The notes beneath the pieces were generated by a model. The model was not told the DNA's origin. It searched no databases and saw nothing but the letters and a program-made list of their open reading frames with translations. Shown one piece after another: positions 1 through 64,000 of a stretch of 64,000 nucleotides of DNA; position 1 is the stretch's first letter, and every line of letters starts with the position of its first letter. A program made the position numbers and the translations under genes. The stretch is from Desulfuromonas sp. SDB (GTDB lineage Bacteria; SDB-A). The DNA is taken from assembly GCA_001412365.1 (NCBI GenBank), contig LKUE01000319.1, positions 4,578 to 68,577 of the forward strand. The letters are read 5' to 3'.

Positions 1-561
1 GAACCCTACCGTTTATTTACCTCCCGTTCAGAATTCCGCTTATTATTGAGAAAGGATAATGCAATTTTTCGAATGCTTCCCCTTGCTGAAAAATATAATT
101 TAATTCCGGAAAGTTTTGTGCAAAAAATTAAAAAATACGAAACTGAAATTGATGATATCCTGAAAGAAATTGAAAACACTAAGGTTAAGCTAAATGAGAA
201 AATTTATAAATCTCCCTTAAAATTAATTAAATCAGGACAGCTGACTGTAGATGAATATTTAACATCCCATCACCCCCATGCTAATTCCAGATATATCCAT
301 GAACGACTGGAAGCGGAGATTATTTATCATGGTTATATAGAAAGACAGATAAATGAAGCTAATCAAATAAAAGCAATGGACAACATAAAAATCCCTTTAA
401 CTTTAGATTATTCAGGAATTGAGACTATTTCCAAGTCTGGCCGCTCAATGTTAGACCAGGTAAAACCTCGCACTATTGCTCAAGCTTCCCGGTTGCCGGA
501 TGTTTCTCCTTCTGATATTAATTATTTATTGATATATCTAAAAAAGAACTATAATGTTTAA
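1..561 (+). CDS. mnmG: tRNA uridine-5-carboxymethylaminomethyl modification enzyme MnmG, 3' part
   Basis: The reading frame is open from base 1 and begins EPYRLFTSRSEFRLLLR, the highly conserved stretch of MnmG (GidA) that precedes its C-terminal helical domain. MnmG with MnmE installs the cmnm5 group on U34 of certain tRNAs, using FAD, NADH and methylene-THF. The visible 186 residues are the C-terminal tRNA/MnmE-binding region, ending in the family-typical helix with LPDVSPSDINYLLIYLKK. The FAD-binding N-terminal two thirds lie outside the window. The TAA stop is followed by a 126-base gap with a promoter for rplM, so mnmG ends the preceding transcription unit. The assignment is firm; only the gene's extent is unknown. 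Confidence 0.93.
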   Translation, partial: EPYRLFTSRSEFRLLLRKDNAIFRMLPLAEKYNLIPESFVQKIKKYETEIDDILKEIENTKVKLNEKIYKSPLKLIKSGQLTVDEYLTSHHPHANSRYIHERLEAEIIYHGYIERQINEANQIKAMDNIKIPLTLDYSGIETISKSGRSMLDQVKPRTIAQASRLPDVSPSDINYLLIYLKKNYNV

Positions 562-610
562 TTTAAAGAAAAATTTACTTGGAAACGGGCAGAAGGGATG
601 TGAAATCCGG

Positions 611-639
611 TTGACAAAATAGTTTAGAATTTGTAGAAT
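611..639 (+). promoter_or_regulatory. Sigma-70-type promoter for the rplM-rpsI operon
   Basis: TTGACA at 611-616 is followed, after exactly 17 bases, by TAGAAT at 634-639. The expected transcript start is near 646, about 40 bases before the rplM ATG, and a TTAGGAG ribosome binding site precedes that ATG. It lies in the only sizeable gap between mnmG and the ribosomal protein genes. The call rests on sequence match only. Confidence 0.7.
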
Positions 640-687
640 TGCCAGTTCCAATTGATTTCAATTTAAATATGAAATTAGGAGATAATT

Positions 688-1116
688 ATGAAAACATACG
701 TGCCTAAGAAAGATGAGATAGAACAGAAGTGGTATCTTGTAGATGCTGAAGGACTTCCTTTAGGAAGACTGTCATCCAAGATTGCTACTTTGTTAAGAGG
801 GAAACATAAACCATATTACACCCCCTTTATGGATACTGGTGATTATGTAATATGTATCAATGCTGAAAAAGTTAAACTGACTGGAGTTAAGTGGGATACC
901 AAGATCTATTGGAGACACTCAGGATATATGGGCGGGATTAAAACTAGAACTGCCCGGGAGATAAAAGAAAAGTATCCCCAGAGAATTGTCGAACATGCAG
1001 TCAAAGGAATGTTGCCTAAGGGACCGTTAGGCAGAAAGATGTTTAAAAAGCTAAAAGTTTATGCCGGTCCCCATCATAATCATAAGTCACAAAAACCTGA
1101 AGTGATTAAAATTTAG
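688..1116 (+). CDS. rplM: 50S ribosomal protein L13
   Basis: L13 is an early-assembly protein of the large ribosomal subunit. The 142-residue product has the family's usual length and its signatures: [17 protein letters not shown] near the N-terminus, [20 protein letters not shown], and [22 protein letters not shown] in the C-terminal half. An AGGAG motif sits at the right distance before the ATG. It is followed after 11 bases by rpsI, the near-universal L13-S9 pair, and is preceded by a clear promoter. Confidence 0.98.
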
Positions 1117-1127
1117 GGAGGATTTAA

Positions 1128-1535
1128 TTGGAGAAAAAAGAGTCTGTAAATACAATTTTCATGGGAACTGGCCGTAGAAAAGAATCAGTAGCCAGGGTGA
1201 GATTAGTTCCAGGAGATGGTCATCGAATGATCAATGGAAAAAAATTCTCAGACTATTTCAACCGAAAAAGTTTTTTGATATTAATGGAATCTCCACTTAA
1301 CGTAATGGGCTTATCCGGGAAATTTAATGTGCTGGTAAATGCTAATGGAGGAGGTAAATCCGGACAGGCAGGAGCAGTTAAGCTGGGAATTGCCAGGGCA
1401 TTGATCAAAGCATTCCCCGACCGTAAAGGTGAATTGAAAAAGCTGGGATTCCTGACCAGGGATGCAAGGGTGGTTGAACGTAAAAAATACGGAAGACCCA
1501 AAGCCCGTAAGAGATTCCAGTTTTCAAAACGTTAA
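1128..1535 (+). CDS. rpsI: 30S ribosomal protein S9
   Basis: S9 is a small-subunit protein whose basic C-terminal tail reaches the P-site tRNA. The product shows [14 protein letters not shown], the central [19 protein letters not shown] segment and the C-terminal [16 protein letters not shown], whose last residues KR match the family tail. The start chosen is TTG at 1128, because AGGGAGG ends six bases upstream. An ATG at 1161 would give a product beginning right at GTGRRK, which is unusually short for S9. It follows rplM in the same transcript. Confidence 0.97.
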
Positions 1536-1637
1536 TAATTTTCAATTTATAAAATCATCACATAACTGGAGCTGGATTGGGTCCCTTCGGGGTTGTCCGG
1601 TGCGGAAGGTTATGGTTGACTAACCCAAGGAGGACAA
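1536..1637 (+). promoter_or_regulatory. Structured 5' leader of rpsB (candidate autoregulatory element)
   Basis: This 102-base gap can fold into a compact structure. CATAAC (1561-1566) pairs with GTTATG (1609-1614), enclosing a CCC-TTCG-GGG hairpin (1583-1592) and a TCCG-GTG-CGGA hairpin (1596-1606). GGTT-GACT-AACC (1614-1625) could form next, and TTGGGT (1577-1582) is complementary to ACCCAA (1623-1628), which directly touches the AAGGAGG ribosome binding site of rpsB. Some of these pairings exclude one another, as expected for a switch. Leaders before rpsB that bind S2 are known in other bacteria; whether this is a homologue or an independent element is an inference. Confidence 0.5.
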
Positions 1638-2408
1638 ATGTTGAACATTGAAGTAACCGAATTGCTAAAGGCGGGTACTCATTTCGGTCATAAAACTGAC
1701 CGGTGGAATCCAAAGATGAAGCCCTACATTTTTGGTTCCCGTCAAGGGACTCATATCATCAATATCCGTAAAACCATTTCTCAGCTGGAGGATGCCTGCA
1801 ATGTAATGTCTAAAATTTCCGCCCAGGGTAACTATATTTTATATGTGGGCACCAAAAGACAAGCTCGTCCTATTGTCACTGCTGAAGCGGAAAGAGCAGG
1901 AGTATTTTTTGTAACCGAGAGATGGTTGGGAGGCACCTTAACTAATTTCAGAACCATTCGCAATAGCGTTAACAAACTTAAAGAACTGGAAAAATTGCTG
2001 CACGAGAGAGACTCGGAAAATTTGACCAAAAAAGAAATTCTGCGCATGGAAAAAAGAAGAGATAAATTGGAAAGATATTTGGGAGGAATAAAGGAAATGG
2101 ATCAATTACCTTCCGTTATCTTTGTGGTAGATGCTAAACATGAACAAATTGCGGTTCACGAAGCAAACATTTTGAAAATTCCAGTGGTGGCAATGGTGGA
2201 TACCAATACCGATCCTGATCCAGTGGATTATGTGATCCCATCCAATGATGATGCGATGAGATCAATATCCTTGATTATTTCATACTTAACTGATGCCATT
2301 ATATTGGGACAGTCTAAGAAAAAAGAAGAGCAGCTACCTCCTGAAGAAATAACACCGGGAATAGATGAAAAGGTAGCTGAAGAAATGGAATTAGAACAGC
2401 CTAAGTGA
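1638..2408 (+). CDS. rpsB: 30S ribosomal protein S2
   Basis: S2 bridges the head and body of the small subunit and is needed for S1 docking. The 256-residue protein carries the family motifs AGTHFGHKTDRWNPKMKPYI, IINIRKT, VGTKRQ, ERWLGGTLTNF and VVDTNTDPDPVDYVIPSNDDA (last one slightly varied, with MVDTNTDP). The acidic, Lys/Glu-rich tail after residue 225 is variable in the family. AAGGAGG lies just before the ATG. It is followed after 51 bases by tsf, the classic rpsB-tsf-pyrH-frr order. Confidence 0.98.
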   Translation: MLNIEVTELLKAGTHFGHKTDRWNPKMKPYIFGSRQGTHIINIRKTISQLEDACNVMSKISAQGNYILYVGTKRQARPIVTAEAERAGVFFVTERWLGGTLTNFRTIRNSVNKLKELEKLLHERDSENLTKKEILRMEKRRDKLERYLGGIKEMDQLPSVIFVVDAKHEQIAVHEANILKIPVVAMVDTNTDPDPVDYVIPSNDDAMRSISLIISYLTDAIILGQSKKKEEQLPPEEITPGIDEKVAEEMELEQPK

Positions 2409-2459
2409 TTTTCAAATAAAATGAAAATCTGTTCCCTTTTTGTCAAATAAGGAGGATTA

Positions 2460-3065
2460 ATGTCTATATCTAAACAGGATATGCTTAAATTAGTTAAGGA
2501 GTTGAGAGCAAGAACTGATGCAGGGGTAAAGGAATGCAAAGCCGTACTTACTGAAACCGGCGGAGATATTGAAAAAGCGGTAACCATATTAAGGGAGAAA
2601 GGCATTGCCAAAGCAGATAGCCGATCGGGTAGATCTACCAAGGAAGGTGTAATCGGCTGTTACCTGCACCGTGAAAAAATTGCCGGATTAGTTGAATTAA
2701 CTTGTGAAACTGATTTTGTCGCCCGTACTGATTTGTTTAAAAATTTAGCTAAAGAATTAGCAATTCAAGTGGTAACTTCATCCCCCCAGACAATCAGCAG
2801 GGAGGAATTATCTCCTGAATACATTGAACAGGAAAGAGCTATTTTTAAAAAATTAGAAAAAGAATCGGGAAAACCTGATAAAATTATTGATAAAATTGTT
2901 GAGGGGAAATTGGAAAAATTATATCGTGAAGTTTGCTTACTGGAACAGGATTATTACAAAGATGACTCCAAAACAGTTGACCAGATGGTTAAAGAGGCAA
3001 TTGCTAAATTAGGAGAAAATATCGAAGTTAAAAGAATCTTCAGAATGCAAGTCGGAGAAAGCTAA
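2460..3065 (+). CDS. tsf: Translation elongation factor Ts
   Basis: EF-Ts recycles EF-Tu by exchanging GDP for GTP. The N-terminal UBA-like domain shows LRARTDAGVKECKAVL and GGDIEKAVTILREKG, and the core shows the EF-Tu-contacting ETDFVARTDLFKNLA. At 201 residues it is the short form, with a single core subdomain, rather than the roughly 280-residue enterobacterial form. A GGAGG lies seven bases before the ATG. It sits between rpsB and pyrH in the expected order. Confidence 0.97.
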   Translation: MSISKQDMLKLVKELRARTDAGVKECKAVLTETGGDIEKAVTILREKGIAKADSRSGRSTKEGVIGCYLHREKIAGLVELTCETDFVARTDLFKNLAKELAIQVVTSSPQTISREELSPEYIEQERAIFKKLEKESGKPDKIIDKIVEGKLEKLYREVCLLEQDYYKDDSKTVDQMVKEAIAKLGENIEVKRIFRMQVGES

Positions 3066-3079
3066 GCTGGAGATGTCCG

Positions 3080-3787
3080 GTGATTAAGTATCGGAGAATT
3101 TTACTAAAATTAAGCGGGGAAGCAATTGGAGAAAGGGGCAAAGGAGTATCCACCGAGCGGATTGCCTATATTTCTGATGAGATTGCTCAAGTTGCCAGAC
3201 AGGGAGTTTCCATCGGATTGGTAATTGGTGCTGGAAATATATTCCGGGGACAGAAAATAATTGAGGAACTGAAAATTGAGAGAGTGGTGGCAGATCAGGT
3301 AGGAATGCTTTCTACCATGATAAATGCCCTGGTGTTTCAGGAAGTGTTGAATTCCAAGAAAATTCCCACCAAAATTTTGTCTGCTCTTGATGTTCCCCAG
3401 TTGGCGGAAGTATATACTCCTCAAAAAGCCTGGCACTACATGGACCGGGGGAGATGTGTGATTTTTGCAGGAGGCACGGGGAATCCCTTTTTTACCACGG
3501 ATACCGCTGCCGCGCTTAGGGCTGCAGAAATCAAAGCGGAAGTATTGATCAAATCAACTAAAGTGGACGGAGTATACGACAAAGATCCGGAAAAGTATCC
3601 GGAGGCTAAAATATTTAATGAGCTTTCCTACCTTCAGGTTCTAAATTTGAGGTTACAGGTAATGGATGCTACTGCAATATCATTATGTCAGGAAAATAAC
3701 ATTCCAATTTTAGTGCATAATATTTTTAAGCCAGGTAATTTAATGGATGTAATAACAGAAGATAATATTGGTACTATCATTAAATAG
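3080..3787 (+). CDS. pyrH: UMP kinase
   Basis: This bacterial-type UMP kinase phosphorylates UMP to UDP for RNA, DNA and sugar-nucleotide synthesis. The amino-acid-kinase fold is evident from RILLKLSGEAIG at the N-terminus, VIGAGNIFRG, MLSTMINAL, FAGGTGNPFFTTDTAAALRA and STKVDGVYDKDP. The 235-residue length is typical. The start is a GTG at 3080, 15 bases after the tsf stop, with GGAG eight bases upstream; an overlapping ATG at 3073 leads to a stop at once. It is part of the tsf-pyrH-frr operon. Confidence 0.97.
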   Translation: MIKYRRILLKLSGEAIGERGKGVSTERIAYISDEIAQVARQGVSIGLVIGAGNIFRGQKIIEELKIERVVADQVGMLSTMINALVFQEVLNSKKIPTKILSALDVPQLAEVYTPQKAWHYMDRGRCVIFAGGTGNPFFTTDTAAALRAAEIKAEVLIKSTKVDGVYDKDPEKYPEAKIFNELSYLQVLNLRLQVMDATAISLCQENNIPILVHNIFKPGNLMDVITEDNIGTIIK

Positions 3788-3797
3788 GAGGTTGGAA

Positions 3798-4361
3798 ATG
3801 ATTGACCTTCAAAAAATTTATCAGGAAGAAAAACTGAAAATGAGTAAAACCCTTGAACATCTGAAAATGCAGATGTCCAAAGTTCATACGGGAAGAGCAG
3901 TTCCATCGCTTTTGGATGGAGTCGTAGTGAACTATTATGGGACCAATACTGCTTTAAAGCAGCTGTGCAATATTGCCATCCCTGATCCCAGAACCATGGT
4001 TCTTCATCCGTATGATAAAAATTCTCTTACCGAGATTGAAAAAGCTATTGCTGCATCAAATTTAGGGGTTAATCCTCAAAATGACGGAAAAGTAATAAGG
4101 CTGAATTTTCCCATGCTGTCAGAAGAAAGAAGAGAGGAATCGGTAAAACTGGTGAAAAAACTGGGAGAAGATGCAAAGACGTCAATCCGCAATGTACGTC
4201 ATCTATTTATAAATGACATTAAAAAAAGAGAAAAAGATGGAGATATCTCTGAAGATGAGATGTACAGGGCACAAGATCAAATTCAAGAAGTTACCGATAA
4301 ATTTGTAGAAGAAATTGATGAGATTGTAAAAAACAAGGAAGAAGAAGTAAGAACAGTTTAA
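3798..4361 (+). CDS. frr: Ribosome recycling factor
   Basis: RRF, with EF-G, splits the post-termination ribosome. The 187-residue product shows the typical KVHTGRAVPSLLDGVVVNYYG, the IPDPRTMVLHPYDK segment and the long helical arm with RREESVKLVKKLGEDAKTSIRNVR (domain I three-helix bundle). I place the start at the ATG at 3798, preceded by TAGGAGG at the right distance. The frame is open upstream from 3768, but that would overlap pyrH. It is 10 bases downstream of pyrH and its stop abuts uppS. Confidence 0.97.
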   Translation: MIDLQKIYQEEKLKMSKTLEHLKMQMSKVHTGRAVPSLLDGVVVNYYGTNTALKQLCNIAIPDPRTMVLHPYDKNSLTEIEKAIAASNLGVNPQNDGKVIRLNFPMLSEERREESVKLVKKLGEDAKTSIRNVRHLFINDIKKREKDGDISEDEMYRAQDQIQEVTDKFVEEIDEIVKNKEEEVRTV

Positions 4362-5084
4362 ATGGCTGAACAGCAATCATATAAGTTGCCTGATAAATTA
4401 CCCGGACATGTGGGGATAATTATGGATGGAAACGGGCGATGGGCTAAAAATAAAGGGTTGCCCAGAACTGCAGGCCATAAAGCGGGAGTTGATGCCGCCA
4501 GAGAAATTGTTAGGTTTTCCGGTGATATTGGGCTGGAACACCTTACTCTCTACGCTTTTTCCACAGAGAATTGGAGAAGACCCCCTAAAGAAATTAATTT
4601 TTTAATGAGGTTAATGAAAAGATTGTTGAGGGATGAAGTTGAGGATTTAATTAAAAACAATGTCAAATTAAGAGTGATCGGTAATTTTAAAAATATGGGC
4701 AAAGATATGGTTGATGAAATAAATCGGGCTATTGATTTAACCAAAAACGTCACCGGACTTAATTTGAATCTGGCTCTTTCCTACGGGGGAAGAGATGAAA
4801 TAATCATGGCGGTTAATAAAATAATTGAACAAGTTAAAAAAGGTGAACACCCTGAAATTAATGAGGAAAGTTTTAAACATTATCTTTTCACGGAAGGTTT
4901 ACCTGATCCTGATTTGATTATCAGAACCAGCGGAGAAATGAGGGTATCAAATTTTCTGATATACCAAGGGGCTTATGCTGAATACTACGTCACTGATATA
5001 TTTTGGCCAAATTTTTCACCAGAGGAATTTGTTAAAGCTCTAAATGAATATGCTCACAGAACCAGAAGATTTGGAAAGGTATGA
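4362..5084 (+). CDS. uppS: Isoprenyl transferase (undecaprenyl diphosphate synthase)
   Basis: This cis-prenyltransferase extends farnesyl diphosphate with IPP to the C55 lipid carrier used for peptidoglycan and LPS O-chains. Motifs in order are GIIMDGNGRWAKNKGLPR with the catalytic Asp, GHKAGVD, LTLYAFSTENWRRP, LNLALSYGGRDEI, and the C-terminal LPDPDLIIRTSGEMRVSNFL. The last normally reads GExRLSNFL, so this site is standard apart from V for L. It begins immediately after the frr stop and overlaps cdsA by four bases, indicating translational coupling. Confidence 0.97.
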   Translation: MAEQQSYKLPDKLPGHVGIIMDGNGRWAKNKGLPRTAGHKAGVDAAREIVRFSGDIGLEHLTLYAFSTENWRRPPKEINFLMRLMKRLLRDEVEDLIKNNVKLRVIGNFKNMGKDMVDEINRAIDLTKNVTGLNLNLALSYGGRDEIIMAVNKIIEQVKKGEHPEINEESFKHYLFTEGLPDPDLIIRTSGEMRVSNFLIYQGAYAEYYVTDIFWPNFSPEEFVKALNEYAHRTRRFGKV

Positions 5085-5959
5085 ACTCTTCAGGTAAGAG
5101 ACTCAGTAATTTAATAATCCGATTGTTGGTTTCAGCAATTTTCATTCCCATTATCTTTTTGTTTATCATGGGAGGAGAGCTGTGGTTTTTCATCCCGCTT
5201 CTGCTGGTGGCTTTAATTGCCAGTATGGAAGCATTTAGCATCGCCAACCGAGCTTTTAATTTACCCCACCATTGGAAAATTAAAATCAGATATACAGTTG
5301 TGGTTATTTCGGTTTATCTTCTGCTGGTAAAAATTTATACTGATATTATCCCGGGAAGTTTAATATCCTTGTTTTTTATGGTTTATTTGATCATAGAGAT
5401 AGTCGGTTCCTCCCCTCAGGATTTTCTTAAACGCATATGCTCAGTTATTATTCCGGTTATTTATGTGGTTTGGGGATTTTCTTATTTAATTCTGCTCCGG
5501 CAGTTATTCGGATTTTCTGTTTTCCATCCCTACAGTTTAGGAGCATATTTGGTGGCTATGGTGTTTACGGTAGCCTGGATGTCAGATAGTTTTGGAATGC
5601 TCATTGGTTCTTTTTTAGGTAAGCATCCTCTAATCCCTTCAATTAGCCCCCACAAGACGGTGGAAGGTTCCATCGGCTGCATTTTAGGCGCGGTAACCGG
5701 GGCAATAGCAATTAAATTTATTCAGATTATATTCAGCCCGGAACTCACTCTTCCCTGGATATTTATTTTATTGGCGGGTATAGTCTGCGGGTTTACTTCT
5801 CAATTTGGAGATCTTATCGAATCAGCTATGAAAAGAGATGCAAATTTAGGAGAATCTTCAGAAATTGTGCCGGGTCACGGAGGTATATTAGATAAATTTG
5901 ACAGCGTAGTTTTCACTGCTATTAGCATTTATTATCTGTTCTACTTTCTGGTAGGTTGA
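5081..5959 (+). CDS. cdsA: Phosphatidate cytidylyltransferase
   Basis: CdsA makes CDP-diacylglycerol from phosphatidate and CTP, the branch point of phospholipid synthesis. The 292-residue protein is almost wholly membrane-embedded, with about eight hydrophobic segments. The CDS signature sits at the C-terminus as QFGDLIESAMKRDANLGE followed by PGHGGILDKFDSVVF. SDSFGMLIGSFLGKHPL and SPHKTVEGSIGG-like residues (SPHKTVEGSIGC) in the middle are also family hallmarks. It is coupled to uppS upstream by an ATGA overlap, and dxr follows after one base. Confidence 0.96.
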   Translation: MNSSGKRLSNLIIRLLVSAIFIPIIFLFIMGGELWFFIPLLLVALIASMEAFSIANRAFNLPHHWKIKIRYTVVVISVYLLLVKIYTDIIPGSLISLFFMVYLIIEIVGSSPQDFLKRICSVIIPVIYVVWGFSYLILLRQLFGFSVFHPYSLGAYLVAMVFTVAWMSDSFGMLIGSFLGKHPLIPSISPHKTVEGSIGCILGAVTGAIAIKFIQIIFSPELTLPWIFILLAGIVCGFTSQFGDLIESAMKRDANLGESSEIVPGHGGILDKFDSVVFTAISIYYLFYFLVG

Positions 5960-5960
5960 T

Positions 5961-7109
5961 ATGAAAAAGAAAGTAGTAGTATTGGGAGCCACCGGTTCAA
6001 TCGGTCAATCAACTCTTCAGGTAATTGAAAAATTTTCCAGTCAATTTCAAATTCTGGCGATAACCGCTCATTGTCAAGGCGATCAATTAATTGAACTGGC
6101 TGAAAAGTATTCTGTTCCTGAAATAATTTTGACTGATGAGCAGAGGGGAAGAGAATTTAAACATAAAATACCCCCTGCTCTAAAATTCAGTTATGGACAA
6201 TCTGCAGTATTGGAAGTGGTGCAGAGAAAAGAAGTAAATATAGTGGTGAATGGGATTGTAGGCAGCGCGGGGTATTTTCCCACCAAACATTCCCTGTTGG
6301 CAGGGAAAAGAGTTGCTTTAGCCAACAAGGAAACCATGGTTGCTTACGGGGAAATAATAAACGAAATAATTGAAAAAGGGTCGGGAGAAATTATACCTGT
6401 GGACAGTGAGCATGGTGCAATCTGGCAGCTGCTGAGAAATCGGAATCCTCAGGAAGTGGAGAATCTGATTCTCACCGCTTCGGGTGGAGCGTTAAGAGAT
6501 CATCCTCATCCCCACGGCGCTAGCTTAGAAGAGGTGTTAAAACATCCCACCTGGAACATGGGAAAAAAAATAACAGTTGATTCAGCAACTTTAGCTAACA
6601 AAGGATTGGAAGTGATTGAGGCGAGCAGGTTGTTTAAAATCTCCTGGAAAAAAATTAAAGTACTGATCCATCCCACTTCCATAGTTCATTCCATGGTGGA
6701 ATTAGTTGACGGTTCGATATTGGCTCAATTAGCTGAACCGGATATGAAATTGCCTATACAGTATTCACTGTCCTATCCCCAGCGGTTACCTGGTACAATA
6801 CCTTTGCTGGATTTAGTTACCCGGGGTCCTTTAGAATTTAGACATCCTGATCACAAACGTTTTCCTGCCCTGAAATTGGCTTACCGTGCACTGGAACAGG
6901 GGGGTAGCTATCCCTGCGTGTATAATGCTGCCAATGAACAGGCAGTGGAGATGTTTATTCAAGGAAAAATTGGATTTATGGATATATCTGCAATCATTGA
7001 GAAAACTATGGATAATCATGAAAATGGCTCAGGGAAAGATGAGCTATTTCTTCAAAGTGCGGATGGGTGGGCTAGAAATTTAGCCAAAGAAATAGCGAGG
7101 AGCAGGTAA
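5961..7109 (+). CDS. dxr: 1-deoxy-D-xylulose 5-phosphate reductoisomerase
   Basis: Dxr converts DXP to MEP using NADPH, the committed step of the MEP isoprenoid pathway; ispH for the last step lies at the other end of the window. VVLGATGSIGQSTLQVIEKF is the NADPH site, ALANKETMVAYGEII and VDSEHGAIWQ bear metal and substrate ligands, and ASGGALRDHP plus HPTWNMGKKITVDSATLANK are catalytic-domain signatures. The 382-residue length is normal. It overlaps the next gene by one base (TAATG). Confidence 0.97.
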   Translation: MKKKVVVLGATGSIGQSTLQVIEKFSSQFQILAITAHCQGDQLIELAEKYSVPEIILTDEQRGREFKHKIPPALKFSYGQSAVLEVVQRKEVNIVVNGIVGSAGYFPTKHSLLAGKRVALANKETMVAYGEIINEIIEKGSGEIIPVDSEHGAIWQLLRNRNPQEVENLILTASGGALRDHPHPHGASLEEVLKHPTWNMGKKITVDSATLANKGLEVIEASRLFKISWKKIKVLIHPTSIVHSMVELVDGSILAQLAEPDMKLPIQYSLSYPQRLPGTIPLLDLVTRGPLEFRHPDHKRFPALKLAYRALEQGGSYPCVYNAANEQAVEMFIQGKIGFMDISAIIEKTMDNHENGSGKDELFLQSADGWARNLAKEIARSR

Positions 7110-8566
7110 TGGGAATTATTGCGGCAGTTGTGCTTCTGGGCATATTAATTTTAGTACACGAATTAGGACATTTTGCCGCCGCCAGATTATTCAAGGTCTC
7201 CGTCCCCAAGTTTTCCATTGGCTTTGGTCCCCGCTTAACCGGATTTAAAGCCAAAGGAACTGATTTTGCAATTTCCGCAGTCCCCCTGGGAGGTTATATC
7301 AAGATGAAAGGGGAAATGGAGATCAATGACCGGGAAAAATCGGAACAGCGAGATTATGAGCAAGATGATTTTAGAAGTAAGGCACTGTGGAAAAAAGCTA
7401 TTATTGTAATTTCTGGACCACTGGCTAATATACTGTTTGCCTGGTTGTTTATTTTCACTGCCGATGTAGTGATGAGACAGGAATATATTCCTACCACAGA
7501 AATTGGACGGGTAATTCCGGGATCATCTGCGGATATTGCCGGATTGAGGTCAGGGGATGAAATAATTGAAATTGATGGAGTGGCGGTTAGGGAATGGTTT
7601 GACGTGGAAACTGAACTGTGGTCTAAAACTTCAGATAGTGTAGCTATCTTAAAAATCAGCTCAACTCCCTGTGTAGAAACCAGTTTAGTGGTAATACCTC
7701 CTGATTCTTCTGATTCCTTTTACCGTGGTCTTTCTCCTATGATTGCTCCGGTAGTGGGCAAGGTGTTTGGAGATCCTGCGATCCAGGCTGGATTGAAGGT
7801 AAAAGACGAGATTGTGTGGTTTATTCCGGTTACCAGTCAGTTGGGTGAACTGGTTGATCAATCTCCCACTTTCTTTGAAGACAGTGTCAACTTCTACGGA
7901 ATAGAGGTGATGATGCTGGATACGGTCAGTTTCAACTACTTTCCTCTTGACTCAGAGTATGTTGACAATGTAAATCTGATCCCCGCATGTAAAGTAGAGT
8001 ACTGGTATGACATTGGAACACTGATCAGTGCTCAACAGGTGGATAGTTTTAAACTGGTGGTAAACCGGGAAGACCACTTTAAACTGATAACCGTAAATTC
8101 TGTACAAAATATTGAAAACCGAAAGGTCATCGGCATAATGTTTGAATTGCCCTCCCGGGCTATGTCTATTCCCCAGGCGTTTAAGGTCTCCGTACAACAG
8201 TTGAAATTAATTTTTTATCTCATATTCAAACTGCCCCAGATGATAATTACCAAGCAAATTTCCATAAGAGAATCAGTGGGAGGTCCCATAAGAATATTTC
8301 AGGAAACTTCTAAAGCAGCCAGAATGGGGTGGGATACTTTATTATTTATTGCTGGATTCATCTCTTTGAACCTGGGCTTTTTCAATTTATTCCCTGTGAT
8401 GCCCTTAGACGGGGGACATCTGCTGATATATGTAATTGAAGGGGTGATCCGCAGACCAGTTCCTGCAAAAATTATCAGAGGATTCCAGGTTTTTGGAATG
8501 AGTTTGCTGTTGGTCTTAATTGTTTTGGTCACTGCCAATGATCTGGTAAATGTATTGTTTAAATAA
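7109..8566 (+). CDS. rseP: Site-2 membrane zinc metalloprotease RseP
   Basis: RseP-type proteases cut transmembrane segments of anti-sigma factors and cleared signal peptides. The first membrane helix contains the zinc motif LVHELGHFAAA. A GYIKMKGE substrate-gate segment follows, then a PDZ domain with AGLRSGDEIIEIDGV around residue 145. The second half of the active site is NLFPVMPLDGGHLL in the third helix. The protein is 485 residues, longer than many orthologues because of a region between about residues 190 and 350 that may hold a second degenerate PDZ domain. It sits in the usual dxr-rseP position. Confidence 0.95.
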   Translation: MGIIAAVVLLGILILVHELGHFAAARLFKVSVPKFSIGFGPRLTGFKAKGTDFAISAVPLGGYIKMKGEMEINDREKSEQRDYEQDDFRSKALWKKAIIVISGPLANILFAWLFIFTADVVMRQEYIPTTEIGRVIPGSSADIAGLRSGDEIIEIDGVAVREWFDVETELWSKTSDSVAILKISSTPCVETSLVVIPPDSSDSFYRGLSPMIAPVVGKVFGDPAIQAGLKVKDEIVWFIPVTSQLGELVDQSPTFFEDSVNFYGIEVMMLDTVSFNYFPLDSEYVDNVNLIPACKVEYWYDIGTLISAQQVDSFKLVVNREDHFKLITVNSVQNIENRKVIGIMFELPSRAMSIPQAFKVSVQQLKLIFYLIFKLPQMIITKQISIRESVGGPIRIFQETSKAARMGWDTLLFIAGFISLNLGFFNLFPVMPLDGGHLLIYVIEGVIRRPVPAKIIRGFQVFGMSLLLVLIVLVTANDLVNVLFK

Positions 8567-8580
8567 TCTATGATGATTAG

Positions 8581-9816
8581 ATGAAAACTCATATCATCAA
8601 TATTGGCGATGAACTCACTTCGGGCAGAATTGCCAATTCCAATGCACAGGTAATTTCCCGCGAACTTTTCAAGCTAGGTATGAATATTGAAATGATTATC
8701 ACTATTCCTGATGATAATCAAACTGTGATAAATCAACTTGCTTACTCCACCTCTAATGCCGATTTAGTAATAATAACCGGGGGATTGGGTCCTACTGAAG
8801 ATGACCGGACTTTGCAGGCGTTAGCTGAATTCTATGAGGTGGAATTGGAATTTCATCCTGAAGTATTTGCCCGTATCCAGGATATTTTTGCCCAAAGAGA
8901 AAAAGTAGCATCTCCAGCCAACCGGAAGCAGGCAATGATCCCTAAAAATTTTGAAATATTGAGCCCTTATTTAGGAACAGCTCCGGGGTTATGCTTACAC
9001 CATGAACATTACTCAATGTATGTCTTTCCCGGAGTTCCCCGGGAAATGAGCTTTTTATTGAAAACCCATCTCCTCCCCTGGATTCAGCGGAATTATGTCT
9101 GTTCATCAATGCTGCAAAAAACTTATAGAACCATTAATTTACCTGAGTCGGAATTAGCTCAGAAAGTGGACAATTTAGAGGAAATTGAAAAATTTGCCAA
9201 AATTTCCTTTTTACCTCATTTCCCGGTAAATGATGTGGTGTTGACTGTTTCCGGCGAAAATACCCCTGCTGCTGAAAAGAAATTACAGTTGGCGGAAAAG
9301 TTGTTGTGGAAGAAGATAGGTCCCTGGGTTTATGGAGAAGGTGATCAAACTCTGGGGGAAGTTGTGGGAAAACTTCTGCTGAAGCATAAATTAACTTTAG
9401 GAATAGCTGAAAGTTGCACCGGCGGTTTAATTGCAGACCGGTTAACCAATGTAGAAGGCAGCTCAAATTACTTTCGAGGGGGCATAGTTGCTTATTCTAT
9501 TCAAGCCAAGCAAAATATGTTGGGTATTGATGAGGATATTATTGAACAACAAGGGGCAGTTAGTCCGGCAATCGCCCAGTTAATGGCGGAAAAAGCCAGA
9601 TTAAAATTCCGTGCGGATATTGGATTATCCACTACCGGATTGGTCTCTCTGTATGAGCACAATCCTAAAAAAGGATTGGTTTTCTGCGGGATTTCTACGG
9701 TCAGTTTCAAAAACACCGTCCGGGAGGTCAGCCTGGGAGATAGGAAAAAAAATAAACTTAGATTTTCTCAAGTCGCCCTGGGGATGTTGTTGGAATTCTT
9801 GAAAAATAATATCTAG
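8581..9816 (+). CDS. cinA: CinA-like protein (NMN amidohydrolase / competence-damage family)
   Basis: The N-terminal MoaB-like domain shows IINIGDELTSGRIANSNAQ and ITGGLGPTEDDRTLQ. The C-terminal CinA domain begins near residue 255 and shows GIAESCTGGLIADRLTNV and GGIVAYS, the pyridine-nucleotide amidase signature that recycles NMN. At 411 residues this is the full two-domain form. The usual SxGVxGP-like segment reads TTGLVSLYEHNP, a divergent version. It lies 14 bases after rseP and ends the operon; the next 359 bases are repeats. Confidence 0.93.
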   Translation: MKTHIINIGDELTSGRIANSNAQVISRELFKLGMNIEMIITIPDDNQTVINQLAYSTSNADLVIITGGLGPTEDDRTLQALAEFYEVELEFHPEVFARIQDIFAQREKVASPANRKQAMIPKNFEILSPYLGTAPGLCLHHEHYSMYVFPGVPREMSFLLKTHLLPWIQRNYVCSSMLQKTYRTINLPESELAQKVDNLEEIEKFAKISFLPHFPVNDVVLTVSGENTPAAEKKLQLAEKLLWKKIGPWVYGEGDQTLGEVVGKLLLKHKLTLGIAESCTGGLIADRLTNVEGSSNYFRGGIVAYSIQAKQNMLGIDEDIIEQQGAVSPAIAQLMAEKARLKFRADIGLSTTGLVSLYEHNPKKGLVFCGISTVSFKNTVREVSLGDRKKNKLRFSQVALGMLLEFLKNNI

Positions 9817-9862
9817 AATACACTTGGCAACCATCATACTATAAAATAGTAGTTTAGAATTA

Positions 9863-10175
9863 ATCACACGGAGACACTAAGAACACAGAGTTGGGTAAAA
9901 ATAGAGGATAATGAATAAAAATATATAATAAATGTTGATGTTCTTTGTGGCTTGGTGTGAGAAAAATATCACCCGGAGACACTGTGGACACAGAGATGAA
10001 AGAAATTGAAAAATCAGGGTTGAGGTAATACCGAGGATAATTAATAATGATTTATATATAAATCTTGGAGTACTTTGTGGCTTAGTGTGAGAAAAATATC
10101 AACTAGAGACACTTTGAACACAGTGATGAAAGAAATTAAAAAAATCAGGGTTTAGGTAATATCGAGGATAATCAG
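9863..10175 (+). repeat. Three head-to-tail copies of a dispersed-type repeat upstream of ddl
   Basis: Copies begin near 9863, 9968 and 10098, each starting ATCA..(C/T).GAGACACT and containing GAACACAG or GGACACAG. Copies 1 and 2 end with a near-mirror segment CTTTGTGGCTT(G/A)GTGTGAG, so each unit is an imperfect inverted repeat able to fold. Copies 2 and 3 also share GATGAAAGAAATT, AAATCAGGGTT and CGAGGATAAT. The third copy is cut short by the ddl ATG, and its CGAGGATAATCAG supplies the probable ddl ribosome binding site. Repeats with ACCACAGA/GGACAC cores are known to be scattered in several bacterial genomes. The rest of the 9817-10175 gap shows nothing else I recognise. Confidence 0.8.
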
Positions 10176-11270
10176 ATGAAAAAAAATATTGCTTTATTAT
10201 TTGGCGGTGTGTCTGCAGAGCATGAGGTCTCCATCGCTTCAACCCGAAATGTTTATCTCTCTCTGGATAAAAATAAATTTAATCCGTTCTTGATTGGCAT
10301 TGACTTCAACGGATACTGGTATATTCAATCTGAATCCCAGTTTATGAAAGCAGTTCAAAATAAAAAAATTCAGGATCGTTCCAACCGCATTGTATTGATA
10401 CCAACTGCTAAAGGTTGCGGTTTATTCAGTATCACCAGGCGAGATTTTATGGATTATATTAATTGTGTCTTCCCGGTTCTGCATGGTCCCTATGGTGAAG
10501 ATGGCTCTATGCAGGGATATTTAAAAATTTTAAATATACCTTTCGTGGGGGCGGGAGTGCTGGCTTCGGCAATGGCGATGGATAAAGAAGTAACCAAAAG
10601 ATTATTTCAGCAGGAGGGGATACCCCAGGCTGATTACCTGTGCTTTACTGATAAAAAAAAGTGCATGGATCAGTTTGATTTAGTTAGAAATAAACTGGGT
10701 TTACCTATATTTGTAAAACCTTGTAATTTGGGCTCCTCAGTGGCAGTAAATAAAGTTGAGCACAAAGAGCAATATAAAAATGCAGTTGAAGAAGCATTCA
10801 GTTATGATCGAAAAATTATCCTGGAAAAGTATATTCAGGGCAGGGAAATTGAATGTTCAGTTCTGGGTAATGCTGATCCTCTGACATCTGTCCCCGGGGA
10901 AGTTATTCCCCAGCATAAGTTTTATTCATATCAGGCTAAATATATTGATGAAAAAGGAGCAAAATTTAATATCCCCGTAAAGCTTGATGGTTCGCTTATT
11001 GAACATATTCAATCAATGGCGGTTCGGGTTTACATCCTGCTTAACTGTGAAGGAATGGCGAGAATTGATTTTTTTCTAACTCCGGACAATCAAGTTCTGG
11101 TCAATGAGGTCAATACCATCCCCGGTTTTACCGGAATAAGCATGTATCCAAAATTATGGGAAACTCAGGGCTTGAGCAACCGGGAATTGGTTACCAGGTT
11201 AATAGAATTGGCGGAGGAGAGATTTAATCGGGAAAATAATTTAAGGCATGATTATGCTAAATTGGTTTAA
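10176..11270 (+). CDS. ddl: D-alanine--D-alanine ligase
   Basis: Ddl joins two D-Ala with ATP for the peptidoglycan stem peptide; an alanine racemase that could feed it is encoded at 41309. The ATP-grasp protein shows LFGGVSAEHEVSIAS, FPVLHGPYGEDGSMQGYL, PFVGAGVLASAMAMDKEVTK, FVKPCNLGSSVAV, EKYIQGREIECSVLG and the metal-binding ARIDFFLTPDNQVLVNEVNT followed by PGFT. The 364-residue length is normal. The start region lies inside the third unit of the upstream repeat cluster, and no independent promoter is obvious. Confidence 0.97.
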   Translation: MKKNIALLFGGVSAEHEVSIASTRNVYLSLDKNKFNPFLIGIDFNGYWYIQSESQFMKAVQNKKIQDRSNRIVLIPTAKGCGLFSITRRDFMDYINCVFPVLHGPYGEDGSMQGYLKILNIPFVGAGVLASAMAMDKEVTKRLFQQEGIPQADYLCFTDKKKCMDQFDLVRNKLGLPIFVKPCNLGSSVAVNKVEHKEQYKNAVEEAFSYDRKIILEKYIQGREIECSVLGNADPLTSVPGEVIPQHKFYSYQAKYIDEKGAKFNIPVKLDGSLIEHIQSMAVRVYILLNCEGMARIDFFLTPDNQVLVNEVNTIPGFTGISMYPKLWETQGLSNRELVTRLIELAEERFNRENNLRHDYAKLV

Positions 11271-11304
11271 TGAATTTGATATTTTAAAAGTTATATGAGA
11301 TGAT

Positions 11305-11382
11305 ATGCAGACAATATTTGAAGAGAAGCAAAATCTAAAGGGGGATGTTCCATTGTATATAGCTGAGGGATACTTCAGATGA
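11305..11382 (+). CDS. Possible 25-residue ORF overlapping the hldD start
   Basis: An ATG at 11305 opens a 25-codon frame (MQTIFEEKQNLKGDVPLYIA followed by EGYFR) whose TGA overlaps the hldD ATG as ATGA, the pattern used for translational coupling elsewhere in this window. I recognise no family. It lacks a strong ribosome binding site of its own, and hldD has its own GAGGGA about eight bases upstream, so this may be chance. It is recorded because of the exact overlap. Confidence 0.2.
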   Translation: MQTIFEEKQNLKGDVPLYIAEGYFR

Positions 11383-12350
11383 TAATACTGACGGGAGGGG
11401 CAGGATTTATTGGCAGCTGTATGTTGGCCCGGTTAAATGAGAATGGAGTTACCGATGTTCTGGTGGTAGATAAACTTACTCACTCAGAAAAATGGAAAAA
11501 TCTCAATCACAAAATTTTCAGTGACTATGAGGATAAAAATAAATTCATTAAAGCGGTGGAAGAACACAAGGATTTTGGCAAAATTGAGGGTATCTTGCAT
11601 CTGGGGGCTTGTTCTTCAACTGTAGAAAAGAATGTAGATTACCTTATTGAAAACAACTACAGATATTCCCAAATTTTAGCTAAGTGGGCTGTGGAAAAAT
11701 CAATTCCCTTCATCTATGCCAGCAGCGGGGCGACTTATGGAAATGGCAGTCAAGGTTTCAGTGATGATAAAGAAACCACCCTGCAGTTAACTCCTTTAAA
11801 TCCCTATGCTTTTTCCAAACATTTATTTGATTTATGGATAGTGAGGAATAAATTAGATAAAAAGGTGACCGGGTTGAAATTTTTCAATGTGTACGGTCCC
11901 AATGAATACCACAAAGGAGAGATGGCCAGCGTGGTGTATAAAGCAACTCAGCATGTTTTAATCCATGGTTATATTAACTTGTTCAAGTCAAATGACCGAA
12001 ATTTTCCGGATGGCGAACAGAAACGTGATTTTATCTACGTCAAAGACTGCACTAAAATGATGTGGTGGTTTTGGGAGCATCCTCAAATAGTTGGACTTTA
12101 TAATATAGGTACGGGAACTGCCCGAAGTTGGAATGATTTAGTGAATATAATTTTCAGATGCCTGAACATGAAAACTGATATAAGATATATTGATATGCCG
12201 GAAAATATAAAATCCTGTTATCAAAATTACACTGAAGCGGATATGAATAAATTTTTTAATACGGACAGTCCTGTGAATTTTCATACTTTAGAACAAGGAG
12301 TCAAGGATTATCTGTTAAACTATTTGTTAACCGAGAACAAGTATTTGTAA
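11379..12350 (+). CDS. hldD: ADP-L-glycero-D-manno-heptose 6-epimerase
   Basis: This extended short-chain dehydrogenase/epimerase makes the L,D-heptose nucleotide used for LPS inner core. It shows IILTGGAGFIGSCMLARLNE at the N-terminus, LHLGACSSTVEKN, YASSGATYGNG and the catalytic YAFSKHLFD, followed by FFNVYGPNEYHKGEMASVV, a segment characteristic of HldD rather than GalE. The length of 323 residues fits. GmhA for an earlier step of the pathway is at 31620; HldE and GmhB are not in the window. The 108-base upstream gap contains only a doubtful small ORF. Confidence 0.92.
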   Translation: MIILTGGAGFIGSCMLARLNENGVTDVLVVDKLTHSEKWKNLNHKIFSDYEDKNKFIKAVEEHKDFGKIEGILHLGACSSTVEKNVDYLIENNYRYSQILAKWAVEKSIPFIYASSGATYGNGSQGFSDDKETTLQLTPLNPYAFSKHLFDLWIVRNKLDKKVTGLKFFNVYGPNEYHKGEMASVVYKATQHVLIHGYINLFKSNDRNFPDGEQKRDFIYVKDCTKMMWWFWEHPQIVGLYNIGTGTARSWNDLVNIIFRCLNMKTDIRYIDMPENIKSCYQNYTEADMNKFFNTDSPVNFHTLEQGVKDYLLNYLLTENKYL

Positions 12351-12365
12351 ATTAATACCCCCAAC

Positions 12366-12420
12366 ATCCTTCCCTGGGGATAGATTTTATCTATCCTTTT
12401 TCAGGGAAGGATAATTTTTT
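12366..12420 (+). terminator. Long hairpin with T-run after hldD; also holds the next gene's ribosome binding site
   Basis: ATCCTTCCCTG (12366-12376) pairs with CAGGGAAGGAT (12402-12412), and inside it GGATAGA (12378-12384) pairs with TCTATCC (12390-12396). A T-run follows at 12415-12420. The shape is that of an intrinsic terminator for hldD. However, AAGGA in the 3' arm (12407-12411) is also the only ribosome binding site candidate for the aldolase gene that starts a few bases later, so folding would hide it. Confidence 0.7.
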
Positions 12421-13168
12421 GACTATGGAAATTGAACAGGAATTAAATGTAATTGTTAAAGACATTGCCACCGCCAGTTCTTATATTGTAGATAAGGGCT
12501 GGGGCGAGGCTAATGCCGGGAATTTAAGCTATAATCTTTCCGATCATGGCGAATTTTATGATTATGCCGATTTTGCGGAATACCCCTTTTGTTTGCCGGT
12601 TGTCTTTCCTCATCTGAAGAATTCAATACTTTTAATTACAGTTACTGGATCCAGAATGAAGGAGATTTCAGAAAAACCTTATGATAATTTTGGTATTATT
12701 AAGATTAATTCAACCGGAGAAAGTTATGCGGTTATCTATTATCGAAATTCTTCCCAGCATTTCAAACCAAGTTCTGAGTTTATTTCCCATTTGTTGATTC
12801 ATGATTATTTAATGAAAAATAAATCAGATAAACGGGCGGTATTGCATACTCATCCTGATGAAATTATTGCCTTAACCAACCTGCCGGATTTCCAGGGGGA
12901 GGATAAACTCCGTAAGCATCTGTACAGGGTTTTGCCGGAACTGGAAATTCTCCTGCCCCGGGGAATTGGATATGTGCCCAGCTTAAATCCCGGATGTGAT
13001 GAATTAGGTTATGCAACTGTTCAGGTGATCACAGAAAAAAATGTGGTGATCTGGGAGAGACATGGCGCGGTAGCGGTGGGAAAAGATGTAATTAGCTGCT
13101 TGGATTTGATTGAAGTGGTTAATAAAGCAGCCCGGATATTACTGTTAACTCAAGGGCGATGTCTTTAA
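12419..13168 (+). CDS. Class II aldolase, RhaD (rhamnulose-1-phosphate aldolase)-like
   Basis: Zinc-dependent class II aldolases cleave sugar 1-phosphates to DHAP and an aldehyde. The 249-residue protein shows GNLSYNL, VTGSRMK, the catalytic Glu region SSEFISHLLIH, zinc ligands in VLHTHPDEIIALT, and the third His in VIWERHGAVAVGKD. Spacing follows RhaD rather than FucA or AraD, but no other rhamnose gene is nearby, so the substrate is uncertain. The start is either TTG at 12419 (AAGGA seven bases upstream) or ATG at 12425. The ribosome binding site sits in the 3' arm of a hairpin. Confidence 0.8.
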   Translation: MTMEIEQELNVIVKDIATASSYIVDKGWGEANAGNLSYNLSDHGEFYDYADFAEYPFCLPVVFPHLKNSILLITVTGSRMKEISEKPYDNFGIIKINSTGESYAVIYYRNSSQHFKPSSEFISHLLIHDYLMKNKSDKRAVLHTHPDEIIALTNLPDFQGEDKLRKHLYRVLPELEILLPRGIGYVPSLNPGCDELGYATVQVITEKNVVIWERHGAVAVGKDVISCLDLIEVVNKAARILLLTQGRCL

Positions 13169-13214
13169 TTTAACTTGAGAATTCTTCGATTAATTATGGA
13201 TAAAGGAGTTGATT

Positions 13215-14609
13215 ATGGAAATTAAGTTAACCAATACAATGTCCCGGGAAAAAGAGGTGTTTCAGCCGATTAAACCAAATAAAGTAAACATCTACACTTG
13301 CGGATTGACTGTATACAACTATGCTCATATTGGTAACTTAAGAGCTTATGTGTTCTCCGATATTTTGCGGAGGATGTTTGAATACAATGGATTTAAAGTA
13401 AACCATGTAATGAATATAACTGATGTGGGTCATTTAACCGATGACCAGGATAGCGGAGAAGATAAATTGGAAAAAGGGGCGAGAAGAGAACATAAAACGG
13501 TTTGGGAAATTGCCCAGTACTATACGGATGAATTTATAAAAGATCTCAACCAGTTGAATATTATTATTCCTGAGGTTATGCCTAAAGCTACTGATCATAT
13601 CTCGGAGATGATTGAATTGATAAAATTGATTGAAAAAAGAGGGTTTACCTATTCAGCAGGAGGTAACTTATATTTTGACACCACCCAATTGAAGGATTAC
13701 GGAAAGCTGGCGCGGTTGAAATTAGATGCTGAAAAAACCAGAACCAGAGTGGAAGAAGATACCTACAAGAAAAATCCTTTTGACTTTGTGCTTTGGTTTA
13801 CCCGGTATAAATATTCCAGTCATTCCATGTTGTGGGATTCACCTTGGGGAAAGGGTTTCCCCGGCTGGCATGTGGAATGTTCGGCGATGTCCTCAAAATA
13901 TTTAGGAAATCATTTTGACATCCATACCGGAGGTATTGATCATATTCCGGTTCATCACACCAATGAAATTGCCCAAAGTGAAGTGGCTTTTGGCCACAAA
14001 TGGGTAAATTACTGGCTGCACAATGATTTTCTGGTAATCGAGGACAATCAGAAAATGGCTAAATCCAAACAAAATTTTTTGAGATTACAAACTCTTATTG
14101 ACCGGGGATTTCATCCTCTGGATTACCGGTATTTTCTGTTAGGAGCTCATTACCGAAAAAATCTGCTGTTCAGTTTTGACAATTTACAAGCAGCTAAGAA
14201 TGCTGTGGAAAAATTGAGAGACTGGGTGATGAGATTGAAAAAAGTTGAAGATGAACCGGATCAAACTGCTTACCGGGAGTATCAGCAGCAGTTTAACCGG
14301 GAAATCAATGATGATTTAAATACACCCCGGGCTCTTTCAGTGTTATGGGAAGTGTTGAACCATGACCAGTTAAGTGGCGGGACGAAATTGAGTCTTCTGG
14401 AGAATTTTGATCAGGTTCTGGGTTTAAATTTGTCAACCGGGAAAAGTGAAGAATTACCGGAACAGTTAAAATTACTGGTAGGGAATAGAGATGAAGCCAG
14501 GAATCAAAAAAATTTCAAGTTAGCTGATCAATTGCGAAATGAAATCACCAGACTTGGTTATCAGGTAATTGATTCCCCGGAAGGTACTATTGTAAAAAAA
14601 ATGAAATAA
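13215..14609 (+). CDS. cysS: Cysteinyl-tRNA synthetase
   Basis: A class I aminoacyl-tRNA synthetase charging tRNA-Cys. The N-terminus shows the zinc-binding YTCGLTVYNYAHIGNLRAYV with the HIGN motif, later GWHVECSAMSSKYLG and HTGGIDHIPVHHTNEIAQSE, and the KMSKS motif as KMAKSKQNF. Residue 2 of that motif is A instead of S, a tolerated change. The 464-residue length is normal. The ATG at 13215 follows GGAG by six bases; the in-frame TTG at 13209 is too close to it. A 7-bp hairpin (14610-14627) follows the stop without a T-run. Confidence 0.97.
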   Translation: MEIKLTNTMSREKEVFQPIKPNKVNIYTCGLTVYNYAHIGNLRAYVFSDILRRMFEYNGFKVNHVMNITDVGHLTDDQDSGEDKLEKGARREHKTVWEIAQYYTDEFIKDLNQLNIIIPEVMPKATDHISEMIELIKLIEKRGFTYSAGGNLYFDTTQLKDYGKLARLKLDAEKTRTRVEEDTYKKNPFDFVLWFTRYKYSSHSMLWDSPWGKGFPGWHVECSAMSSKYLGNHFDIHTGGIDHIPVHHTNEIAQSEVAFGHKWVNYWLHNDFLVIEDNQKMAKSKQNFLRLQTLIDRGFHPLDYRYFLLGAHYRKNLLFSFDNLQAAKNAVEKLRDWVMRLKKVEDEPDQTAYREYQQQFNREINDDLNTPRALSVLWEVLNHDQLSGGTKLSLLENFDQVLGLNLSTGKSEELPEQLKLLVGNRDEARNQKNFKLADQLRNEITRLGYQVIDSPEGTIVKKMK

Positions 14610-14656
14610 ACTTATCAACCGATAAGTAGTATAGGTAAAAATAACAGGGAGGAAAA

Positions 14657-16387
14657 ATGAACAGGAATACTTGGCTGATAATAATAACTCTAGTGATAAC
14701 CGCGATGGCGGTCAGCTGTTCTTATACCCGGACCACCTATGAAAAAGTTGACGACTGGGAATATGATTCTGAAAAATTTGAAGATATGGATTACTTCAAT
14801 GGAGCAGGAGGAAGTACCCCGGTCCAGTCTGCCCGGATAACCAATGCTCCCATGGTTATGGAGGAATGCTGTGAAGACGGTATAGGTTTTGCAGTAGGGG
14901 GAGCGATGGATATAAACAATTTCAGAGATAACATTGAAAATGATTATCTCCCTTTGCCCACGGACATAACTCCGGAAGGAATATTTTACGACTATTTCTT
15001 TGAAACCGGTCAAACTGAACCTTGTGAGGAATTATTCTGTCCATCCTACAGCACCGCAATTTCCAGAGATCCATTCAGCGGAGAAAAGGTCTATTATCTC
15101 TCGGTGGGTCTTAACTCCGGGCTTAAGGAAAGTGATTTTTCCCGGAAAAAGCTCAATCTGATTATCGTACTGGATATTTCCGGTTCGATGAGTTCGGGTT
15201 TCAACCGTTATTATTACGATCAATTTGGCAATGAAGTGGAAATTGAAGCAAGTGAAGATCTTGACAAAACTAAAATGCAGATTGCCAATGAAGCAATTGT
15301 AGATTTATTAGATCATTTGGATGAAGATGACCGGTTTGGGATGGTTCTTTACGATGACCGGGCATATCTGGCTAAGCCGATGAGATTGGTAAAAGCTACC
15401 GATATGGAAAGTATTAAACAGCATATATTGGAAATTACCCCCCAGGGCGGAACTAACATGGCCGCAGGAATGGAAATGGGCACGGAATTGTATGAAGAAT
15501 TGTTAAATGTAGATCAAAGTGAATATGAAAACCGAATTATTTTTCTCACCGATGCCATGCCTAATACCGGTGAAACCAGCGAGCAGGGATTATTTGGAAT
15601 GATGCAAAATAATGCTGATCAAGGTATTTACACCACCTTCATCGGGATAGGGCTTGATTTCAATACCGAATTAATTGAAGCAATCACTAAGATTAAGGGG
15701 GCAAACTACTATTCGGTAAGAACACCTCAGGAATTCAAGGAAAGAATGGACGAGGGGTTCGATTTCATGGTCACTCCCCTGGTATTCAACCTGGAACTGG
15801 TTTTACAAGCAGAAGGATATGACATTGAAAAAGTTTACGGTTCCCCGGAAGCAGATGAAGCTACCGGAGAAATTATGAGTGTCAACACCTTATTCCCCTC
15901 CAAGAGAGTGGAAGGTGAAACCAGAGGTGGGTTGGTTCTGCTAAAGCTGACTAAAACATCTTCCGATGGGTCAATTGAGATAAGAGTCAGTTATGAAGAC
16001 CGGGAAGGAAATGTTGAAGATGTAGTAGATGAAGTGGAATTTTCAGATGCAGATCAGGATTACTACGACAACTCTGGAATCAGAAAAGGCATTCTGCTTT
16101 CCCGTTATGTTGACCTGGTCAAAAACTGGCTGATGGATGAACGATTAAAAAATGAATATATGGAAGATCAGCCATTGGTTACCAGAGAAGACGGAATTAT
16201 TGTTCCACCTCCTTTTGACATTGAACTGGGAAGATGGGAAAGACAATCCATGCCCCTCACTGTATCATCCCACTATCAGGAATTATTTGAAGACTTTTAT
16301 GATTATTTCCAGGTGGAAATGGAAGCGTTGGGAGACACCACCTTGCAGCAGGAACTGGATATTTTAAACAAACTGATACGTCTATAA
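14657..16387 (+). CDS. Von Willebrand factor A domain lipoprotein
   Basis: The N-terminus is a lipoprotein signal peptide (hydrophobic core, then AVSC), so the protein is probably anchored in a membrane facing the periplasm or outside. A VWA domain runs from about residue 165 to 360, with an intact MIDAS: DISGSMSS (Asp173), the GGTNMAAGM threonine and the DAMPNTG aspartate. The N-terminal about 100 residues are acidic and low in complexity, and the C-terminal 200 residues resemble the domain that follows VWA in YfbK-like proteins. Ligand and function are unknown. A strong terminator follows directly, and it has its own GGGAGG ribosome binding site. Confidence 0.85.
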   Translation: MNRNTWLIIITLVITAMAVSCSYTRTTYEKVDDWEYDSEKFEDMDYFNGAGGSTPVQSARITNAPMVMEECCEDGIGFAVGGAMDINNFRDNIENDYLPLPTDITPEGIFYDYFFETGQTEPCEELFCPSYSTAISRDPFSGEKVYYLSVGLNSGLKESDFSRKKLNLIIVLDISGSMSSGFNRYYYDQFGNEVEIEASEDLDKTKMQIANEAIVDLLDHLDEDDRFGMVLYDDRAYLAKPMRLVKATDMESIKQHILEITPQGGTNMAAGMEMGTELYEELLNVDQSEYENRIIFLTDAMPNTGETSEQGLFGMMQNNADQGIYTTFIGIGLDFNTELIEAITKIKGANYYSVRTPQEFKERMDEGFDFMVTPLVFNLELVLQAEGYDIEKVYGSPEADEATGEIMSVNTLFPSKRVEGETRGGLVLLKLTKTSSDGSIEIRVSYEDREGNVEDVVDEVEFSDADQDYYDNSGIRKGILLSRYVDLVKNWLMDERLKNEYMEDQPLVTREDGIIVPPPFDIELGRWERQSMPLTVSSHYQELFEDFYDYFQVEMEALGDTTLQQELDILNKLIRL

Positions 16388-16407
16388 TTTTAACTGATCC
16401 TTTTACC

Positions 16408-16442
16408 AAAAAGCCACCAGTTTAAGGTGGCTTTTTTTTTTG
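16408..16442 (+). terminator. Intrinsic terminator after the VWA lipoprotein gene
   Basis: AAAAAGCCACC (16408-16418) and GGTGGCTTTTT (16426-16436) form an 11-bp stem with a 7-base loop, and the 3' arm runs into a stretch of about ten T. It lies 20 bases past the stop codon. This is the clearest terminator in the window. Confidence 0.92.
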
Positions 16443-16490
16443 ACCAGGTGTAAATTTAAATTACCGGGAAAAATAAAGCGGCTATAAATT

Positions 16491-17414
16491 ATGAAGATAT
16501 TTTTTCTAATTTTTATTCTCCTTATTTTAAATAATGAATTAGAGTCTGATATTTTAGTTCAGCAAATCCCGGATACTTTGTTTCCCTTGGGAGTATTATG
16601 CCAAAAGGATAGTGTTTTCCCGTTTAATTCAGAGGCTTGTGACGATATTTTAATTACCCTGAATGATTGGAGATTGGATTCAGTAACTACCTGGTGGTTA
16701 ACCGGTTCAGGTTTTGTCTCCTGGGCAGAGGTTTCGAATATTAGATTGAAGATCTATCCGGACAGCGGAATCAATCCCCCCATGCCCAGGGATTCGTCAA
16801 TCTACCTGACAATAATTGAGAATAGCCAAATATCAGTAATTCCTTTAAGTCAGGATATATGGAGAGTAACCATTGAACTTCCTGATTCATACTGTTTAAA
16901 TTTCAATCAACGATTTTGGGTGACGGTTCAACCTTCTAATATATTCGGTTCCAATGGTAAAACTTTTTGGATTGCAGACACCGGGATAGGCAACGGATTC
17001 TCTGGGTATTACCGTTGTTCAACATTGGGTTATCCTCAGTGGACTGGAATTAATACTGTTTTTCAGCAGGATTATGAGATGGGAATGATCATATGGGGAG
17101 AGACAGTTAATCATATTGAGGAATATCTTTTTGATCAACCTCAGCAGAATGAAATCATTTTCACTTATTTAGGATATGAAAAATTGCAGTTACATTTAGA
17201 GTTGTTTTCAGAAGCTGAAGTAAGTTTAGGGGTTTATGATATGGTGGGAAGAATGGTTGGTATGGTTGAATACGGAAGATTGGGCAGAGGAAATCATATT
17301 ATTGAATGGAATACAGCGTTTGAGCGGGATCAGAAATTACCCTCGGGAATTTATTTCTACACATTGGCAGTAGAAAAAAATATATTCACAGGTAAATTTC
17401 CTTTGATCAGATAG
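16491..17414 (+). CDS. Secreted protein with T9SS-type C-terminal sorting domain
   Basis: An N-terminal hydrophobic signal peptide of about 18 residues is followed by a beta-rich, Trp-rich region of unknown fold and a C-terminal segment of about 75 residues. The latter contains LGVYDMVGRMV, a GNHIIEWN-like strand and LPSGIYFYTLAVE before a basic end, the hallmarks of the Por secretion (type IX) sorting domain of the FCB superphylum. The protein is thus predicted to cross the outer membrane through T9SS and be released or anchored. The middle region may be a lectin-like or fibronectin-like module; I cannot name it. The gene lies alone between a terminator and the RHH promoter. Confidence 0.8.
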   Translation: MKIFFLIFILLILNNELESDILVQQIPDTLFPLGVLCQKDSVFPFNSEACDDILITLNDWRLDSVTTWWLTGSGFVSWAEVSNIRLKIYPDSGINPPMPRDSSIYLTIIENSQISVIPLSQDIWRVTIELPDSYCLNFNQRFWVTVQPSNIFGSNGKTFWIADTGIGNGFSGYYRCSTLGYPQWTGINTVFQQDYEMGMIIWGETVNHIEEYLFDQPQQNEIIFTYLGYEKLQLHLELFSEAEVSLGVYDMVGRMVGMVEYGRLGRGNHIIEWNTAFERDQKLPSGIYFYTLAVEKNIFTGKFPLIR

Positions 17415-17444
17415 ATGTTGAGTTTTTGCAAAGAGATAGCTTGT

Positions 17445-17473
17445 TTGACATAGTGCGCACATTGTGATATTAT
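17445..17473 (+). promoter_or_regulatory. Promoter of the RHH regulator gene
   Basis: TTGACA (17445-17450), a 17-base spacer and TATTAT (17468-17473) form a near-consensus sigma-70 promoter. Transcription would start near 17480, leaving a leader of only about ten bases before the ATG at 17490, with no ribosome binding site. The spacer is filled by a palindrome. Confidence 0.75.
17448..17465. promoter_or_regulatory. Palindromic operator inside the RHH promoter
   Basis: ACATAGTGC meets GCACATTGT across a centre of symmetry; seven of nine base pairs match, with a perfect GTGCGCAC core at 17453-17460. It overlaps the -35 end and the spacer. RHH antitoxins usually repress their own promoter through such sites, so autoregulation is the likely role. 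Confidence 0.6.
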
Positions 17474-17489
17474 TAAATAAAGTTAAGTT

Positions 17490-17705
17490 ATGAAAGATAA
17501 AAAAGATTATAAATTATCCGCTCCAATAAAAAAAACAATTAAACCTGAAACTAAAATGAATATTAGAATTGATCCCCAAGAGCTTAGATTAATTAAACTG
17601 AAAGCGGAACAGGAAGGATTGAAATATCAGACTTTTGTTAAAAGCATTCTGCATAAATATATTACCGGTCAATTGGTGGATAAAGAAAAGATATTTTTTA
17701 GATAG
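17490..17705 (+). CDS. Ribbon-helix-helix (CopG/BrnA-type antitoxin-like) DNA-binding protein
   Basis: The 71-residue basic protein contains MNIRIDPQELRLIKLKAEQE followed by GLKYQTFVKSILHKYITGQL, matching one ribbon strand and two helices of the RHH fold, as in CopG-like antitoxins. Such proteins bind DNA as dimers and usually neutralise a BrnT- or RelE-like toxin encoded next to them. No toxin gene is found on either side: upstream is a secreted protein and downstream a 159-base gap before an aminotransferase. It may therefore be an orphan regulator or a relic of a toxin-antitoxin pair. The promoter contains a matching palindrome. Confidence 0.75.
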   Translation: MKDKKDYKLSAPIKKTIKPETKMNIRIDPQELRLIKLKAEQEGLKYQTFVKSILHKYITGQLVDKEKIFFR

Positions 17706-17864
17706 ATAGGGGAAGTACATATCTGAGTTAGTGCTACGTAAATATACTCAGCTATCGAGTATAAGCTGAACTGATTTTAAACAAATCATTATCTGTACAT
17801 CTCAGCATCCGTTCAATTCTCCAGTTAGAATATTATTAACACACTTACCCCAGGAGGTTTTACG

Positions 17865-19355
17865 ATGAAACCAGTTAAGTTTTATGATGCATTGATAAAT
17901 AATACAGTTGAACATCCGGAGAGGAATAATGCCACCTCTCAAAGACTGTTTGAAGTAATGGAAAATGTTCTTCCGGGAAAACAAGCAGAAGATTTTACCA
18001 ACCACTTAAAGAAAAAACTGGGCAATCCACACCCTCATAGCGCATTAACCAGCCAGCAGGCAAATATAATAATTGATGAGTTTGATCAGTTTAATGTAAA
18101 AACAGAAGATTTAACTGAAATCATTGATCAGTTGTTTTTGTGTGAACTGTCCACCCAGGAAATTCTTCAGCTTCATCGGACTTATAAAATACCTGTCTCT
18201 AAATTGGAAACAGATATTTTGCCGGTACAGGGCAATGGATGCTGGATAAGAGACAGCAAAGGAGACTGGTTCCTGGACTTGGATAGTAATTACAGTGCTT
18301 CCAATTTAGGAATGGCTAATTTGGAAATTGCCAAAGGTCTTTATCATCAGGCAAAAACCTTGATCTCGATGAAAGAAGACCGAATACAGGTAGCCCGGGC
18401 AAGGTTTCTCAAAGAAATCAGCCAAATGATGCCCCGGGGATTGACTAATTTTTACTGGCAGAATTCAGGGGGAGAAGCGGTGGATAAAGCTCTGAAAATT
18501 GCTAAAGCTTATACCCAAACCAAACAGGTGGTTGCGTTTAGGCATGGTTTTCACGGCAGGACTCATGGTGCAGTGGCAGTTACCCATAATTTAAAATACC
18601 GCAAACCCTTTTTGCTGGATCAGGAAGACTGGGTTCACTTTGCTGATTTCAACGACCTGGAATCGGTTAAGAGAGTCTTGGATGAAACCGGAAGCAAGAT
18701 AATCATAATGGAAATGGTGCAGGGGGAAGAGGCAGGAAATTTGCCGGCTGATCAGGGTTTCATAAACCAATTATGGGATTTTGCCAGAGAAAACAACATA
18801 ATTATAATTGACGATGAAGTCCAGGCAGGATTCGGCAGAACTGCCAGGAAACGGGGAGACTGGTTTGCCTGCATGAGTTATGAGGTTGTCCCGGATATAA
18901 TGGTTATAGGAAAGTCGTTCGGAGGGGGCTATCCGGTTACCGCCGTAGTAACAAGTTCAAACATAAGTGAACAGATGAAACCGGGCTATGATGGATCAAC
19001 TTTTGGAGGTAATCCCATGGCTATGGTTTCTGCTCTTATTGCCACCCGTCAGATGAGAAGGAAAAACATTACCGAAAATGTGATAGAACGCTCAACACAA
19101 ATTGAGCAGGGTTTCTCCGCTCTTCAAAACAAGTATGACCTGGTAAAAGATTTTCGTGTTTACGGCTTGATGATTGCTTTAGATCTGGGAAATGAGCAAC
19201 AGGTGAAAATAATGCAGGAAAAACTGAGAGATAACGGGGTTAAATCGTCCCTGTCCACCGGAAAATATATTAGATTTCTACCCCCCACGATAATTTCAGC
19301 GGGAGAAGTTGATTATTTTTTAAACACCCTGGATGAAGTAATCGGTAATTTGTAA
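17865..19355 (+). CDS. Class III aminotransferase (PLP-dependent)
   Basis: Fold-type I PLP enzyme of the ornithine/acetylornithine/GABA transaminase class. The catalytic domain starts near residue 115. It shows the phosphate-binding NSGGEAVDKALKIAKAY, FRHGFHGRTHGAVAVT, the PLP-ring Asp317 in IIIIDDEVQAGFGRTA, and Schiff-base Lys350 in VIGKSFGGGYPV, then STFGGNPMAMVSAL. An N-terminal helical extension of about 110 residues precedes the usual start and is not explained by the family core. The substrate cannot be decided from sequence; an omega-amino acid such as lysine, ornithine or GABA is likely. The gene stands alone, with CAGGAGG before the ATG. Confidence 0.85.
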   Translation: MKPVKFYDALINNTVEHPERNNATSQRLFEVMENVLPGKQAEDFTNHLKKKLGNPHPHSALTSQQANIIIDEFDQFNVKTEDLTEIIDQLFLCELSTQEILQLHRTYKIPVSKLETDILPVQGNGCWIRDSKGDWFLDLDSNYSASNLGMANLEIAKGLYHQAKTLISMKEDRIQVARARFLKEISQMMPRGLTNFYWQNSGGEAVDKALKIAKAYTQTKQVVAFRHGFHGRTHGAVAVTHNLKYRKPFLLDQEDWVHFADFNDLESVKRVLDETGSKIIIMEMVQGEEAGNLPADQGFINQLWDFARENNIIIIDDEVQAGFGRTARKRGDWFACMSYEVVPDIMVIGKSFGGGYPVTAVVTSSNISEQMKPGYDGSTFGGNPMAMVSALIATRQMRRKNITENVIERSTQIEQGFSALQNKYDLVKDFRVYGLMIALDLGNEQQVKIMQEKLRDNGVKSSLSTGKYIRFLPPTIISAGEVDYFLNTLDEVIGNL

Positions 19356-19367
19356 ATCAACTGTACA

Positions 19368-20057
19368 TTACTTAAGCTGATTGTTTAAAGGTAGTTTAGC
19401 TATGCTGTGGGAAAAAACCTGCATCAGATAGAAGATCAATATCCATTTGACCAGTAAATTTAATAACTCCTGGTCAATGGGAATGAACAGAATCAGGATT
19501 ATACCCAGTAGAAAAATTGGAAAAAAAGAAAAAAGCAGAAGTTTTGATTTAAAATCCAGTTCTGCCAGTATTTTTAGAATGTTCATATCCTTGAACAGAG
19601 AATAACCCAGAAAATTTACCGGGAAAATACAGGCAAAGATAAAAGGGAATAATATCTTTCCTAATTTGTAAAAGTAAGCCATGAAAGTTGAACTGTAAAT
19701 AACCGCAACAAAAAATACCAGAATACAGGTAATTACCAGAGATTGAAAAAAGGTAAACATCAGAGGTATAACTGCATGAATCCAACTCATTAATGAAATT
19801 TCCTGGATTTCCCAGAGAGGAGGTTTATCTTCTCCTCTGTAGGCAGACTGAATTATCTGCTGGAAATAACTGAAGGAAAATCCAGTTAAAGCGGCAAACA
19901 TAAGCAGGCATACCAATGCAGCATAGACACCCAGTAAACTGGTTCCAAACCAGGTTAAAAAGTAAATTAAGACAAGTATAACAGTACTGGCGGCAAGGGG
20001 AACCAGACCTTCCAGGTTTAATGGATAAGTAAAATATCTGTGTATTTTTTTTATTAT
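19368..20057 (-). CDS. Multi-pass membrane protein lacking a standard start codon
   Basis: The frame encodes about 230 residues with roughly five to six membrane segments; the pattern around SAYRGEDKPPLWEIQ recalls the DUF4013/Yip1-like groups, but I cannot assign it. The first usual start in frame is a TTG at 19916. Yet protein-like sequence continues upstream (RYFTYPLNLEGLVPLAAS, then a hydrophobic helix) to a stop at 20058-20060, with no ATG, GTG or TTG. An AAGGA (complement of 20062-20066) lies seven bases before an ATA codon (20054-20052), next to a run of eight A. So it either starts at ATA or is a start-loss or frameshift pseudogene. It follows the propeller lipoprotein gene in the same direction. 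Confidence 0.6.
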   Translation of the reverse strand: MIKKIHRYFTYPLNLEGLVPLAASTVILVLIYFLTWFGTSLLGVYAALVCLLMFAALTGFSFSYFQQIIQSAYRGEDKPPLWEIQEISLMSWIHAVIPLMFTFFQSLVITCILVFFVAVIYSSTFMAYFYKLGKILFPFIFACIFPVNFLGYSLFKDMNILKILAELDFKSKLLLFSFFPIFLLGIILILFIPIDQELLNLLVKWILIFYLMQVFSHSIAKLPLNNQLK

Positions 20058-20073
20058 TTAATCCTTAATAAAT

Positions 20074-21165
20074 TTATAAAAAGCTGTTTATCTGAACTTT
20101 TATCTTTCTGGAAATAAAATCAGTTCCTTCCCCCGGATTGAAGTAGAGGATGCTTAATATGCTGTCGTCAATTACATCCATTTGATAGGGCAGAAGACAA
20201 TTATCTCCCTCTAAACAGATAGTGGATAGATAAAATGATCCGGTATAAGCAAAGGAAGGCAGTTTGTAGATATCCACCAATCCGAATTTCTCCGACCGGA
20301 AAAAATCATCATGGTATTTCCACCCATTCTGCCAAAGCCGGAAAAACAATACAAACATATAATTTTCACTGAATTCAATAGATTGACAGGGAGTGCTCCT
20401 TATTCTCAGTTGGCTGGTGGGATGATATTGGTCAACGGGAGTTTCGAAGACAATAGGCACACTCCAGTCATGATGGACTCTGCCGAAACTGTCCAATAAA
20501 TCTCCGGTAAAAATATTGAAAATTTTAAATTTGTCATGGAAGTAGTCATACCAGAACAGTAAATTTTTATAAACAGCGACATTTCCGCCAATGGGTTTTA
20601 AAATCCCCTGGTTGTAAAGATGATTACGGTATCTCTCCACCGGATAGGGGATGGTCTGACCGAAGGAATTCAGTTTTATACTGTTTTTCAAATCGTAAAT
20701 TACGAATAACTGATCATTGGACAATAAATCAGAATATAAAATGGTACTGTCATCTATGATGAATAAATTGGAAATTTTAGCAGGTATCCGGTGTTCCCGG
20801 ATATAATTGAAACTGCTGTCGTAAATGATAATTTTGGTCAAGGTAGAACAGAAAATTATAAAATTATCCTGAAAAAACAATGCACATCTGGGAAATTTAA
20901 ATTCTCCGGGACCTTCTCCTACTTTTTCAATTTTTTCAGTAGTGCTTTCAGATAAATTAATTATTGTTACCGCTTTTTGGTAAAATCCACAGATTGCCCG
21001 GTTGTCCTGGAAAGAGATTAAATCACCGTAGTAATTTTCAGTAAATATGCTGTCTTCACGTAAAATTTCAATTTCTAAAACAACAGTATTGTCCTGGTGA
21101 TTTTTACAACTCAATAATGTAATTAATAAAATCAGTGACCAGTTCTTTATTATGATTTCCTTCAT
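20074..21165 (-). CDS. 6-bladed beta-propeller lipoprotein
   Basis: The N-terminus is a lipoprotein signal peptide ending LITLLSC, with mature Cys near residue 20. The body repeats the NHL/6-bladed-propeller pattern: an early GEGPGEFKFP loop, characteristic of this family in FCB-group bacteria, then successive blades such as IIIYDSSFNYIREHRIP and KFKIFNIFTGDLLDSFGRVH. These proteins are typically envelope-anchored and of unknown ligand; some neighbour peptide or radical-SAM export systems, which are not seen here. The gene runs opposite to fetA, with an 83-base divergent gap between them. Confidence 0.75.
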   Translation of the reverse strand: MKEIIIKNWSLILLITLLSCKNHQDNTVVLEIEILREDSIFTENYYGDLISFQDNRAICGFYQKAVTIINLSESTTEKIEKVGEGPGEFKFPRCALFFQDNFIIFCSTLTKIIIYDSSFNYIREHRIPAKISNLFIIDDSTILYSDLLSNDQLFVIYDLKNSIKLNSFGQTIPYPVERYRNHLYNQGILKPIGGNVAVYKNLLFWYDYFHDKFKIFNIFTGDLLDSFGRVHHDWSVPIVFETPVDQYHPTSQLRIRSTPCQSIEFSENYMFVLFFRLWQNGWKYHDDFFRSEKFGLVDIYKLPSFAYTGSFYLSTICLEGDNCLLPYQMDVIDDSILSILYFNPGEGTDFISRKIKVQINSFL

Positions 21166-21248
21166 TTGGTTAAGTTAATAGTATTTATGATTAATATTCA
21201 ACAAAAAATACCATAGTGGAAAATTCATCTCTATGATATAAATTTTCT

Positions 21249-21899
21249 ATGTCGATTTTTAAAGCAGAACAAGTTTCGGTAAACCTCGATCCCAAATTTT
21301 CCGTACTGGATTTAAATTTAACTGTTGAAGAAAAGGAAAAAATATTGTTGTTCGGTAAATCCGGTTCGGGTAAAACTACAATTTTAAAAATGTTTTTAGG
21401 ATTTGTGATCCCCTCCCAGGGAAAGCTGTTCTTCCGGGATGAGGAGATAAACTGCCGCAACATCTGGGATCTCCGTTCCCAGGTCTCCTATGTAAGTCAG
21501 AATAACAATATCGGGGATATCCCAGTAAAAGAGGTAATAGATAGAATCATGTCATTTAAAGTTAACCGGAACATTCAGTATAAACATAAATTAAATCAAT
21601 ACCTGGATTTATTTGAAAAACCCCTAGAAATCCTGGACAAGGAATTCAGTGACTTGTCGGGAGGAGAACAGCAGATAATCAATATCATCATCAGTCTGCT
21701 TCTGGAAAGAAAAATATTTTTACTGGATGAAATAACTTCATCCCTGGATGTTGAATTGAAAAACAAAGTTCAGCGGTACTTCATTCAACAGGAGCAATGC
21801 ACTGAAATTATTGTATCCCACGATCAGAGCTGGATGGAATTTAATAATATTAAAACCATAACCGTGGACAGTATATGGGCGCAAAAGATATATCACTGA
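21249..21899 (+). CDS. fetA: ABC transporter ATP-binding protein, FetA-like
   Basis: This 216-residue ATPase has Walker A GKSGSGKTT, Q-loop QVSYVSQN, signature LSGGEQQ, Walker B ERKIFLLDEITSSLD and the switch His in IIVSHDQSW. The following gene is an unmistakable FetB/UPF0014 permease overlapping it by 25 bases. In E. coli the FetAB pair exports iron and protects against peroxide stress; that role is transferred by homology. No ribosome binding site is seen and a TATGAT (21232-21237) lies 11 bases before the ATG, so the transcript may be nearly leaderless. Confidence 0.85.
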   Translation: MSIFKAEQVSVNLDPKFSVLDLNLTVEEKEKILLFGKSGSGKTTILKMFLGFVIPSQGKLFFRDEEINCRNIWDLRSQVSYVSQNNNIGDIPVKEVIDRIMSFKVNRNIQYKHKLNQYLDLFEKPLEILDKEFSDLSGGEQQIINIIISLLLERKIFLLDEITSSLDVELKNKVQRYFIQQEQCTEIIVSHDQSWMEFNNIKTITVDSIWAQKIYH

Positions 21900-22666
21900 T
21901 ATCAGTATTTCTATGTTTCTTACTGCTGATTGTACCTGTCGCTATATTTCTGCGGTTTAAAGTACAATTAATAAAATCGCTGCTAAGCTCAGTAGCCAGG
22001 ATGACTTTACAATTGTTCTTAGCGGGAGTGTATCTGCAGTTCATTTTCCGGTGGAACAATGTTTTTATCAATATATTGTGGCTGATGATCATGGTCACTG
22101 CGGCTACCATAACTGTATTGAGATCAACTAATTTAAACATCCGAAAATTATTCCTCTCCATTTTCTGCTCTTTTCTGATTACAGTGATAGCGGTACTGGT
22201 TTATTTCAACTGGGTGGTGATAGGATTGGAAGTGATCTTCGATTCCCGTTATGTAATTGTGATCGGAGGGATGCTTTTGGGAAATTCACTCCGGGGGAGT
22301 ATTGTAGGGCTGAATTCAATTTACCAGCAGTTGAAAAAATCAGAATCCTGCTATCTTTACTGCCTGGCGGGAGGAGCAACTAAATTTGAAGCATTGATGC
22401 CTTATCTTCAGGACAGCTTAAAATTTGCACTGATGCCCACCATCGCCTCCATGGCTACTATCGGACTGGTTCATCTTCCCGGAATGATGACTGGTCAAAT
22501 CCTGGGGGGATCAAATCCCATGGTGGCAGTTAAATATCAGATTACCATCATGATCGCCATCTTTACCGTGACCAGTTTAAATGTGGTGCTGACTTTTCTG
22601 TTTTCCATCTACGCCAGTTTCAACCGGTATGGGGTGATCAAGAAGGGTATCTGGAAAAATCATTGA
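21875..22666 (+). CDS. fetB: ABC transporter permease, FetB-like (UPF0014)
   Basis: The 263-residue protein has about seven hydrophobic segments and the UPF0014 signatures GGMLLGNSLRGSIVGLNSIY, LAGGATKFEALMPYLQDSLK and the highly conserved GLVHLPGMMTGQILGGSNP followed by AVKYQI. It is the membrane partner of the preceding ATPase and probably forms an iron (or other metal) exporter with it. The ATG at 21875 lies inside fetA, and translation is probably coupled. The next 308 bases carry no gene. Confidence 0.87.
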   Translation: MGAKDISLISVFLCFLLLIVPVAIFLRFKVQLIKSLLSSVARMTLQLFLAGVYLQFIFRWNNVFINILWLMIMVTAATITVLRSTNLNIRKLFLSIFCSFLITVIAVLVYFNWVVIGLEVIFDSRYVIVIGGMLLGNSLRGSIVGLNSIYQQLKKSESCYLYCLAGGATKFEALMPYLQDSLKFALMPTIASMATIGLVHLPGMMTGQILGGSNPMVAVKYQITIMIAIFTVTSLNVVLTFLFSIYASFNRYGVIKKGIWKNH

Positions 22667-22974
22667 CTTCGTAGTACCCCCCCCCAGTTAAGTAACCACA
22701 GAAGACACGGTTCCCCCCTCCCCACCATTAATGAACACAAAGCACCCCTCATCCCCGCCTATTAGAATAAACCACAGAGGACACGGTTCCCCCCTCCCCA
22801 CCATTAATGAACACAAAGCCCCCCTCCACTCCGGATAAGAGGATAGGATTAACCTGCCTTAGTGGCAGGTAAACCGGATAGAAAAAGAGTACAATAATCA
22901 GGTGTAAAAATCATAAGTCTGTTTTATAATCTTTGTTTTTAAGATAATTTAAATAAATAAAAAAATAATAAGAT
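22667..22974 (+). repeat. Gene-free region with a two-copy tandem repeat and an inverted repeat
   Basis: Two 76-base units begin near 22694 and 22770. Each reads AACCACAGA(A/G)GACACGG, then a C-rich tract, CACCATTAATGAACACAAAG and another C-rich tail; the first 50 bases are almost identical between units. The ACCACAGA-GACAC core resembles that of the repeats at 9863-10175. Downstream, ACCTGCC (22852-22858) and GGCAGGT (22864-22870) form a perfect 7-bp hairpin without a T-run. A TATAAT at 22925-22930 may be the -10 element of the symporter gene, but no good -35 is seen. Confidence 0.75.
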
Positions 22975-24504
22975 ATGTTAGCCTGGCAGGATTATATTGT
23001 TCTAGCCGGTTATGCCGCAGTAATTGTTACCATTGGCATTATCACCGGCAGAAAAGAAAAAAATATAACCGACTACTTCCTGGGGGGCAGGTCGATGCCC
23101 TGGTGGTCGGTAATGATTTCTATTTATGCTACTGCCTTATCTGCGCTTACTTTCATTGGAGTTCCGGGAGCAGCATTTAAGGGAGATTTTCATTATCTCC
23201 AACTGGGATTCGGGGATTTAGTGGGTCGGATCCTGATTTCATTTATCCTGTTGAAACCATATTATAAACATCAAGTTACCACCGTATATGAACTGCTGGA
23301 TAAGAGATTTGGTAAATTTTCCCGGGGCTCTGGAACACTGTTCTTTCTGGTAACCAGACTTTTAGCCAGTGGAGTAAGACTGGCTGGTTGTGCTATCGCC
23401 CTTTCAGTGATATTTAGTATTCCCATGAATCTAGCCATAGTGATCATCGGACTGGTTGCCCTGGCTTATACATCGGTGGGAGGAATAAAGGCGGTTATCT
23501 GGACGGATACCTTGCAGTTTTTATTATTTATTGCCGCTGCCACTGTGGTTATCTGGTTGTCGGTAAATTCTCTGCCCGGAGGTTTTTCTGAATTTATTCA
23601 AGTGGGACAGCAATTTTCCAAATTTAAGATTTTTCATATATCCTTTAATCCGGCTAGCCAGGATTTCTGGCTTAATTTATCCAATCCCCAGTCCTTTATT
23701 GCCGGATTTTTATTTGGCGCATTTACCACCTTTGCCGCATTGGGTACAGATCAGGATTTGGTGCAGAGAATGCTGACCTGTAAAAAGGTAACCCAGAGTC
23801 AAATTGCCCTGATTTTTTCAGGATTGTTGAATTTCCCGGTAACTCTTCTGTTTTTATCAGTGGGAGCAGGTTTATTTGTGTTTTTTAAAATCAATCCTGA
23901 TCCGGTAGTTACTGATTTTGTAGCCCAGGGAAAAACAGATTACATCTTCCCCTATTTTATAAAGACCTTTCTCTCTCCGGGAATCAAAGGTCTGCTAATT
24001 GCCGGATTGCTGGCGGCAGCAATGTCATCACTGGATTCTGCAATTAATGCCCTGGCTTCCACTGCCTATGTGGACATTTACACTGCTTTTATGAATAAAA
24101 AAGCGGATCCCGCTAAAGCGGTGAGGGTTTCCAGAATTCTGGTAGCAGGTTTTTCAGTCATTCTCATCGGAATTGCAGTGATGTTCAGCAATACCGAATC
24201 AATTTTATGGCTGGGTTTTAAAATTGTAGGCTATACTTACGGGGCAATGCTGGGGATATTTTTACTGGCAGTGCTGACCAGAACCAGGGGAAATGACTGG
24301 GTAAATGCGGCAATTATGGTCAGCAGTGTGCTGGTGGTGTTGTTTTTCACTTCAGAATCAGCAGGAATTTTGACCGGGGTGAGGAGAGTAATGCTAACTC
24401 CTCTGGGCATTGATAAAATTGCCTGGCCCTGGGCAATTATAATGGGTACGGGATGGACTTTTGGATGGGGATTGTTGTTTAAAACCGGTAAAAATTTCAA
24501 TTGA
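22975..24504 (+). CDS. Sodium:solute symporter (SSS family)
   Basis: A 509-residue membrane protein with about 13 hydrophobic segments. Family features include GRKEKNITDYFLGGRSMPWW after the first helix, ISIYATALSALTFIGVPG for sodium and substrate binding, GGIKAVIWTDTLQF and GTDQDLVQRMLTCK, and later AAAMSSLDSAINALAS. The group includes carriers for sugars, sialic acid, proline and pantothenate; the substrate here cannot be told. It most resembles the SGLT-like branch. The ATG lacks a ribosome binding site and follows a very A-rich leader. rnhC starts six bases after its stop. Confidence 0.88.
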   Translation: MLAWQDYIVLAGYAAVIVTIGIITGRKEKNITDYFLGGRSMPWWSVMISIYATALSALTFIGVPGAAFKGDFHYLQLGFGDLVGRILISFILLKPYYKHQVTTVYELLDKRFGKFSRGSGTLFFLVTRLLASGVRLAGCAIALSVIFSIPMNLAIVIIGLVALAYTSVGGIKAVIWTDTLQFLLFIAAATVVIWLSVNSLPGGFSEFIQVGQQFSKFKIFHISFNPASQDFWLNLSNPQSFIAGFLFGAFTTFAALGTDQDLVQRMLTCKKVTQSQIALIFSGLLNFPVTLLFLSVGAGLFVFFKINPDPVVTDFVAQGKTDYIFPYFIKTFLSPGIKGLLIAGLLAAAMSSLDSAINALASTAYVDIYTAFMNKKADPAKAVRVSRILVAGFSVILIGIAVMFSNTESILWLGFKIVGYTYGAMLGIFLLAVLTRTRGNDWVNAAIMVSSVLVVLFFTSESAGILTGVRRVMLTPLGIDKIAWPWAIIMGTGWTFGWGLLFKTGKNFN

Positions 24505-24510
24505 AAAGCG

Positions 24511-25446
24511 ATGAATGAATTACAAAAAACACTGAATAATATAAAAAAGATATTAAAAATTAATCATGTGAACATCAAAGAAATTAAACAAATTAATCAT
24601 GGATTTCAGCTCAAACTTGATCATCCCCAGCTTACCGGACATCTTCGAATATATTCAGGCAGAAAGGGAATCCGCATTGATCAGAGTCAGTTAAAGTCAA
24701 TTCCCGGAACCGAAATTGCTGACATCCTTAAAACAGCACTAAATCTGAAAGATATTCCGGAGACAGAAAAAAATCAAGCTTTCGGCGGCAGTATAATCGG
24801 ATGCGATGAATCTGGAAAAGGAGACTACTTCGGACCACTGGTTTGCGCTGCAGTTTTTGTTGACAAGAACTTAGAACAACAATGGAAAGAATTTTCCATT
24901 GAGGACAGTAAAAACCTTAGCGATAGTAAAAACTATCAAATTGGTCAGATGATGTTAAGCCTTTATAAAGATTTTGTTGAAATAGCTGAACTGTGGCCAG
25001 CTGAATATAACCGACAATATAATCAGATGAAAAAACAGCATTTAAATCTCAATCATTTACTAGCCCGTTTACATTCTCAAGCAATTTTGAAGTTAGCGGA
25101 CAGACACCCACCGGATACAGTTATAATTGATCAATTTTCAAAACAATCCTTATTTAATTTGCCATCAGCCGGTTTTTCTAAAACTTTAAAAATAATTGAA
25201 ATAACCCGAGCAGAAAAATATATGGCGGTAGCAGCAGCATCAGTAATAGCCAGATATCGTTATCTGACTGTATTAGATGAACTATCCAGTTGCTACAACC
25301 TTACTTTCCCCAAGGGAGCAGGAAGAAAAGTTGAAAAATTTGCCCAAAATTTTGTGCAGAAACACAGCCGGAAAAAACTAAATGAAGTAGCTAAGGTGCA
25401 TTTTAAAACCACTAGTAAAATAGATGTTCTGGAATTTGATTGCTAA
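24511..25446 (+). CDS. rnhC: Ribonuclease HIII
   Basis: RNase HIII removes RNA from RNA-DNA hybrids. The N-terminal about 85 residues form the TBP-like substrate-binding domain typical of type HIII (basic, with HLRIYSGRKGIRI). The catalytic domain starts at GCDESGKGDYFGPLVCAAVF, whose first Asp and Glu are metal ligands. It continues with EDSKNLSD, the Asp in DTVIIDQFSK and AEKYMAVAAASVIARYRYL. This GDEGxGxS-type variant distinguishes HIII from HII. Length 311 residues is typical. Confidence 0.93.
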   Translation: MNELQKTLNNIKKILKINHVNIKEIKQINHGFQLKLDHPQLTGHLRIYSGRKGIRIDQSQLKSIPGTEIADILKTALNLKDIPETEKNQAFGGSIIGCDESGKGDYFGPLVCAAVFVDKNLEQQWKEFSIEDSKNLSDSKNYQIGQMMLSLYKDFVEIAELWPAEYNRQYNQMKKQHLNLNHLLARLHSQAILKLADRHPPDTVIIDQFSKQSLFNLPSAGFSKTLKIIEITRAEKYMAVAAASVIARYRYLTVLDELSSCYNLTFPKGAGRKVEKFAQNFVQKHSRKKLNEVAKVHFKTTSKIDVLEFDC

Positions 25447-25471
25447 CTGAAAATACTGAAGGGGATTGATA

Positions 25472-26080
25472 ATGGAAATTAATTTCAAAGAAATTGTTGA
25501 AAATGACCGTCTATTAAAGCAGATAAATTTTATAATTGAACTGGATAAATTAAAAAGCATTTTTCGCCAGAGTTACCTTTCCCACTCAAAACGTCATGAG
25601 AATGATGCCGAACATTCCTGGCATATAGCGGTTATGGCTATCCTGTTAGCTGAACATAGTTCTGTTTTAAACAAAGATCCTGATTTATTGAAAGTAGTCA
25701 AAATGCTGCTAATTCATGATATAGTTGAAATTGACGCTGGTGACACCTATTGCTATGATGAAATTGGAAATGCACATAAAGAACAAAGGGAATTAAAAGC
25801 AGCAGCACGGATATTTAATATTTTACCTGAAGATCAAAGTCAGGAATTATTTGATTTATGGCAGGAATTTGAGCAGCAAGTAACTCCTGAGGCGGTATTT
25901 GCGGCTAGTTTGGATCGGATTCAGCCGATTATTTTAAATTTTCTTTCTGCAGGTAAGTCTTGGAAAGAGCATGATATAACTCCTGATATGATTTTAAAAA
26001 GAAATTCAATTATTGAAAAAGGGTCTCCTGCTCTGTGGAATATGGTGAAAAATATTTTAAAAATATTTTTTAATAGATAA
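25472..26080 (+). CDS. HD-domain hydrolase (YfbR-like 5'-nucleotidase family)
   Basis: The metal-binding HD signature is complete: RHENDAEHSWHIAVMA gives the first His and second His, LLIHDIVEIDAGDTY the His-Asp pair, and FAASLDRIQPIILNF the final Asp. The layout matches the HD_3/YfbR group, dNMP 5'-nucleotidases or related pyrophosphohydrolases. Its role next to purA and rnhC would fit nucleotide-pool cleaning, which is inference. The ATG at 25472 follows AAGGGG; an in-frame TTG at 25466 is less well placed. Confidence 0.85.
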   Translation: MEINFKEIVENDRLLKQINFIIELDKLKSIFRQSYLSHSKRHENDAEHSWHIAVMAILLAEHSSVLNKDPDLLKVVKMLLIHDIVEIDAGDTYCYDEIGNAHKEQRELKAAARIFNILPEDQSQELFDLWQEFEQQVTPEAVFAASLDRIQPIILNFLSAGKSWKEHDITPDMILKRNSIIEKGSPALWNMVKNILKIFFNR

Positions 26081-26136
26081 GTTTGAAGTTTATCAGCTTA
26101 GTTTTAATTTATTACTGAGAAAAGGAGTTGGATGCA

Positions 26137-27414
26137 ATGTCAGTAACTGCTGTGGTCGGAGCAAATTGGGGAGATGAAGGAAAAGGTAAAATGACAGATT
26201 ACCTGGCTCAGAAATCAGATATTGTAGTAAGATTTCAGGGTGGTAATAATGCCGGTCATACTATCATAAATAAATTTGGTAAATTTGCCCTCCATCTTCT
26301 TCCTTCCGGAATATTTTATCCCCATGTAACCAATATTCTGGGACCAGGCATTGCTCTGAATATACAAGCATTTTTTGATGAGTTAAATTCCCTCCTAAAC
26401 AGAGATATTCCCAAGCCAAAAATCTATATTTCAAATCGAGCCCAGATATTGATGCCCTACCACCTGCTCTTCGACCAACTGGAGGAACAAAGGCTTGCCG
26501 ATAAGAAATTTGGCTCAACTAAGTCGGGAATAGCTCCTTTTTATGCAGATAAGTATCACAAAATCGGAATTTCAGTCTCCCACCTGGAGCATCCAGAATA
26601 CCTGCGAGAACGGTTGGAATCAATAATTCAGCCCAAAAATGTAATTTTAAAACATCTGTACAATCATCCTCCATTATCCCCCCAGGAAATTTACCAGCAG
26701 CTCATGAGTTTTAAACCGCAGCTTGACCCACTGATAATTGATACCCAGAAGTTATTTTACCAAGCCCTTAAGCAAAATAAATCAATACTAATAGAGGGGC
26801 AGCTGGGAGCATTGAGAGATCCGGATCATGGAATTTATCCATATTCAACTTCATCTTCTCCTCTTGCCGGATATGCCTCGGTGGGAGCAGGAATCCCCCC
26901 TTATCAAATCAACCAGGTGATAGGGGTGGTCAAAGCCTATTCCACCTGTGTGGGGGCAGGTCCCTTGGTCACTGAATTATTTGGAGAACAGGCAGATCAA
27001 CTCAGAAATAAGGGGGGAGACAGCGGGGAATATGGAGCAACCACAGGAAGACCGAGAAGAGTGGGGTGGTTTGATGCCGTGGCTACAAGATACGGATGCA
27101 GGGTACAAGGAGCTACCGAAGTGGCGTTAACTCTTGTGGATGTTTTGGGTTACCTGGAGGAGATAAAAATTTGCACCGGCTATGATATTCAGGGAACGGT
27201 AACTGATGATTTTCCTGCCACTATCCATTTAGATAAAGCTGCTCCGGTTTATCAATCGTTCCAAGGATGGAAAGAGGACATCTCCTCAATCAGGGATTAT
27301 AAAAAACTTCCAACATCCTGCCGGGATTATGTCGGCTTTATTCAGGATTATCTGGGAATTCCCATAAAATGGATTTCAGTAGGACCTCACCGGGAAAATC
27401 TTATTAAAATTTAA
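26137..27414 (+). CDS. purA: Adenylosuccinate synthetase
   Basis: PurA joins IMP and aspartate with GTP, the first step toward AMP; PurB for the next step is encoded at 53324. Motifs include VGANWGDEGKGKMTDYLAQ with catalytic Asp, GGNNAGHTI with catalytic His, LPSGI, GSTKSGIAPFYADK, LIEGQLGALRD followed by HGIYPYSTSSS, and GRPRRVGWFDAVATRYG. The usual LLDIDHGTYPFVTSS reads slightly differently (ALRDPDHGIYPYSTSS). The ATG at 26137 is chosen, nine bases after AAAGGAG; a TTG at 26128 is in frame upstream. Confidence 0.96.
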   Translation: MSVTAVVGANWGDEGKGKMTDYLAQKSDIVVRFQGGNNAGHTIINKFGKFALHLLPSGIFYPHVTNILGPGIALNIQAFFDELNSLLNRDIPKPKIYISNRAQILMPYHLLFDQLEEQRLADKKFGSTKSGIAPFYADKYHKIGISVSHLEHPEYLRERLESIIQPKNVILKHLYNHPPLSPQEIYQQLMSFKPQLDPLIIDTQKLFYQALKQNKSILIEGQLGALRDPDHGIYPYSTSSSPLAGYASVGAGIPPYQINQVIGVVKAYSTCVGAGPLVTELFGEQADQLRNKGGDSGEYGATTGRPRRVGWFDAVATRYGCRVQGATEVALTLVDVLGYLEEIKICTGYDIQGTVTDDFPATIHLDKAAPVYQSFQGWKEDISSIRDYKKLPTSCRDYVGFIQDYLGIPIKWISVGPHRENLIKI

Positions 27415-27427
27415 ACAGGGAGTCAAC

Positions 27428-28243
27428 ATGAGTTCAGTTAGTTTTAAACGAAAACCAGTCAATTTAGCAGGCAGCCGGGTAGAGATTGGAGATAGTGCCC
27501 CACCGTTTAAAGCAATCAGCAATGATCTGAAATTATTTAAATTAACTGACTTAACTTCTGCTTATAAAATTATTACCAGTTTCCCCTCCCTGGATACTCC
27601 GGTTTGCGACCTGCAAGTAAAACAATTCAATCAGGATGCTGCTGAATTATCCGATGAAGTAACCGTGGTGGGGATAAGCAAAGACCTTCCCTTTGCCCAG
27701 CAGAGGTTTTGTTCCATGAATGAAATTAAAAATGTTCAGGTGGTATCAGATTACCGGTTTACTTCCTTCGGCTATCATTATGGAGTTTTAATCGAGGAAC
27801 TTAATCTCTTAGCCCGTACTGTTTTTATCCTGGATTCTAAAAATATAATTAGATACATTCAGATAGTAGATGAAATTACCCATCAGCCTGATTACCAGGA
27901 TGTTCTAGACAAATTAAATGAGATTATTTCTCAAACAAAGGAATCTGCCGACGCGGCAGCTTCTTCCGTTCCATTAAATAATATTCAGGATATTACCGGG
28001 CAATTTAAACGTTGGGAATTAAGCGACAATTTTAAAATAAAAGCTACTTTTATTTTGCCTCCTTCTAAATCACCCCGTTTTATGGTTAAAGCAATTTTGG
28101 TGATATCCGAACAATATGAAATTCAACCTTTTATGACTTACCAGGAAGATAAATTAGTTCTGGAATTGTCTGATTTAAAGGAAGTTGAGATTAACCAAAA
28201 TTTACTGAATTTTGTGAAAGCAGTTGACCGCCTTAAAATTTAA
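27428..28243 (+). CDS. tpx: Thiol peroxidase (Tpx) with C-terminal DcoH-like domain
   Basis: Residues 1-165 are an atypical 2-Cys peroxiredoxin of the Tpx type: peroxidatic Cys60 in SFPSLDTPVCDLQVKQFN, resolving Cys95 in FAQQRFCSMNEIKNVQVVSD, and the GVLIEELNLLARTVFILD strand. It should reduce hydrogen or alkyl peroxides with thioredoxin. Tpx normally ends near residue 165; here about 105 residues follow. Residues 180-271 (with Trp196 in KRWELSDNFKI and ending FVKAVDRL) fit the layout of pterin-4a-carbinolamine dehydratase (PCD/DcoH), but the catalytic HHP motif is replaced by EIQP. The fusion is the unusual point. The gene lies 13 bases after purA. Confidence 0.85.
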   Translation: MSSVSFKRKPVNLAGSRVEIGDSAPPFKAISNDLKLFKLTDLTSAYKIITSFPSLDTPVCDLQVKQFNQDAAELSDEVTVVGISKDLPFAQQRFCSMNEIKNVQVVSDYRFTSFGYHYGVLIEELNLLARTVFILDSKNIIRYIQIVDEITHQPDYQDVLDKLNEIISQTKESADAAASSVPLNNIQDITGQFKRWELSDNFKIKATFILPPSKSPRFMVKAILVISEQYEIQPFMTYQEDKLVLELSDLKEVEINQNLLNFVKAVDRLKI

Positions 28244-28258
28244 CTGGATAAGATAAAT

Positions 28259-28891
28259 ATGGCTAAAACTCAGTGTTTCGATGATTATGTTGACCGATAT
28301 GAACAGTGGTTTAAAGATTATTCCTGGGTTTATCAAACCGAATTAAACGCTCTTTCCTCCCTGAATATAGATAAGGGGGAGGGCATTGAAATCGGAACCG
28401 GGACCGGCTTATTTGCTCAGCCCCTGGGGATAAAATGGGGAGTGGAGCCTTCCCCGGAAATGCTCAAAATAGCTAAAAACAGGGGAGTTAATACAATCAG
28501 AGGTATAGCCGAGCAACTTCCTCTGAAAGCACAGAGTTTCGATGTGGTACTGCTGGTAACGGTAGTGTGTTTTTTAGATGATATAAATGCGGGGTTTAAG
28601 GAATGCCGGAGAATTTTAAAACCAGGGGGAAGGTTGGTGGTCGGTTTTGTAGATGCAGACAGCCCTCTGGGCAAACTGTATCAGAAATTCAAAAATGACA
28701 ATGTTTTTTACCGTTTGGCTGAATTTCAATCGGTTAACCGCATTGCCAAGATAATGCAAAATAATAAATTTAAGCTCATCTCGGTAAGGCAGACTGTATT
28801 CGGAGAATTAGATCAGATTAAGGATATCCAGGAGTACCGATCCGGTCATGGAGAAGGAGGTTTTGCAGTAATGGAGGTTTCGCCTGTCTAA
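28259..28891 (+). CDS. Class I SAM-dependent methyltransferase
   Basis: A 210-residue methyltransferase of the UbiE/type 11 group. Motif I is GIEIGTGTGLFAQPLG, the acidic loop follows at VEPSPEMLKIAKNRGV, motif II/III shows LPLKAQSFDVVLLVTVVCFL and the post-motif is ILKPGGRLVVGFVD. The substrate is unknown. It ends two bases before larE, so it is probably cotranscribed with the nickel-pincer genes; a role there is not established. Confidence 0.83.
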   Translation: MAKTQCFDDYVDRYEQWFKDYSWVYQTELNALSSLNIDKGEGIEIGTGTGLFAQPLGIKWGVEPSPEMLKIAKNRGVNTIRGIAEQLPLKAQSFDVVLLVTVVCFLDDINAGFKECRRILKPGGRLVVGFVDADSPLGKLYQKFKNDNVFYRLAEFQSVNRIAKIMQNNKFKLISVRQTVFGELDQIKDIQEYRSGHGEGGFAVMEVSPV

Positions 28892-28893
28892 TT

Positions 28894-29679
28894 ATGGAAC
28901 TTTATAATAAATACCGGCAGCTTAAAGCTCTATTTGAGCAGATGGATGGAGCAATAATTGCTTATTCGGGAGGAGTGGACAGCACCTTAGTGCTGAAAGC
29001 AGGGCTGGATGTTATTCCCCGCAGGATAATTCCCGTAATGATATTTTCCGATGCTCAACCACTCGTTCAGTGGCAACGGGCATCAGCTGTTGCCCATCAT
29101 TTAGGAACCAGGCTGTTCTGTTTACATTTAGATCCATTGTCATTACCCCAAGTTCAAGCTAATAACAACCGCCGGTGTTATTTCTGCAAAAAACTAATAT
29201 TTGAAAATCTACGAAAACTTGCCCATTTGTTAAATATCCGGAATATCCTGGAAGGAACTAATGCTGATGACTTAAGGAGATACCGTCCGGGAAAGGATTG
29301 TTTAATTGAACTAAATGTCCGCAGTCCATTGGTGGAGACCAATTGGAGTTCACCGCAAATTAGAAAAATGCTGGAATTACTACACATCCCTAATTGGAAC
29401 ACTCCATCCCAATCTTGTCTGATTACCCGTATTCCCTACGGGCAAAAACCTACTGCACAGAGAATGTGGAGGGTTGAACAAGCGGAGGAATATATCAGAT
29501 CCCTGGGTATAGAGGTAGTCAGAGTTAGGGACCATGATCAGCTGGCTAGAATTGAAATATTAAGAGATGATTTTAATAAATTTTTTCATTATCAGATTTA
29601 CTCGGAGATAAATACAAACTTGAAAAAAATTGGCTACAGTTATGTAACTGTGGATTTACAACCTTACCACCCATGGTAG
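28894..29679 (+). CDS. larE: ATP-dependent sacrificial sulfur transferase LarE
   Basis: LarE converts the carboxylates of the LarB product to thiocarboxylates by giving up its own cysteine sulfur, on the way to the nickel-pincer nucleotide (NPN) cofactor. The PP-loop is YSGGVDSTLVLKAG at the N-terminus; NRRCYFCKKLIFENL and LEGTNADDLRRYRPG follow. Cys175 in SCLITRIPYGQ lies where the sacrificial cysteine is found (Cys176 in L. plantarum). The 261-residue length is standard. It is directly followed by larB and larC. Confidence 0.93.
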   Translation: MELYNKYRQLKALFEQMDGAIIAYSGGVDSTLVLKAGLDVIPRRIIPVMIFSDAQPLVQWQRASAVAHHLGTRLFCLHLDPLSLPQVQANNNRRCYFCKKLIFENLRKLAHLLNIRNILEGTNADDLRRYRPGKDCLIELNVRSPLVETNWSSPQIRKMLELLHIPNWNTPSQSCLITRIPYGQKPTAQRMWRVEQAEEYIRSLGIEVVRVRDHDQLARIEILRDDFNKFFHYQIYSEINTNLKKIGYSYVTVDLQPYHPW

Positions 29680-29683
29680 AGTT

Positions 29684-30439
29684 ATGAACCTTGATCTTTT
29701 AGAAAATATTTTACAGCAAGTGAGAGCAGGAAAATTACCGGTGGATAAAGCATTACAGGAATTATCAACATGGGGATACTTGGATCTTGGTTTTGCTAAA
29801 TTAGATTTAGACAGACAGAGAAGAGTGGGCTTTCCGGAAGTGGTTTACGGCAAAGGTAAAACGGTTGATCAGATAATTGAAATAGTTAAATCGCTTTATC
29901 AACATCATTCCATGGCAGTGGTTACCAAAGTTAATGAAGATATTGCCAGTTCACTAACTTCCTGCCAGCTTCCAGTGAAATATTACCATCAGGCAAAAAT
30001 AATTTTAGTGGGTGAACCTAGACCGGTAAAATCCCCTCCTGCGGTGGCGGTAATTACCGGGGGAACTGCAGATATACCTGTAGCTGAGGAAGCAGCAGTT
30101 ATTTGTGAAATTTATGGGAATGAAGTGGTGAGAATATATGACGCAGGAGTTGCTGGCATTCACCGTTTAATCAATAATTTAGAAAAGATAAACCAGGCGG
30201 GAATTATCATTGTGGTAGCGGGGATGGAAGGGGCATTGGGCAGCATTGTGGGCGGTCTGACTCCCCGTCCGGTAATTGCAGTTCCCACCAGTGTGGGATA
30301 CGGAGCTAATTTTCATGGATTAGCTGCTCTGTTAACTATGCTGAATTCCTGTGCTCCGGGAGTGGCGGTAGTAAATATTGACAATGGTTTCGGAGCGGGA
30401 GTTTTTGCAGCCATGGTCAATCAAGGATTAGTTAAATGA
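29684..30439 (+). CDS. larB: Nickel-pincer cofactor biosynthesis protein LarB
   Basis: LarB carboxylates and hydrolyses nicotinic acid adenine dinucleotide to pyridinium-3,5-dicarboxylate mononucleotide, the first NPN step. The C-terminal half is PurE-like: VAVITGGTADIPVAEEA, then YDAGVAGIHRL, VVAGMEGALGSIVGGL and PRPVIAVPTSVGYGANFHGL, ending VVNIDNGFGAGVFA. The N-terminus has VYGKGKTVDQI. The 251 residues match the family. It overlaps larC by four bases. Confidence 0.95.
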   Translation: MNLDLLENILQQVRAGKLPVDKALQELSTWGYLDLGFAKLDLDRQRRVGFPEVVYGKGKTVDQIIEIVKSLYQHHSMAVVTKVNEDIASSLTSCQLPVKYYHQAKIILVGEPRPVKSPPAVAVITGGTADIPVAEEAAVICEIYGNEVVRIYDAGVAGIHRLINNLEKINQAGIIIVVAGMEGALGSIVGGLTPRPVIAVPTSVGYGANFHGLAALLTMLNSCAPGVAVVNIDNGFGAGVFAAMVNQGLVK

Positions 30440-31623
30440 TTAAGGGGTATTTTCACTGTTTCTCCGGAGTTAGCGGAGATATGCTGGTGGGAGCTTTTCT
30501 AGATTCAGGGGTGGAATTAACTGAGTTGCAATCCGAATTATCTAAACTAAAACTGACCGGATATCGAATTTATTCAGAAAAGGTGCTGAAAAATGGACTG
30601 GGGGGCACTAAGTTTAAAGTAGAAGCGGCACAGGATCATCCCTTTCGGAATTTAAATGATATTCTTAATTTAATAGAACAAAGCGGTTTATCCAAGTCAG
30701 TTAAGCAAAAATCAGTAAAGACCTTTGAACTTCTGGGGGAAATAGAGTCGGGAATTCATGGTTGTGATATCGGAAAAATTCATTTTCATGAAATTGGAGC
30801 AGTGGATTCAATTATTGATATAGTAAGTGTTTTTATCTGTGATCAACTTTCAGGCATTGATCAGTATTACTGTTCAAAAATACATATTGGCACCGGTTTC
30901 ACCAATTGTGATCATGGTCTTATTCCCCTGCCCTCTCCCGCCACCTCTGCTTTATTGAGGGGACTGCCCACTTTTAGCCTGGGCATACCGGGGGAATTAG
31001 CTACTCCCACCGGCGCCGCCCTGTTGAAAATCTTAGTGGATGAGTTTGACCGTTATCCTGCCATGATTATAAAGGATACCGGTTACGGAGCAGGTTCCCG
31101 GGATTTAAAAACCCCCAATTTATTGAGATTGATAATTGGTGAATCAAGCGAAGATATGGCAGGCAATGGTTTTCAGACCGATCAGATTGTTTTAGTCCAG
31201 GCAAATATTGACGATATGAATCCTGAATACTACCACTTGGTTATGGATAAGCTGGAGCAAGCAGGGACAGTGGATGTATTTCTGGAACAGGTGATCATGA
31301 AAAATTCCCGTCCCGGAGTGATCTTGAATGTATTAGTAGAAGAACAAAATCTACTGCCGGTGGGTAATGTAATTCTCCGGGAAACGTCCACTTTTGGATT
31401 GAGATTCCAAAAGCTAAATAGATTTAAGCTGGTTAGAAAAATCAAAGAAGTGAAAACTGATTATGGTCCCATAAAAGTCAAACTAGGTTTAATTGGAGAT
31501 GATCTTATTAAAATTGCGCCTGAATACCGGGACTGCAGACGAATTTCAATTGAACATAATATACCTTTAGATGAAGTTTATCAATTGGCTAAAAGTAAAT
31601 TTAACCAGGAACATAAGATATGA
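30436..31623 (+). CDS. larC: Nickel insertion enzyme LarC (pyridinium-3,5-bisthiocarboxylate nickel chelatase)
   Basis: LarC is a CTP-dependent nickel cyclometallase that inserts Ni into the pincer ligand, completing the cofactor. The N-terminus shows YFHCFSGVSGDMLVGAFLD, then KIHFHEIGAVDSIIDIVSV, PLPSPATSALLRGLP, GELATPTGAALLK and TGYGAGSRDLKTPNLLRL; the C-terminal domain shows VQANIDDMNPEYY and DVFLEQVIMKNSRPG. In L. plantarum LarC arises by a ribosomal frameshift between two ORFs; here it is a single uninterrupted frame of 395 residues. It overlaps both larB and gmhA by four bases. Confidence 0.95.
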   Translation: MIKGYFHCFSGVSGDMLVGAFLDSGVELTELQSELSKLKLTGYRIYSEKVLKNGLGGTKFKVEAAQDHPFRNLNDILNLIEQSGLSKSVKQKSVKTFELLGEIESGIHGCDIGKIHFHEIGAVDSIIDIVSVFICDQLSGIDQYYCSKIHIGTGFTNCDHGLIPLPSPATSALLRGLPTFSLGIPGELATPTGAALLKILVDEFDRYPAMIIKDTGYGAGSRDLKTPNLLRLIIGESSEDMAGNGFQTDQIVLVQANIDDMNPEYYHLVMDKLEQAGTVDVFLEQVIMKNSRPGVILNVLVEEQNLLPVGNVILRETSTFGLRFQKLNRFKLVRKIKEVKTDYGPIKVKLGLIGDDLIKIAPEYRDCRRISIEHNIPLDEVYQLAKSKFNQEHKI

Positions 31624-32204
31624 AAAAATTTTTAAATCAATCCTATCAGACTGCTTTTAAAGCTTTACAGAATTTCATAGAAGATGAAAAAAATATTGAC
31701 CAGACCGGGAAAATTTCAGAACTGATTGCTCAAGCATTTCACCGAGGAAACAAAGTTTTGATTTGTGGCAACGGAGGCAGCCTTTGTGATGCAGCCCATT
31801 TTGCTGAAGAATTTACCGGGAGGTACCGGAAAAACCGCAGAGCATTGCCGGTAATTGCTATTGCTGATCCTGCTCATCTAACCTGCAGTGGCAATGACTA
31901 CGGATTTGAAAATATTTTCTCCCGGGGAGTGGAGGCTTACGGTAGTTCTCAGGATGTACTAATTGTTCTGTCTACAAGCGGTAATTCCCCCAACATTATC
32001 CAGGCAGTTAATAAGGCGGAACAAATGAATATAACTACAGTGGGTTTACTGGGAAAAGATGGAGGGAAACTGGTTGACCGCTGTGATTATCAATTTGTGG
32101 TGGGTGAACAGACCTCTGATCGAATTCAAGAAATACACATGGTAATACTGCATATTATAATTGAAGGAGTGGAAAGGATCCTTTTTCCTGAAAATTATGT
32201 TTAA
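31620..32204 (+). CDS. gmhA: Sedoheptulose 7-phosphate isomerase (GmhA)
   Basis: GmhA makes D-glycero-D-manno-heptose 7-phosphate, the first step of LPS heptose synthesis; HldD for the last step is at 11379. This SIS-domain protein shows KVLICGNGGSLCDAAHFAEE followed by FTGRY, then SGNDYGFENIFSRGVEAYG, LIVLSTSGNSPNIIQAV and IQEIHMVILHIIIEGVE, where the Glu and His of the active site are seen. Length 194 is normal. Its start overlaps larC by four bases. Confidence 0.93.
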   Translation: MKKFLNQSYQTAFKALQNFIEDEKNIDQTGKISELIAQAFHRGNKVLICGNGGSLCDAAHFAEEFTGRYRKNRRALPVIAIADPAHLTCSGNDYGFENIFSRGVEAYGSSQDVLIVLSTSGNSPNIIQAVNKAEQMNITTVGLLGKDGGKLVDRCDYQFVVGEQTSDRIQEIHMVILHIIIEGVERILFPENYV

Positions 32205-32219
32205 CTGTAAAAATTCTTA

Positions 32220-32687
32220 ATGATTAAATATAACTACATCTGTACAGCCCTGGGATGGATTTTAATATCCGCTGAGCATCAACAGGTGAAAAGTATAAGT
32301 TTTTGGGATAGTATTCCTGCTTGTGAAAAATTCAATGACAGTTTTTTAGATTTCTGCACCGGTCAGATTCAGGATTATCTTGCCGGAAAATTAAACAAAT
32401 TTAATCTTGGATATAATTTAGGGGGAACGGAATTTGATCAGCAGGTGTACCGTAAAGTGAATTTAATTCCCTTTGGTAAAGTTAAAAGTTATGAGGATAT
32501 TGCGGTTGAACTGGGAGATAAAAATTTATCCAGGGCGGTGGGCAATGCCAACAGAAGGAATCCTCTTCCCTTAATTATTCCCTGTCACCGCATCATTAAA
32601 AAAAATGGCGATCCCGGTGGGTACAGTGGAGGGGGGTGGAGGAAAAGATGGCTGCTCCAACATGAGAGTAAATTTTTTAATAACTAA
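32220..32687 (+). CDS. ogt: Methylated-DNA--protein-cysteine methyltransferase
   Basis: This suicide repair protein removes methyl groups from O6-alkylguanine. The active-site segment is LIIPCHRIIKKNGDPGGYSG, with the acceptor Cys in PCHR, preceded by VNLIPFGKVKSYEDIAVELG and the DNA-binding helix with SRAVGNANRRNPLP. The N-terminal domain is short and poorly conserved, as usual. Size 155 residues. It lies 15 bases after gmhA. Confidence 0.92.
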   Translation: MIKYNYICTALGWILISAEHQQVKSISFWDSIPACEKFNDSFLDFCTGQIQDYLAGKLNKFNLGYNLGGTEFDQQVYRKVNLIPFGKVKSYEDIAVELGDKNLSRAVGNANRRNPLPLIIPCHRIIKKNGDPGGYSGGGWRKRWLLQHESKFFNN

Positions 32688-32692
32688 CCACC

Positions 32693-33445
32693 GTGAACAG
32701 ACAGCAAATTATCGAATTCAAACAATTATTATCTCGCACTGAAAAAATAGTCGGATTTACCGGGGCAGGAGTCAGCACGGAATCAGGAATCCCCGATTAC
32801 CGAAGCGCAGGGGGGATATGGGATAGATTTAAACCGGTGACCATTGATGAATTTATGTCCAGCGAACAGAAAAGGATTCAATATTGGCAGCGAAAAGTGA
32901 TATTATGGGAACAAATTAGCCGGGCAAAACCTGGTAAAACCCATGTTTTTTTTAAACAACTGTATGACCGGCAAAGATTAAATGGGCTGATTACTCAGAA
33001 TATTGACGGTTTGCATGAAACAAGCGGCTTGCCGGATGAATTGATAGTTAATCTTCATGGAACAAATTTATCTACTATTTGTATGTCCTGCGGTAAAAAA
33101 TTTCCTTCATCTATCCTGTTTAAACACTTAGATTTAACTAAAGGATCCCCCCGCTGTGAAATTTGTGACGGCTATTTAAAACCTGATACCATTTCTTTTG
33201 GTCAACAACTGGATCCAGTGAATTTGAAAAGAGCCACTTTTTTTTCTCAACATTGCCAGCTGATGATAGTGGCGGGAAGTTCACTGGTGGTTCAACCTGC
33301 TGCTTCCTTTCCCCTGATCGCTAAACAAAGCGGAGCAAGACTTGCAATAATTACTATCTCTGAAACTCCTCTGGATGTTTACGCAGATTTTCTGTTTAAA
33401 ATAAAATTAGGTGAATTTTGGGATATTTATGAACAGGAGAATTAA
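32693..33445 (+). CDS. cobB: NAD-dependent protein deacylase (sirtuin)
   Basis: Sirtuins remove acyl groups from lysine using NAD+. Motifs are GFTGAGVSTESGIPDYRSAG for NAD binding, LITQNIDGLHETSG, the catalytic His in NLHGTNLS, a four-Cys zinc site (CMSCG and CEICDG), KPDTISFGQQL, and VAGSSLVVQPAASFP. The start is GTG at 32693, five bases after ogt. Target proteins are unknown. Confidence 0.93.
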   Translation: MNRQQIIEFKQLLSRTEKIVGFTGAGVSTESGIPDYRSAGGIWDRFKPVTIDEFMSSEQKRIQYWQRKVILWEQISRAKPGKTHVFFKQLYDRQRLNGLITQNIDGLHETSGLPDELIVNLHGTNLSTICMSCGKKFPSSILFKHLDLTKGSPRCEICDGYLKPDTISFGQQLDPVNLKRATFFSQHCQLMIVAGSSLVVQPAASFPLIAKQSGARLAIITISETPLDVYADFLFKIKLGEFWDIYEQEN

Positions 33446-33453
33446 AACCTCTA

Positions 33454-33708
33454 ATGACTGGTAATGTAAATTCAGCCGCTGATTCAAAGCCTAAATGGTA
33501 TTATTCCAGATGGGGAGTGCTGTTGCTGTTGTTTTTAATTGCAGGTCCCCTGGGCTTGCCCTTTTTATTTAAAAGTGAACAATTTAGCAAATTTTGGAAA
33601 ATTGTTATTACTTTTATCACCGCAGTTTACTTTGTAACAATAATTATTCTGTTGATAAGTTTGGAGTTGTGGTTTGTGCATCGGATTGTCTGTCTGCAAT
33701 ACTCCTAA
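33454..33708 (+). CDS. Small membrane protein
   Basis: An 84-residue protein with two predicted membrane helices (about residues 24-42 and 52-72) separated by a loop holding KSEQFSKFWK, and a hydrophilic N-terminus with KPKWYYSRWG just before the first helix. This layout is common in small uncharacterised bacterial membrane proteins; I cannot name a family. It follows the sirtuin by eight bases and its stop overlaps, tail to tail, the stop of the opposing CPBP protease gene. Confidence 0.6.
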   Translation: MTGNVNSAADSKPKWYYSRWGVLLLLFLIAGPLGLPFLFKSEQFSKFWKIVITFITAVYFVTIIILLISLELWFVHRIVCLQYS

Positions 33709-35324
33709 GTTTTTACCTTTATGTTTTTAAAAAATTTATTCAGTTCCCATCCCCAAAAAGGTAACAGAGGAATTGAAATCACCACTACAGAAAGGATGAG
33801 AGTGGTGTGACTGCCGGACCGCAGCCCCGGCCAGTTGAATATAAATAAATCTGCAGTGAGATGCGATATTATTACAGTTAACAAGTCGTATTTTATATAA
33901 ATTATCCCCCATACCAATCCCACCAGAATCATCATAACTGCTCTTCCCCAGACTGGTTTTTGAGGAGGGAGGAAAGTTAAACTGGCATGAGTCAAGCCGT
34001 AAATAATGGAAGTTATGAACAGGGCAATCCAGGTATGTTTGGTAAGTTTAGTTAACCAAGTTATCCCGAAAGCACGGTATCCGAATTCTTCTATAACTGC
34101 GATGAGGATGAAATATAGTAATGAGGTCAGGGCGGGAATATTGGAATTTAATATATAAAGATAAAACCCCCGGGGCTGAACTGAAATATGTACCGGGGAT
34201 AATAAGTTGATCATAAGGATAGCTCCGCTGATCATCCCTCCGCAGATTAATCCCACCAGAAAACCTCTTGCCGAGCTTAATCCAACCTGGGGATAAAATA
34301 TTTTTCCCCGAGTCAATTTCCAAAAAGATTCAGTTTTATCCCGGTTGGTGATTAAATATTCGGCTGCCCCCACTAAAGCCAGCAACAGTAGTAATACCGG
34401 AAAATCTGAAATAAATAAGTACACTATGGTTTGCACATAACTTAACCATTTGGGGACCAGGGGATTCCAAGATCTGAATAATAATGATTGCTGAAAAAGA
34501 TTGGTTAGCAGCCAGCACAGGGAAATGATAAGCACAACCGATAAAACCCTGTTTACCGGCAAACGTCTTTGGTGAAGGGATGTTAACAGCAGAATAAATG
34601 CATAAATGCCTCCTGCTAACATTAAAATCATTCCAAATATTCTTAAACTGTCCTGAAAGGATAAATCAGCACGGCGTAGCTTTTTCCAAGAGGAGGGAAT
34701 GTTAATGTTGCGCTGAATCAGGGAAATCTTATTACCGGCAAGTCCGTAAGTTTCTTCCTGATTGATTAAAAAAACAGAAAAGCTGTCCCTGCCGAAGAAA
34801 AATTGATAATCAGTGCGATGAGGTAATTCTCTTATGGAATAACCTTTTTGGTTAAGAGAGGGTGTATCTGCCAGAAAAAAAGATATCAGCCGGAAAGCTT
34901 TGTCAACACTAATACGAGCTCCGGGATGATCATAAGGCAATGAAATCTGGGAAGATATGATATCTAAATTTTTATTGAAGGATATAAAGAAAACAGTCTG
35001 TTCTCCTTGCTTTTTAAATAAAATATTGTAGCGGAAGGGACTAATATTGGAATTTATTAACTGATTTATTAACTTTCCGGGATAACATGATTCTAAAAAA
35101 TCCAGCTCATCTTCCCTTACTTCAAGGTATACTTCGTGATCATAGCCGTTTAAGTCATACCCGTTTGAATTGAAATAAAAACAAGCCCGGTTGTAAATCT
35201 GGCGGTGATCAGGATATAAATTTACTTCAGGCATCGGCCACAGTTCATCAATAAATAAAAATAAAACCAAGCCAAAGCAAACTGCCAAAATAGTTAGAAC
35301 AATAAATTCAGATTTAAATTTCAT
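33705..35324 (-). CDS. CPBP-family intramembrane metalloprotease
   Basis: The C-terminal half has about eight membrane helices and the CPBP (Abi/Rce1-like) motifs: EEFGYRAFG with the Glu pair, IIYGLTHASLTF with His, and ISHLTADLFIFN with His and Asp. The N-terminal about 215 residues, after one signal-anchor helix, form a soluble domain predicted to face outside; it has no clear homologue to me. Such proteases cleave within membranes; the substrate is unknown. It is read after the 986-residue gene, eight bases downstream of it. Confidence 0.82.
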   Translation of the reverse strand: MKFKSEFIVLTILAVCFGLVLFLFIDELWPMPEVNLYPDHRQIYNRACFYFNSNGYDLNGYDHEVYLEVREDELDFLESCYPGKLINQLINSNISPFRYNILFKKQGEQTVFFISFNKNLDIISSQISLPYDHPGARISVDKAFRLISFFLADTPSLNQKGYSIRELPHRTDYQFFFGRDSFSVFLINQEETYGLAGNKISLIQRNINIPSSWKKLRRADLSFQDSLRIFGMILMLAGGIYAFILLLTSLHQRRLPVNRVLSVVLIISLCWLLTNLFQQSLLFRSWNPLVPKWLSYVQTIVYLFISDFPVLLLLLALVGAAEYLITNRDKTESFWKLTRGKIFYPQVGLSSARGFLVGLICGGMISGAILMINLLSPVHISVQPRGFYLYILNSNIPALTSLLYFILIAVIEEFGYRAFGITWLTKLTKHTWIALFITSIIYGLTHASLTFLPPQKPVWGRAVMMILVGLVWGIIYIKYDLLTVIISHLTADLFIFNWPGLRSGSHTTLILSVVVISIPLLPFWGWELNKFFKNIKVKT

Positions 35325-35332
35325 TATCTAAT

Positions 35333-38293
35333 TTAGTGGTAATATATTATTCCCTTGCCCTCTCTGCCCTGTAGCAATATATGCAGGGGATTTGATAATT
35401 TTAGGCATGTGGTATACCTGCCTGTTTTCTGAGGCAAATGTTGTTTTATCCAGTCCCAATTGATAAAGCTTTTATGATCTTGGTAATCAATGGATAAATA
35501 TCCGATATTCATCGAAGTTATATTGTGGAAGAAATGAGAACCTAAAGAGGGGTCTACTTGAAAATCTTCCAGTCCGTATTCGACAATGGCTTTTGCTTTG
35601 GAGATTTGATTCCACTCAACCGGAATTCCCAGCCATTGATCCCTGCTTCCCCACCGCCCCGGACCAATTAACAAATAGTTAAAAGAATTTTGTTTAGCCA
35701 GGTCATTGAAAGATTCAATCTCGGTGGCGATTTCCTGAGTTTTGGATTTATCGAATTTTTGGGGTTCAATATAGATTACATGGAAAATATTTTTTATTTC
35801 CCCATTTCCTAGAGAACGGTTGGATTTCAGAATTACTTTTTCAGGGTTTATTTGGCTTAAGTCAATTTTTAATTCAGAAATTTTCCTCATAAAAGGTTTA
35901 ACTTGAAGCAGGAAAAAAACTGGCTGGGGTTGAGCAGAAAGATCAACTGCGAATTCTATCTCCACCGGGGTTCCCAAGGCAAATTTCAAGATATCCAGTG
36001 TTTTCTGGATTATTTCAGCCAGAGGAAAAGTCTGATATTTTAAAATATAGGGAAAATTTGCCACCAAAGGGCCACGTTTATTTAACCCGGGAACTAATCT
36101 GCCGTTATCAGCATCCCAAGTGGAAAGACAGCTTTGAAAATCCTGAAGTTCTAAATTCCGGTCCAGCGGAATGGTGGTCAGGGTAGCTTGTTCTCCAGCC
36201 AGAAGGTCAGGATGATGATCTGATAGATTTAATGCAATCAGCTCTTTCTGGGTATGGGAAAGCAGATCTATGGAGGTTTCAAACTCAATTTTGGGATGAG
36301 CTGGACAGAAGCGGTAAGCTTGACCGCCTTCCACCACATAGAATCCCAGACCCAGGGCAATAACTGATATCCCCTCTTCCGGTTTGATGTGGGAGAGGGG
36401 ATAGTAATTATAAGATTGGGCAATACCTGAAATATGAGGATAAAATTTTTGTTGATAGTTTTTCCCCGCCACTTCTTGAATTATCACTGCCATGCGTTCT
36501 TCTTCAATTTTATAGTTAACCGCATCGAAATAACTCCGGGCAATTTTTGAATAAACAGAAGCATAAACCAGTTTTATCGCATTCATCAGCTGCTGTAATC
36601 TTTGTTCTGGTTGGGGATGATGGTTGGGGATGATATAGGTGTTGTAAAGTCCGGAAAAAGGCTGAGCTAAGGAGTCTTCAAATAATCCCGATGATCTGAT
36701 AGCCAGAGGGTAGTTGATTTTTTCCAGGTAAATTTTCAAGTTTTCAATTAGAGATGATGGCAGGGAGTGCTTTATAAATTCTGAACGGAGATTGAAAATA
36801 TCATCTTCATAAGCGGCAAATTCCAGAAGATGGTTATCTCCCAAAAATTGCTCAAAAGCTTCGGTGCCGATAATTACTGTATTGGGGATGGTTATCTCCA
36901 CCCCGGAAATGTTTTTCAGCAGAGAACTATGGTGTATTAAATTATTTAAAAAAGCAATCCCTCTCCCCTTGCCCCCTAAAGAACCTCCGGCTAAACGGGA
37001 AATATTGATTCGGTCATGAATGTATCGGTTATCGAAGTTGATGATTTTGCCTTTGGTTTTTTCGTACTCCACCTCCCTGCAGGTTTTCAGCAGATGCTCC
37101 CGGATCTGCTTTACTGAACTGAAATCAGAAACTTTCGATTTCTGAAGCTTTTGGGCAATTTTAATTTCACCACGAGCCATCAGCCAGGATGAAAAATGAT
37201 TTTGCTCTCCATGATAAATCAACGAATCATCAGCTATGGTTTCCAGCAATGCCTTGAACTCGGGTAGATTTCTGGCCCGGGCTAATTCATTTCCCCGGGC
37301 ATCTTTAAACACAAAATCACCAAAGCCAAGATTGGAAATTATAAAATTTTTCAGTTCTGATTCCAGCATCTCAGAATTTTTATCTAGAAATGAAGCGTGG
37401 AGATTATCCGCATAGATTCTGTTTTGGGGATTATATGATTGCATGAGAACAGGAAGGTCAGGAAGCAGATATTTTACTTCCTTGATTAGTTTCATTCCAG
37501 CATCTTCTCTGATTTCCTGTTGAAAAGGGAACTTAAAGTCGGAAATGACTGCTACCAGATAGTCTTGGTAATTATTTAGAATTTTTATCGCCTGGGGGTA
37601 ATTGTCGCAAAGCAGTATCTTTGGTCTGGTTCTCATTCTGAGTAATTTTTTTGATTCATCCAGATTTTCTTCTTTAATCAATCTTTGAGTTTGTTTGATG
37701 ATTTCAGTGTAGAGCAGGGGGAGGTATCGGGAATAATAACGGATGGAATCTTCAACCACTAAAATAACCCGGACCATTCCCACTTCGGTGTCATGGTGGA
37801 CATTTTTTAAATCTTCTATGTACTTTACTATCGCTAGAAAAATTTTCGGTTCTCCGCTCCATACAAAAATCCGGTCAATTTCAGGATTTTCCCTGCACCA
37901 TTGCTGGCATAGGGTGATATCACTATGGTCATTCAACAAAAGCACAATGGGTAGTTGGGGATATTGATTTCTAATTTTTTGGCTGTATTCAAAAGGGGAG
38001 AATTCATCTATTCTCATGGTGAGAATTACCAAGTCATATTGTTTTTGGCACAACATCTGTATTGCTTCTTCACCTGAGCTGGCACTGGTGATTTTGGGTG
38101 CGCTGGACAGGTTCAGCTGGTAGTATTCTCCAAAAATTTTTTCAGTGAGCATATCTTCCTGCTCAATTATGTAAGCGTCATATAAAGTTGAAACCAGCAG
38201 GATGTCTCGAATTTTAAAAGGCATTAAATCGTGGTAAATCTCTCTTTGTAATTTGTATTCACTGAGATAAGACTGATAAATCTGTTTGGACAA
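35333..38293 (-). CDS. Double-receiver / PEP-synthase N-terminal-domain protein
   Basis: The 986-residue protein has a receiver-like fold at about 27-160 with Thr92 where the phospho-Asp should be (YDLVILTMRIDEF). A second receiver at about 175-320 keeps acidic Glu181/Asp182, Asp252 in VISDFKFPF and Lys305 in FLDKNSE. From about 430 on it resembles the PEP/pyruvate-binding (ATP-grasp) domain of PEP synthase/PPDK (AGGSLGGKGRGIAFLN; PLAIRSSGLFEDSLAQPFSG). The phosphohistidine swivel domain and PEP TIM barrel are absent, so a normal PEP synthase reaction is unlikely; a signalling or kinase-like role is inferred. The start is TTG at 38293 with AGGAGG upstream. Confidence 0.75.
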   Translation of the reverse strand: MSKQIYQSYLSEYKLQREIYHDLMPFKIRDILLVSTLYDAYIIEQEDMLTEKIFGEYYQLNLSSAPKITSASSGEEAIQMLCQKQYDLVILTMRIDEFSPFEYSQKIRNQYPQLPIVLLLNDHSDITLCQQWCRENPEIDRIFVWSGEPKIFLAIVKYIEDLKNVHHDTEVGMVRVILVVEDSIRYYSRYLPLLYTEIIKQTQRLIKEENLDESKKLLRMRTRPKILLCDNYPQAIKILNNYQDYLVAVISDFKFPFQQEIREDAGMKLIKEVKYLLPDLPVLMQSYNPQNRIYADNLHASFLDKNSEMLESELKNFIISNLGFGDFVFKDARGNELARARNLPEFKALLETIADDSLIYHGEQNHFSSWLMARGEIKIAQKLQKSKVSDFSSVKQIREHLLKTCREVEYEKTKGKIINFDNRYIHDRINISRLAGGSLGGKGRGIAFLNNLIHHSSLLKNISGVEITIPNTVIIGTEAFEQFLGDNHLLEFAAYEDDIFNLRSEFIKHSLPSSLIENLKIYLEKINYPLAIRSSGLFEDSLAQPFSGLYNTYIIPNHHPQPEQRLQQLMNAIKLVYASVYSKIARSYFDAVNYKIEEERMAVIIQEVAGKNYQQKFYPHISGIAQSYNYYPLSHIKPEEGISVIALGLGFYVVEGGQAYRFCPAHPKIEFETSIDLLSHTQKELIALNLSDHHPDLLAGEQATLTTIPLDRNLELQDFQSCLSTWDADNGRLVPGLNKRGPLVANFPYILKYQTFPLAEIIQKTLDILKFALGTPVEIEFAVDLSAQPQPVFFLLQVKPFMRKISELKIDLSQINPEKVILKSNRSLGNGEIKNIFHVIYIEPQKFDKSKTQEIATEIESFNDLAKQNSFNYLLIGPGRWGSRDQWLGIPVEWNQISKAKAIVEYGLEDFQVDPSLGSHFFHNITSMNIGYLSIDYQDHKSFINWDWIKQHLPQKTGRYTTCLKLSNPLHILLQGREGKGIIYYH

Positions 38294-38382
38294 ATCATTC
38301 CTCCTGATTTTTCAGCTAAACGGGGTAATAAATTTTCATCGGTAATATTTTACTTATCTGTCCTATTGATTATACTATATCC

Positions 38383-39459
38383 ATGAATAAAGTGCTGTTT
38401 TTTTTTACTCAAGGTTATTATGTTCTGGTCCGACTGACCAACTCAACCTATTTTTTTGATTTATTATACCGGTTGTTGAAAGATCCTTTTCAGATTAATC
38501 AGTCCTGCTACGAAATGAAAAAATTCAATAAGATGTTGGAATCTATTCCTCCCGGTGATTATCGCCATTGCCTGGATATTGGCTGCGGAACTGGTGTGCT
38601 TACCTCTAAAATACTTTCCATCTCCTCAAAGGTTACCGGAATAGACCTTTCTCCCCGGGCTATAAATGTAGCCAGGCATAAATATAAACAGGAATCTCGA
38701 TTAACCTTTATCTCAGCGGATATATGCTCATATCAAAGTGATTCAAGCTATGATTTATTTATCTGCTCCGAAGTTCTCTACTATCTACAGCCCAAAGAGT
38801 TAACTAAGGCAATTCAGCAAATAAAAAAACTGACGGATAAAAGGGGGGTACTTGTTTTTGTAGGTAGAGCAGATGATAACTATGTAAGCAGGCAGCTTGA
38901 AAAGTATTTTTCGTTGATAGACAAATTCATCTGCCCGGCTCAATTCACCTATAGAGGGCTTGGACTGAACATTTCCAGGCCATTTGGTATTTTTATTTAC
39001 CGAATATCAAACCGGGGAGTGGATGCTGATTTGTCAATAAGATTTTATAAATCCAGGGATTATACCCAGTTGATCCGGTTATGGAAACAATGCAAATTAC
39101 CCCTTAAACCGAAGGGCAGAGATAGCCGGGAAGAACTGGACCGTCAGTCAAAATTATCCACCTCGATATTTCTGGTAGCTTATACAGGAGAAGAATTGGC
39201 GGGATCGGTTTTTGCTACCGATGATGGCAGGAAAGGTTGGATAAACAGATTGGCGGTTAATAAAAAATACCGTAAAAGAGGCATTGCCAGTAAATTACTG
39301 AAAACTGCAGAAAATAAGCTTGCTGAAAAGGGAATTAAAATGAATGCCTGTTTAATTGAATCAGATAACCTTAACTCTAAACTATTTTTTAAGGAAAGGG
39401 GATACCGGGAAGTCAAAGGAATCTCCTATTTTACCAAAAAAAAGAATAGGGATATTTGA
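38383..39459 (+). CDS. Fused SAM methyltransferase and GNAT acetyltransferase
   Basis: Residues 45-200 are a class I methyltransferase: HCLDIGCGTGVLTSKIL, VTGIDLSPRAINVARHKY and YDLFICSEVLYYL. Residues 215-350 are a GNAT domain with the acetyl-CoA loop in VNKKYRKRGIASKLLKTAEN and IESDNLNSKLFFKERGYREV. I know of no fixed function for this pairing; small-molecule or lipid-linked sugar modification is one guess. The ATG has no ribosome binding site; TATACT (38371-38376) lies six bases before it. It is divergent from the 986-residue gene across an 89-base gap. Confidence 0.8.
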   Translation: MNKVLFFFTQGYYVLVRLTNSTYFFDLLYRLLKDPFQINQSCYEMKKFNKMLESIPPGDYRHCLDIGCGTGVLTSKILSISSKVTGIDLSPRAINVARHKYKQESRLTFISADICSYQSDSSYDLFICSEVLYYLQPKELTKAIQQIKKLTDKRGVLVFVGRADDNYVSRQLEKYFSLIDKFICPAQFTYRGLGLNISRPFGIFIYRISNRGVDADLSIRFYKSRDYTQLIRLWKQCKLPLKPKGRDSREELDRQSKLSTSIFLVAYTGEELAGSVFATDDGRKGWINRLAVNKKYRKRGIASKLLKTAENKLAEKGIKMNACLIESDNLNSKLFFKERGYREVKGISYFTKKKNRDI

Positions 39460-39466
39460 GGCGGAA

Positions 39467-40117
39467 ATGAAAAAATTAAATGAAAAGCTGATAATATTTG
39501 ATCTGGATGGAACTTTATACCGCTCAGAAACTTCATTTTTTCCGGCAGTTCAAAGATTTTTTGATGAATATGCCAGCCCTTCGCAGACTGCAAGAATATT
39601 CAAAGATAAATTTGTAAATAAGTTTATCGGAGAACCAGAGCATGTATTTGTCAACTGGTTATCTGCTATGTTTCCCCATCAGAATCCGGTTAAGATGAAA
39701 GAACAATTTGAAGAATATGAATTATCCGCGGTACAAAGTTCAGGTCAATTATATCCGGGAGTCATGGAAACCCTGGATTGGCTGAATGTTAATGATTACG
39801 ATATTTACCTTTGTTCAAATGCCACTTTAAATTACCTTGAGGCGATTATCAATAAATTTAATTTATCCCAATATTTCAAAGCACTGTACATCCCTCAAAC
39901 CAAACAGCACACCAAAAAGATGATGATGAAAGAAATTAAGGAAAAGTCCGGCAAGCAAAGTGGTTACGCAGTGGGAGACAGATTTCACGATTTGCAGGCA
40001 GCCCTGGCTAACCAGTTATTTTTTTTCGGAGCAGCTTACGGATATGCCCCTGAGGAAATGAAACCAGCCCATAAGTTGTTGTCAGAAGTAAAACAGATTA
40101 TTGATACTTTGAAATAA
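39467..40117 (+). CDS. HAD-superfamily hydrolase (phosphoglycolate-phosphatase-like)
   Basis: HAD motifs are all present: nucleophile in IIFDLDGTLYRSE, motif II in IYLCSNATLNYLEAI, Lys in QTKQHTKKMMM and motif III GYAVGDRFHDLQAALAN. A helical cap lies between motifs I and II, giving the C1-capped group that includes phosphoglycolate and nucleotide phosphatases. The ATG at 39467 follows GAGGCGG; the frame is open further upstream to 39356, but that would overlap the methyltransferase-GNAT gene by 104 bases. Confidence 0.85.
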   Translation: MKKLNEKLIIFDLDGTLYRSETSFFPAVQRFFDEYASPSQTARIFKDKFVNKFIGEPEHVFVNWLSAMFPHQNPVKMKEQFEEYELSAVQSSGQLYPGVMETLDWLNVNDYDIYLCSNATLNYLEAIINKFNLSQYFKALYIPQTKQHTKKMMMKEIKEKSGKQSGYAVGDRFHDLQAALANQLFFFGAAYGYAPEEMKPAHKLLSEVKQIIDTLK

Positions 40118-40146
40118 TTCCCCAGCAGTGATAATATGCATAAATA

Positions 40147-41307
40147 ATGAATTTTAAGGAAATAATTAAATTAAGGCATGATCTCCATTCTCTAGCAGAA
40201 ATTTCCGGCAGGGAAAAACAAACTGCACAAAAAGTTAAACAGTTTCTGGAACCATTAAGACCTCTACACATTGTTGAAAACATTGGAGGATATGGGCTGG
40301 CTGCAATTTTTGATTCAGGAAAGTCCGGAAGTACTTATATGTTCAGAGCGGAGTTAGATGCCCTGCCTCTGGAGGAGGAAATTGATATTGATTATGCCAG
40401 CTTAAATCCTAAAGTTTCTCATAAATGCGGACATGATGGACATATGGCTATATTGCTGGGATTAGCTGGTATTATAAATTCCCGCAGGGACTTATGGAAG
40501 GGAAAAGTCATTTTGATTTTTCAACCTGCTGAAGAAACCGGTACCGGCGCGGATTTAGTTTGGTCAGATGTAAAATTTAAATTGCTGAAACCGGATTTTG
40601 TATTTGCTCTTCATAATCTGCCTGGATATCCTGTTAACAGTATTATTATCAAAACCGGTTTATTCTGTTCAGCTTCCCAAGGGTTAGTGGTCAAGTTGAA
40701 AGGCCGGACTTCCCATGCGGGACATCCTGAACAGGGCAACAGCCCCCTTCCTGCCATGGTTAATCTTATAACTTTCCTCCAGGGATTGAAAGACAGAGTA
40801 ATTGGCTATAACCGCTCAGCCCTGGTTACGGTTATTCATCTGCAGCTGGGAGAAAGAGCTTTTGGCACCAATCCCGGGGAAGGTCAGGTGATGATTACTT
40901 TACGGGCTCATCAACAGCAGGATTTAGATTTAATGAAATCAGCAATTGCCCAAAAAGTTCGTAAATTAGCTGAAATTTACGATTTGAGTTGTTCTTTGGA
41001 TTGGGTGGAATACTTCCCCCCGGTGCACAATGATGAATTATGTGTTGATAAGGTCCATCAAGCAGCTCATCAATTGAAGTTAAACATCATAACCCAGGAA
41101 CAGCCCTTTGCCTGGACTGAAGATTTTTCTCATTTCACTAGGAATATCCCTGGAGTTCTGTTTGGATTGGGAGCAGGAGAAGACTATCCTCCCCTACATC
41201 ATCGAAATTACGATTTTCCCGATTCACTTATTGAAACGGGTATTAACCTCTGGTGGAATATAATCTTGAATGGGGAATTATCATCCTCAACAGAAATAGC
41301 TAGATGA
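40147..41307 (+). CDS. M20-family amidohydrolase (N-acyl amino-acid hydrolase type)
   Basis: A dinuclear-metal peptidase of the M20D group, which removes N-acyl groups from amino acids or cleaves small peptides. It shows FRAELDALPLEEE, the metal-binding HKCGHDGHMAILLGLA, QPAEETGTGADLV with the catalytic Glu pair, a dimerisation domain starting SASQGLVVKLKGRTSHAGHP, and the C-terminal WTEDFSHFTRNIPGVLFGLG followed by PLHHRNYDFPD. The gene is one base upstream of the alanine racemase gene. Confidence 0.87.
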   Translation: MNFKEIIKLRHDLHSLAEISGREKQTAQKVKQFLEPLRPLHIVENIGGYGLAAIFDSGKSGSTYMFRAELDALPLEEEIDIDYASLNPKVSHKCGHDGHMAILLGLAGIINSRRDLWKGKVILIFQPAEETGTGADLVWSDVKFKLLKPDFVFALHNLPGYPVNSIIIKTGLFCSASQGLVVKLKGRTSHAGHPEQGNSPLPAMVNLITFLQGLKDRVIGYNRSALVTVIHLQLGERAFGTNPGEGQVMITLRAHQQQDLDLMKSAIAQKVRKLAEIYDLSCSLDWVEYFPPVHNDELCVDKVHQAAHQLKLNIITQEQPFAWTEDFSHFTRNIPGVLFGLGAGEDYPPLHHRNYDFPDSLIETGINLWWNIILNGELSSSTEIAR

Positions 41308-41308
41308 T

Positions 41309-42466
41309 ATGAAGTCCAGTTCTTATATTGAAATCAGCCGTTCTGCCTATAAAAAAAATATCCGGTACCTTTCCCGAAGAATTGGCAAACAGGTCAAATT
41401 TGTGTCTGTAGTAAAGGGTAACGCCTACGGACATGGGCTAGAAACCTTTGTCCCCATGGCTGAACAAACCGGAATAGATTACTTTGCAGTTTTTGACACC
41501 GCAGAGGCGGAAATTGTAAACAGGGTAAAAAAACCTCAAACAGATTTAATGATTACCGGATTCATTGACCACCAGGATCTTTCCTGGGTAATTGAAAATA
41601 ATATATCGTTTTATGTGTTCAATGTGGAAAGATTGAAAGAAGCAATTGAAGTAGCGCAAAATATCTCCATGCCTGCCAGGATTCATCTTGAACTGGAAAC
41701 AGGACTTTACCGTACGGGTATAGATAATGAGAATTTCCAACAAGTTATCCAGTTGTTAAAAATAAATAAATCCCACCTGTTTTTAGAAGGAGTTTGTACT
41801 CATTTTGCAGGAGCGGAAAGCATCTCAAATTATTATAGAATTATAAACCAAATACAGAGTTTTAATAATCTGGTTGAACTGTTAAAATACCACGGGCTTC
41901 AGTTCCAATACCGACACTGTGCCTGTTCAGCAGCAGCATTAACTTATCCCCAAACCATTATGGATCTGGTCAGAATTGGAATAGCTCAATACGGATTTTG
42001 GCCCAGTCAGGAAACAAAAATTCACAATCAGCTTTCCAAGGGAGTTGAGTTTAAAAAGGATCCGTTAAGACAGATATTGTCTTGGAAATCCAAAGTGATG
42101 GATATTAAGAATGTCCCCCCGGGTAAATTTGTAAGTTACAGCAATTCTTTTTTTTCCTCTCGAAATTTAATAATTGCTTCGGTTCCGGTGGGATATACTC
42201 ATGGATTCAACCGCAGTTTAAGCAATAGGGGTAAGGTTTTGATAAGAGGAAAATTTGCCCCGGTAGTGGGCTTGGTTAACATGAATATGTTTCTGGTGGA
42301 TGTTACCCATATCCCCTTCTGTCACCCTGGAGATGAGGTGGTGTTGATAGGCGCTCAGGGTAAAAGAAAAATAACAGTGAGCTCTTTTCAGGAAATAACT
42401 AACCACCTGAACTATGAATTGTTAAGTCACCTTCCCTCCATCATCCCCCGAAAGATTATTGAATAG
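41309..42466 (+). CDS. alr: Alanine racemase
   Basis: PLP-dependent enzyme interconverting L- and D-alanine for peptidoglycan. The PLP Lys is in FVSVVKGNAYGHGLE; LELETGLYRTGID and VCTHFAGAES follow, and MDLVRIGIAQYGFWPS has the Arg facing the pyridine nitrogen. In the C-terminal barrel the catalytic Tyr region reads FVSYSNSFFSSRN and the substrate loop VGLVNMNMFLVDVT, differing from the usual SYGRT and VSMDQ, so a broader amino-acid racemase is possible. Length 385 is normal. It is the only D-Ala source for Ddl (10176) in the window. Confidence 0.85.
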   Translation: MKSSSYIEISRSAYKKNIRYLSRRIGKQVKFVSVVKGNAYGHGLETFVPMAEQTGIDYFAVFDTAEAEIVNRVKKPQTDLMITGFIDHQDLSWVIENNISFYVFNVERLKEAIEVAQNISMPARIHLELETGLYRTGIDNENFQQVIQLLKINKSHLFLEGVCTHFAGAESISNYYRIINQIQSFNNLVELLKYHGLQFQYRHCACSAAALTYPQTIMDLVRIGIAQYGFWPSQETKIHNQLSKGVEFKKDPLRQILSWKSKVMDIKNVPPGKFVSYSNSFFSSRNLIIASVPVGYTHGFNRSLSNRGKVLIRGKFAPVVGLVNMNMFLVDVTHIPFCHPGDEVVLIGAQGKRKITVSSFQEITNHLNYELLSHLPSIIPRKIIE

Positions 42467-42534
42467 TAAACCAGTTTAAATTAAAATAGAGGTAACTTAG
42501 GAACAGTAAAAAAAACTGTAAAATGGAGAAAATT

Positions 42535-42858
42535 ATGGAAGACTATGACCGGAAATATCAAAAGGCGAGAAGAAGAGTGGAAGAAATTAAATCTTTTTAT
42601 TTTCACTTGTTGATATTTGTTCTAGTAAACACAGGATTAGTCATTTTAAATTATTTTACTTCTCGAGGTAATTGGTGGTTTTACTGGCCCCTATTAGGAT
42701 GGGGAGTAGGTATTGTCGCTCATGCTTTCTCTGTTTTCGGGCTGGGCAAATTTCTGGGACCGGAGTGGGAAGAAAAGAAAATCAATGAAATTATAGAGAA
42801 AATGAATAAGCCCAGTGAAACAACTCAGAGTACAGATGAAGAAGATTTATCCCCCTGA
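42535..42858 (+). CDS. 2TM-domain small membrane protein
   Basis: A 107-residue protein with YQKARRRVEEIKSFYFHLLI, a first membrane helix, then RGNWWFYWPLLGWGVGIVAH and a second helix, followed by GPEWEEKKI. This is the pattern of the 2TM domain often found alone or fused to histidine kinases in FCB-group bacteria. The ATG at 42535 has GGAG six bases upstream; an ATG at 42523 overlaps that site. Function is unknown. Confidence 0.8.
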   Translation: MEDYDRKYQKARRRVEEIKSFYFHLLIFVLVNTGLVILNYFTSRGNWWFYWPLLGWGVGIVAHAFSVFGLGKFLGPEWEEKKINEIIEKMNKPSETTQSTDEEDLSP

Positions 42859-42867
42859 TCGGCTCTT

Positions 42868-44301
42868 ATGACTGGTTCAGAAGATCTTTCCTCTTCCAAA
42901 CATAAAATATTTATAAATTTATATCAAAAATTAGGTGATAACCGTCAGTTGGTGAGAGTAGAACCTCTTACTCCTTCCGGCTCCTCCCGGGAATACTTCA
43001 GGATTACCAGCGGAAAGGACAGGGCAATAGGAATGTATAACCCCGATGTGTCCGAAAACATGGCTTTCCAATATTTAACTGATGAATTTGCCGCTTGCCG
43101 ATTAAAAGTACCCCGGATTCTGATTAGTTACAAAAATCAATATTACTTACTGGAAGATCTGGGAGATATGACCTTGTTTGATTTTATAAGAGGAAACAAT
43201 TTTAATTCCACAGTAGTAGACTATCTAAAAATCTGCGTTCAGCAGTTATTGGAATTTCAAGTCAGGGCAGGATTAAAACTGGACTTTTCCCGATGTTATC
43301 CCCAATCAAAATTTGATCAGGAAGCCATGTTAATGGATTTAAATTATTTCAAATATTATTTTTTGAAATTGAAAATCCCCCATTTAAATGAACATATCCT
43401 GGACGGGGATTTTAATTTGTTCAGTAGATATTTGTTGCAGGCTCCGGGGAATTTTTTCATGTATCGGGACTTTCAATCCCGGAATATTATGATTGTTGAT
43501 GAACAACTATATTTCATAGATTTTCAGGGGGGAAGGCAGGGACCTCTTCAGTATGATCTAGGATCTCTGCTTTTCCAGGCTAGAGCAGAAATTCCGGATA
43601 ATATAAGACAGCAGATAATGAACTTCTATCTGACTCAACTGGATCAATATAACCTGGTAAATTGTTCAAAGTTCACCGATTACTACTACGACTTTGTTTT
43701 AATTAGAATATTTCAGACTTTAGGAGCATATGGATTTAGAGGATTAATTCAACAAAAACCTCACTTCATCAAGAGCATTCCCCTGGCTTTGAAAAATTTA
43801 GATGAAGTTTTAGCTAAAACGGTTATTCCCCTCAAGTGTAAATATCTTTATAAATTGCTGCTGCAATTACTAGAAAATGAACAGAAATTTCAGGGTTATT
43901 CTGATAAAAAATTAAAACTAACTATCTACAGTTTTGCTTATGCTTCGGGAATACCAACAGATAAACAGGGTCACGGAGGAGGCTTTGTATTTGACTGCCG
44001 CTGCCTGGATAATCCGGGTAAAATCAAGAAATATGCTGATTTAACCGGAAAATCAAAATCAGTTCAGGATTTTTTGCAAAGCCGTCCTGAAGTGATAAGG
44101 TGGTTGAACTCAGCATTTGACATTGTAGATCAAGCAGTTAATACTTATCAGCAAAGAAGTTTTAACTCACTAACCGTCTGTTTTGGTTGTACCGGCGGAA
44201 GGCACCGTTCAGTTTTTTGTGCGGAAAAGCTAAGGCAACATCTTATGGACAAATTTGATATAAACCTGGATTTAATCCATTCGGTTATCGGAGCAACATG
44301 A
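42868..44301 (+). CDS. Amino-sugar kinase (AmgK-like) fused to RapZ C-terminal domain
   Basis: Residues about 25-300 are an aminoglycoside-phosphotransferase-like kinase with FMYRDFQSRNIMIVD as catalytic loop and YFIDFQGGRQGPLQYDLGSL as metal-binding segment, the form seen in AmgK, which phosphorylates MurNAc/GlcNAc at C1. Residues about 350-475 match the RapZ C-terminal domain: TIYSFAYASGIP, VFDCRCLDNPG, LTGKSKSVQDFL and FGCTGGRHRSVFCAEKL. In E. coli this domain binds glucosamine 6-phosphate. The following MurU-like gene overlaps by four bases, so both probably salvage peptidoglycan amino sugars. No N-terminal RapZ P-loop is present. Confidence 0.82.
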   Translation: MTGSEDLSSSKHKIFINLYQKLGDNRQLVRVEPLTPSGSSREYFRITSGKDRAIGMYNPDVSENMAFQYLTDEFAACRLKVPRILISYKNQYYLLEDLGDMTLFDFIRGNNFNSTVVDYLKICVQQLLEFQVRAGLKLDFSRCYPQSKFDQEAMLMDLNYFKYYFLKLKIPHLNEHILDGDFNLFSRYLLQAPGNFFMYRDFQSRNIMIVDEQLYFIDFQGGRQGPLQYDLGSLLFQARAEIPDNIRQQIMNFYLTQLDQYNLVNCSKFTDYYYDFVLIRIFQTLGAYGFRGLIQQKPHFIKSIPLALKNLDEVLAKTVIPLKCKYLYKLLLQLLENEQKFQGYSDKKLKLTIYSFAYASGIPTDKQGHGGGFVFDCRCLDNPGKIKKYADLTGKSKSVQDFLQSRPEVIRWLNSAFDIVDQAVNTYQQRSFNSLTVCFGCTGGRHRSVFCAEKLRQHLMDKFDINLDLIHSVIGAT

Positions 44302-45023
44302 AAGCGATGATTTTAGCTGCGGGTAAAGGAACTCGCCTGATGCCCCTTACCGAGTTCATCCCCAAAGCCTTGGTTAAAATTGGGGATAAACCAATGTTGG
44401 AATTAGTTATTAAAAGGCTAATTTACTACGGATTTAATGAAATTATCATCAATGTCCATCAGTATTCTGATCAAATTAAAGAATTTATAGATAGAAACAA
44501 CCGTTTTGATATTGAAATTGCCATTTCTGAAGAAAGTCAGAAATTATTGGGAACGGGAGGAGGAATAAAGCAAGCTTCCTGGTTTTTCAATGACCATCAG
44601 CCATTCATGGTTCACAATGTAGATGTTTTTTCCAATATCAATTTGAATAAATTATTTCAAGACCATTTAAACCATCAATGCCTTGCCACCTTGGCGGTTA
44701 AGAAAAGAACCACCAAGACCGGGAGATATTTAATAGCAGATGATGAAAATTACCTCTGCGGTTGGAAAAATATTAAAACCTGTCAGGAAAAGATTCCCCG
44801 CAAGCCCCGTTCAATTTATCAGGAATTAGCGTTCAGCGGTATTCAAGTTATTGATCCGAAAATTTTCAGCCTGATGGATACCGGTAAGTTTTCAATTTTA
44901 GATACTTATCTTTCCCTGTGCAAAGATTATGACCTCAGGGTTTATAATCACCGGAATTCTTTCTGGATGGATTTAGGTACACCTGACAGTATCACCCGGG
45001 CAGAAAAATTTCTGGCGGGATGA
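44298..45023 (+). CDS. Nucleotidyltransferase, MurU-like sugar-1-phosphate nucleotidyltransferase
   Basis: The N-terminus AMILAAGKGTRLMPLTEFIPK is the NTP-transferase signature; VHNVDVFSNINL holds the metal-binding Asp, followed by RTTKTGRYLI and the C-terminal FWMDLGTPDSI. The 241 residues are short, without a left-handed helix domain, as in MurU. Paired with the preceding AmgK-like kinase it would turn a sugar 1-phosphate into a nucleotide sugar (UDP-MurNAc or UDP-GlcNAc). A mannose- or heptose-1-phosphate guanylyltransferase cannot be excluded. Its stop abuts the stop of the opposing pepV. Confidence 0.85.
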   Translation: MKAMILAAGKGTRLMPLTEFIPKALVKIGDKPMLELVIKRLIYYGFNEIIINVHQYSDQIKEFIDRNNRFDIEIAISEESQKLLGTGGGIKQASWFFNDHQPFMVHNVDVFSNINLNKLFQDHLNHQCLATLAVKKRTTKTGRYLIADDENYLCGWKNIKTCQEKIPRKPRSIYQELAFSGIQVIDPKIFSLMDTGKFSILDTYLSLCKDYDLRVYNHRNSFWMDLGTPDSITRAEKFLAG

Positions 45024-46409
45024 TCATTTCTGTTTAAACTGTTGATCTAAATTAACCACTGCTTGAGCGATGATGTTGGTTAATTTGATTAAATTTTCAA
45101 TTTTAATGAATTCATTTTTTTGATGAGCTAGCTTGGGCTGTCCGGGAAAGGATGAACCAAAAGCCACCGTGTTTTTAAATGCCCTGGCATAAGTTCCTCC
45201 TCCAATTGCTAAAGGAGGAGAATGGTCACCGGTTATTTCCCGGTAAGTGTTCAATAAACTTTTAACTAAAACTGAATCCCGGTCAACATGCAGTCCGGGC
45301 ACTCCTCTTTGAATTGTTGCGTTGAAACCGGAAGGAAGGCGGGAATTAATTTCAGATAAAATAATAGAGGGATCAATCCCCACCGGAGAACGAATATCCA
45401 GTTCAATTTGATAATGGGGGGGGGTGAATTTCAGTATGCCGGGGTTAATAGTTAATTTGCCTGAGAAATTTTCATGAGCTATATTGAGTTTCTTTCCCCC
45501 AGGGTCATTGGCTAGAAAATTTTGGTAAAATTCTATAATCTGATATCCGGGATCCTGGTGATCAATTAAATTAATAAGAATTTCATTCAGTTTAGTAATG
45601 GCATTCACCCCTTCTTCAGGAGTACTGCCGTGGGCAGATTTTCCTCTTGTTGATATTTTAATTTCATTTTTGTCCAGGCAAATATCAACTTCATTTTTTT
45701 GAAGGGCTTTAATATTATTTATCTTTTCCACCAGGGATGATTGTTTTACTAAAGCTGCTTGAGCCTGATCAGGGACCATATTAACTGCAGCTCCTCCCTG
45801 CATGCTGAGTAACAAAGAGGAATCAGTTTCACTTTGAATAAGGATTCGGATAATTTCTTTTTCTGCATAAATTAAAGGGAATTGAGCATCAGGAGTTATT
45901 CCATAGTCCGGTAATTGATCATGTTCACGGTAATAGTCAACTCCTCCCCAACCTAATTCTTCATTGGTACCGAATATTATCCTCAGCCTGCCGTTAACCT
46001 TGATAGAAGAGTGCTTGATTGCAGCTAAAGCATGTATGGAGGCAATGGCAGGACCTTTGTCATCTTCGGTTCCTCTTCCATATATTTTGTCCCCTACCAG
46101 CTTGCCCTCAAAGGGAGGATAGTCCCAGTTTTCACCGGCAGGAACCACATCAAGATGAACTAAAATTACTCCTAAAGGTTTTCCCTGGCCAATTTCCGCC
46201 CATCCGTAATAGCCCTTATTAATAAAAGTATTTAATCCCAGCTGTTTGGAAATCTGAATAGCCAGTTGTAAACAGCGCTGAATATCTTTCCCAAAGGGGG
46301 CTTCCTCACTGGATTCTCCATTGACGCTGGGAACTTTAATTATATCAACTAAATGATTTACAATTTGCTGCTGATTACGGTTAATATAATCATTTATCTC
46401 ATTGTTCAT
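45024..46409 (-). CDS. pepV: Dipeptidase PepV-like (M20 family)
   Basis: An M20A dizinc dipeptidase: LGVILVHLDVVPAGENWDYP bears the first metal His and Asp, YGRGTEDDKGPAIASI the bridging Asp, IIFGTNEELGWGGVDYY the Glu pair, and near the C-terminus GGGTYARAFKNTVAFG the last His-equivalent region. The DDKGP motif and 461-residue length match PepV. It cleaves dipeptides with an N-terminal D- or L-amino acid in relatives. It is the last gene of the long minus-strand unit. Confidence 0.88.
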   Translation of the reverse strand: MNNEINDYINRNQQQIVNHLVDIIKVPSVNGESSEEAPFGKDIQRCLQLAIQISKQLGLNTFINKGYYGWAEIGQGKPLGVILVHLDVVPAGENWDYPPFEGKLVGDKIYGRGTEDDKGPAIASIHALAAIKHSSIKVNGRLRIIFGTNEELGWGGVDYYREHDQLPDYGITPDAQFPLIYAEKEIIRILIQSETDSSLLLSMQGGAAVNMVPDQAQAALVKQSSLVEKINNIKALQKNEVDICLDKNEIKISTRGKSAHGSTPEEGVNAITKLNEILINLIDHQDPGYQIIEFYQNFLANDPGGKKLNIAHENFSGKLTINPGILKFTPPHYQIELDIRSPVGIDPSIILSEINSRLPSGFNATIQRGVPGLHVDRDSVLVKSLLNTYREITGDHSPPLAIGGGTYARAFKNTVAFGSSFPGQPKLAHQKNEFIKIENLIKLTNIIAQAVVNLDQQFKQK

Positions 46410-46446
46410 CTCTTTCCCCTGTTAATGAAGTTACTGATTTTTTGAA

Positions 46447-47964
46447 TTAGTCTTTAACCGGAAGTACTCCACCTTCCCAGTTTGAAATTTCCTGATTATC
46501 ATTAATACTCCAGATTTTCAAATCATCCCCGTACATAGTTGAATCTTCCACCACTTCAATGGATAAGTTATCGGTTCGGGACAGCTTATGGAAAAAACCA
46601 TCCAGATGGTAGGAAATAAAATTTGCTAATTCTTTACTGCACCTGATTTGGATGGATTTGTTCTGTATTTTATTGGAAATAGATCTTAACCACCGTTGCA
46701 GAGAGCTGGTGATAAAATGCTCGGCAAATAAAAATCCTGAAGATTGACAATAGGGACATTTTCTCTGAAGGCTTTTCAATATGGACGGACCGGTTCGTTT
46801 TCTTGTCATCTCCAGGAGACCAAAATCAGAGATGGGGGAGGTTATGTAACTGGCTTTATCCTTAGCTAACTGGCGGTCTAATTCCGCCTTCACTGCTTTT
46901 TTATGGTCATACTGCTGCATATCAATGAAATCAATGACAATTAATCCTCCCGTATTTCTTAACCTTAACTGACGGGCAATTTCCCTGGCTGCGGCAATAT
47001 TAGTGTTGTAAGCCATATCTTCGGGACTTAAATTAGAAGGCGATTTTCCGCTGTTTACATCAATGGAAATAAGTGCTTCAGTTTCTTCGATGATAATATA
47101 TGCTCCTGAGGATAATTCAACGTAGGGTGAAAACAACTTGGCGATTTCATCTTCAATTCCATAGTATTCAAATAAAGGAATCTCTTCCCGGTGATAGGTA
47201 ATTTTATCTTTTAACTGTTTTGATCCTGATCGGGTTTTCAGATAGCTTAGTATTTTCCGGTAAATCTCTTTGCTGTCAGTTACCACCTCATCTATGGTGC
47301 TGTTAAATAAATCACGGATAATTTTTATTACCGGTTCTTCTTCTTTGTGCAGAAGATAAGGCGCAGAATGATTTTTTGCCGCCTTTTCCATTTCCTTCCA
47401 GGAGGATTTTAAATCTTTAAGATCTTCGGCAATTTCCATTTCAGTTCTGAATTTTGATTCAGTTCTGAGGATCAGACCGAATTTTTCATTTTGAAGCTTG
47501 TTGCCAATTTTCTTTAACCGTTTTTTTTCATTTCTATCTTTAATTTTTTTGGAAATGCCGATAAATTTTCTCCCCGGCATCAATACCAGGTATCTTCCGG
47601 GAATGGAAATAAAGGAAGTTGCCCGGGGACCCTTTTTCCCTAAAGGAGATTTAGTTATCTGGATGAAAATTTCCTGTCCTGATTCCAATTTGAGTTTACC
47701 GCTGTCAACATTTTTTTCAAAGTCCGCGTATTTGCTGATCATTTCGGTTAAAGGCAGAAAAGCTGCTTTTTCAAGTCCTATGTCCACGAAAGCGGCATTC
47801 AATCCTGAACTGACCTGGGTCACCACCCCTTTATAAATATCTCCCACTACTTTTTTGTCATCAATTCTTTCTACATTAATTTCCACTAGTTTTCCGCTTT
47901 CGATAACTGCGATTCTTAACTCTTGACCAGTGGAATTGATGTAAATTCCATTATTTTTATTCAT
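46447..47964 (-). CDS. rng: Ribonuclease E/G
   Basis: Endoribonuclease of the RNase G size class (505 residues). It has an S1-like domain near residues 38-110 (VVGDIYKGVVTQVSSGLNAA), catalytic Asp residues in LISIDVNSGK and GLIVIDFIDMQ, and the zinc-link CPYC motif in KCPYCQSSG. No long disordered scaffold tail is present, so it resembles RNase G rather than RNase E. It follows the radical SAM gene by one base, a neighbour pair also seen in Clostridia. Confidence 0.93.
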   Translation of the reverse strand: MNKNNGIYINSTGQELRIAVIESGKLVEINVERIDDKKVVGDIYKGVVTQVSSGLNAAFVDIGLEKAAFLPLTEMISKYADFEKNVDSGKLKLESGQEIFIQITKSPLGKKGPRATSFISIPGRYLVLMPGRKFIGISKKIKDRNEKKRLKKIGNKLQNEKFGLILRTESKFRTEMEIAEDLKDLKSSWKEMEKAAKNHSAPYLLHKEEEPVIKIIRDLFNSTIDEVVTDSKEIYRKILSYLKTRSGSKQLKDKITYHREEIPLFEYYGIEDEIAKLFSPYVELSSGAYIIIEETEALISIDVNSGKSPSNLSPEDMAYNTNIAAAREIARQLRLRNTGGLIVIDFIDMQQYDHKKAVKAELDRQLAKDKASYITSPISDFGLLEMTRKRTGPSILKSLQRKCPYCQSSGFLFAEHFITSSLQRWLRSISNKIQNKSIQIRCSKELANFISYHLDGFFHKLSRTDNLSIEVVEDSTMYGDDLKIWSINDNQEISNWEGGVLPVKD

Positions 47965-47965
47965 T

Positions 47966-50245
47966 TTACTCCATGATAATTTTCAAACGTTCAATCTTTG
48001 AAGCGGGATCAAGAGCAAATATCTCCTCGACTTCGGATATTCGCAAAGACCCGCTAGAGGTGAACTTAATGTTTATTATAAAACTATTTTGTTTGTTTTC
48101 TGCATTGATTATAAATTTTCGTGCATTAATAGTTTTAATTTTATTCTTTGTTTTTCGATTAATTAATATTATCTGCTGATTTAATATTTTATCAATAATT
48201 TTAGATTTTACATCCACAAAATTATACACCAAACCAGTTACCCGGGAAGTAATTGGTTTAGATCCTTGAGTTCCCCGTTCACAGGATACCACCTCTAATC
48301 CTGGTGGCAACTGCGGGGATATTCTCTGTTCAATTTGTTCAACTGGATATTGATTTGATCTGAATTCCATTATTTCACAGCGGGAAATCACCTTAAATGG
48401 AAGGGGAGGGCTGAAATTTACTTTAGGCCGGGGTCTTTTTCCCTTGGTCATTTCCAGGGGCAAGCGAGCTCTCCGGAATGCTCTCAGCAACGCTCTTATT
48501 GTATCTAGATGGGAAAGATAGATAAGCTGTTCGGTTTTGGAATAATTGAGGAGGTAAGTGTGGCCAGTATTGATTTCAGGAGGGGAGGTAAATATATTGG
48601 TTGAAGTAGAAGTTGAAGGATCAACCGCAGGTGAACAACCACTGTTAGAAAAAATTATTTCAGTCCACGGTTGATGGTTTTGTCGGTTTTTAAGCTGTTT
48701 GTCTATATCTATATCCTGTTTTTGCATAGCCTGCTTCCACCGGGGGTAGTCAAAATATTCATCCCACTGGTCAAACCTTGAACCTTGCTTGAAAACTTCA
48801 ACCGCTGCTTTGGACATGCGCTCATCTCCCCGGGCTAAAATACCTTCAACAATGGCTAAGTGTGGATTCCGGGCGCTGATGGCAACAGGTTCCGGAGCCA
48901 GTAATTTTTTTACCTGATGATATTTAGTCATTATCTCAGAGTAGGTGGCTTGAGGTTGATGCTGAAAAGGGGTGTAGGGGCGGGGGACGAAAGGGGATAG
49001 GGAAACTTTCACCCGGGTAGATCCGAGGTGAGGTTTTAATTTTTTTATCAAACCGGGTATTGCTTTTATATCTTCCTCAGTCTCCTGGGGTAATCCCAGC
49101 ATAAAGTAAAATTTTATCCGATTGAAGTTATGTTTGACCGCCAATTTCACTGAGTTAATAATCTGTTGATCGGTTATGGGTTTTCCAATAATTTTTCTCA
49201 ACCCTTCAGTCCCTGCTTCCGGAGCCAGGGTAAGAGTTCGATGACCGAACCTTCCGGCAATAGCCAGAGTGGTCTCTGATATCTGATCTACTCTCAATGA
49301 AGGCAGAGAGAGATTTACTTGTTCCGCTTTTAAAACCGGTTCTAAATCAATTAAAATTTCTTCAAGTTGGGGATGGTCACATACAGATAAACTTAACAAA
49401 GAGACTTCTTCCCATCCAGTTTGGCAAAGTCCCTGATTAATTATTTCAATTATTTGCTGTTTGCTGCGGTAACGCACATTTCTGGTAATTGATCCGGATT
49501 GACAGAATTTACAGTTCCGGAAACATCCCCGGGAAATCTCCACCGCTAAACGATCCTGGGTAATCTGGATAAAAGGAAGGATTGGAGGTAGGGGATAATC
49601 TGAATACTTTAATTTTTCAGCATATTGATAGGAAAGGGGTAAACCTGATCTACCCCGGACATATATCCCCTCTATCTTACTCAACTGCTCAATAGCTTGA
49701 TCGCGGTTAATTTGTTTTAGATGATAATTTCTTACTATTTTAGCCAGGGGAAGTAAAACAGGTTCAGCTTCTCCAATTACCAGTGCATCAAAAAACAAAT
49801 TCCACAGATTGAAATTTAAAGCAGAGGCGCCTCCTCCTATAACCAGTGGATCATGGCTATTTCGCTGTTGGGAATACAGGGGGATGTCGGATAGGGAAAG
49901 GATGTTTAAAACATTGGTAATATTTAACTCACATTCCAATGAAATTCCCAACATGGCGAAGGCATTTACGGGGTATTTTGACTCCAGAGAAAACAGGCGC
50001 ATCTTTTTGCGGATCAGTAATTTTTCCAAATCAGAGCAAGGAGCGTACACCCTGTCTACATTATAACCATGGGTAATTAATATGTGACGGATTATATGCA
50101 GTCCTAAATTGGACATCCCATTTTCGTAAAGGTCTGGATAGCATAGTACTATTTCCGGACACTGAGGAGGATGGCTATGCAATTCATGATTGGTGTATCT
50201 GGAAGGATTCTGTACCTGATCAAGGATTGATTTCAAATCATCCAT
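47966..50245 (-). CDS. TIGR03960-type radical SAM protein fused to DUF2344 domain
   Basis: The radical SAM core has the CxxxCxxC cluster in ISRGCFRNCKFCQSGSITR near residue 250, preceded by a B12-binding-like N-terminal region. The C-terminal about 200 residues, starting near YLLNYSKTEQLIYLSHLDTI, are the DUF2344 (TIGR03936) module, usually a separate protein. A linker rich in Ser/Thr/Pro separates them. The biochemical role is not known; the family is regularly next to rng, as here. The ATG at 50245 overlaps the fabH stop as TAATG; a GTG at 50251 is the alternative start. Confidence 0.87.
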   Translation of the reverse strand: MDDLKSILDQVQNPSRYTNHELHSHPPQCPEIVLCYPDLYENGMSNLGLHIIRHILITHGYNVDRVYAPCSDLEKLLIRKKMRLFSLESKYPVNAFAMLGISLECELNITNVLNILSLSDIPLYSQQRNSHDPLVIGGGASALNFNLWNLFFDALVIGEAEPVLLPLAKIVRNYHLKQINRDQAIEQLSKIEGIYVRGRSGLPLSYQYAEKLKYSDYPLPPILPFIQITQDRLAVEISRGCFRNCKFCQSGSITRNVRYRSKQQIIEIINQGLCQTGWEEVSLLSLSVCDHPQLEEILIDLEPVLKAEQVNLSLPSLRVDQISETTLAIAGRFGHRTLTLAPEAGTEGLRKIIGKPITDQQIINSVKLAVKHNFNRIKFYFMLGLPQETEEDIKAIPGLIKKLKPHLGSTRVKVSLSPFVPRPYTPFQHQPQATYSEIMTKYHQVKKLLAPEPVAISARNPHLAIVEGILARGDERMSKAAVEVFKQGSRFDQWDEYFDYPRWKQAMQKQDIDIDKQLKNRQNHQPWTEIIFSNSGCSPAVDPSTSTSTNIFTSPPEINTGHTYLLNYSKTEQLIYLSHLDTIRALLRAFRRARLPLEMTKGKRPRPKVNFSPPLPFKVISRCEIMEFRSNQYPVEQIEQRISPQLPPGLEVVSCERGTQGSKPITSRVTGLVYNFVDVKSKIIDKILNQQIILINRKTKNKIKTINARKFIINAENKQNSFIINIKFTSSGSLRISEVEEIFALDPASKIERLKIIME

Positions 50246-51228
50246 TACCACCTGATAACTGCTGCCGCCCAGGTAAGTCCTCCTCCAAAAGCATCCAGCA
50301 ATAGTATACTGCCTGGTTTAAGAGTCCCGTCTTTTACTGCGTCATCCATGGCAATGGGAACTGTGGCTGCAGACATATTTCCGTACTTGTCTACAGTAAT
50401 ATAAACTTTTTCCAGGGCTACTTTTGCCCGTTTGGCAGTTGACTGCATGATGCGGAGATTAGCTTGATGAGGAATGAAAACATCTACATCTTTGCCGGTT
50501 AATCCGGCAGCATTTAATGCATCTACTGCCGCTTGTCCCATTTTGGACACCGCATGTTTGTAAGTTTCATTTCCCAGCATCTGAATAGTATGCATTCTTT
50601 TATCAACAGTTTCATGACTGGCAGGATTACGGGATCCTCCTCCGGGCTGGATTAACAACTTGCCCAAAGAGCCATCGGAGTGCCAGTTAAATGACAGAAT
50701 ACCCCGCTGGGGATCTTCAGATGGTCCCAGGATGGCGCAACCGGCACCATCACCGAACAGTACCGCAGAAGAACGGTCTTGGACATCGGTGATTTTGGAA
50801 AGACATTCCGCCCCGAAAACCATGATATATTTATATCTGCCGCTTCCGATTAAATTTCTGGCTATCTCTAAACCGTATAAAAAACCTGTACATGCTGCGG
50901 CAATGTCGAAAGCTGGAATAGTCCTCATGTTCATCCGATGCTGTATAATACAGGAAGTGGAGGGAAACGCATGGTCAGGGGTTATGGTGGCAGTAATCAA
51001 TACGTCAATATCATCAGGATTTAATTTTGCTGCTGCCAGCGCTCTTTTACCTGCCTCTACGCAGAGATCAGAAGTTGCCTGTTCAGCAGTAGTCCATTTT
51101 CTTTCTTTTATGCCAGTTCGAGTGGTAATCCATTCATCGGAGGTATCCAGTCTCTTTTCCCAATCCTGATTGGTGATAACTTTTTCCGGCAAATAGGAAC
51201 CGGTCCCGATAATTCGACTATTAATCAT
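50245..51228 (-). CDS. fabH: 3-oxoacyl-[acyl-carrier-protein] synthase III
   Basis: KAS III starts fatty-acid chains from acyl-CoA and malonyl-ACP. The catalytic triad is seen: Cys in FDIAAACTGFLYGLEIA, His in VFIPHQANLRIM, and Asn in the GNMSAATVPIA segment. IIGTGSYLPEKVITNQDWEK is the typical N-terminus and GDGAGCAILG a further signature. Length 327 is normal. It overlaps ptb upstream by eight bases and the radical SAM gene downstream, so it is in the operon. Confidence 0.95.
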   Translation of the reverse strand: MINSRIIGTGSYLPEKVITNQDWEKRLDTSDEWITTRTGIKERKWTTAEQATSDLCVEAGKRALAAAKLNPDDIDVLITATITPDHAFPSTSCIIQHRMNMRTIPAFDIAAACTGFLYGLEIARNLIGSGRYKYIMVFGAECLSKITDVQDRSSAVLFGDGAGCAILGPSEDPQRGILSFNWHSDGSLGKLLIQPGGGSRNPASHETVDKRMHTIQMLGNETYKHAVSKMGQAAVDALNAAGLTGKDVDVFIPHQANLRIMQSTAKRAKVALEKVYITVDKYGNMSAATVPIAMDDAVKDGTLKPGSILLLDAFGGGLTWAAAVIRW

Positions 51229-52153
51229 TGCCTAGCTCCAATCTTTTTGCGGATACGTAGACAGCTAAAGCTATGGAGTAATATTTTATTTCTTCACTGT
51301 CCGTTCTTGAAACCAGTACTCCCGGACACTGAGCTCCGGTAATGATGGCGGCTATTTTTGCTTTACCCAGATGAATCATGCTTTTATAAAAAATATTCCC
51401 AGCTTCAATATTGGGAAATATCAATATATCCGCTTGAGCTTCAACCGGGGATTTTATTTTTTTTCCGGCCAGGCATTTTGGATTTATAGCGATGTCCATA
51501 GCTAAAGGTCCGTCTACAATGCAGTTCTTTATTTGATCCCGTTCCGCCATCTTGGAGAGTAAAGCAGCGTCCACGGTGGATTGCATTTTTTCTTTTACTT
51601 TTTCAGTTGCGGACAATATAGCCACTTTGGGGGTTTTTATTCCCATCAAATTAGCCATCTCCGTGGCATAGGAGATCATCAGCGCTTTTTGATTAAGGTC
51701 GGGCTGGGGGATTATGGCAACATCCGAGGCAAAAAGAAGTTTAGGATATGATTCAACTTCCACAATAGTGACATGGGACATAATGGATTTTGATTTCATC
51801 AGACCGGATTCTTTATCTAAAATAGCTCTGGCGTAGTCGTCAGTTCCCACAAATCCTTTCATAATTAGTTGAGCCTCACCCTCTTTAATCAGTTTTACCG
51901 CAGTTCGGGCTGCTTGAGAGCGGCCGGTCTCATCTACATATTCAAACAGGGAATGATCAATATTTAAGCTTTTAGCTAATTCAATGGTAGCTTTTTTATT
52001 GCCCACCATAATTGGTTGAACGATGTTATCTTTACAGGCTTTCTCGATAGCTTCAATGGTATCAGGATCATCTCCGCAAACTACCGCTACTTTTTGCAGA
52101 GGCATTGCTATAGCTTGGTTGGCAATTTCCTGTAAAGTTTTAATTTCTGCCAT
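51221..52153 (-). CDS. ptb: Phosphate butyryltransferase-like acyltransferase
   Basis: PTA/PTB-family enzyme moving an acyl group between CoA and phosphate. It shows VAVVCGDDPDTIEAIEKA, LIMKGFVGTDDYARAILDKE, SHVTIVEVESYPKLLFASDV, ILSATEKVKEKMQSTVDA, DGPLAMDIAINP and ADILIFPNIEAGNIFYKSMI. The 310-residue length and these motifs fit Ptb rather than Pta or PlsX. No butyrate kinase gene is near. It sits where plsX often stands, directly before fabH, and after an acyl-CoA dehydrogenase gene. Confidence 0.88.
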   Translation of the reverse strand: MAEIKTLQEIANQAIAMPLQKVAVVCGDDPDTIEAIEKACKDNIVQPIMVGNKKATIELAKSLNIDHSLFEYVDETGRSQAARTAVKLIKEGEAQLIMKGFVGTDDYARAILDKESGLMKSKSIMSHVTIVEVESYPKLLFASDVAIIPQPDLNQKALMISYATEMANLMGIKTPKVAILSATEKVKEKMQSTVDAALLSKMAERDQIKNCIVDGPLAMDIAINPKCLAGKKIKSPVEAQADILIFPNIEAGNIFYKSMIHLGKAKIAAIITGAQCPGVLVSRTDSEEIKYYSIALAVYVSAKRLELGND

Positions 52154-52164
52154 CTATAACCTCC

Positions 52165-53343
52165 TTACTTTTTGGAATGGGCAGCCATCTCATGGATGAT
52201 TTTAGTCATTATTATGGACCTCTGAATTTGATTGGTTCCTTCGTATATTTGAGTGATTTTTGCATCTCTCATCATTTTTTCCACCGGATAGTCCCGCATA
52301 TAACCATATCCACCCAGTATCTGGACCGCATCAGTGGCTACAGACATGGCGACATCACTTGCATATACCTTAGACATGGCTGATATTTTTCCAATATCTT
52401 TTGCTCCTGAATCAATGTACTTCGCAGCAGTGTAGGTCAAAGCCCGGGCTGCTTCTATGGAGGTTTCCATATCCGCCAGCATGAACCCTATACCCTGAAA
52501 GGAGATAATGGGTTGATTGAACTGAATTCGGGTGGAGGCGTATTCAGCAGCAGCTTCATAAGCTCCCTGGGCGATGCCTAAAGCTTGAGCCGCGACTCCC
52601 GGTCTGGACCGGTCAAAGGTTTCCATGGCAATTCTAAATCCTCTTCCTGCTGAGCCTAAGATATTATCCTGGGGAATTTTACAGTCATCGAAAATTAATT
52701 CTGAAGTAACTGAAGCTCTGATCCCCATTTTATCTTCTTCTTTGCCGAAACTGAATCCTTCCATCCCCTTTTCCACAATTAAGGCAGTAAGTCCCCTGAT
52801 CCCTTTTTTGGGATTAGTGGAGACAAATACAACATAAATATCTGCTTCTCCCCCCGAGGTAATAAATTGTTTAGAACCATTAACAATGTAATGATCTTTG
52901 TCTAATACTGCCCGGGTCTTGATATTGGAGGAATCACTCCCTGCTTCAGCTTCAGTGATAGCAAAGGCGGCAAGCTTTTCTCCACTGGCGATGAGGGGGA
53001 GATATTTTTTCTTCTGCTGTTCATTTCCGAATAGTAATATGGGTATGGCTCCTAAGCCGCTGGCGGCATAGCAAATTGCTACTCCACCGCAAATCCTGGA
53101 TAATTCTTCGGTAACCAAAGCCAGCTCAGTTATTCCTCCACCCAGTCCTTCATATTGTTCAGGGATGAATACTCTAAATAAATCCGATCGGGCGATTTCT
53201 TCTAAAATTTCCCGGGGAAATATTCCTTCCCGGTCATATTCAGCTCTAACCGGCAATATTTTTTCCTCGGCAATTTTTCTGCTTAACTCCTTAATTTCCA
53301 TCTGATCTTCATTAAAGTAAATATCATTTGGAGAATACATCAT
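52165..53343 (-). CDS. Acyl-CoA dehydrogenase
   Basis: FAD enzyme oxidising acyl-CoA to enoyl-CoA. Signatures are LAAFAITEAEAGSDSSNIKT for the flavin site, VNGSKQFITSGGEADIYVVF, FDRSRPGVAAQALGIAQGA, AVQILGGYGYMRDYPVEKMM and the catalytic Glu in YEGTNQIQRSIIMTKI. These place it with short-chain (butyryl-type) dehydrogenases, though chain length cannot be fixed. It may supply or use butyryl-CoA for Ptb downstream; electron-transfer flavoprotein genes are not in the window. AAGGAGG precedes the ATG, inside the end of purB. Confidence 0.92.
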   Translation of the reverse strand: MMYSPNDIYFNEDQMEIKELSRKIAEEKILPVRAEYDREGIFPREILEEIARSDLFRVFIPEQYEGLGGGITELALVTEELSRICGGVAICYAASGLGAIPILLFGNEQQKKKYLPLIASGEKLAAFAITEAEAGSDSSNIKTRAVLDKDHYIVNGSKQFITSGGEADIYVVFVSTNPKKGIRGLTALIVEKGMEGFSFGKEEDKMGIRASVTSELIFDDCKIPQDNILGSAGRGFRIAMETFDRSRPGVAAQALGIAQGAYEAAAEYASTRIQFNQPIISFQGIGFMLADMETSIEAARALTYTAAKYIDSGAKDIGKISAMSKVYASDVAMSVATDAVQILGGYGYMRDYPVEKMMRDAKITQIYEGTNQIQRSIIMTKIIHEMAAHSKK

Positions 53344-54649
53344 CTTCCTCCTTGGTTAAGACCCGGTTGAATATTATTTCTACATATTTTTTAATTTCAT
53401 CATCAGCGGTGAGTTTTTCAATGTCCCCGTTGTTTAAAATGCTGCGCACCGCTTTATTTTCCTTTGCCGCCTGGGCAAAGCTGGTTTGCTGCTGCTGGGC
53501 TTGCATCGCAATTTGCTGAACTAACCGGTAAGCGTTGTCTCTTTCCATTCCCCGGCTGCAAAGATTTAAAAGGAGGGGACCGGAAAGATACCGGTGATTT
53601 GATAATTTAATATTTTGTTTAATTGAAGTTAAATTAATTTCCATATCTTTTATTACCTGTTCACTAAGTCTTATCAAGTAAAGCAATATACTGGTGGATT
53701 GGGGGAATAAAATTCTTTCTACCGAGGAATGGCTGATATCTCTTTCATCCCATAAGGATACATTTTCCATCGCTTCCACCAAGTGTCCCCGGAATATTCT
53801 GGCTAATCCGCAAATACGTTCACAGATAATGGGATTTCTTTTGTGTGGCATGGCGGAAGAACCTTTTTGACCTTTTCTGAACGGTTCAGCAAATTCACCA
53901 ATTTCAGTTCTCTGCAACAGTCTTATTTGAAGAGCAATTCTTTCCAGGGCTGCTGCGGTGTAACTCAGACTCATTACTACCGATAAATGGCGGTCTCGGG
54001 GGACAATTTGAGTTGCAACCGGTTCAGGTTTCAGCCCCAGCAAATTAAGTGCCTTTATTTCCACATCCGGATTAATAACCCCGTACACCCCTACCGGACC
54101 GGAAAGCTTCCCATAACTGATATCATCTAATGCGGTGAGAAGCTTATGTCTGCTCCGGTTAAGCTGTTCGAAAAAAGAGAGAAACTTGATCCCCACGGTT
54201 ATCGGTTCCGCATGAACACCATGGGTTCTACCCATCATAGGAGTATGTTTGTAAGCCAAAGCTTTTTTCTTAACTTCTGCAATTAATTTATCTAAACCAT
54301 CTAATATCAACTTTAAGGATTGCTTCAGAAGAATGGCATTGGCGGTATCTAAAATATCTGAAGAAGTTAAACCGTAATGAATATGGCGGGATGGAGGACC
54401 TACTTTTTCAGCAACTGAAGAAAGGAAAGCGATGACATCGTGATGAACTTCGGCTTCAATTTCTTTTATTCTGTCCAGGTCAAAATCAGCTGAATTCAGA
54501 ATGATTCGGAGGTCTGCTGGGGGTATTTGTCCTAGTTCCCCTCTTACTTTACACACCGTTACTTCAATATCCAGCCATACTTTGTATTTATGGTAATCTG
54601 ACCAGATATTTTGAATATCGGACGGATAATATCTATCTATAACTGACAT
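53324..54649 (-). CDS. purB: Adenylosuccinate lyase
   Basis: PurB splits SAICAR and adenylosuccinate in purine synthesis. The fumarase-superfamily signature is GSSAMPHKRNPIICERI with catalytic Ser, TSSDILDTANAILL and MMGRTHGVHAEPITVG carry active-site His/Thr. The 441-residue length is typical. I use the ATG at 54649; a TTG two codons upstream is possible. It overlaps the acyl-CoA dehydrogenase start by 20 bases and follows truA by nine. Confidence 0.95.
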   Translation of the reverse strand: MSVIDRYYPSDIQNIWSDYHKYKVWLDIEVTVCKVRGELGQIPPADLRIILNSADFDLDRIKEIEAEVHHDVIAFLSSVAEKVGPPSRHIHYGLTSSDILDTANAILLKQSLKLILDGLDKLIAEVKKKALAYKHTPMMGRTHGVHAEPITVGIKFLSFFEQLNRSRHKLLTALDDISYGKLSGPVGVYGVINPDVEIKALNLLGLKPEPVATQIVPRDRHLSVVMSLSYTAAALERIALQIRLLQRTEIGEFAEPFRKGQKGSSAMPHKRNPIICERICGLARIFRGHLVEAMENVSLWDERDISHSSVERILFPQSTSILLYLIRLSEQVIKDMEINLTSIKQNIKLSNHRYLSGPLLLNLCSRGMERDNAYRLVQQIAMQAQQQQTSFAQAAKENKAVRSILNNGDIEKLTADDEIKKYVEIIFNRVLTKEEDDVFSK

Positions 54650-54658
54650 AGGCAATTC

Positions 54659-55471
54659 TCATCTGAAAAATATTTCTATTATATCCTTTGTGGAAAAATC
54701 AATTTCCTCGAACTTAGAATTAATACCATTAAAATGATCAGGATACAATACCTTATAAAGATATAATCCTTCGGGTGGAGCGGTTTCTCCGGCAAGCTTT
54801 CGGTCTTTCCCTGCTAATATCTTCATTAAGTGGTGAGGGGGGATTTTATTCTTTCCTACATCAACCAAGGTCCCCATAATGGTTCTAATCATCTTGTGTA
54901 AAAAGCGATTTGCACAAAAGTGAAAAAAAACTAAAGACCCCGATCTCCTGATAGACACCGATTTCATGTTTACCTGATTGTCAGGCTGAGATGATTTGGT
55001 TAAAACCAGAGAAGTAAAATCATGATTGCCCTCCAAATAAGCTGCCGCCGACTTCATCTGGTCAATGTCCAGCTCATAAGGGATTTGCCACAGCAGATCC
55101 TGGTGAAAGGGGGAATAATTACCCATATTTAATAAGTACAGATAATGTCTCTGGACTGCGTCTCTAACCGAATGAAACTGAGGATGAACTTGCTCCAACC
55201 AACATAAAAAAATGTCCGGATCTATCACCGAATTAACAGAATAGCGGAAATCGGAAAGGACATACTGATCGGGGACATCGAAATGAATGACCTGGCCTAA
55301 AGCGTGCACTCCCCGGTCGGTGCGTCCGGATGCGGTAACCCTGATATTTAATCCGGTGATTTGGTGCAGTCCTCTTTGTATCTCCTCCTGAACGGTAGGA
55401 AGCTGAGGTTGAATTTGCCATCCCCAAAATTTTTTCCCCAAGTATTTAACCGTGGCTCTTATTCTTTTCAT
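54659..55471 (-). CDS. truA: tRNA pseudouridine synthase A
   Basis: TruA makes pseudouridine at positions 38-40 of tRNA. The catalytic Asp is in TASGRTDRGVHALGQVIHFD; VKYLGKKFWGWQIQP opens the protein, and NRFLHKMIRTIMGTLVDVG is a C-terminal signature. The start is the ATG at 55471, which overlaps the ecfT stop as ATGA; the frame is open further upstream but would lie inside ecfT. The 270-residue length matches the family. Confidence 0.95.
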   Translation of the reverse strand: MKRIRATVKYLGKKFWGWQIQPQLPTVQEEIQRGLHQITGLNIRVTASGRTDRGVHALGQVIHFDVPDQYVLSDFRYSVNSVIDPDIFLCWLEQVHPQFHSVRDAVQRHYLYLLNMGNYSPFHQDLLWQIPYELDIDQMKSAAAYLEGNHDFTSLVLTKSSQPDNQVNMKSVSIRRSGSLVFFHFCANRFLHKMIRTIMGTLVDVGKNKIPPHHLMKILAGKDRKLAGETAPPEGLYLYKVLYPDHFNGINSKFEEIDFSTKDIIEIFFR

Positions 55472-56100
55472 ATCAGCCACTGCTGCGATATCAATCCCAG
55501 GATTAAACTTGCCGGCAGCAGGTCCCCGGGAGTAAATTTTATTGGATGTATCCATAATGAAGGAGAAGTTGAATTGCCGTATCCCCGGGAAAGCAGGGAA
55601 TAGTTCAGATGCAGTTTTCTTTGATAAATTTTAATCAACAGGGCAGTGATCAGAAGGTGGAATTGGTCAACCCGGGATATTGAACTGGATTTTCTTAACA
55701 TCAGTACGTTTCGAGCCATCTCCATTTCTCTTTTTAAATAGGGAAGAAAGCCGGAGGTCAATTGACCCGCCAGTAGAAGATCATAGCTGTAGGGAATAAA
55801 TCTCCACCAAGGCAAGGCAGAGATTTCTCTTAGGGAAATCAATCCTCTGAATGCCCCGGTGATAAATAACAGCCAGATTAGCCGGGAGATATTAAAATCA
55901 ACCGGTACAAATATTTTTATAACCCACATAATCAGGGTGAATAATATTAATATTAACAGCCGTTTATACTTTTGCAGTGTCCACAACAATATCCCTGCCC
56001 CCGCGCTGCATGCAGTTAAATTTAATAAATTATCGCTGAACAATATGCACAGATAAAAAGAAAGCATTAAAATTATTAAAACCAGCGGAGAAAATTTCAA
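55468..56100 (-). CDS. Energy-coupling factor transporter T-component-like (EcfT/CbiQ) protein
   Basis: A 210-residue protein with about five hydrophobic segments, a long cytoplasmic amphipathic stretch (KREMEMARNVLMLRKSSSIS) and a second coupling-helix motif LNYSLLSRGYGNS, matching the two Ala/Ser-Arg-Gly-type motifs of EcfT. EcfT joins vitamin- or metal-binding S-components to two ATPases. No ATPase or S-component gene is in the window, so a shared or group II system is implied. The start is TTG at 56100, four bases after CAGGAG, overlapping the kdsD stop as TTGA. The family call is moderate. Confidence 0.6.
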   Translation of the reverse strand: MKFSPLVLIILMLSFYLCILFSDNLLNLTACSAGAGILLWTLQKYKRLLILILFTLIMWVIKIFVPVDFNISRLIWLLFITGAFRGLISLREISALPWWRFIPYSYDLLLAGQLTSGFLPYLKREMEMARNVLMLRKSSSISRVDQFHLLITALLIKIYQRKLHLNYSLLSRGYGNSTSPSLWIHPIKFTPGDLLPASLILGLISQQWLI

Positions 56101-57062
56101 ATTACTCCTGCTCTCATCATATCATGCAGATGAATTATGCCGATGGGTTTGCTTTGGGTATTGATTACAATTAGTGCAGTTATTCCGTTGTCTTCCATTT
56201 TCTTAACTGCATTTATGGCTAATTCATCAGGATAGGTTACCTTGGGATGAGGGGACATGATATCTTCAGGATTTAATTGAAATATGTTGCCTTTGCCGTA
56301 TATAGCCCGTCTTAAGTCGCCGTCGGTGATTACTCCAATTATGTCTCCCTGCTCATTGACCACCGAAGTAATACCCCGTTTGGTGGTCATTTCCATAATG
56401 ACCTGTTTCATATCCGCACCAGTTTTGACAATAGGGACATTTTCAGATTTTACCAACATATGGTCCATCACCCGGTCTAAAATTCGCCTTCCAATTGCCC
56501 CCCCCGGATGACGGAGGGCGAAATCTTCAATTTTAAAATTTTTAACTGTGGATAAGGTTATGGCCAGAGCATCCCCGATGGCTAAAGTGGAGATGGAACT
56601 GGCAGTGGGAGCTAAATCCAATGGACAGGCTTCTCTTTCTACGCTTACATCCAAAACATAATCGGCATGCTCAGCTAGTTGAGACTGGGTGGCTCCGGTT
56701 ATTAAAATAATCTTTACTCCTATTTGTTCAAATACAGGAACTAATTGCAGCAGGGCGTCGGTATTTCCACTTTTGGAAATTAACAAGGCGATGTCCCGGG
56801 GTTGTACAGAACCAACGTCTCCGTGCAGTCCTTCTGCGGCATGAAGGAAAAAAGAAGGAGTTCCGGTGGAAGATAAAGTTGCTGCAATTTTCCGACCGAT
56901 TAAACCTGATTTTCCAATGCCGGTAACTACGATTTTGCCGGGGCAGTTAAGTATTTCCTCTACTACCTGGACAAAAGTTTCATTTATCTTATTCAGGCAG
57001 TTCTGGACACTTTCCGCTTCAAGGGATATTACCTTTTTTGCTATATTTAAAATATCTAACAT
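56097..57062 (-). CDS. kdsD: Arabinose-5-phosphate isomerase
   Basis: KdsD converts ribulose 5-phosphate to arabinose 5-phosphate, the precursor of KDO. An N-terminal SIS domain shows VTGIGKSGLIGRKIAATLSS followed by TGTPSFFLHAAEG and HGDVG, then LLISKSGNTDALLQLV. Two CBS repeats follow (about residues 205-321), with ITDGDLRRAIYG and IIHLHDMMRAGVI. The arrangement and 321 residues match KpsF/KdsD. The neighbours kdsC and kdsB confirm the KDO role. Confidence 0.94.
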   Translation of the reverse strand: MLDILNIAKKVISLEAESVQNCLNKINETFVQVVEEILNCPGKIVVTGIGKSGLIGRKIAATLSSTGTPSFFLHAAEGLHGDVGSVQPRDIALLISKSGNTDALLQLVPVFEQIGVKIILITGATQSQLAEHADYVLDVSVEREACPLDLAPTASSISTLAIGDALAITLSTVKNFKIEDFALRHPGGAIGRRILDRVMDHMLVKSENVPIVKTGADMKQVIMEMTTKRGITSVVNEQGDIIGVITDGDLRRAIYGKGNIFQLNPEDIMSPHPKVTYPDELAINAVKKMEDNGITALIVINTQSKPIGIIHLHDMMRAGVI

Positions 57063-57076
57063 AATCCTGCTTCAAT

Positions 57077-57562
57077 CTAATTTTTTCTTTTCTGCAGCAG
57101 ATAATCCAATGCTTCCCGGACTGCGCCCCACCCGCCCTTGGCTGATGTAACTAAGTCCGCTTGTTGTTTTACTTCATCCACCGCGTCATTAACTGCCACT
57201 GACCAGCCACAAAGTTTCATTGCCTCCAAATCAGAAAGGTCATCCCCTATGTATCCAAGATTGAACATATTTAAACCAGTTTTCCGGATATAATCTTTTA
57301 TCCATTCTAACTTGTTTTCAATGCCGGTGTAAATTTCAGATATTCCCAACTCAATACAACGGTATTCAGTTGCTTTAGATTTTCTTCCAGAGCATATTAC
57401 AATATTTATCCCCTGTTTTAAAGTTTGTTTTATCCCCCAACCGTCTTTGGCATGAAAGTATTTTATCTCTGTACCTTGACCGGTTATTACAATTCTTCCA
57501 TCGGTTAAAGTACCGTCTACGTCAATGATCAGAGTGGTAATATTAGTTAGATTATTTCTCAT
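57077..57562 (-). CDS. kdsC: 3-deoxy-D-manno-octulosonate 8-phosphate phosphatase
   Basis: KdsC, a capless HAD phosphatase working as a tetramer, removes phosphate from KDO 8-phosphate. It shows the nucleophile motif LIIDVDGTLTDGRIVI, FHAKDGWGIKQTLKQGI, ICSGRKSKATEYRC and motif III GYIGDDLSDLEAMKLCGWSV. The C-terminal KGGWGAVREALDYLLQ is typical. 161 residues. Its start overlaps the pyrG end by 11 bases. Confidence 0.94.
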   Translation of the reverse strand: MRNNLTNITTLIIDVDGTLTDGRIVITGQGTEIKYFHAKDGWGIKQTLKQGINIVICSGRKSKATEYRCIELGISEIYTGIENKLEWIKDYIRKTGLNMFNLGYIGDDLSDLEAMKLCGWSVAVNDAVDEVKQQADLVTSAKGGWGAVREALDYLLQKRKN

Positions 57563-59300
57563 AATGATTCTTCATTGCCGCCTGGATGAATCCCATAAAC
57601 AGGGGGGCGGGATCCTGAAGACGGGATTTGAATTCAGGGTGGGCTTGAGTGGCAACAAAAAATGGATGATCGGTCAATTCAATAAATTCCATCAGAGGTA
57701 CCGATTCCTCCAAGGGTTGATGATATCCGCTGAACTGCAATCCTTTCTGCTGGATCGGGTTGATGTATTGGGGATTGATTTCATAACGGTGTCGATGCCG
57801 TTCAATAATTTGAGTATAAGCGGATTGGTTATTTATCACTCCCAATCTGAATTTTTGGTGAGGATCGGATTGAAGATAGCTGATCAATTTTTGATCTTTT
57901 TCAATCCGGTTGTATTGCTGATATAAATGGTGAACTAATGTCCCTATCTTGATATTAGCCAGATAAGCACCTAATCTCATGGTTGCACCATAACGGGAAT
58001 TTTTCATTATCTCCACCTGAGAAGGTAGCAGCACGGTCATGGGATGAGGAGATTCTGGTTTAAATTCAGTGGTATTAGCTTCAGGTAATTTCACCACATT
58101 ACGGGCAAATTCAACCACCGCCAGCTGTAAACCCAAACAAAGCCCGAGATAAGGGATTTGGTTGTTTCGGGCATACTGAATTGCTAATATCTTACCCTCA
58201 ATTCCCGAAGTTCCAAAACCACCCGGTACAATAATTCCGTTTAATCCTGCCAGCTGCTGGGAAACCTCCTCATCAGATAGTTCTAAATCATTTGCGCTTA
58301 TCCAGCTTATTTTTACTTTGCAGTCTAAACCTGCCCCTGCATGTTCAATGGCTTGTTTAACTGAAATGTAGGCATCTTCCAGGTAGTAATTGCCAATTTC
58401 AATATATTTGCACACAATTCCGATTTCCACTTCTCTAGAGGGATTGATGATCCGGGAAACCATTTGCTGCCAGGAGGACCAGTTGCTTTTTTGTTTGGGA
58501 TTGAGATCAAGTGCGTTTAATATCTTCTTGCCCAGATTTTCCCGTTCAAAGTTAAGAGGACAGGTGTAAATTGTGGATATATCCGGAGCGGATATTACCA
58601 TATCCGCAGGTATGTTTGCATAAATTTCAATTTTCTTTTTGCGAACTTGATCCAGCTCCTTAACCGCTCTACACAGTATGATATCCGGAAAGATGCCATG
58701 TTGAGACAGAAGTTTTATAGCCTGCTGAGTTGGCTTTGTCTTCATCTCTCCCACATGATTGGGCACCGGCAAGAAAGTAATTAAAACGTAACACACACTA
58801 TTTATTCCTATTTTCCGTTCCAGGCTTTTCAAGGCGAATAAATAAGGAATGTTTTCATAGTCTCCGATTGTGCCTCCCACCTCAATTACGGTTATTTCAT
58901 GATGTTCACTGGCTAATTCAATTCTCCTGATAATTTCATTGGGGATGTGGGGAATGAACTGAACAGTTTCCCCCAGAAATTCACCTTTTCTTTCCTTTTC
59001 AATAACTGCCTGATAAATTTGTCCGGTAGTAATATTGTTAATCTTGGGAATTTCATCTCCGATAAAACGTTCGTAGTTGCCCAGGTCTTGATCAATTTCG
59101 CCGCCATCACTGGTAACCCAAACCTCTCCATGCTCAGTTGGTCTAAGGGTTCCTGCATCACAATTAATATAAGGATCAATTTTTATAGCGGTAGTTTTAT
59201 AACCATTTTCAGTGAGAATTTTAGCAATGGAAGCAGCGGCAATTCCTTTTCCTACTCCGCTGATTACACCTCCGACCACCACTACAAATTTTTTAGCCAT
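57552..59300 (-). CDS. pyrG: CTP synthase
   Basis: PyrG aminates UTP to CTP, with an N-terminal synthetase domain (KFVVVVGGVISGVGKGIAAA; KIDPYINCDAGTLRP; EHGEVWVTSDGGE) and a C-terminal class I glutamine amidotransferase domain (VPGGFGTSGIEGKI; LGLCLGLQLAVVEFARNV with the nucleophile Cys; ATQAHPEFKSR with the His). The ATG at 59300 is chosen, with AGAGGGA upstream; an upstream in-frame start lies inside kdsB. CTP is a substrate of KdsB, CdsA and LarC. The 8-base overlap with kdsB suggests coupling. Confidence 0.96.
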   Translation of the reverse strand: MAKKFVVVVGGVISGVGKGIAAASIAKILTENGYKTTAIKIDPYINCDAGTLRPTEHGEVWVTSDGGEIDQDLGNYERFIGDEIPKINNITTGQIYQAVIEKERKGEFLGETVQFIPHIPNEIIRRIELASEHHEITVIEVGGTIGDYENIPYLFALKSLERKIGINSVCYVLITFLPVPNHVGEMKTKPTQQAIKLLSQHGIFPDIILCRAVKELDQVRKKKIEIYANIPADMVISAPDISTIYTCPLNFERENLGKKILNALDLNPKQKSNWSSWQQMVSRIINPSREVEIGIVCKYIEIGNYYLEDAYISVKQAIEHAGAGLDCKVKISWISANDLELSDEEVSQQLAGLNGIIVPGGFGTSGIEGKILAIQYARNNQIPYLGLCLGLQLAVVEFARNVVKLPEANTTEFKPESPHPMTVLLPSQVEIMKNSRYGATMRLGAYLANIKIGTLVHHLYQQYNRIEKDQKLISYLQSDPHQKFRLGVINNQSAYTQIIERHRHRYEINPQYINPIQQKGLQFSGYHQPLEESVPLMEFIELTDHPFFVATQAHPEFKSRLQDPAPLFMGFIQAAMKNHYEK

Positions 59301-60033
59301 AATTTTCCCTCTTTTTGAAAATGCTTTTTGCTTTATCATAATCCTGCTGAGTGTCTATGCCCCAGGAATCATTTGAGGTTTCCCTGACTGCAATTATCCC
59401 TCCCATCTCCAGGATTCTTAATTGTTCCAATTGCTCTGTCTTTTCTAATTCAGTTTGAGGTTGCTGATTAAATCTTATTAAAAATTCTCGGCGATATGCA
59501 TAAATTCCGCAATGTTTTTTTATTACCGGTGAAGTTTGATTTAAACAACAGGGTATGGGAGATCGGGAAAAATATAGTGCATGATTGTAGTGGTCTGCGA
59601 CCAGTTTAACCTTTGATGGATCTTGATAATCCGTCGGCTCAGCGGACCGATTGTACAAAGTAGCTACATCTGCTTGGATATCTTCCTGCAGGGCAGTGAC
59701 AACCAAGTCAATATCCCCTGCCTTGATTAAGGGTTCATCTCCCTGTATGTTTACCACTATCTGATAACCGGGAAATTTTCGGGATGTCCAACCAACTCGA
59801 TCTGATCCTGTGTTCATGGGGGGGGTGAGTAAACAGGGGATATTCAACTGCTCCGCCTTTTCCTGAATAGATGCAGATTCAGTGGCTACAATCAGCTTGT
59901 CCAGTTTTGCTGCTTTAGTACCTGCTTGATAAACCCAGGCAAAAAGGGGCAGATTGCCAAGAACCAGCAAAGGTTTTCCTGGCAATCTAGTAGAAGCCAT
60001 TCTTAAAGGAATTACTCCCAGTACACCATTCAA
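59293..60033 (-). CDS. kdsB: CMP-KDO synthetase
   Basis: KdsB activates KDO with CTP for transfer to lipid A. The N-terminus VIPLRMASTRLPGKPLLVLG is the nucleotide-binding signature; NIQGDEPLI holds the metal-binding Asp, VKLVADHYNHALYFSRSPIP and KHCGIYAYRREFLIRF follow. Length 246 is normal. It is placed with pyrG, kdsC and kdsD, so the whole KDO activation pathway except KdsA is here. Confidence 0.95.
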   Translation of the reverse strand: MNGVLGVIPLRMASTRLPGKPLLVLGNLPLFAWVYQAGTKAAKLDKLIVATESASIQEKAEQLNIPCLLTPPMNTGSDRVGWTSRKFPGYQIVVNIQGDEPLIKAGDIDLVVTALQEDIQADVATLYNRSAEPTDYQDPSKVKLVADHYNHALYFSRSPIPCCLNQTSPVIKKHCGIYAYRREFLIRFNQQPQTELEKTEQLEQLRILEMGGIIAVRETSNDSWGIDTQQDYDKAKSIFKKRENYG

Positions 60034-60073
60034 TTTAAAATATTTTGCCTTAGTTTAAAAAATCAGATATGAA

Positions 60074-61735
60074 TTATTGATTTTCCTGATTAACTGCTTC
60101 TATTTCTTCAGCAACTGCTTCTTTTTCGGAAAGTACAATTCTTCGACCGTCCACTGCCATCTCAATTATTTTCAAGTTAAGACTGTCTCCGATTTTGTAA
60201 GCATCAGCCGGTTTTTTTATGTTTTCATCAATCAGATGGGAAAATGGAACAAAACCTCTGGCGTTGTTCTCTAATTTTACCACAATTCCGCGATCTCTTA
60301 ATTCCACTACGGATCCGGAAATGGTTTCTCCTTCCCTGTGTTCATTGATAAATAACTGTACGGGATCTTCCTCCATTTGTTTCAGTCCCAAAGATATTTT
60401 TTTTGATTCTTTGTCAATTTTTAAAACTTTACAGCTTACCTTCATGCCTTCTTTAAGAATTTCCCGGGGTGTTTCTATTCGATCTACCCAAGACATATCC
60501 GAAACATGAATTAAACCGTCAATCCCTTCTTCCAGCTGAACAAATGCGCCGAAGTTGGTGATAGTTCTTACTTTTCCTTCCACTACCGAATCCACCGGAT
60601 ATTTTTCATCGATGGTTTCCCAGGGATCAGGATGAATTTGTTTTAATCCCAGAGAAATCCTCTGTTTTTCAGGATCGACATGTAAAACCACTGCTTCAAT
60701 TTCCTGACCGATTTCTAAAATATCCGAAGGTTTCTTTATATGTTTAGTCCAGGACATCTCCGAGATGTGGATTAATCCTTCCACTCCTTTTTCCAGTTCA
60801 ATAAAAGCTCCGTAATCAGTCATGGATACAACTTTACCTTTGGTTTTGGAATCAACTGGATATTTTTCAGTGATATTTCTCCAGGGATCGGGGACTAATT
60901 GCTTCATTCCCAGAGAAACCCTGTTTTTATCTCTTTCAATACCTATCACCATTACCTGAATAGTGTCCCCAATGGACAGCACTTCAGATGGATGCTGAAT
61001 TCTTCCCCAGGATATATCGGTGATATGAAGAAGACCATCTACTCCTCCCAGATCTATAAATGCACCAAAGGGAGTGATATTTTTGACCTTCCCTTCCAGA
61101 GCAGTGCCCACATCCAGTTTCTCAAAAAGGTCTTTTCTTTTCATTTCCCTTTCTTCTTCCAGAATCTGCCTGCGGGAAACGACAATATTTCTCCTCTTCC
61201 AGTTTAACTTGATGATTCTGAAGCTGTAGGTATTCCCTACCAGAGAATCCATATCTTTGCAGGGACGTAAATCAATCTGACTCCCCGGAAGGAAGGATTC
61301 CACTCCGAATACTGATACTATCATTCCTCCCTTAACTCTGCGGACAATAGTACCTTCCACTGGAGTTTTGTCATCATAAGCTGATTTAATATCATCCCAG
61401 ACTTTTATGAAATCAGCCTTTTTCTTAGATACAACTGCAAATCCTTGCTCACCTTCTAACTCTTCCAGAAAAACTTCAACTTCGTCTCCCTCTTTAATTT
61501 TATCCGGTTCATTGAATTCACTGATGGCAAGAATACCTTCACTTTTTTGACTGATATCTAAAACTACGTCTTTATTTCCGACTCTGACAATTTTTCCGGT
61601 AACAATTTTACCCTCTTCTATAGTGGGAGAGTATTTATCTACTAATACGGAAAGCTCATCATCGGTTAGATCCCAAGAATCTACCGGGTTAGGGGTTTCT
61701 TGTTCATCTTGACTCACAACATTTTCTTCGTTCAT
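60074..61735 (-). CDS. rpsA: 30S ribosomal protein S1
   Basis: S1 helps dock and unfold mRNA on the ribosome. The 553-residue protein has six S1 motifs; well-conserved ones read GKVKNITPFGAFIDLGGVDG, GKVVSMTDYGAFIELEKGVE and GKVRTITNFGAFVQLEEGID, each followed by LLHITDISW or LIHISEMSW-like strands. An acidic leader of about 35 residues precedes repeat 1, and an acidic tail ends it. The gene order cmk-plsC-ispH-rpsA is also known in Firmicutes. Confidence 0.96.
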   Translation of the reverse strand: MNEENVVSQDEQETPNPVDSWDLTDDELSVLVDKYSPTIEEGKIVTGKIVRVGNKDVVLDISQKSEGILAISEFNEPDKIKEGDEVEVFLEELEGEQGFAVVSKKKADFIKVWDDIKSAYDDKTPVEGTIVRRVKGGMIVSVFGVESFLPGSQIDLRPCKDMDSLVGNTYSFRIIKLNWKRRNIVVSRRQILEEEREMKRKDLFEKLDVGTALEGKVKNITPFGAFIDLGGVDGLLHITDISWGRIQHPSEVLSIGDTIQVMVIGIERDKNRVSLGMKQLVPDPWRNITEKYPVDSKTKGKVVSMTDYGAFIELEKGVEGLIHISEMSWTKHIKKPSDILEIGQEIEAVVLHVDPEKQRISLGLKQIHPDPWETIDEKYPVDSVVEGKVRTITNFGAFVQLEEGIDGLIHVSDMSWVDRIETPREILKEGMKVSCKVLKIDKESKKISLGLKQMEEDPVQLFINEHREGETISGSVVELRDRGIVVKLENNARGFVPFSHLIDENIKKPADAYKIGDSLNLKIIEMAVDGRRIVLSEKEAVAEEIEAVNQENQ

Positions 61736-61781
61736 TAAACCTCCACTAACAGTACAAGGGTTAAAAAATTAAATAAAAAAA

Positions 61782-62648
61782 CTACCTGCTATCTAAAATA
61801 TTTTCAATACAAATTTTAACTTTTTCGATAACCCACATCGGAGTTGATGCTCCGCCAGTTATACCAACTTTTTTTACTTGTGTAAAGAGATCTTTTGTCA
61901 GTTCTTCAGGACGTTCAATCTGATATGCTAAAAATCCACTGTCTTTTAAAAAATTAGTTAACTCCCGGGTATTGGAACTGTTTTTACCTCCTACTACAAT
62001 GTTTACATCAACTTTTTGAGCTACGGACAATGCTCCCTTTCTTCTTCGAAAAGTAGCATTGCAGATTGTATTATAAACCTTAGTTTCTCTGGAAAGCAAG
62101 GCGATTTCGCCGATTATGTTTTTGAATTCTCTTACTGAAAAAGTGGTTTGAACGATGATCACCACATCATCATCGGTAGTTAAATTTAAATTTGGGATTT
62201 CTTCAACTGATCCGATCACCTGGGCTTTGAAACCGCTATGCGACAATAACGCTTTAACTTCAGGATGTTCCTTTTTTCCTACAATTACAATTTTGTAGTC
62301 GGATTCAATATGTTTGTTTGAAATTATTTGGGCTTTTTTCACAAAAGGGCATACCGTATTAATAATTTCAAAATTTAATTTTTTTGCTTTTTCAATAACT
62401 TCCAGGGGAGCTCCATGGCTTCGGAGAATTAATTTTCCCGGTTCTACTTTCTCCAAATCTTCTTCGGTAATGGAGATTGCCCCTTTTTTCTCCAGCATCT
62501 CTACGGTCTGGGGATTGTGAATGATTTCCCCCAAAATATATATTGGTTCGGTGGAATCTTGATGAGAATCCAAGATTTCAGTAGCCATGCTGATTGCTCT
62601 TTTAACTCCAAAGCAAAATCCTGCCCGTTCAGCTATTTCAACTGACAT
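61782..62648 (-). CDS. ispH: 4-hydroxy-3-methylbut-2-enyl diphosphate reductase
   Basis: IspH is the 4Fe-4S enzyme that finishes the MEP pathway, yielding IPP and DMAPP. The three cluster cysteines are seen in AERAGFCFGVKRAI, IINTVCPFVKKAQ and VYNTICNATFRRR; LGEIIHNPQTVEML, LILRSHGAP and VGGKNSSNTREL are further signatures, and ITGGASTPMWVIE closes the domain. The ATG at 62648 follows GGAGG by four bases and overlaps plsC by 16 bases. Only the reductase is present, without a fused S1 domain. Confidence 0.96.
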   Translation of the reverse strand: MSVEIAERAGFCFGVKRAISMATEILDSHQDSTEPIYILGEIIHNPQTVEMLEKKGAISITEEDLEKVEPGKLILRSHGAPLEVIEKAKKLNFEIINTVCPFVKKAQIISNKHIESDYKIVIVGKKEHPEVKALLSHSGFKAQVIGSVEEIPNLNLTTDDDVVIIVQTTFSVREFKNIIGEIALLSRETKVYNTICNATFRRRKGALSVAQKVDVNIVVGGKNSSNTRELTNFLKDSGFLAYQIERPEELTKDLFTQVKKVGITGGASTPMWVIEKVKICIENILDSR

Positions 62649-63244
62649 AATTCCTCCATTTGCATTTTCCATTGGTTGGCCAATAATTCAGCTTTCTGGG
62701 AAAGGGTGAGGTGTTTAGTAGAAGGGTAAATGGGTTTTCCGAAAGTAACAGAAATATGGGATTTTCCCCACCATAATTTTTTCAAAGAAAGAGTTGAATA
62801 GTTAATAAAACAAGGAATGATGGGAACATTCGTCTTTATTGAGAAAAATGCCGCCCCCGCTTTAATGTCCTTTAGCTGTTCTTTTCTTTTCCTGGTTCCT
62901 TCAGGAAAAATTATCAGCCAATAATTTTGTTCAATCTTGGATAAACCGGTCTTAATTGCCCTGACATCTCTTTTGACGGGATTGATTTCAATAGCATGAT
63001 AAGTCCTTAACAGCCAGGTATAAACAGGATGAATTTTAAACAAGTCTGTTTTTGCGATGAAATAAGGCTGATGGGGATATATGGAAAAACCCACTACCGG
63101 AGGATCCCAATTGCTCTGATGATTTGCCGCGACCACTGCTGATTTATCTAACTTGAGATTTTCTGAATTATTCACTCTGATCCCTAATAGATTATGAAAA
63201 ATGGGGTAAACTACCAGGTGGGAAAATGACCACAGGCATTTCAT
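62633..63244 (-). CDS. plsC: 1-acyl-sn-glycerol-3-phosphate acyltransferase
   Basis: PlsC acylates lysophosphatidate at the membrane. The HX4D motif is AANHQSNWDPPVV, the second block is LLRTYHAIEINPVKRD with Arg, and the third is IFPEGTRKRKEQL. A hydrophobic N-terminus probably anchors it. 203 residues is at the small end. It overlaps cmk by four bases upstream and ispH downstream. CdsA (5081) uses its product. Confidence 0.9.
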   Translation of the reverse strand: MKCLWSFSHLVVYPIFHNLLGIRVNNSENLKLDKSAVVAANHQSNWDPPVVGFSIYPHQPYFIAKTDLFKIHPVYTWLLRTYHAIEINPVKRDVRAIKTGLSKIEQNYWLIIFPEGTRKRKEQLKDIKAGAAFFSIKTNVPIIPCFINYSTLSLKKLWWGKSHISVTFGKPIYPSTKHLTLSQKAELLANQWKMQMEELCQLK

Positions 63245-63924
63245 TGAGTTTTTCCTAAATTTTTTTCAAAAAGCTGCATAATTTTATTTACCACCTGCTG
63301 AATTGATAAGCTGGTGGTATCCACCTCAACAGCATCATCTGCCGGTTTCAAAGGAGATAAATTACGATGGGAATCACGGTAATCCCTTATTTCCATCTGT
63401 TTTTTTAGTTTTGCAAAGTCAGTTGGTATCCCCTTTTTCTGTAAATCCAACAGTCTCCGTTTAACCCGTTGATCCACCTGTGCCACTAAAAATATTTTTA
63501 GAGCAGCATGGGGAAAAACCACTGTCCCCATATCTCTTCCCTCACAAACTAAATTTTTATTTTTGCCTATCTCCCTCTGCATGCTGATTAATCTTGTACG
63601 AACTTCAGGCAAGGCACTTAGGGGACTGGCTAACTCAGTAACTTCAGGAGTCCTTATCTCTGATTCCACTATTTTTCCATTAAGTTTTACCAGGGATTGA
63701 TCAGGATCATGGTGGAAGGAGATATTAATATTTTCCAGAATTGATTTTAAATTTTCCAATTCATTTTGATAGTTGAGATTATTCTTTATAAAATACAGCG
63801 CAACTGCCCTGTACATTGCTCCGGTGTCCAGGTAGAGGAATTTTAATTTTTCAGCCAATATTCTGGCTACCGTACTTTTTCCTGATCCTGCAGGACCGTC
63901 TATAGTAATTATAGATTTTTTCAT
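63241..63924 (-). CDS. cmk: Cytidylate kinase
   Basis: Cmk phosphorylates CMP and dCMP. The P-loop is TIDGPAGSGKSTVARILAE, YLDTGAMYRAVALY is the substrate-binding block, then VCEGRDMGTVVFPHA, and RDYRDSHRNLSPLKPADDAV with the lid arginines. Length 227 is normal. It is the first gene of the long minus-strand unit; no clear ribosome binding site precedes the ATG, and a weak promoter with a palindrome lies just upstream. Confidence 0.95.
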   Translation of the reverse strand: MKKSIITIDGPAGSGKSTVARILAEKLKFLYLDTGAMYRAVALYFIKNNLNYQNELENLKSILENINISFHHDPDQSLVKLNGKIVESEIRTPEVTELASPLSALPEVRTRLISMQREIGKNKNLVCEGRDMGTVVFPHAALKIFLVAQVDQRVKRRLLDLQKKGIPTDFAKLKKQMEIRDYRDSHRNLSPLKPADDAVEVDTTSLSIQQVVNKIMQLFEKNLGKTQ

Positions 63925-63935
63925 AGGTTATAGAA

Positions 63936-63977
63936 ATAATGTAATTTTGATGATAATGCAAGCAATAACTTATTGCT
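63936..63977 (-). promoter_or_regulatory. Possible cmk-operon promoter with adjoining palindrome
   Basis: On the minus strand TTGCTT (complement of 63960-63965) and CATTAT (complement of 63936-63941) are 18 bases apart. The transcript would start within a few bases of the cmk ATG. Overlapping the -35 side, AGCAATAA-C-TTATTGCT (63961-63977) is a perfect 8-bp inverted repeat that could be an operator. Both are sequence-pattern calls only. Confidence 0.35.
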
Positions 63978-64000
63978 ATAATTGAAAAAAATGCTTATTT

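Follow-up and report, generated by a model that had tools for sequence, protein, structure and literature searches.

A Desulfuromonas thiol peroxidase with a PCD/DcoH-like C-terminal domain that lacks catalytic residues, and its fused relatives in other phyla

The protein P0001, encoded in a 64,000-nucleotide stretch of Desulfuromonas sp. SDB DNA (the window), is probably a working thiol peroxidase (Tpx) with a tail that has decayed from an active fusion of Tpx and pterin-4a-carbinolamine dehydratase (PCD) of anaerobes, and that now serves as a non-catalytic association or docking module. A probability of about 0.62 is assigned to this reading. The gene is present as a single copy, as judged by a search of the genome, and its features are listed in Table 1.

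Table 1. Position of the P0001 gene and of its domains and motifs in the window
Feature	Coordinates	Strand	Basis
Tpx-PCD-like fusion gene P0001, 271 aa	27428..28243 (stop included)	+	open reading frame, translation
Thiol peroxidase domain, residues 1-165	27428..27922	+	NF001808, PDB 2jsy, VIA 3p7x
T57-x-x-C60, peroxidatic cysteine motif (PSLDTPVC)	27596..27607	+	sequence; T57 and C60 invariant in alignment A3
C95, resolving cysteine	27710..27712	+	sequence; invariant in alignment A3
R130, conserved Prx active-site arginine	27815..27817	+	invariant in alignment A3
Linker, residues 166-181	27923..27970	+	model pLDDT <50 at 173-184; CxxC count
PCD/DcoH-like domain, residues 182-271, catalytic residues lost	27971..28240	+	profile, alignment, predicted α-β-β-α-β-β-α
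W196, conserved PCD tryptophan	28013..28015	+	invariant in alignments A2 and A3
EIQP, residues 231-234, opposite the catalytic GHHP of active PCD domains	28118..28129	+	alignment A3

By its sequence, the N-terminal domain of P0001 is a Tpx, that is, an atypical 2-Cys peroxiredoxin (Prx). Its match to NF001808 (E-value 5e-54) scores 182.2 bits, above the cut-off of 123 that qualifies a protein as Tpx. The nearest solved structure is PDB 2jsy (E-value 7e-41, 44% identity), and the P0001 model superimposes onto 3p7x with a VIA Z-score of 24.7. The Prx signature is complete, consisting of PxxxTxxC with C60, the arginine R130, and the resolving C95 about 35 residues downstream of C60. An earlier note on this DNA had taken Cys60 and Cys95 to mark a complete Tpx, which is borne out by the NF001808 score and by the presence of T57, C60, C95 and R130. 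P0001 resembles bacterial Tpx proteins (NF001808; PDB 2jsy, 3p7x, 3hvs) over the whole N-terminal domain, including both cysteines and the active-site Thr and Arg. The solved Tpx proteins, of about 165 residues, end where the tail of P0001 starts.

The open reading frame does continue for about 105 residues past the Tpx domain, with W196, FKIKATFIL (residues 202–210), EIQP and FVKAVDRL (residues 262–269) all found as had been described. The codon score of the extension in frame is 0.305, which resembles that of the Tpx part (0.27), and the other readings tested gave negative values (−0.41, −0.41 and −0.33); the extension is therefore coding, and in its own frame alone. Searches of Pfam and NCBIfam with residues 182–271 gave no match, and the gathering cut-off of PF01329 was not reached. 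As PF01329 is blind to this tail, a direct profile search alone would miss a kinship with PCD.

Extended Tpx proteins were sought in other genomes. None was found as a second copy in the family, order, class or phylum of P0001 (four genomes of the phylum), and a search of 193 bacterial genomes returned a single other one, in genome G127. The phylum of G127 (35 genomes) contains six extended Tpx of about 250 residues with a weakly similar tail (L036–L041). The same phylum includes P0003 (L042, 282 residues), which combines a Tpx with a canonical PCD tail (PF01329, E-value 7.4e-29; score 100 bits, cut-off 26). Among the intact fused relatives, the PCD domain also matches PDB 2ebb with an E-value of 9e-16. 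An alignment-based search of genome contigs yielded 14 further fusions of the same layout (L048–L061), one of them ending at a contig end. They are mostly labelled Candidatus Omnitrophota, with one Candidatus Loosdrechtia (Planctomycetota) and two Gammaproteobacteria. Matches covering the whole fusion, to residue 279–282 of P0003, occur in 48 of 384 Omnitrophota genomes as counted by hand from the match rows, and most other close Tpx matches in these genomes stop at the Tpx boundary. Scans of genome contigs and viral contigs with P0001 as single query returned nothing, and phage and plasmid records gave Tpx only, none covering 80% of P0001. No paper describing a Tpx-PCD fusion was found in the one literature library searched. 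The earlier proposal to look for other Tpx of about 270 residues was thus productive, with fusions of about 280 residues and an intact PCD domain in Omnitrophota and other phyla. Tpx-PCD is a new architecture built from two known families and, judging from these sequences, a recurrent one that exists in intact and decayed forms and is common in some phyla.

Two Gammaproteobacteria metagenome-assembled genomes (MAGs) encode a triple fusion of rhodanese, Tpx and PCD: L057:4653-5846, where all three domains are recognized by Pfam, and the open reading frame 4602-5846 of L061, which was assigned by eye. L052 has a separate rhodanese-like gene near the fusion. The rhodanese association hints at a link of Tpx-PCD with sulfur or persulfide.

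The 39 distinct intact PCD tails were used to build a profile, which matches the P0001 extension with 21.8 bits over 95 residues without gaps. Among 20,000 shuffled versions of the extension, the highest score was 15.0 bits; as the real score exceeds all of them, chance is excluded as the source of the resemblance to PCD. A profile built previously from 14 tails gave 16.7 bits, and 5,000 shuffled sequences scored at most 11.4. With hhalign, the tail matches those of intact fusions with an E-value of 2e-5 and 19% identity across 75 columns. In the MAFFT alignment, P0001 is gapless from residue 182 onwards against the intact fusions, apart from a single column that L067 introduces. A BLASTP comparison of the P0001 and P0003 tails found no match. 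The assignment of the tail to PCD is further grounded in the homologous fusions elsewhere, which hold an intact PCD domain at the same position. The suggested alignment of residues 180–271 with PCD without notable gaps is upheld by these results, and the profile check proposed with it had a divided outcome, PF01329 itself giving no match and the fusion-derived profile a positive one. The extension of P0001 thus shares descent with PCD domains.

The predicted structure of the tail consists of helix 184–192, strands 196–199 and 203–209, helix 216–230, strands 235–239 and 242–247, and helix 257–267. This is the α-β-β-α-β-β-α order of PCD, with a pLDDT of about 72–87 in most blocks. As real PCD domains sat in the input alignment, the model supports a PCD fold and does not prove it. 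A model of the tail from its single sequence had a pLDDT of 42 and was discarded, so that structure prediction reproduced the order of elements with the PCD-containing alignment and failed with the tail alone. Foldseek and VIA searches with the whole P0001 model gave only the Tpx domain and no PCD chain among the matches listed, and are uninformative on the tail. The model suggests that the tail has probably kept the PCD fold.

The active site is another matter. In alignment A3, the G-H-H-P of intact PCD domains is replaced by E-I-Q-P, the aromatic residue by Glu, the third His by Leu and the Asp by Leu, so that P0001 retains just the proline among the catalytic-motif positions aligned. The PCD consensus motif, reportedly from Naponelli et al. 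2008, was tested as [EDKH]-x3-H-[HN]-[PCS]...[YWF]...[HW]...D. It is absent from P0001 and present in P0003; with E or Q allowed at its first position, 37 of the 39 intact fusion tails contain it. HHP itself is found in all 39 intact fusions, and the loss of HHP pointed out earlier for P0001 is confirmed by this comparison. A C-x-x-C in the linker, likewise present in 39/39 intact fusions, is missing from P0001. Since the catalytic motif residues are replaced and this CxxC is missing, it is very unlikely from the sequence that the tail acts as a dehydratase by the known mechanism. In the intact fusions, the linker CxxC sits just before the PCD domain, often as CKPCEGG (for example in the L050 protein), and may have redox activity or bind a metal.

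In a tree of the Tpx domain with 44 rows, the fusions all fall on one side of a branch with 100/99 support, together with both decayed kinds and five unfused rows, and ordinary Tpx proteins fall on the other. The unfused rows can be explained by loss of the tail or by a fusion event that postdates the origin of the group. The unfused Omnitrophota Tpx L063, L064, L065 and L066 group inside the Tpx-PCD clade and may have lost the PCD domain. The terminal branch of P0001 is long (0.71). The second lineage with decayed tails, that of G127, comprises six genomes and is placed apart from P0001 by the tree, yet the AU test does not reject a common clade, and hence one origin, of both decayed tails (p-AU 0.11). 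In the closest pair of the G127 lineage, dN is 0.06 and dS 0.56 for the tail (dN/dS near 0.11), with the same ratio for the Tpx part (dN 0.08, dS 0.72); for most other pairs of this lineage, dS approaches saturation. The decayed tail of the G127 lineage is under purifying selection. In all likelihood, the fusion was first made with an active-looking PCD domain.

PCD is usually tied to aromatic hydroxylation (PMC9737128) or to molybdenum cofactor metabolism (PMC3223725). The fusion is the sole PF01329 protein in 11/11 genomes with an intact fusion, and no PF01329 protein above the cut-off was found in the P0001 genome or in the four decayed-lineage genomes tested. A role of the PCD domain in serving phenylalanine hydroxylase was discarded, as the biopterin-dependent aromatic hydroxylase (PF00351) is absent from all 16 genomes, that of P0001 included. 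A role for the molybdenum cofactor was also set aside, MoaC being present in just two of the 16, both with decayed tails. Several of these MAGs are incomplete, which makes single absences weak, but the overall pattern is consistent.

The genes neighboring intact fusions encode DJ-1/PfpI, rubrerythrin, flavodiiron protein, desulfoferrodoxin, ferritin, and iron/manganese superoxide dismutase; these are the genes with which anaerobes defend themselves against oxygen. Around the decayed G127 fusion (L005 1-3561), the genes look like those for ferritin/rubrerythrin, desulfoferrodoxin, AhpD-like and WrbA-like proteins, glutaredoxin and thioredoxin reductase. The neighborhood of P0001 comprises no oxygen-defence genes and no clear partner. 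Upstream is the adenylosuccinate synthetase gene (purA), with 13 bases between; downstream are a methyltransferase gene, then LarE-like, LarB-like and LarC genes. This arrangement suggests that purA, P0001 and the downstream genes form one transcription unit. The three Lar genes in a row (28894-31623) make up a nickel-pincer cofactor synthesis set; LarC (nickel insertion) was identified with an E-value of 2.5e-128, and the LarE-like and LarB-like names were read from the sequence, Pfam giving AIRC for the latter and no match for the former.

Several known systems resemble P0001 in part. The PCD/DcoH/PhhB family (PF01329; PDB 2ebb, 1ru0, 1dch) is fully matched by the intact fused relatives, to which the P0001 tail aligns without gaps; elsewhere, however, its members are free-standing enzymes, and the catalytic residues are gone from P0001. 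Plant RAF2 and carboxysomal acRAF contain a PCD-like domain that assembles another protein without pterin chemistry, but their partner is Rubisco, they have no peroxidase fusion, and kinship is taken at the level of the PCD family only. The Prx-nitroreductase fusion PDB 4eo3 and the nitroreductase-Tpx-like L128 and L129 also join a peroxiredoxin to a second enzyme domain; they differ in Prx class or domain order, and have no PCD. L128 (395-residue open reading frame, − strand) and L129 (396 residues, + strand), from two genomes of family f19, carry an apparent nitroreductase domain N-terminal to the Tpx. In L008, on the − strand from position 1967 down, a Tpx frame runs on into an apparent porphobilinogen synthase (HemB), with 598 codons open; either a true fusion or a sequence error may lie behind this frame.

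PCD proteins form dimers or tetramers. As PCD domains self-associate, the P0001 tail, having lost its dehydratase site, would probably have a structural or docking role. The peroxidase activity expected from the conserved residues would proceed by oxidation of C60 by peroxide and resolution by C95, after which an external thiol system would reduce the enzyme. The tail would descend from an active Tpx-PCD fusion enzyme, with the pterin site and the linker CxxC lost and the fold retained. It would form an association surface, joining Tpx dimers into a higher oligomer or docking them to a partner. The docking suggested in the earlier note involved a peroxide sensor; no result of the analysis marks P0001 as a sensor instead of an ordinary peroxidase. 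By analogy with the proposed role, Rubisco biogenesis depends on inactive PCD domains, according to a passage of PMC7714395 that cites Feiz et al. 2014 and Wheatley et al. 2014.

Other accounts of the tail were weighed against this reading. The tail might be a functionless remnant of the ancestral PCD domain, heading for loss; the unfused L063–L066 inside the fusion clade are consistent with domain loss, and the long end branch of P0001 also fits. Such a remnant would hardly show a frame open across about 105 codons with normal codon use, a gapless alignment and a retained hydrophobic pattern, and the parallel decayed lineage of G127 keeps its tail under purifying selection, so that this account appears unlikely. 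The decayed pocket might instead bind a pterin, folate or other ligand and tune the peroxidase, as the pterin site is kept in intact relatives and the Tpx-PCD link is old and recurrent. As nearly all PCD motif residues are replaced in P0001, a sensor of this kind is judged improbable, more so than a remnant. That the tail is an α/β extension unrelated to PCD and alike by chance would agree with the missing Pfam match and the empty BLASTP comparison with P0003. This last explanation is already largely refuted and has very little probability left, because the position and length of the tail equal those of the PCD domain of homologous fusions, and because the profile match is gapless and beats every shuffle.

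The function of the intact fusions is a separate question. Tetrahydropterins react with oxygen through 4a-peroxides, so that joining a peroxidase to a carbinolamine dehydratase would suit pterin repair. In anaerobes, the intact fusions might act in two steps to repair reduced pterins or folates damaged by oxygen, although this is a speculative proposal with a low chance of being right. In the first step, the Tpx domain would convert a tetrahydropterin 4a-hydroperoxide by reduction into its 4a-hydroxy form; dehydration by the PCD domain would then yield the quinonoid dihydro form, from which the reduced pterin can be regenerated. In the lineage of P0001, the second step would have been lost and the PCD-like domain kept for structure.

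Together, the recurrence of Tpx-PCD across phyla, its status as sole PCD in the genomes examined, its oxygen-defence neighbors and the mostly missing partner pathways point to an unassigned link of peroxide detoxification with pterin chemistry. If true, pterin repair would be a third role for PCD, beyond aromatic hydroxylation and molybdenum cofactor metabolism. The decayed fusions, such as P0001, offer a natural comparison for the function of PCD domains without catalysis.
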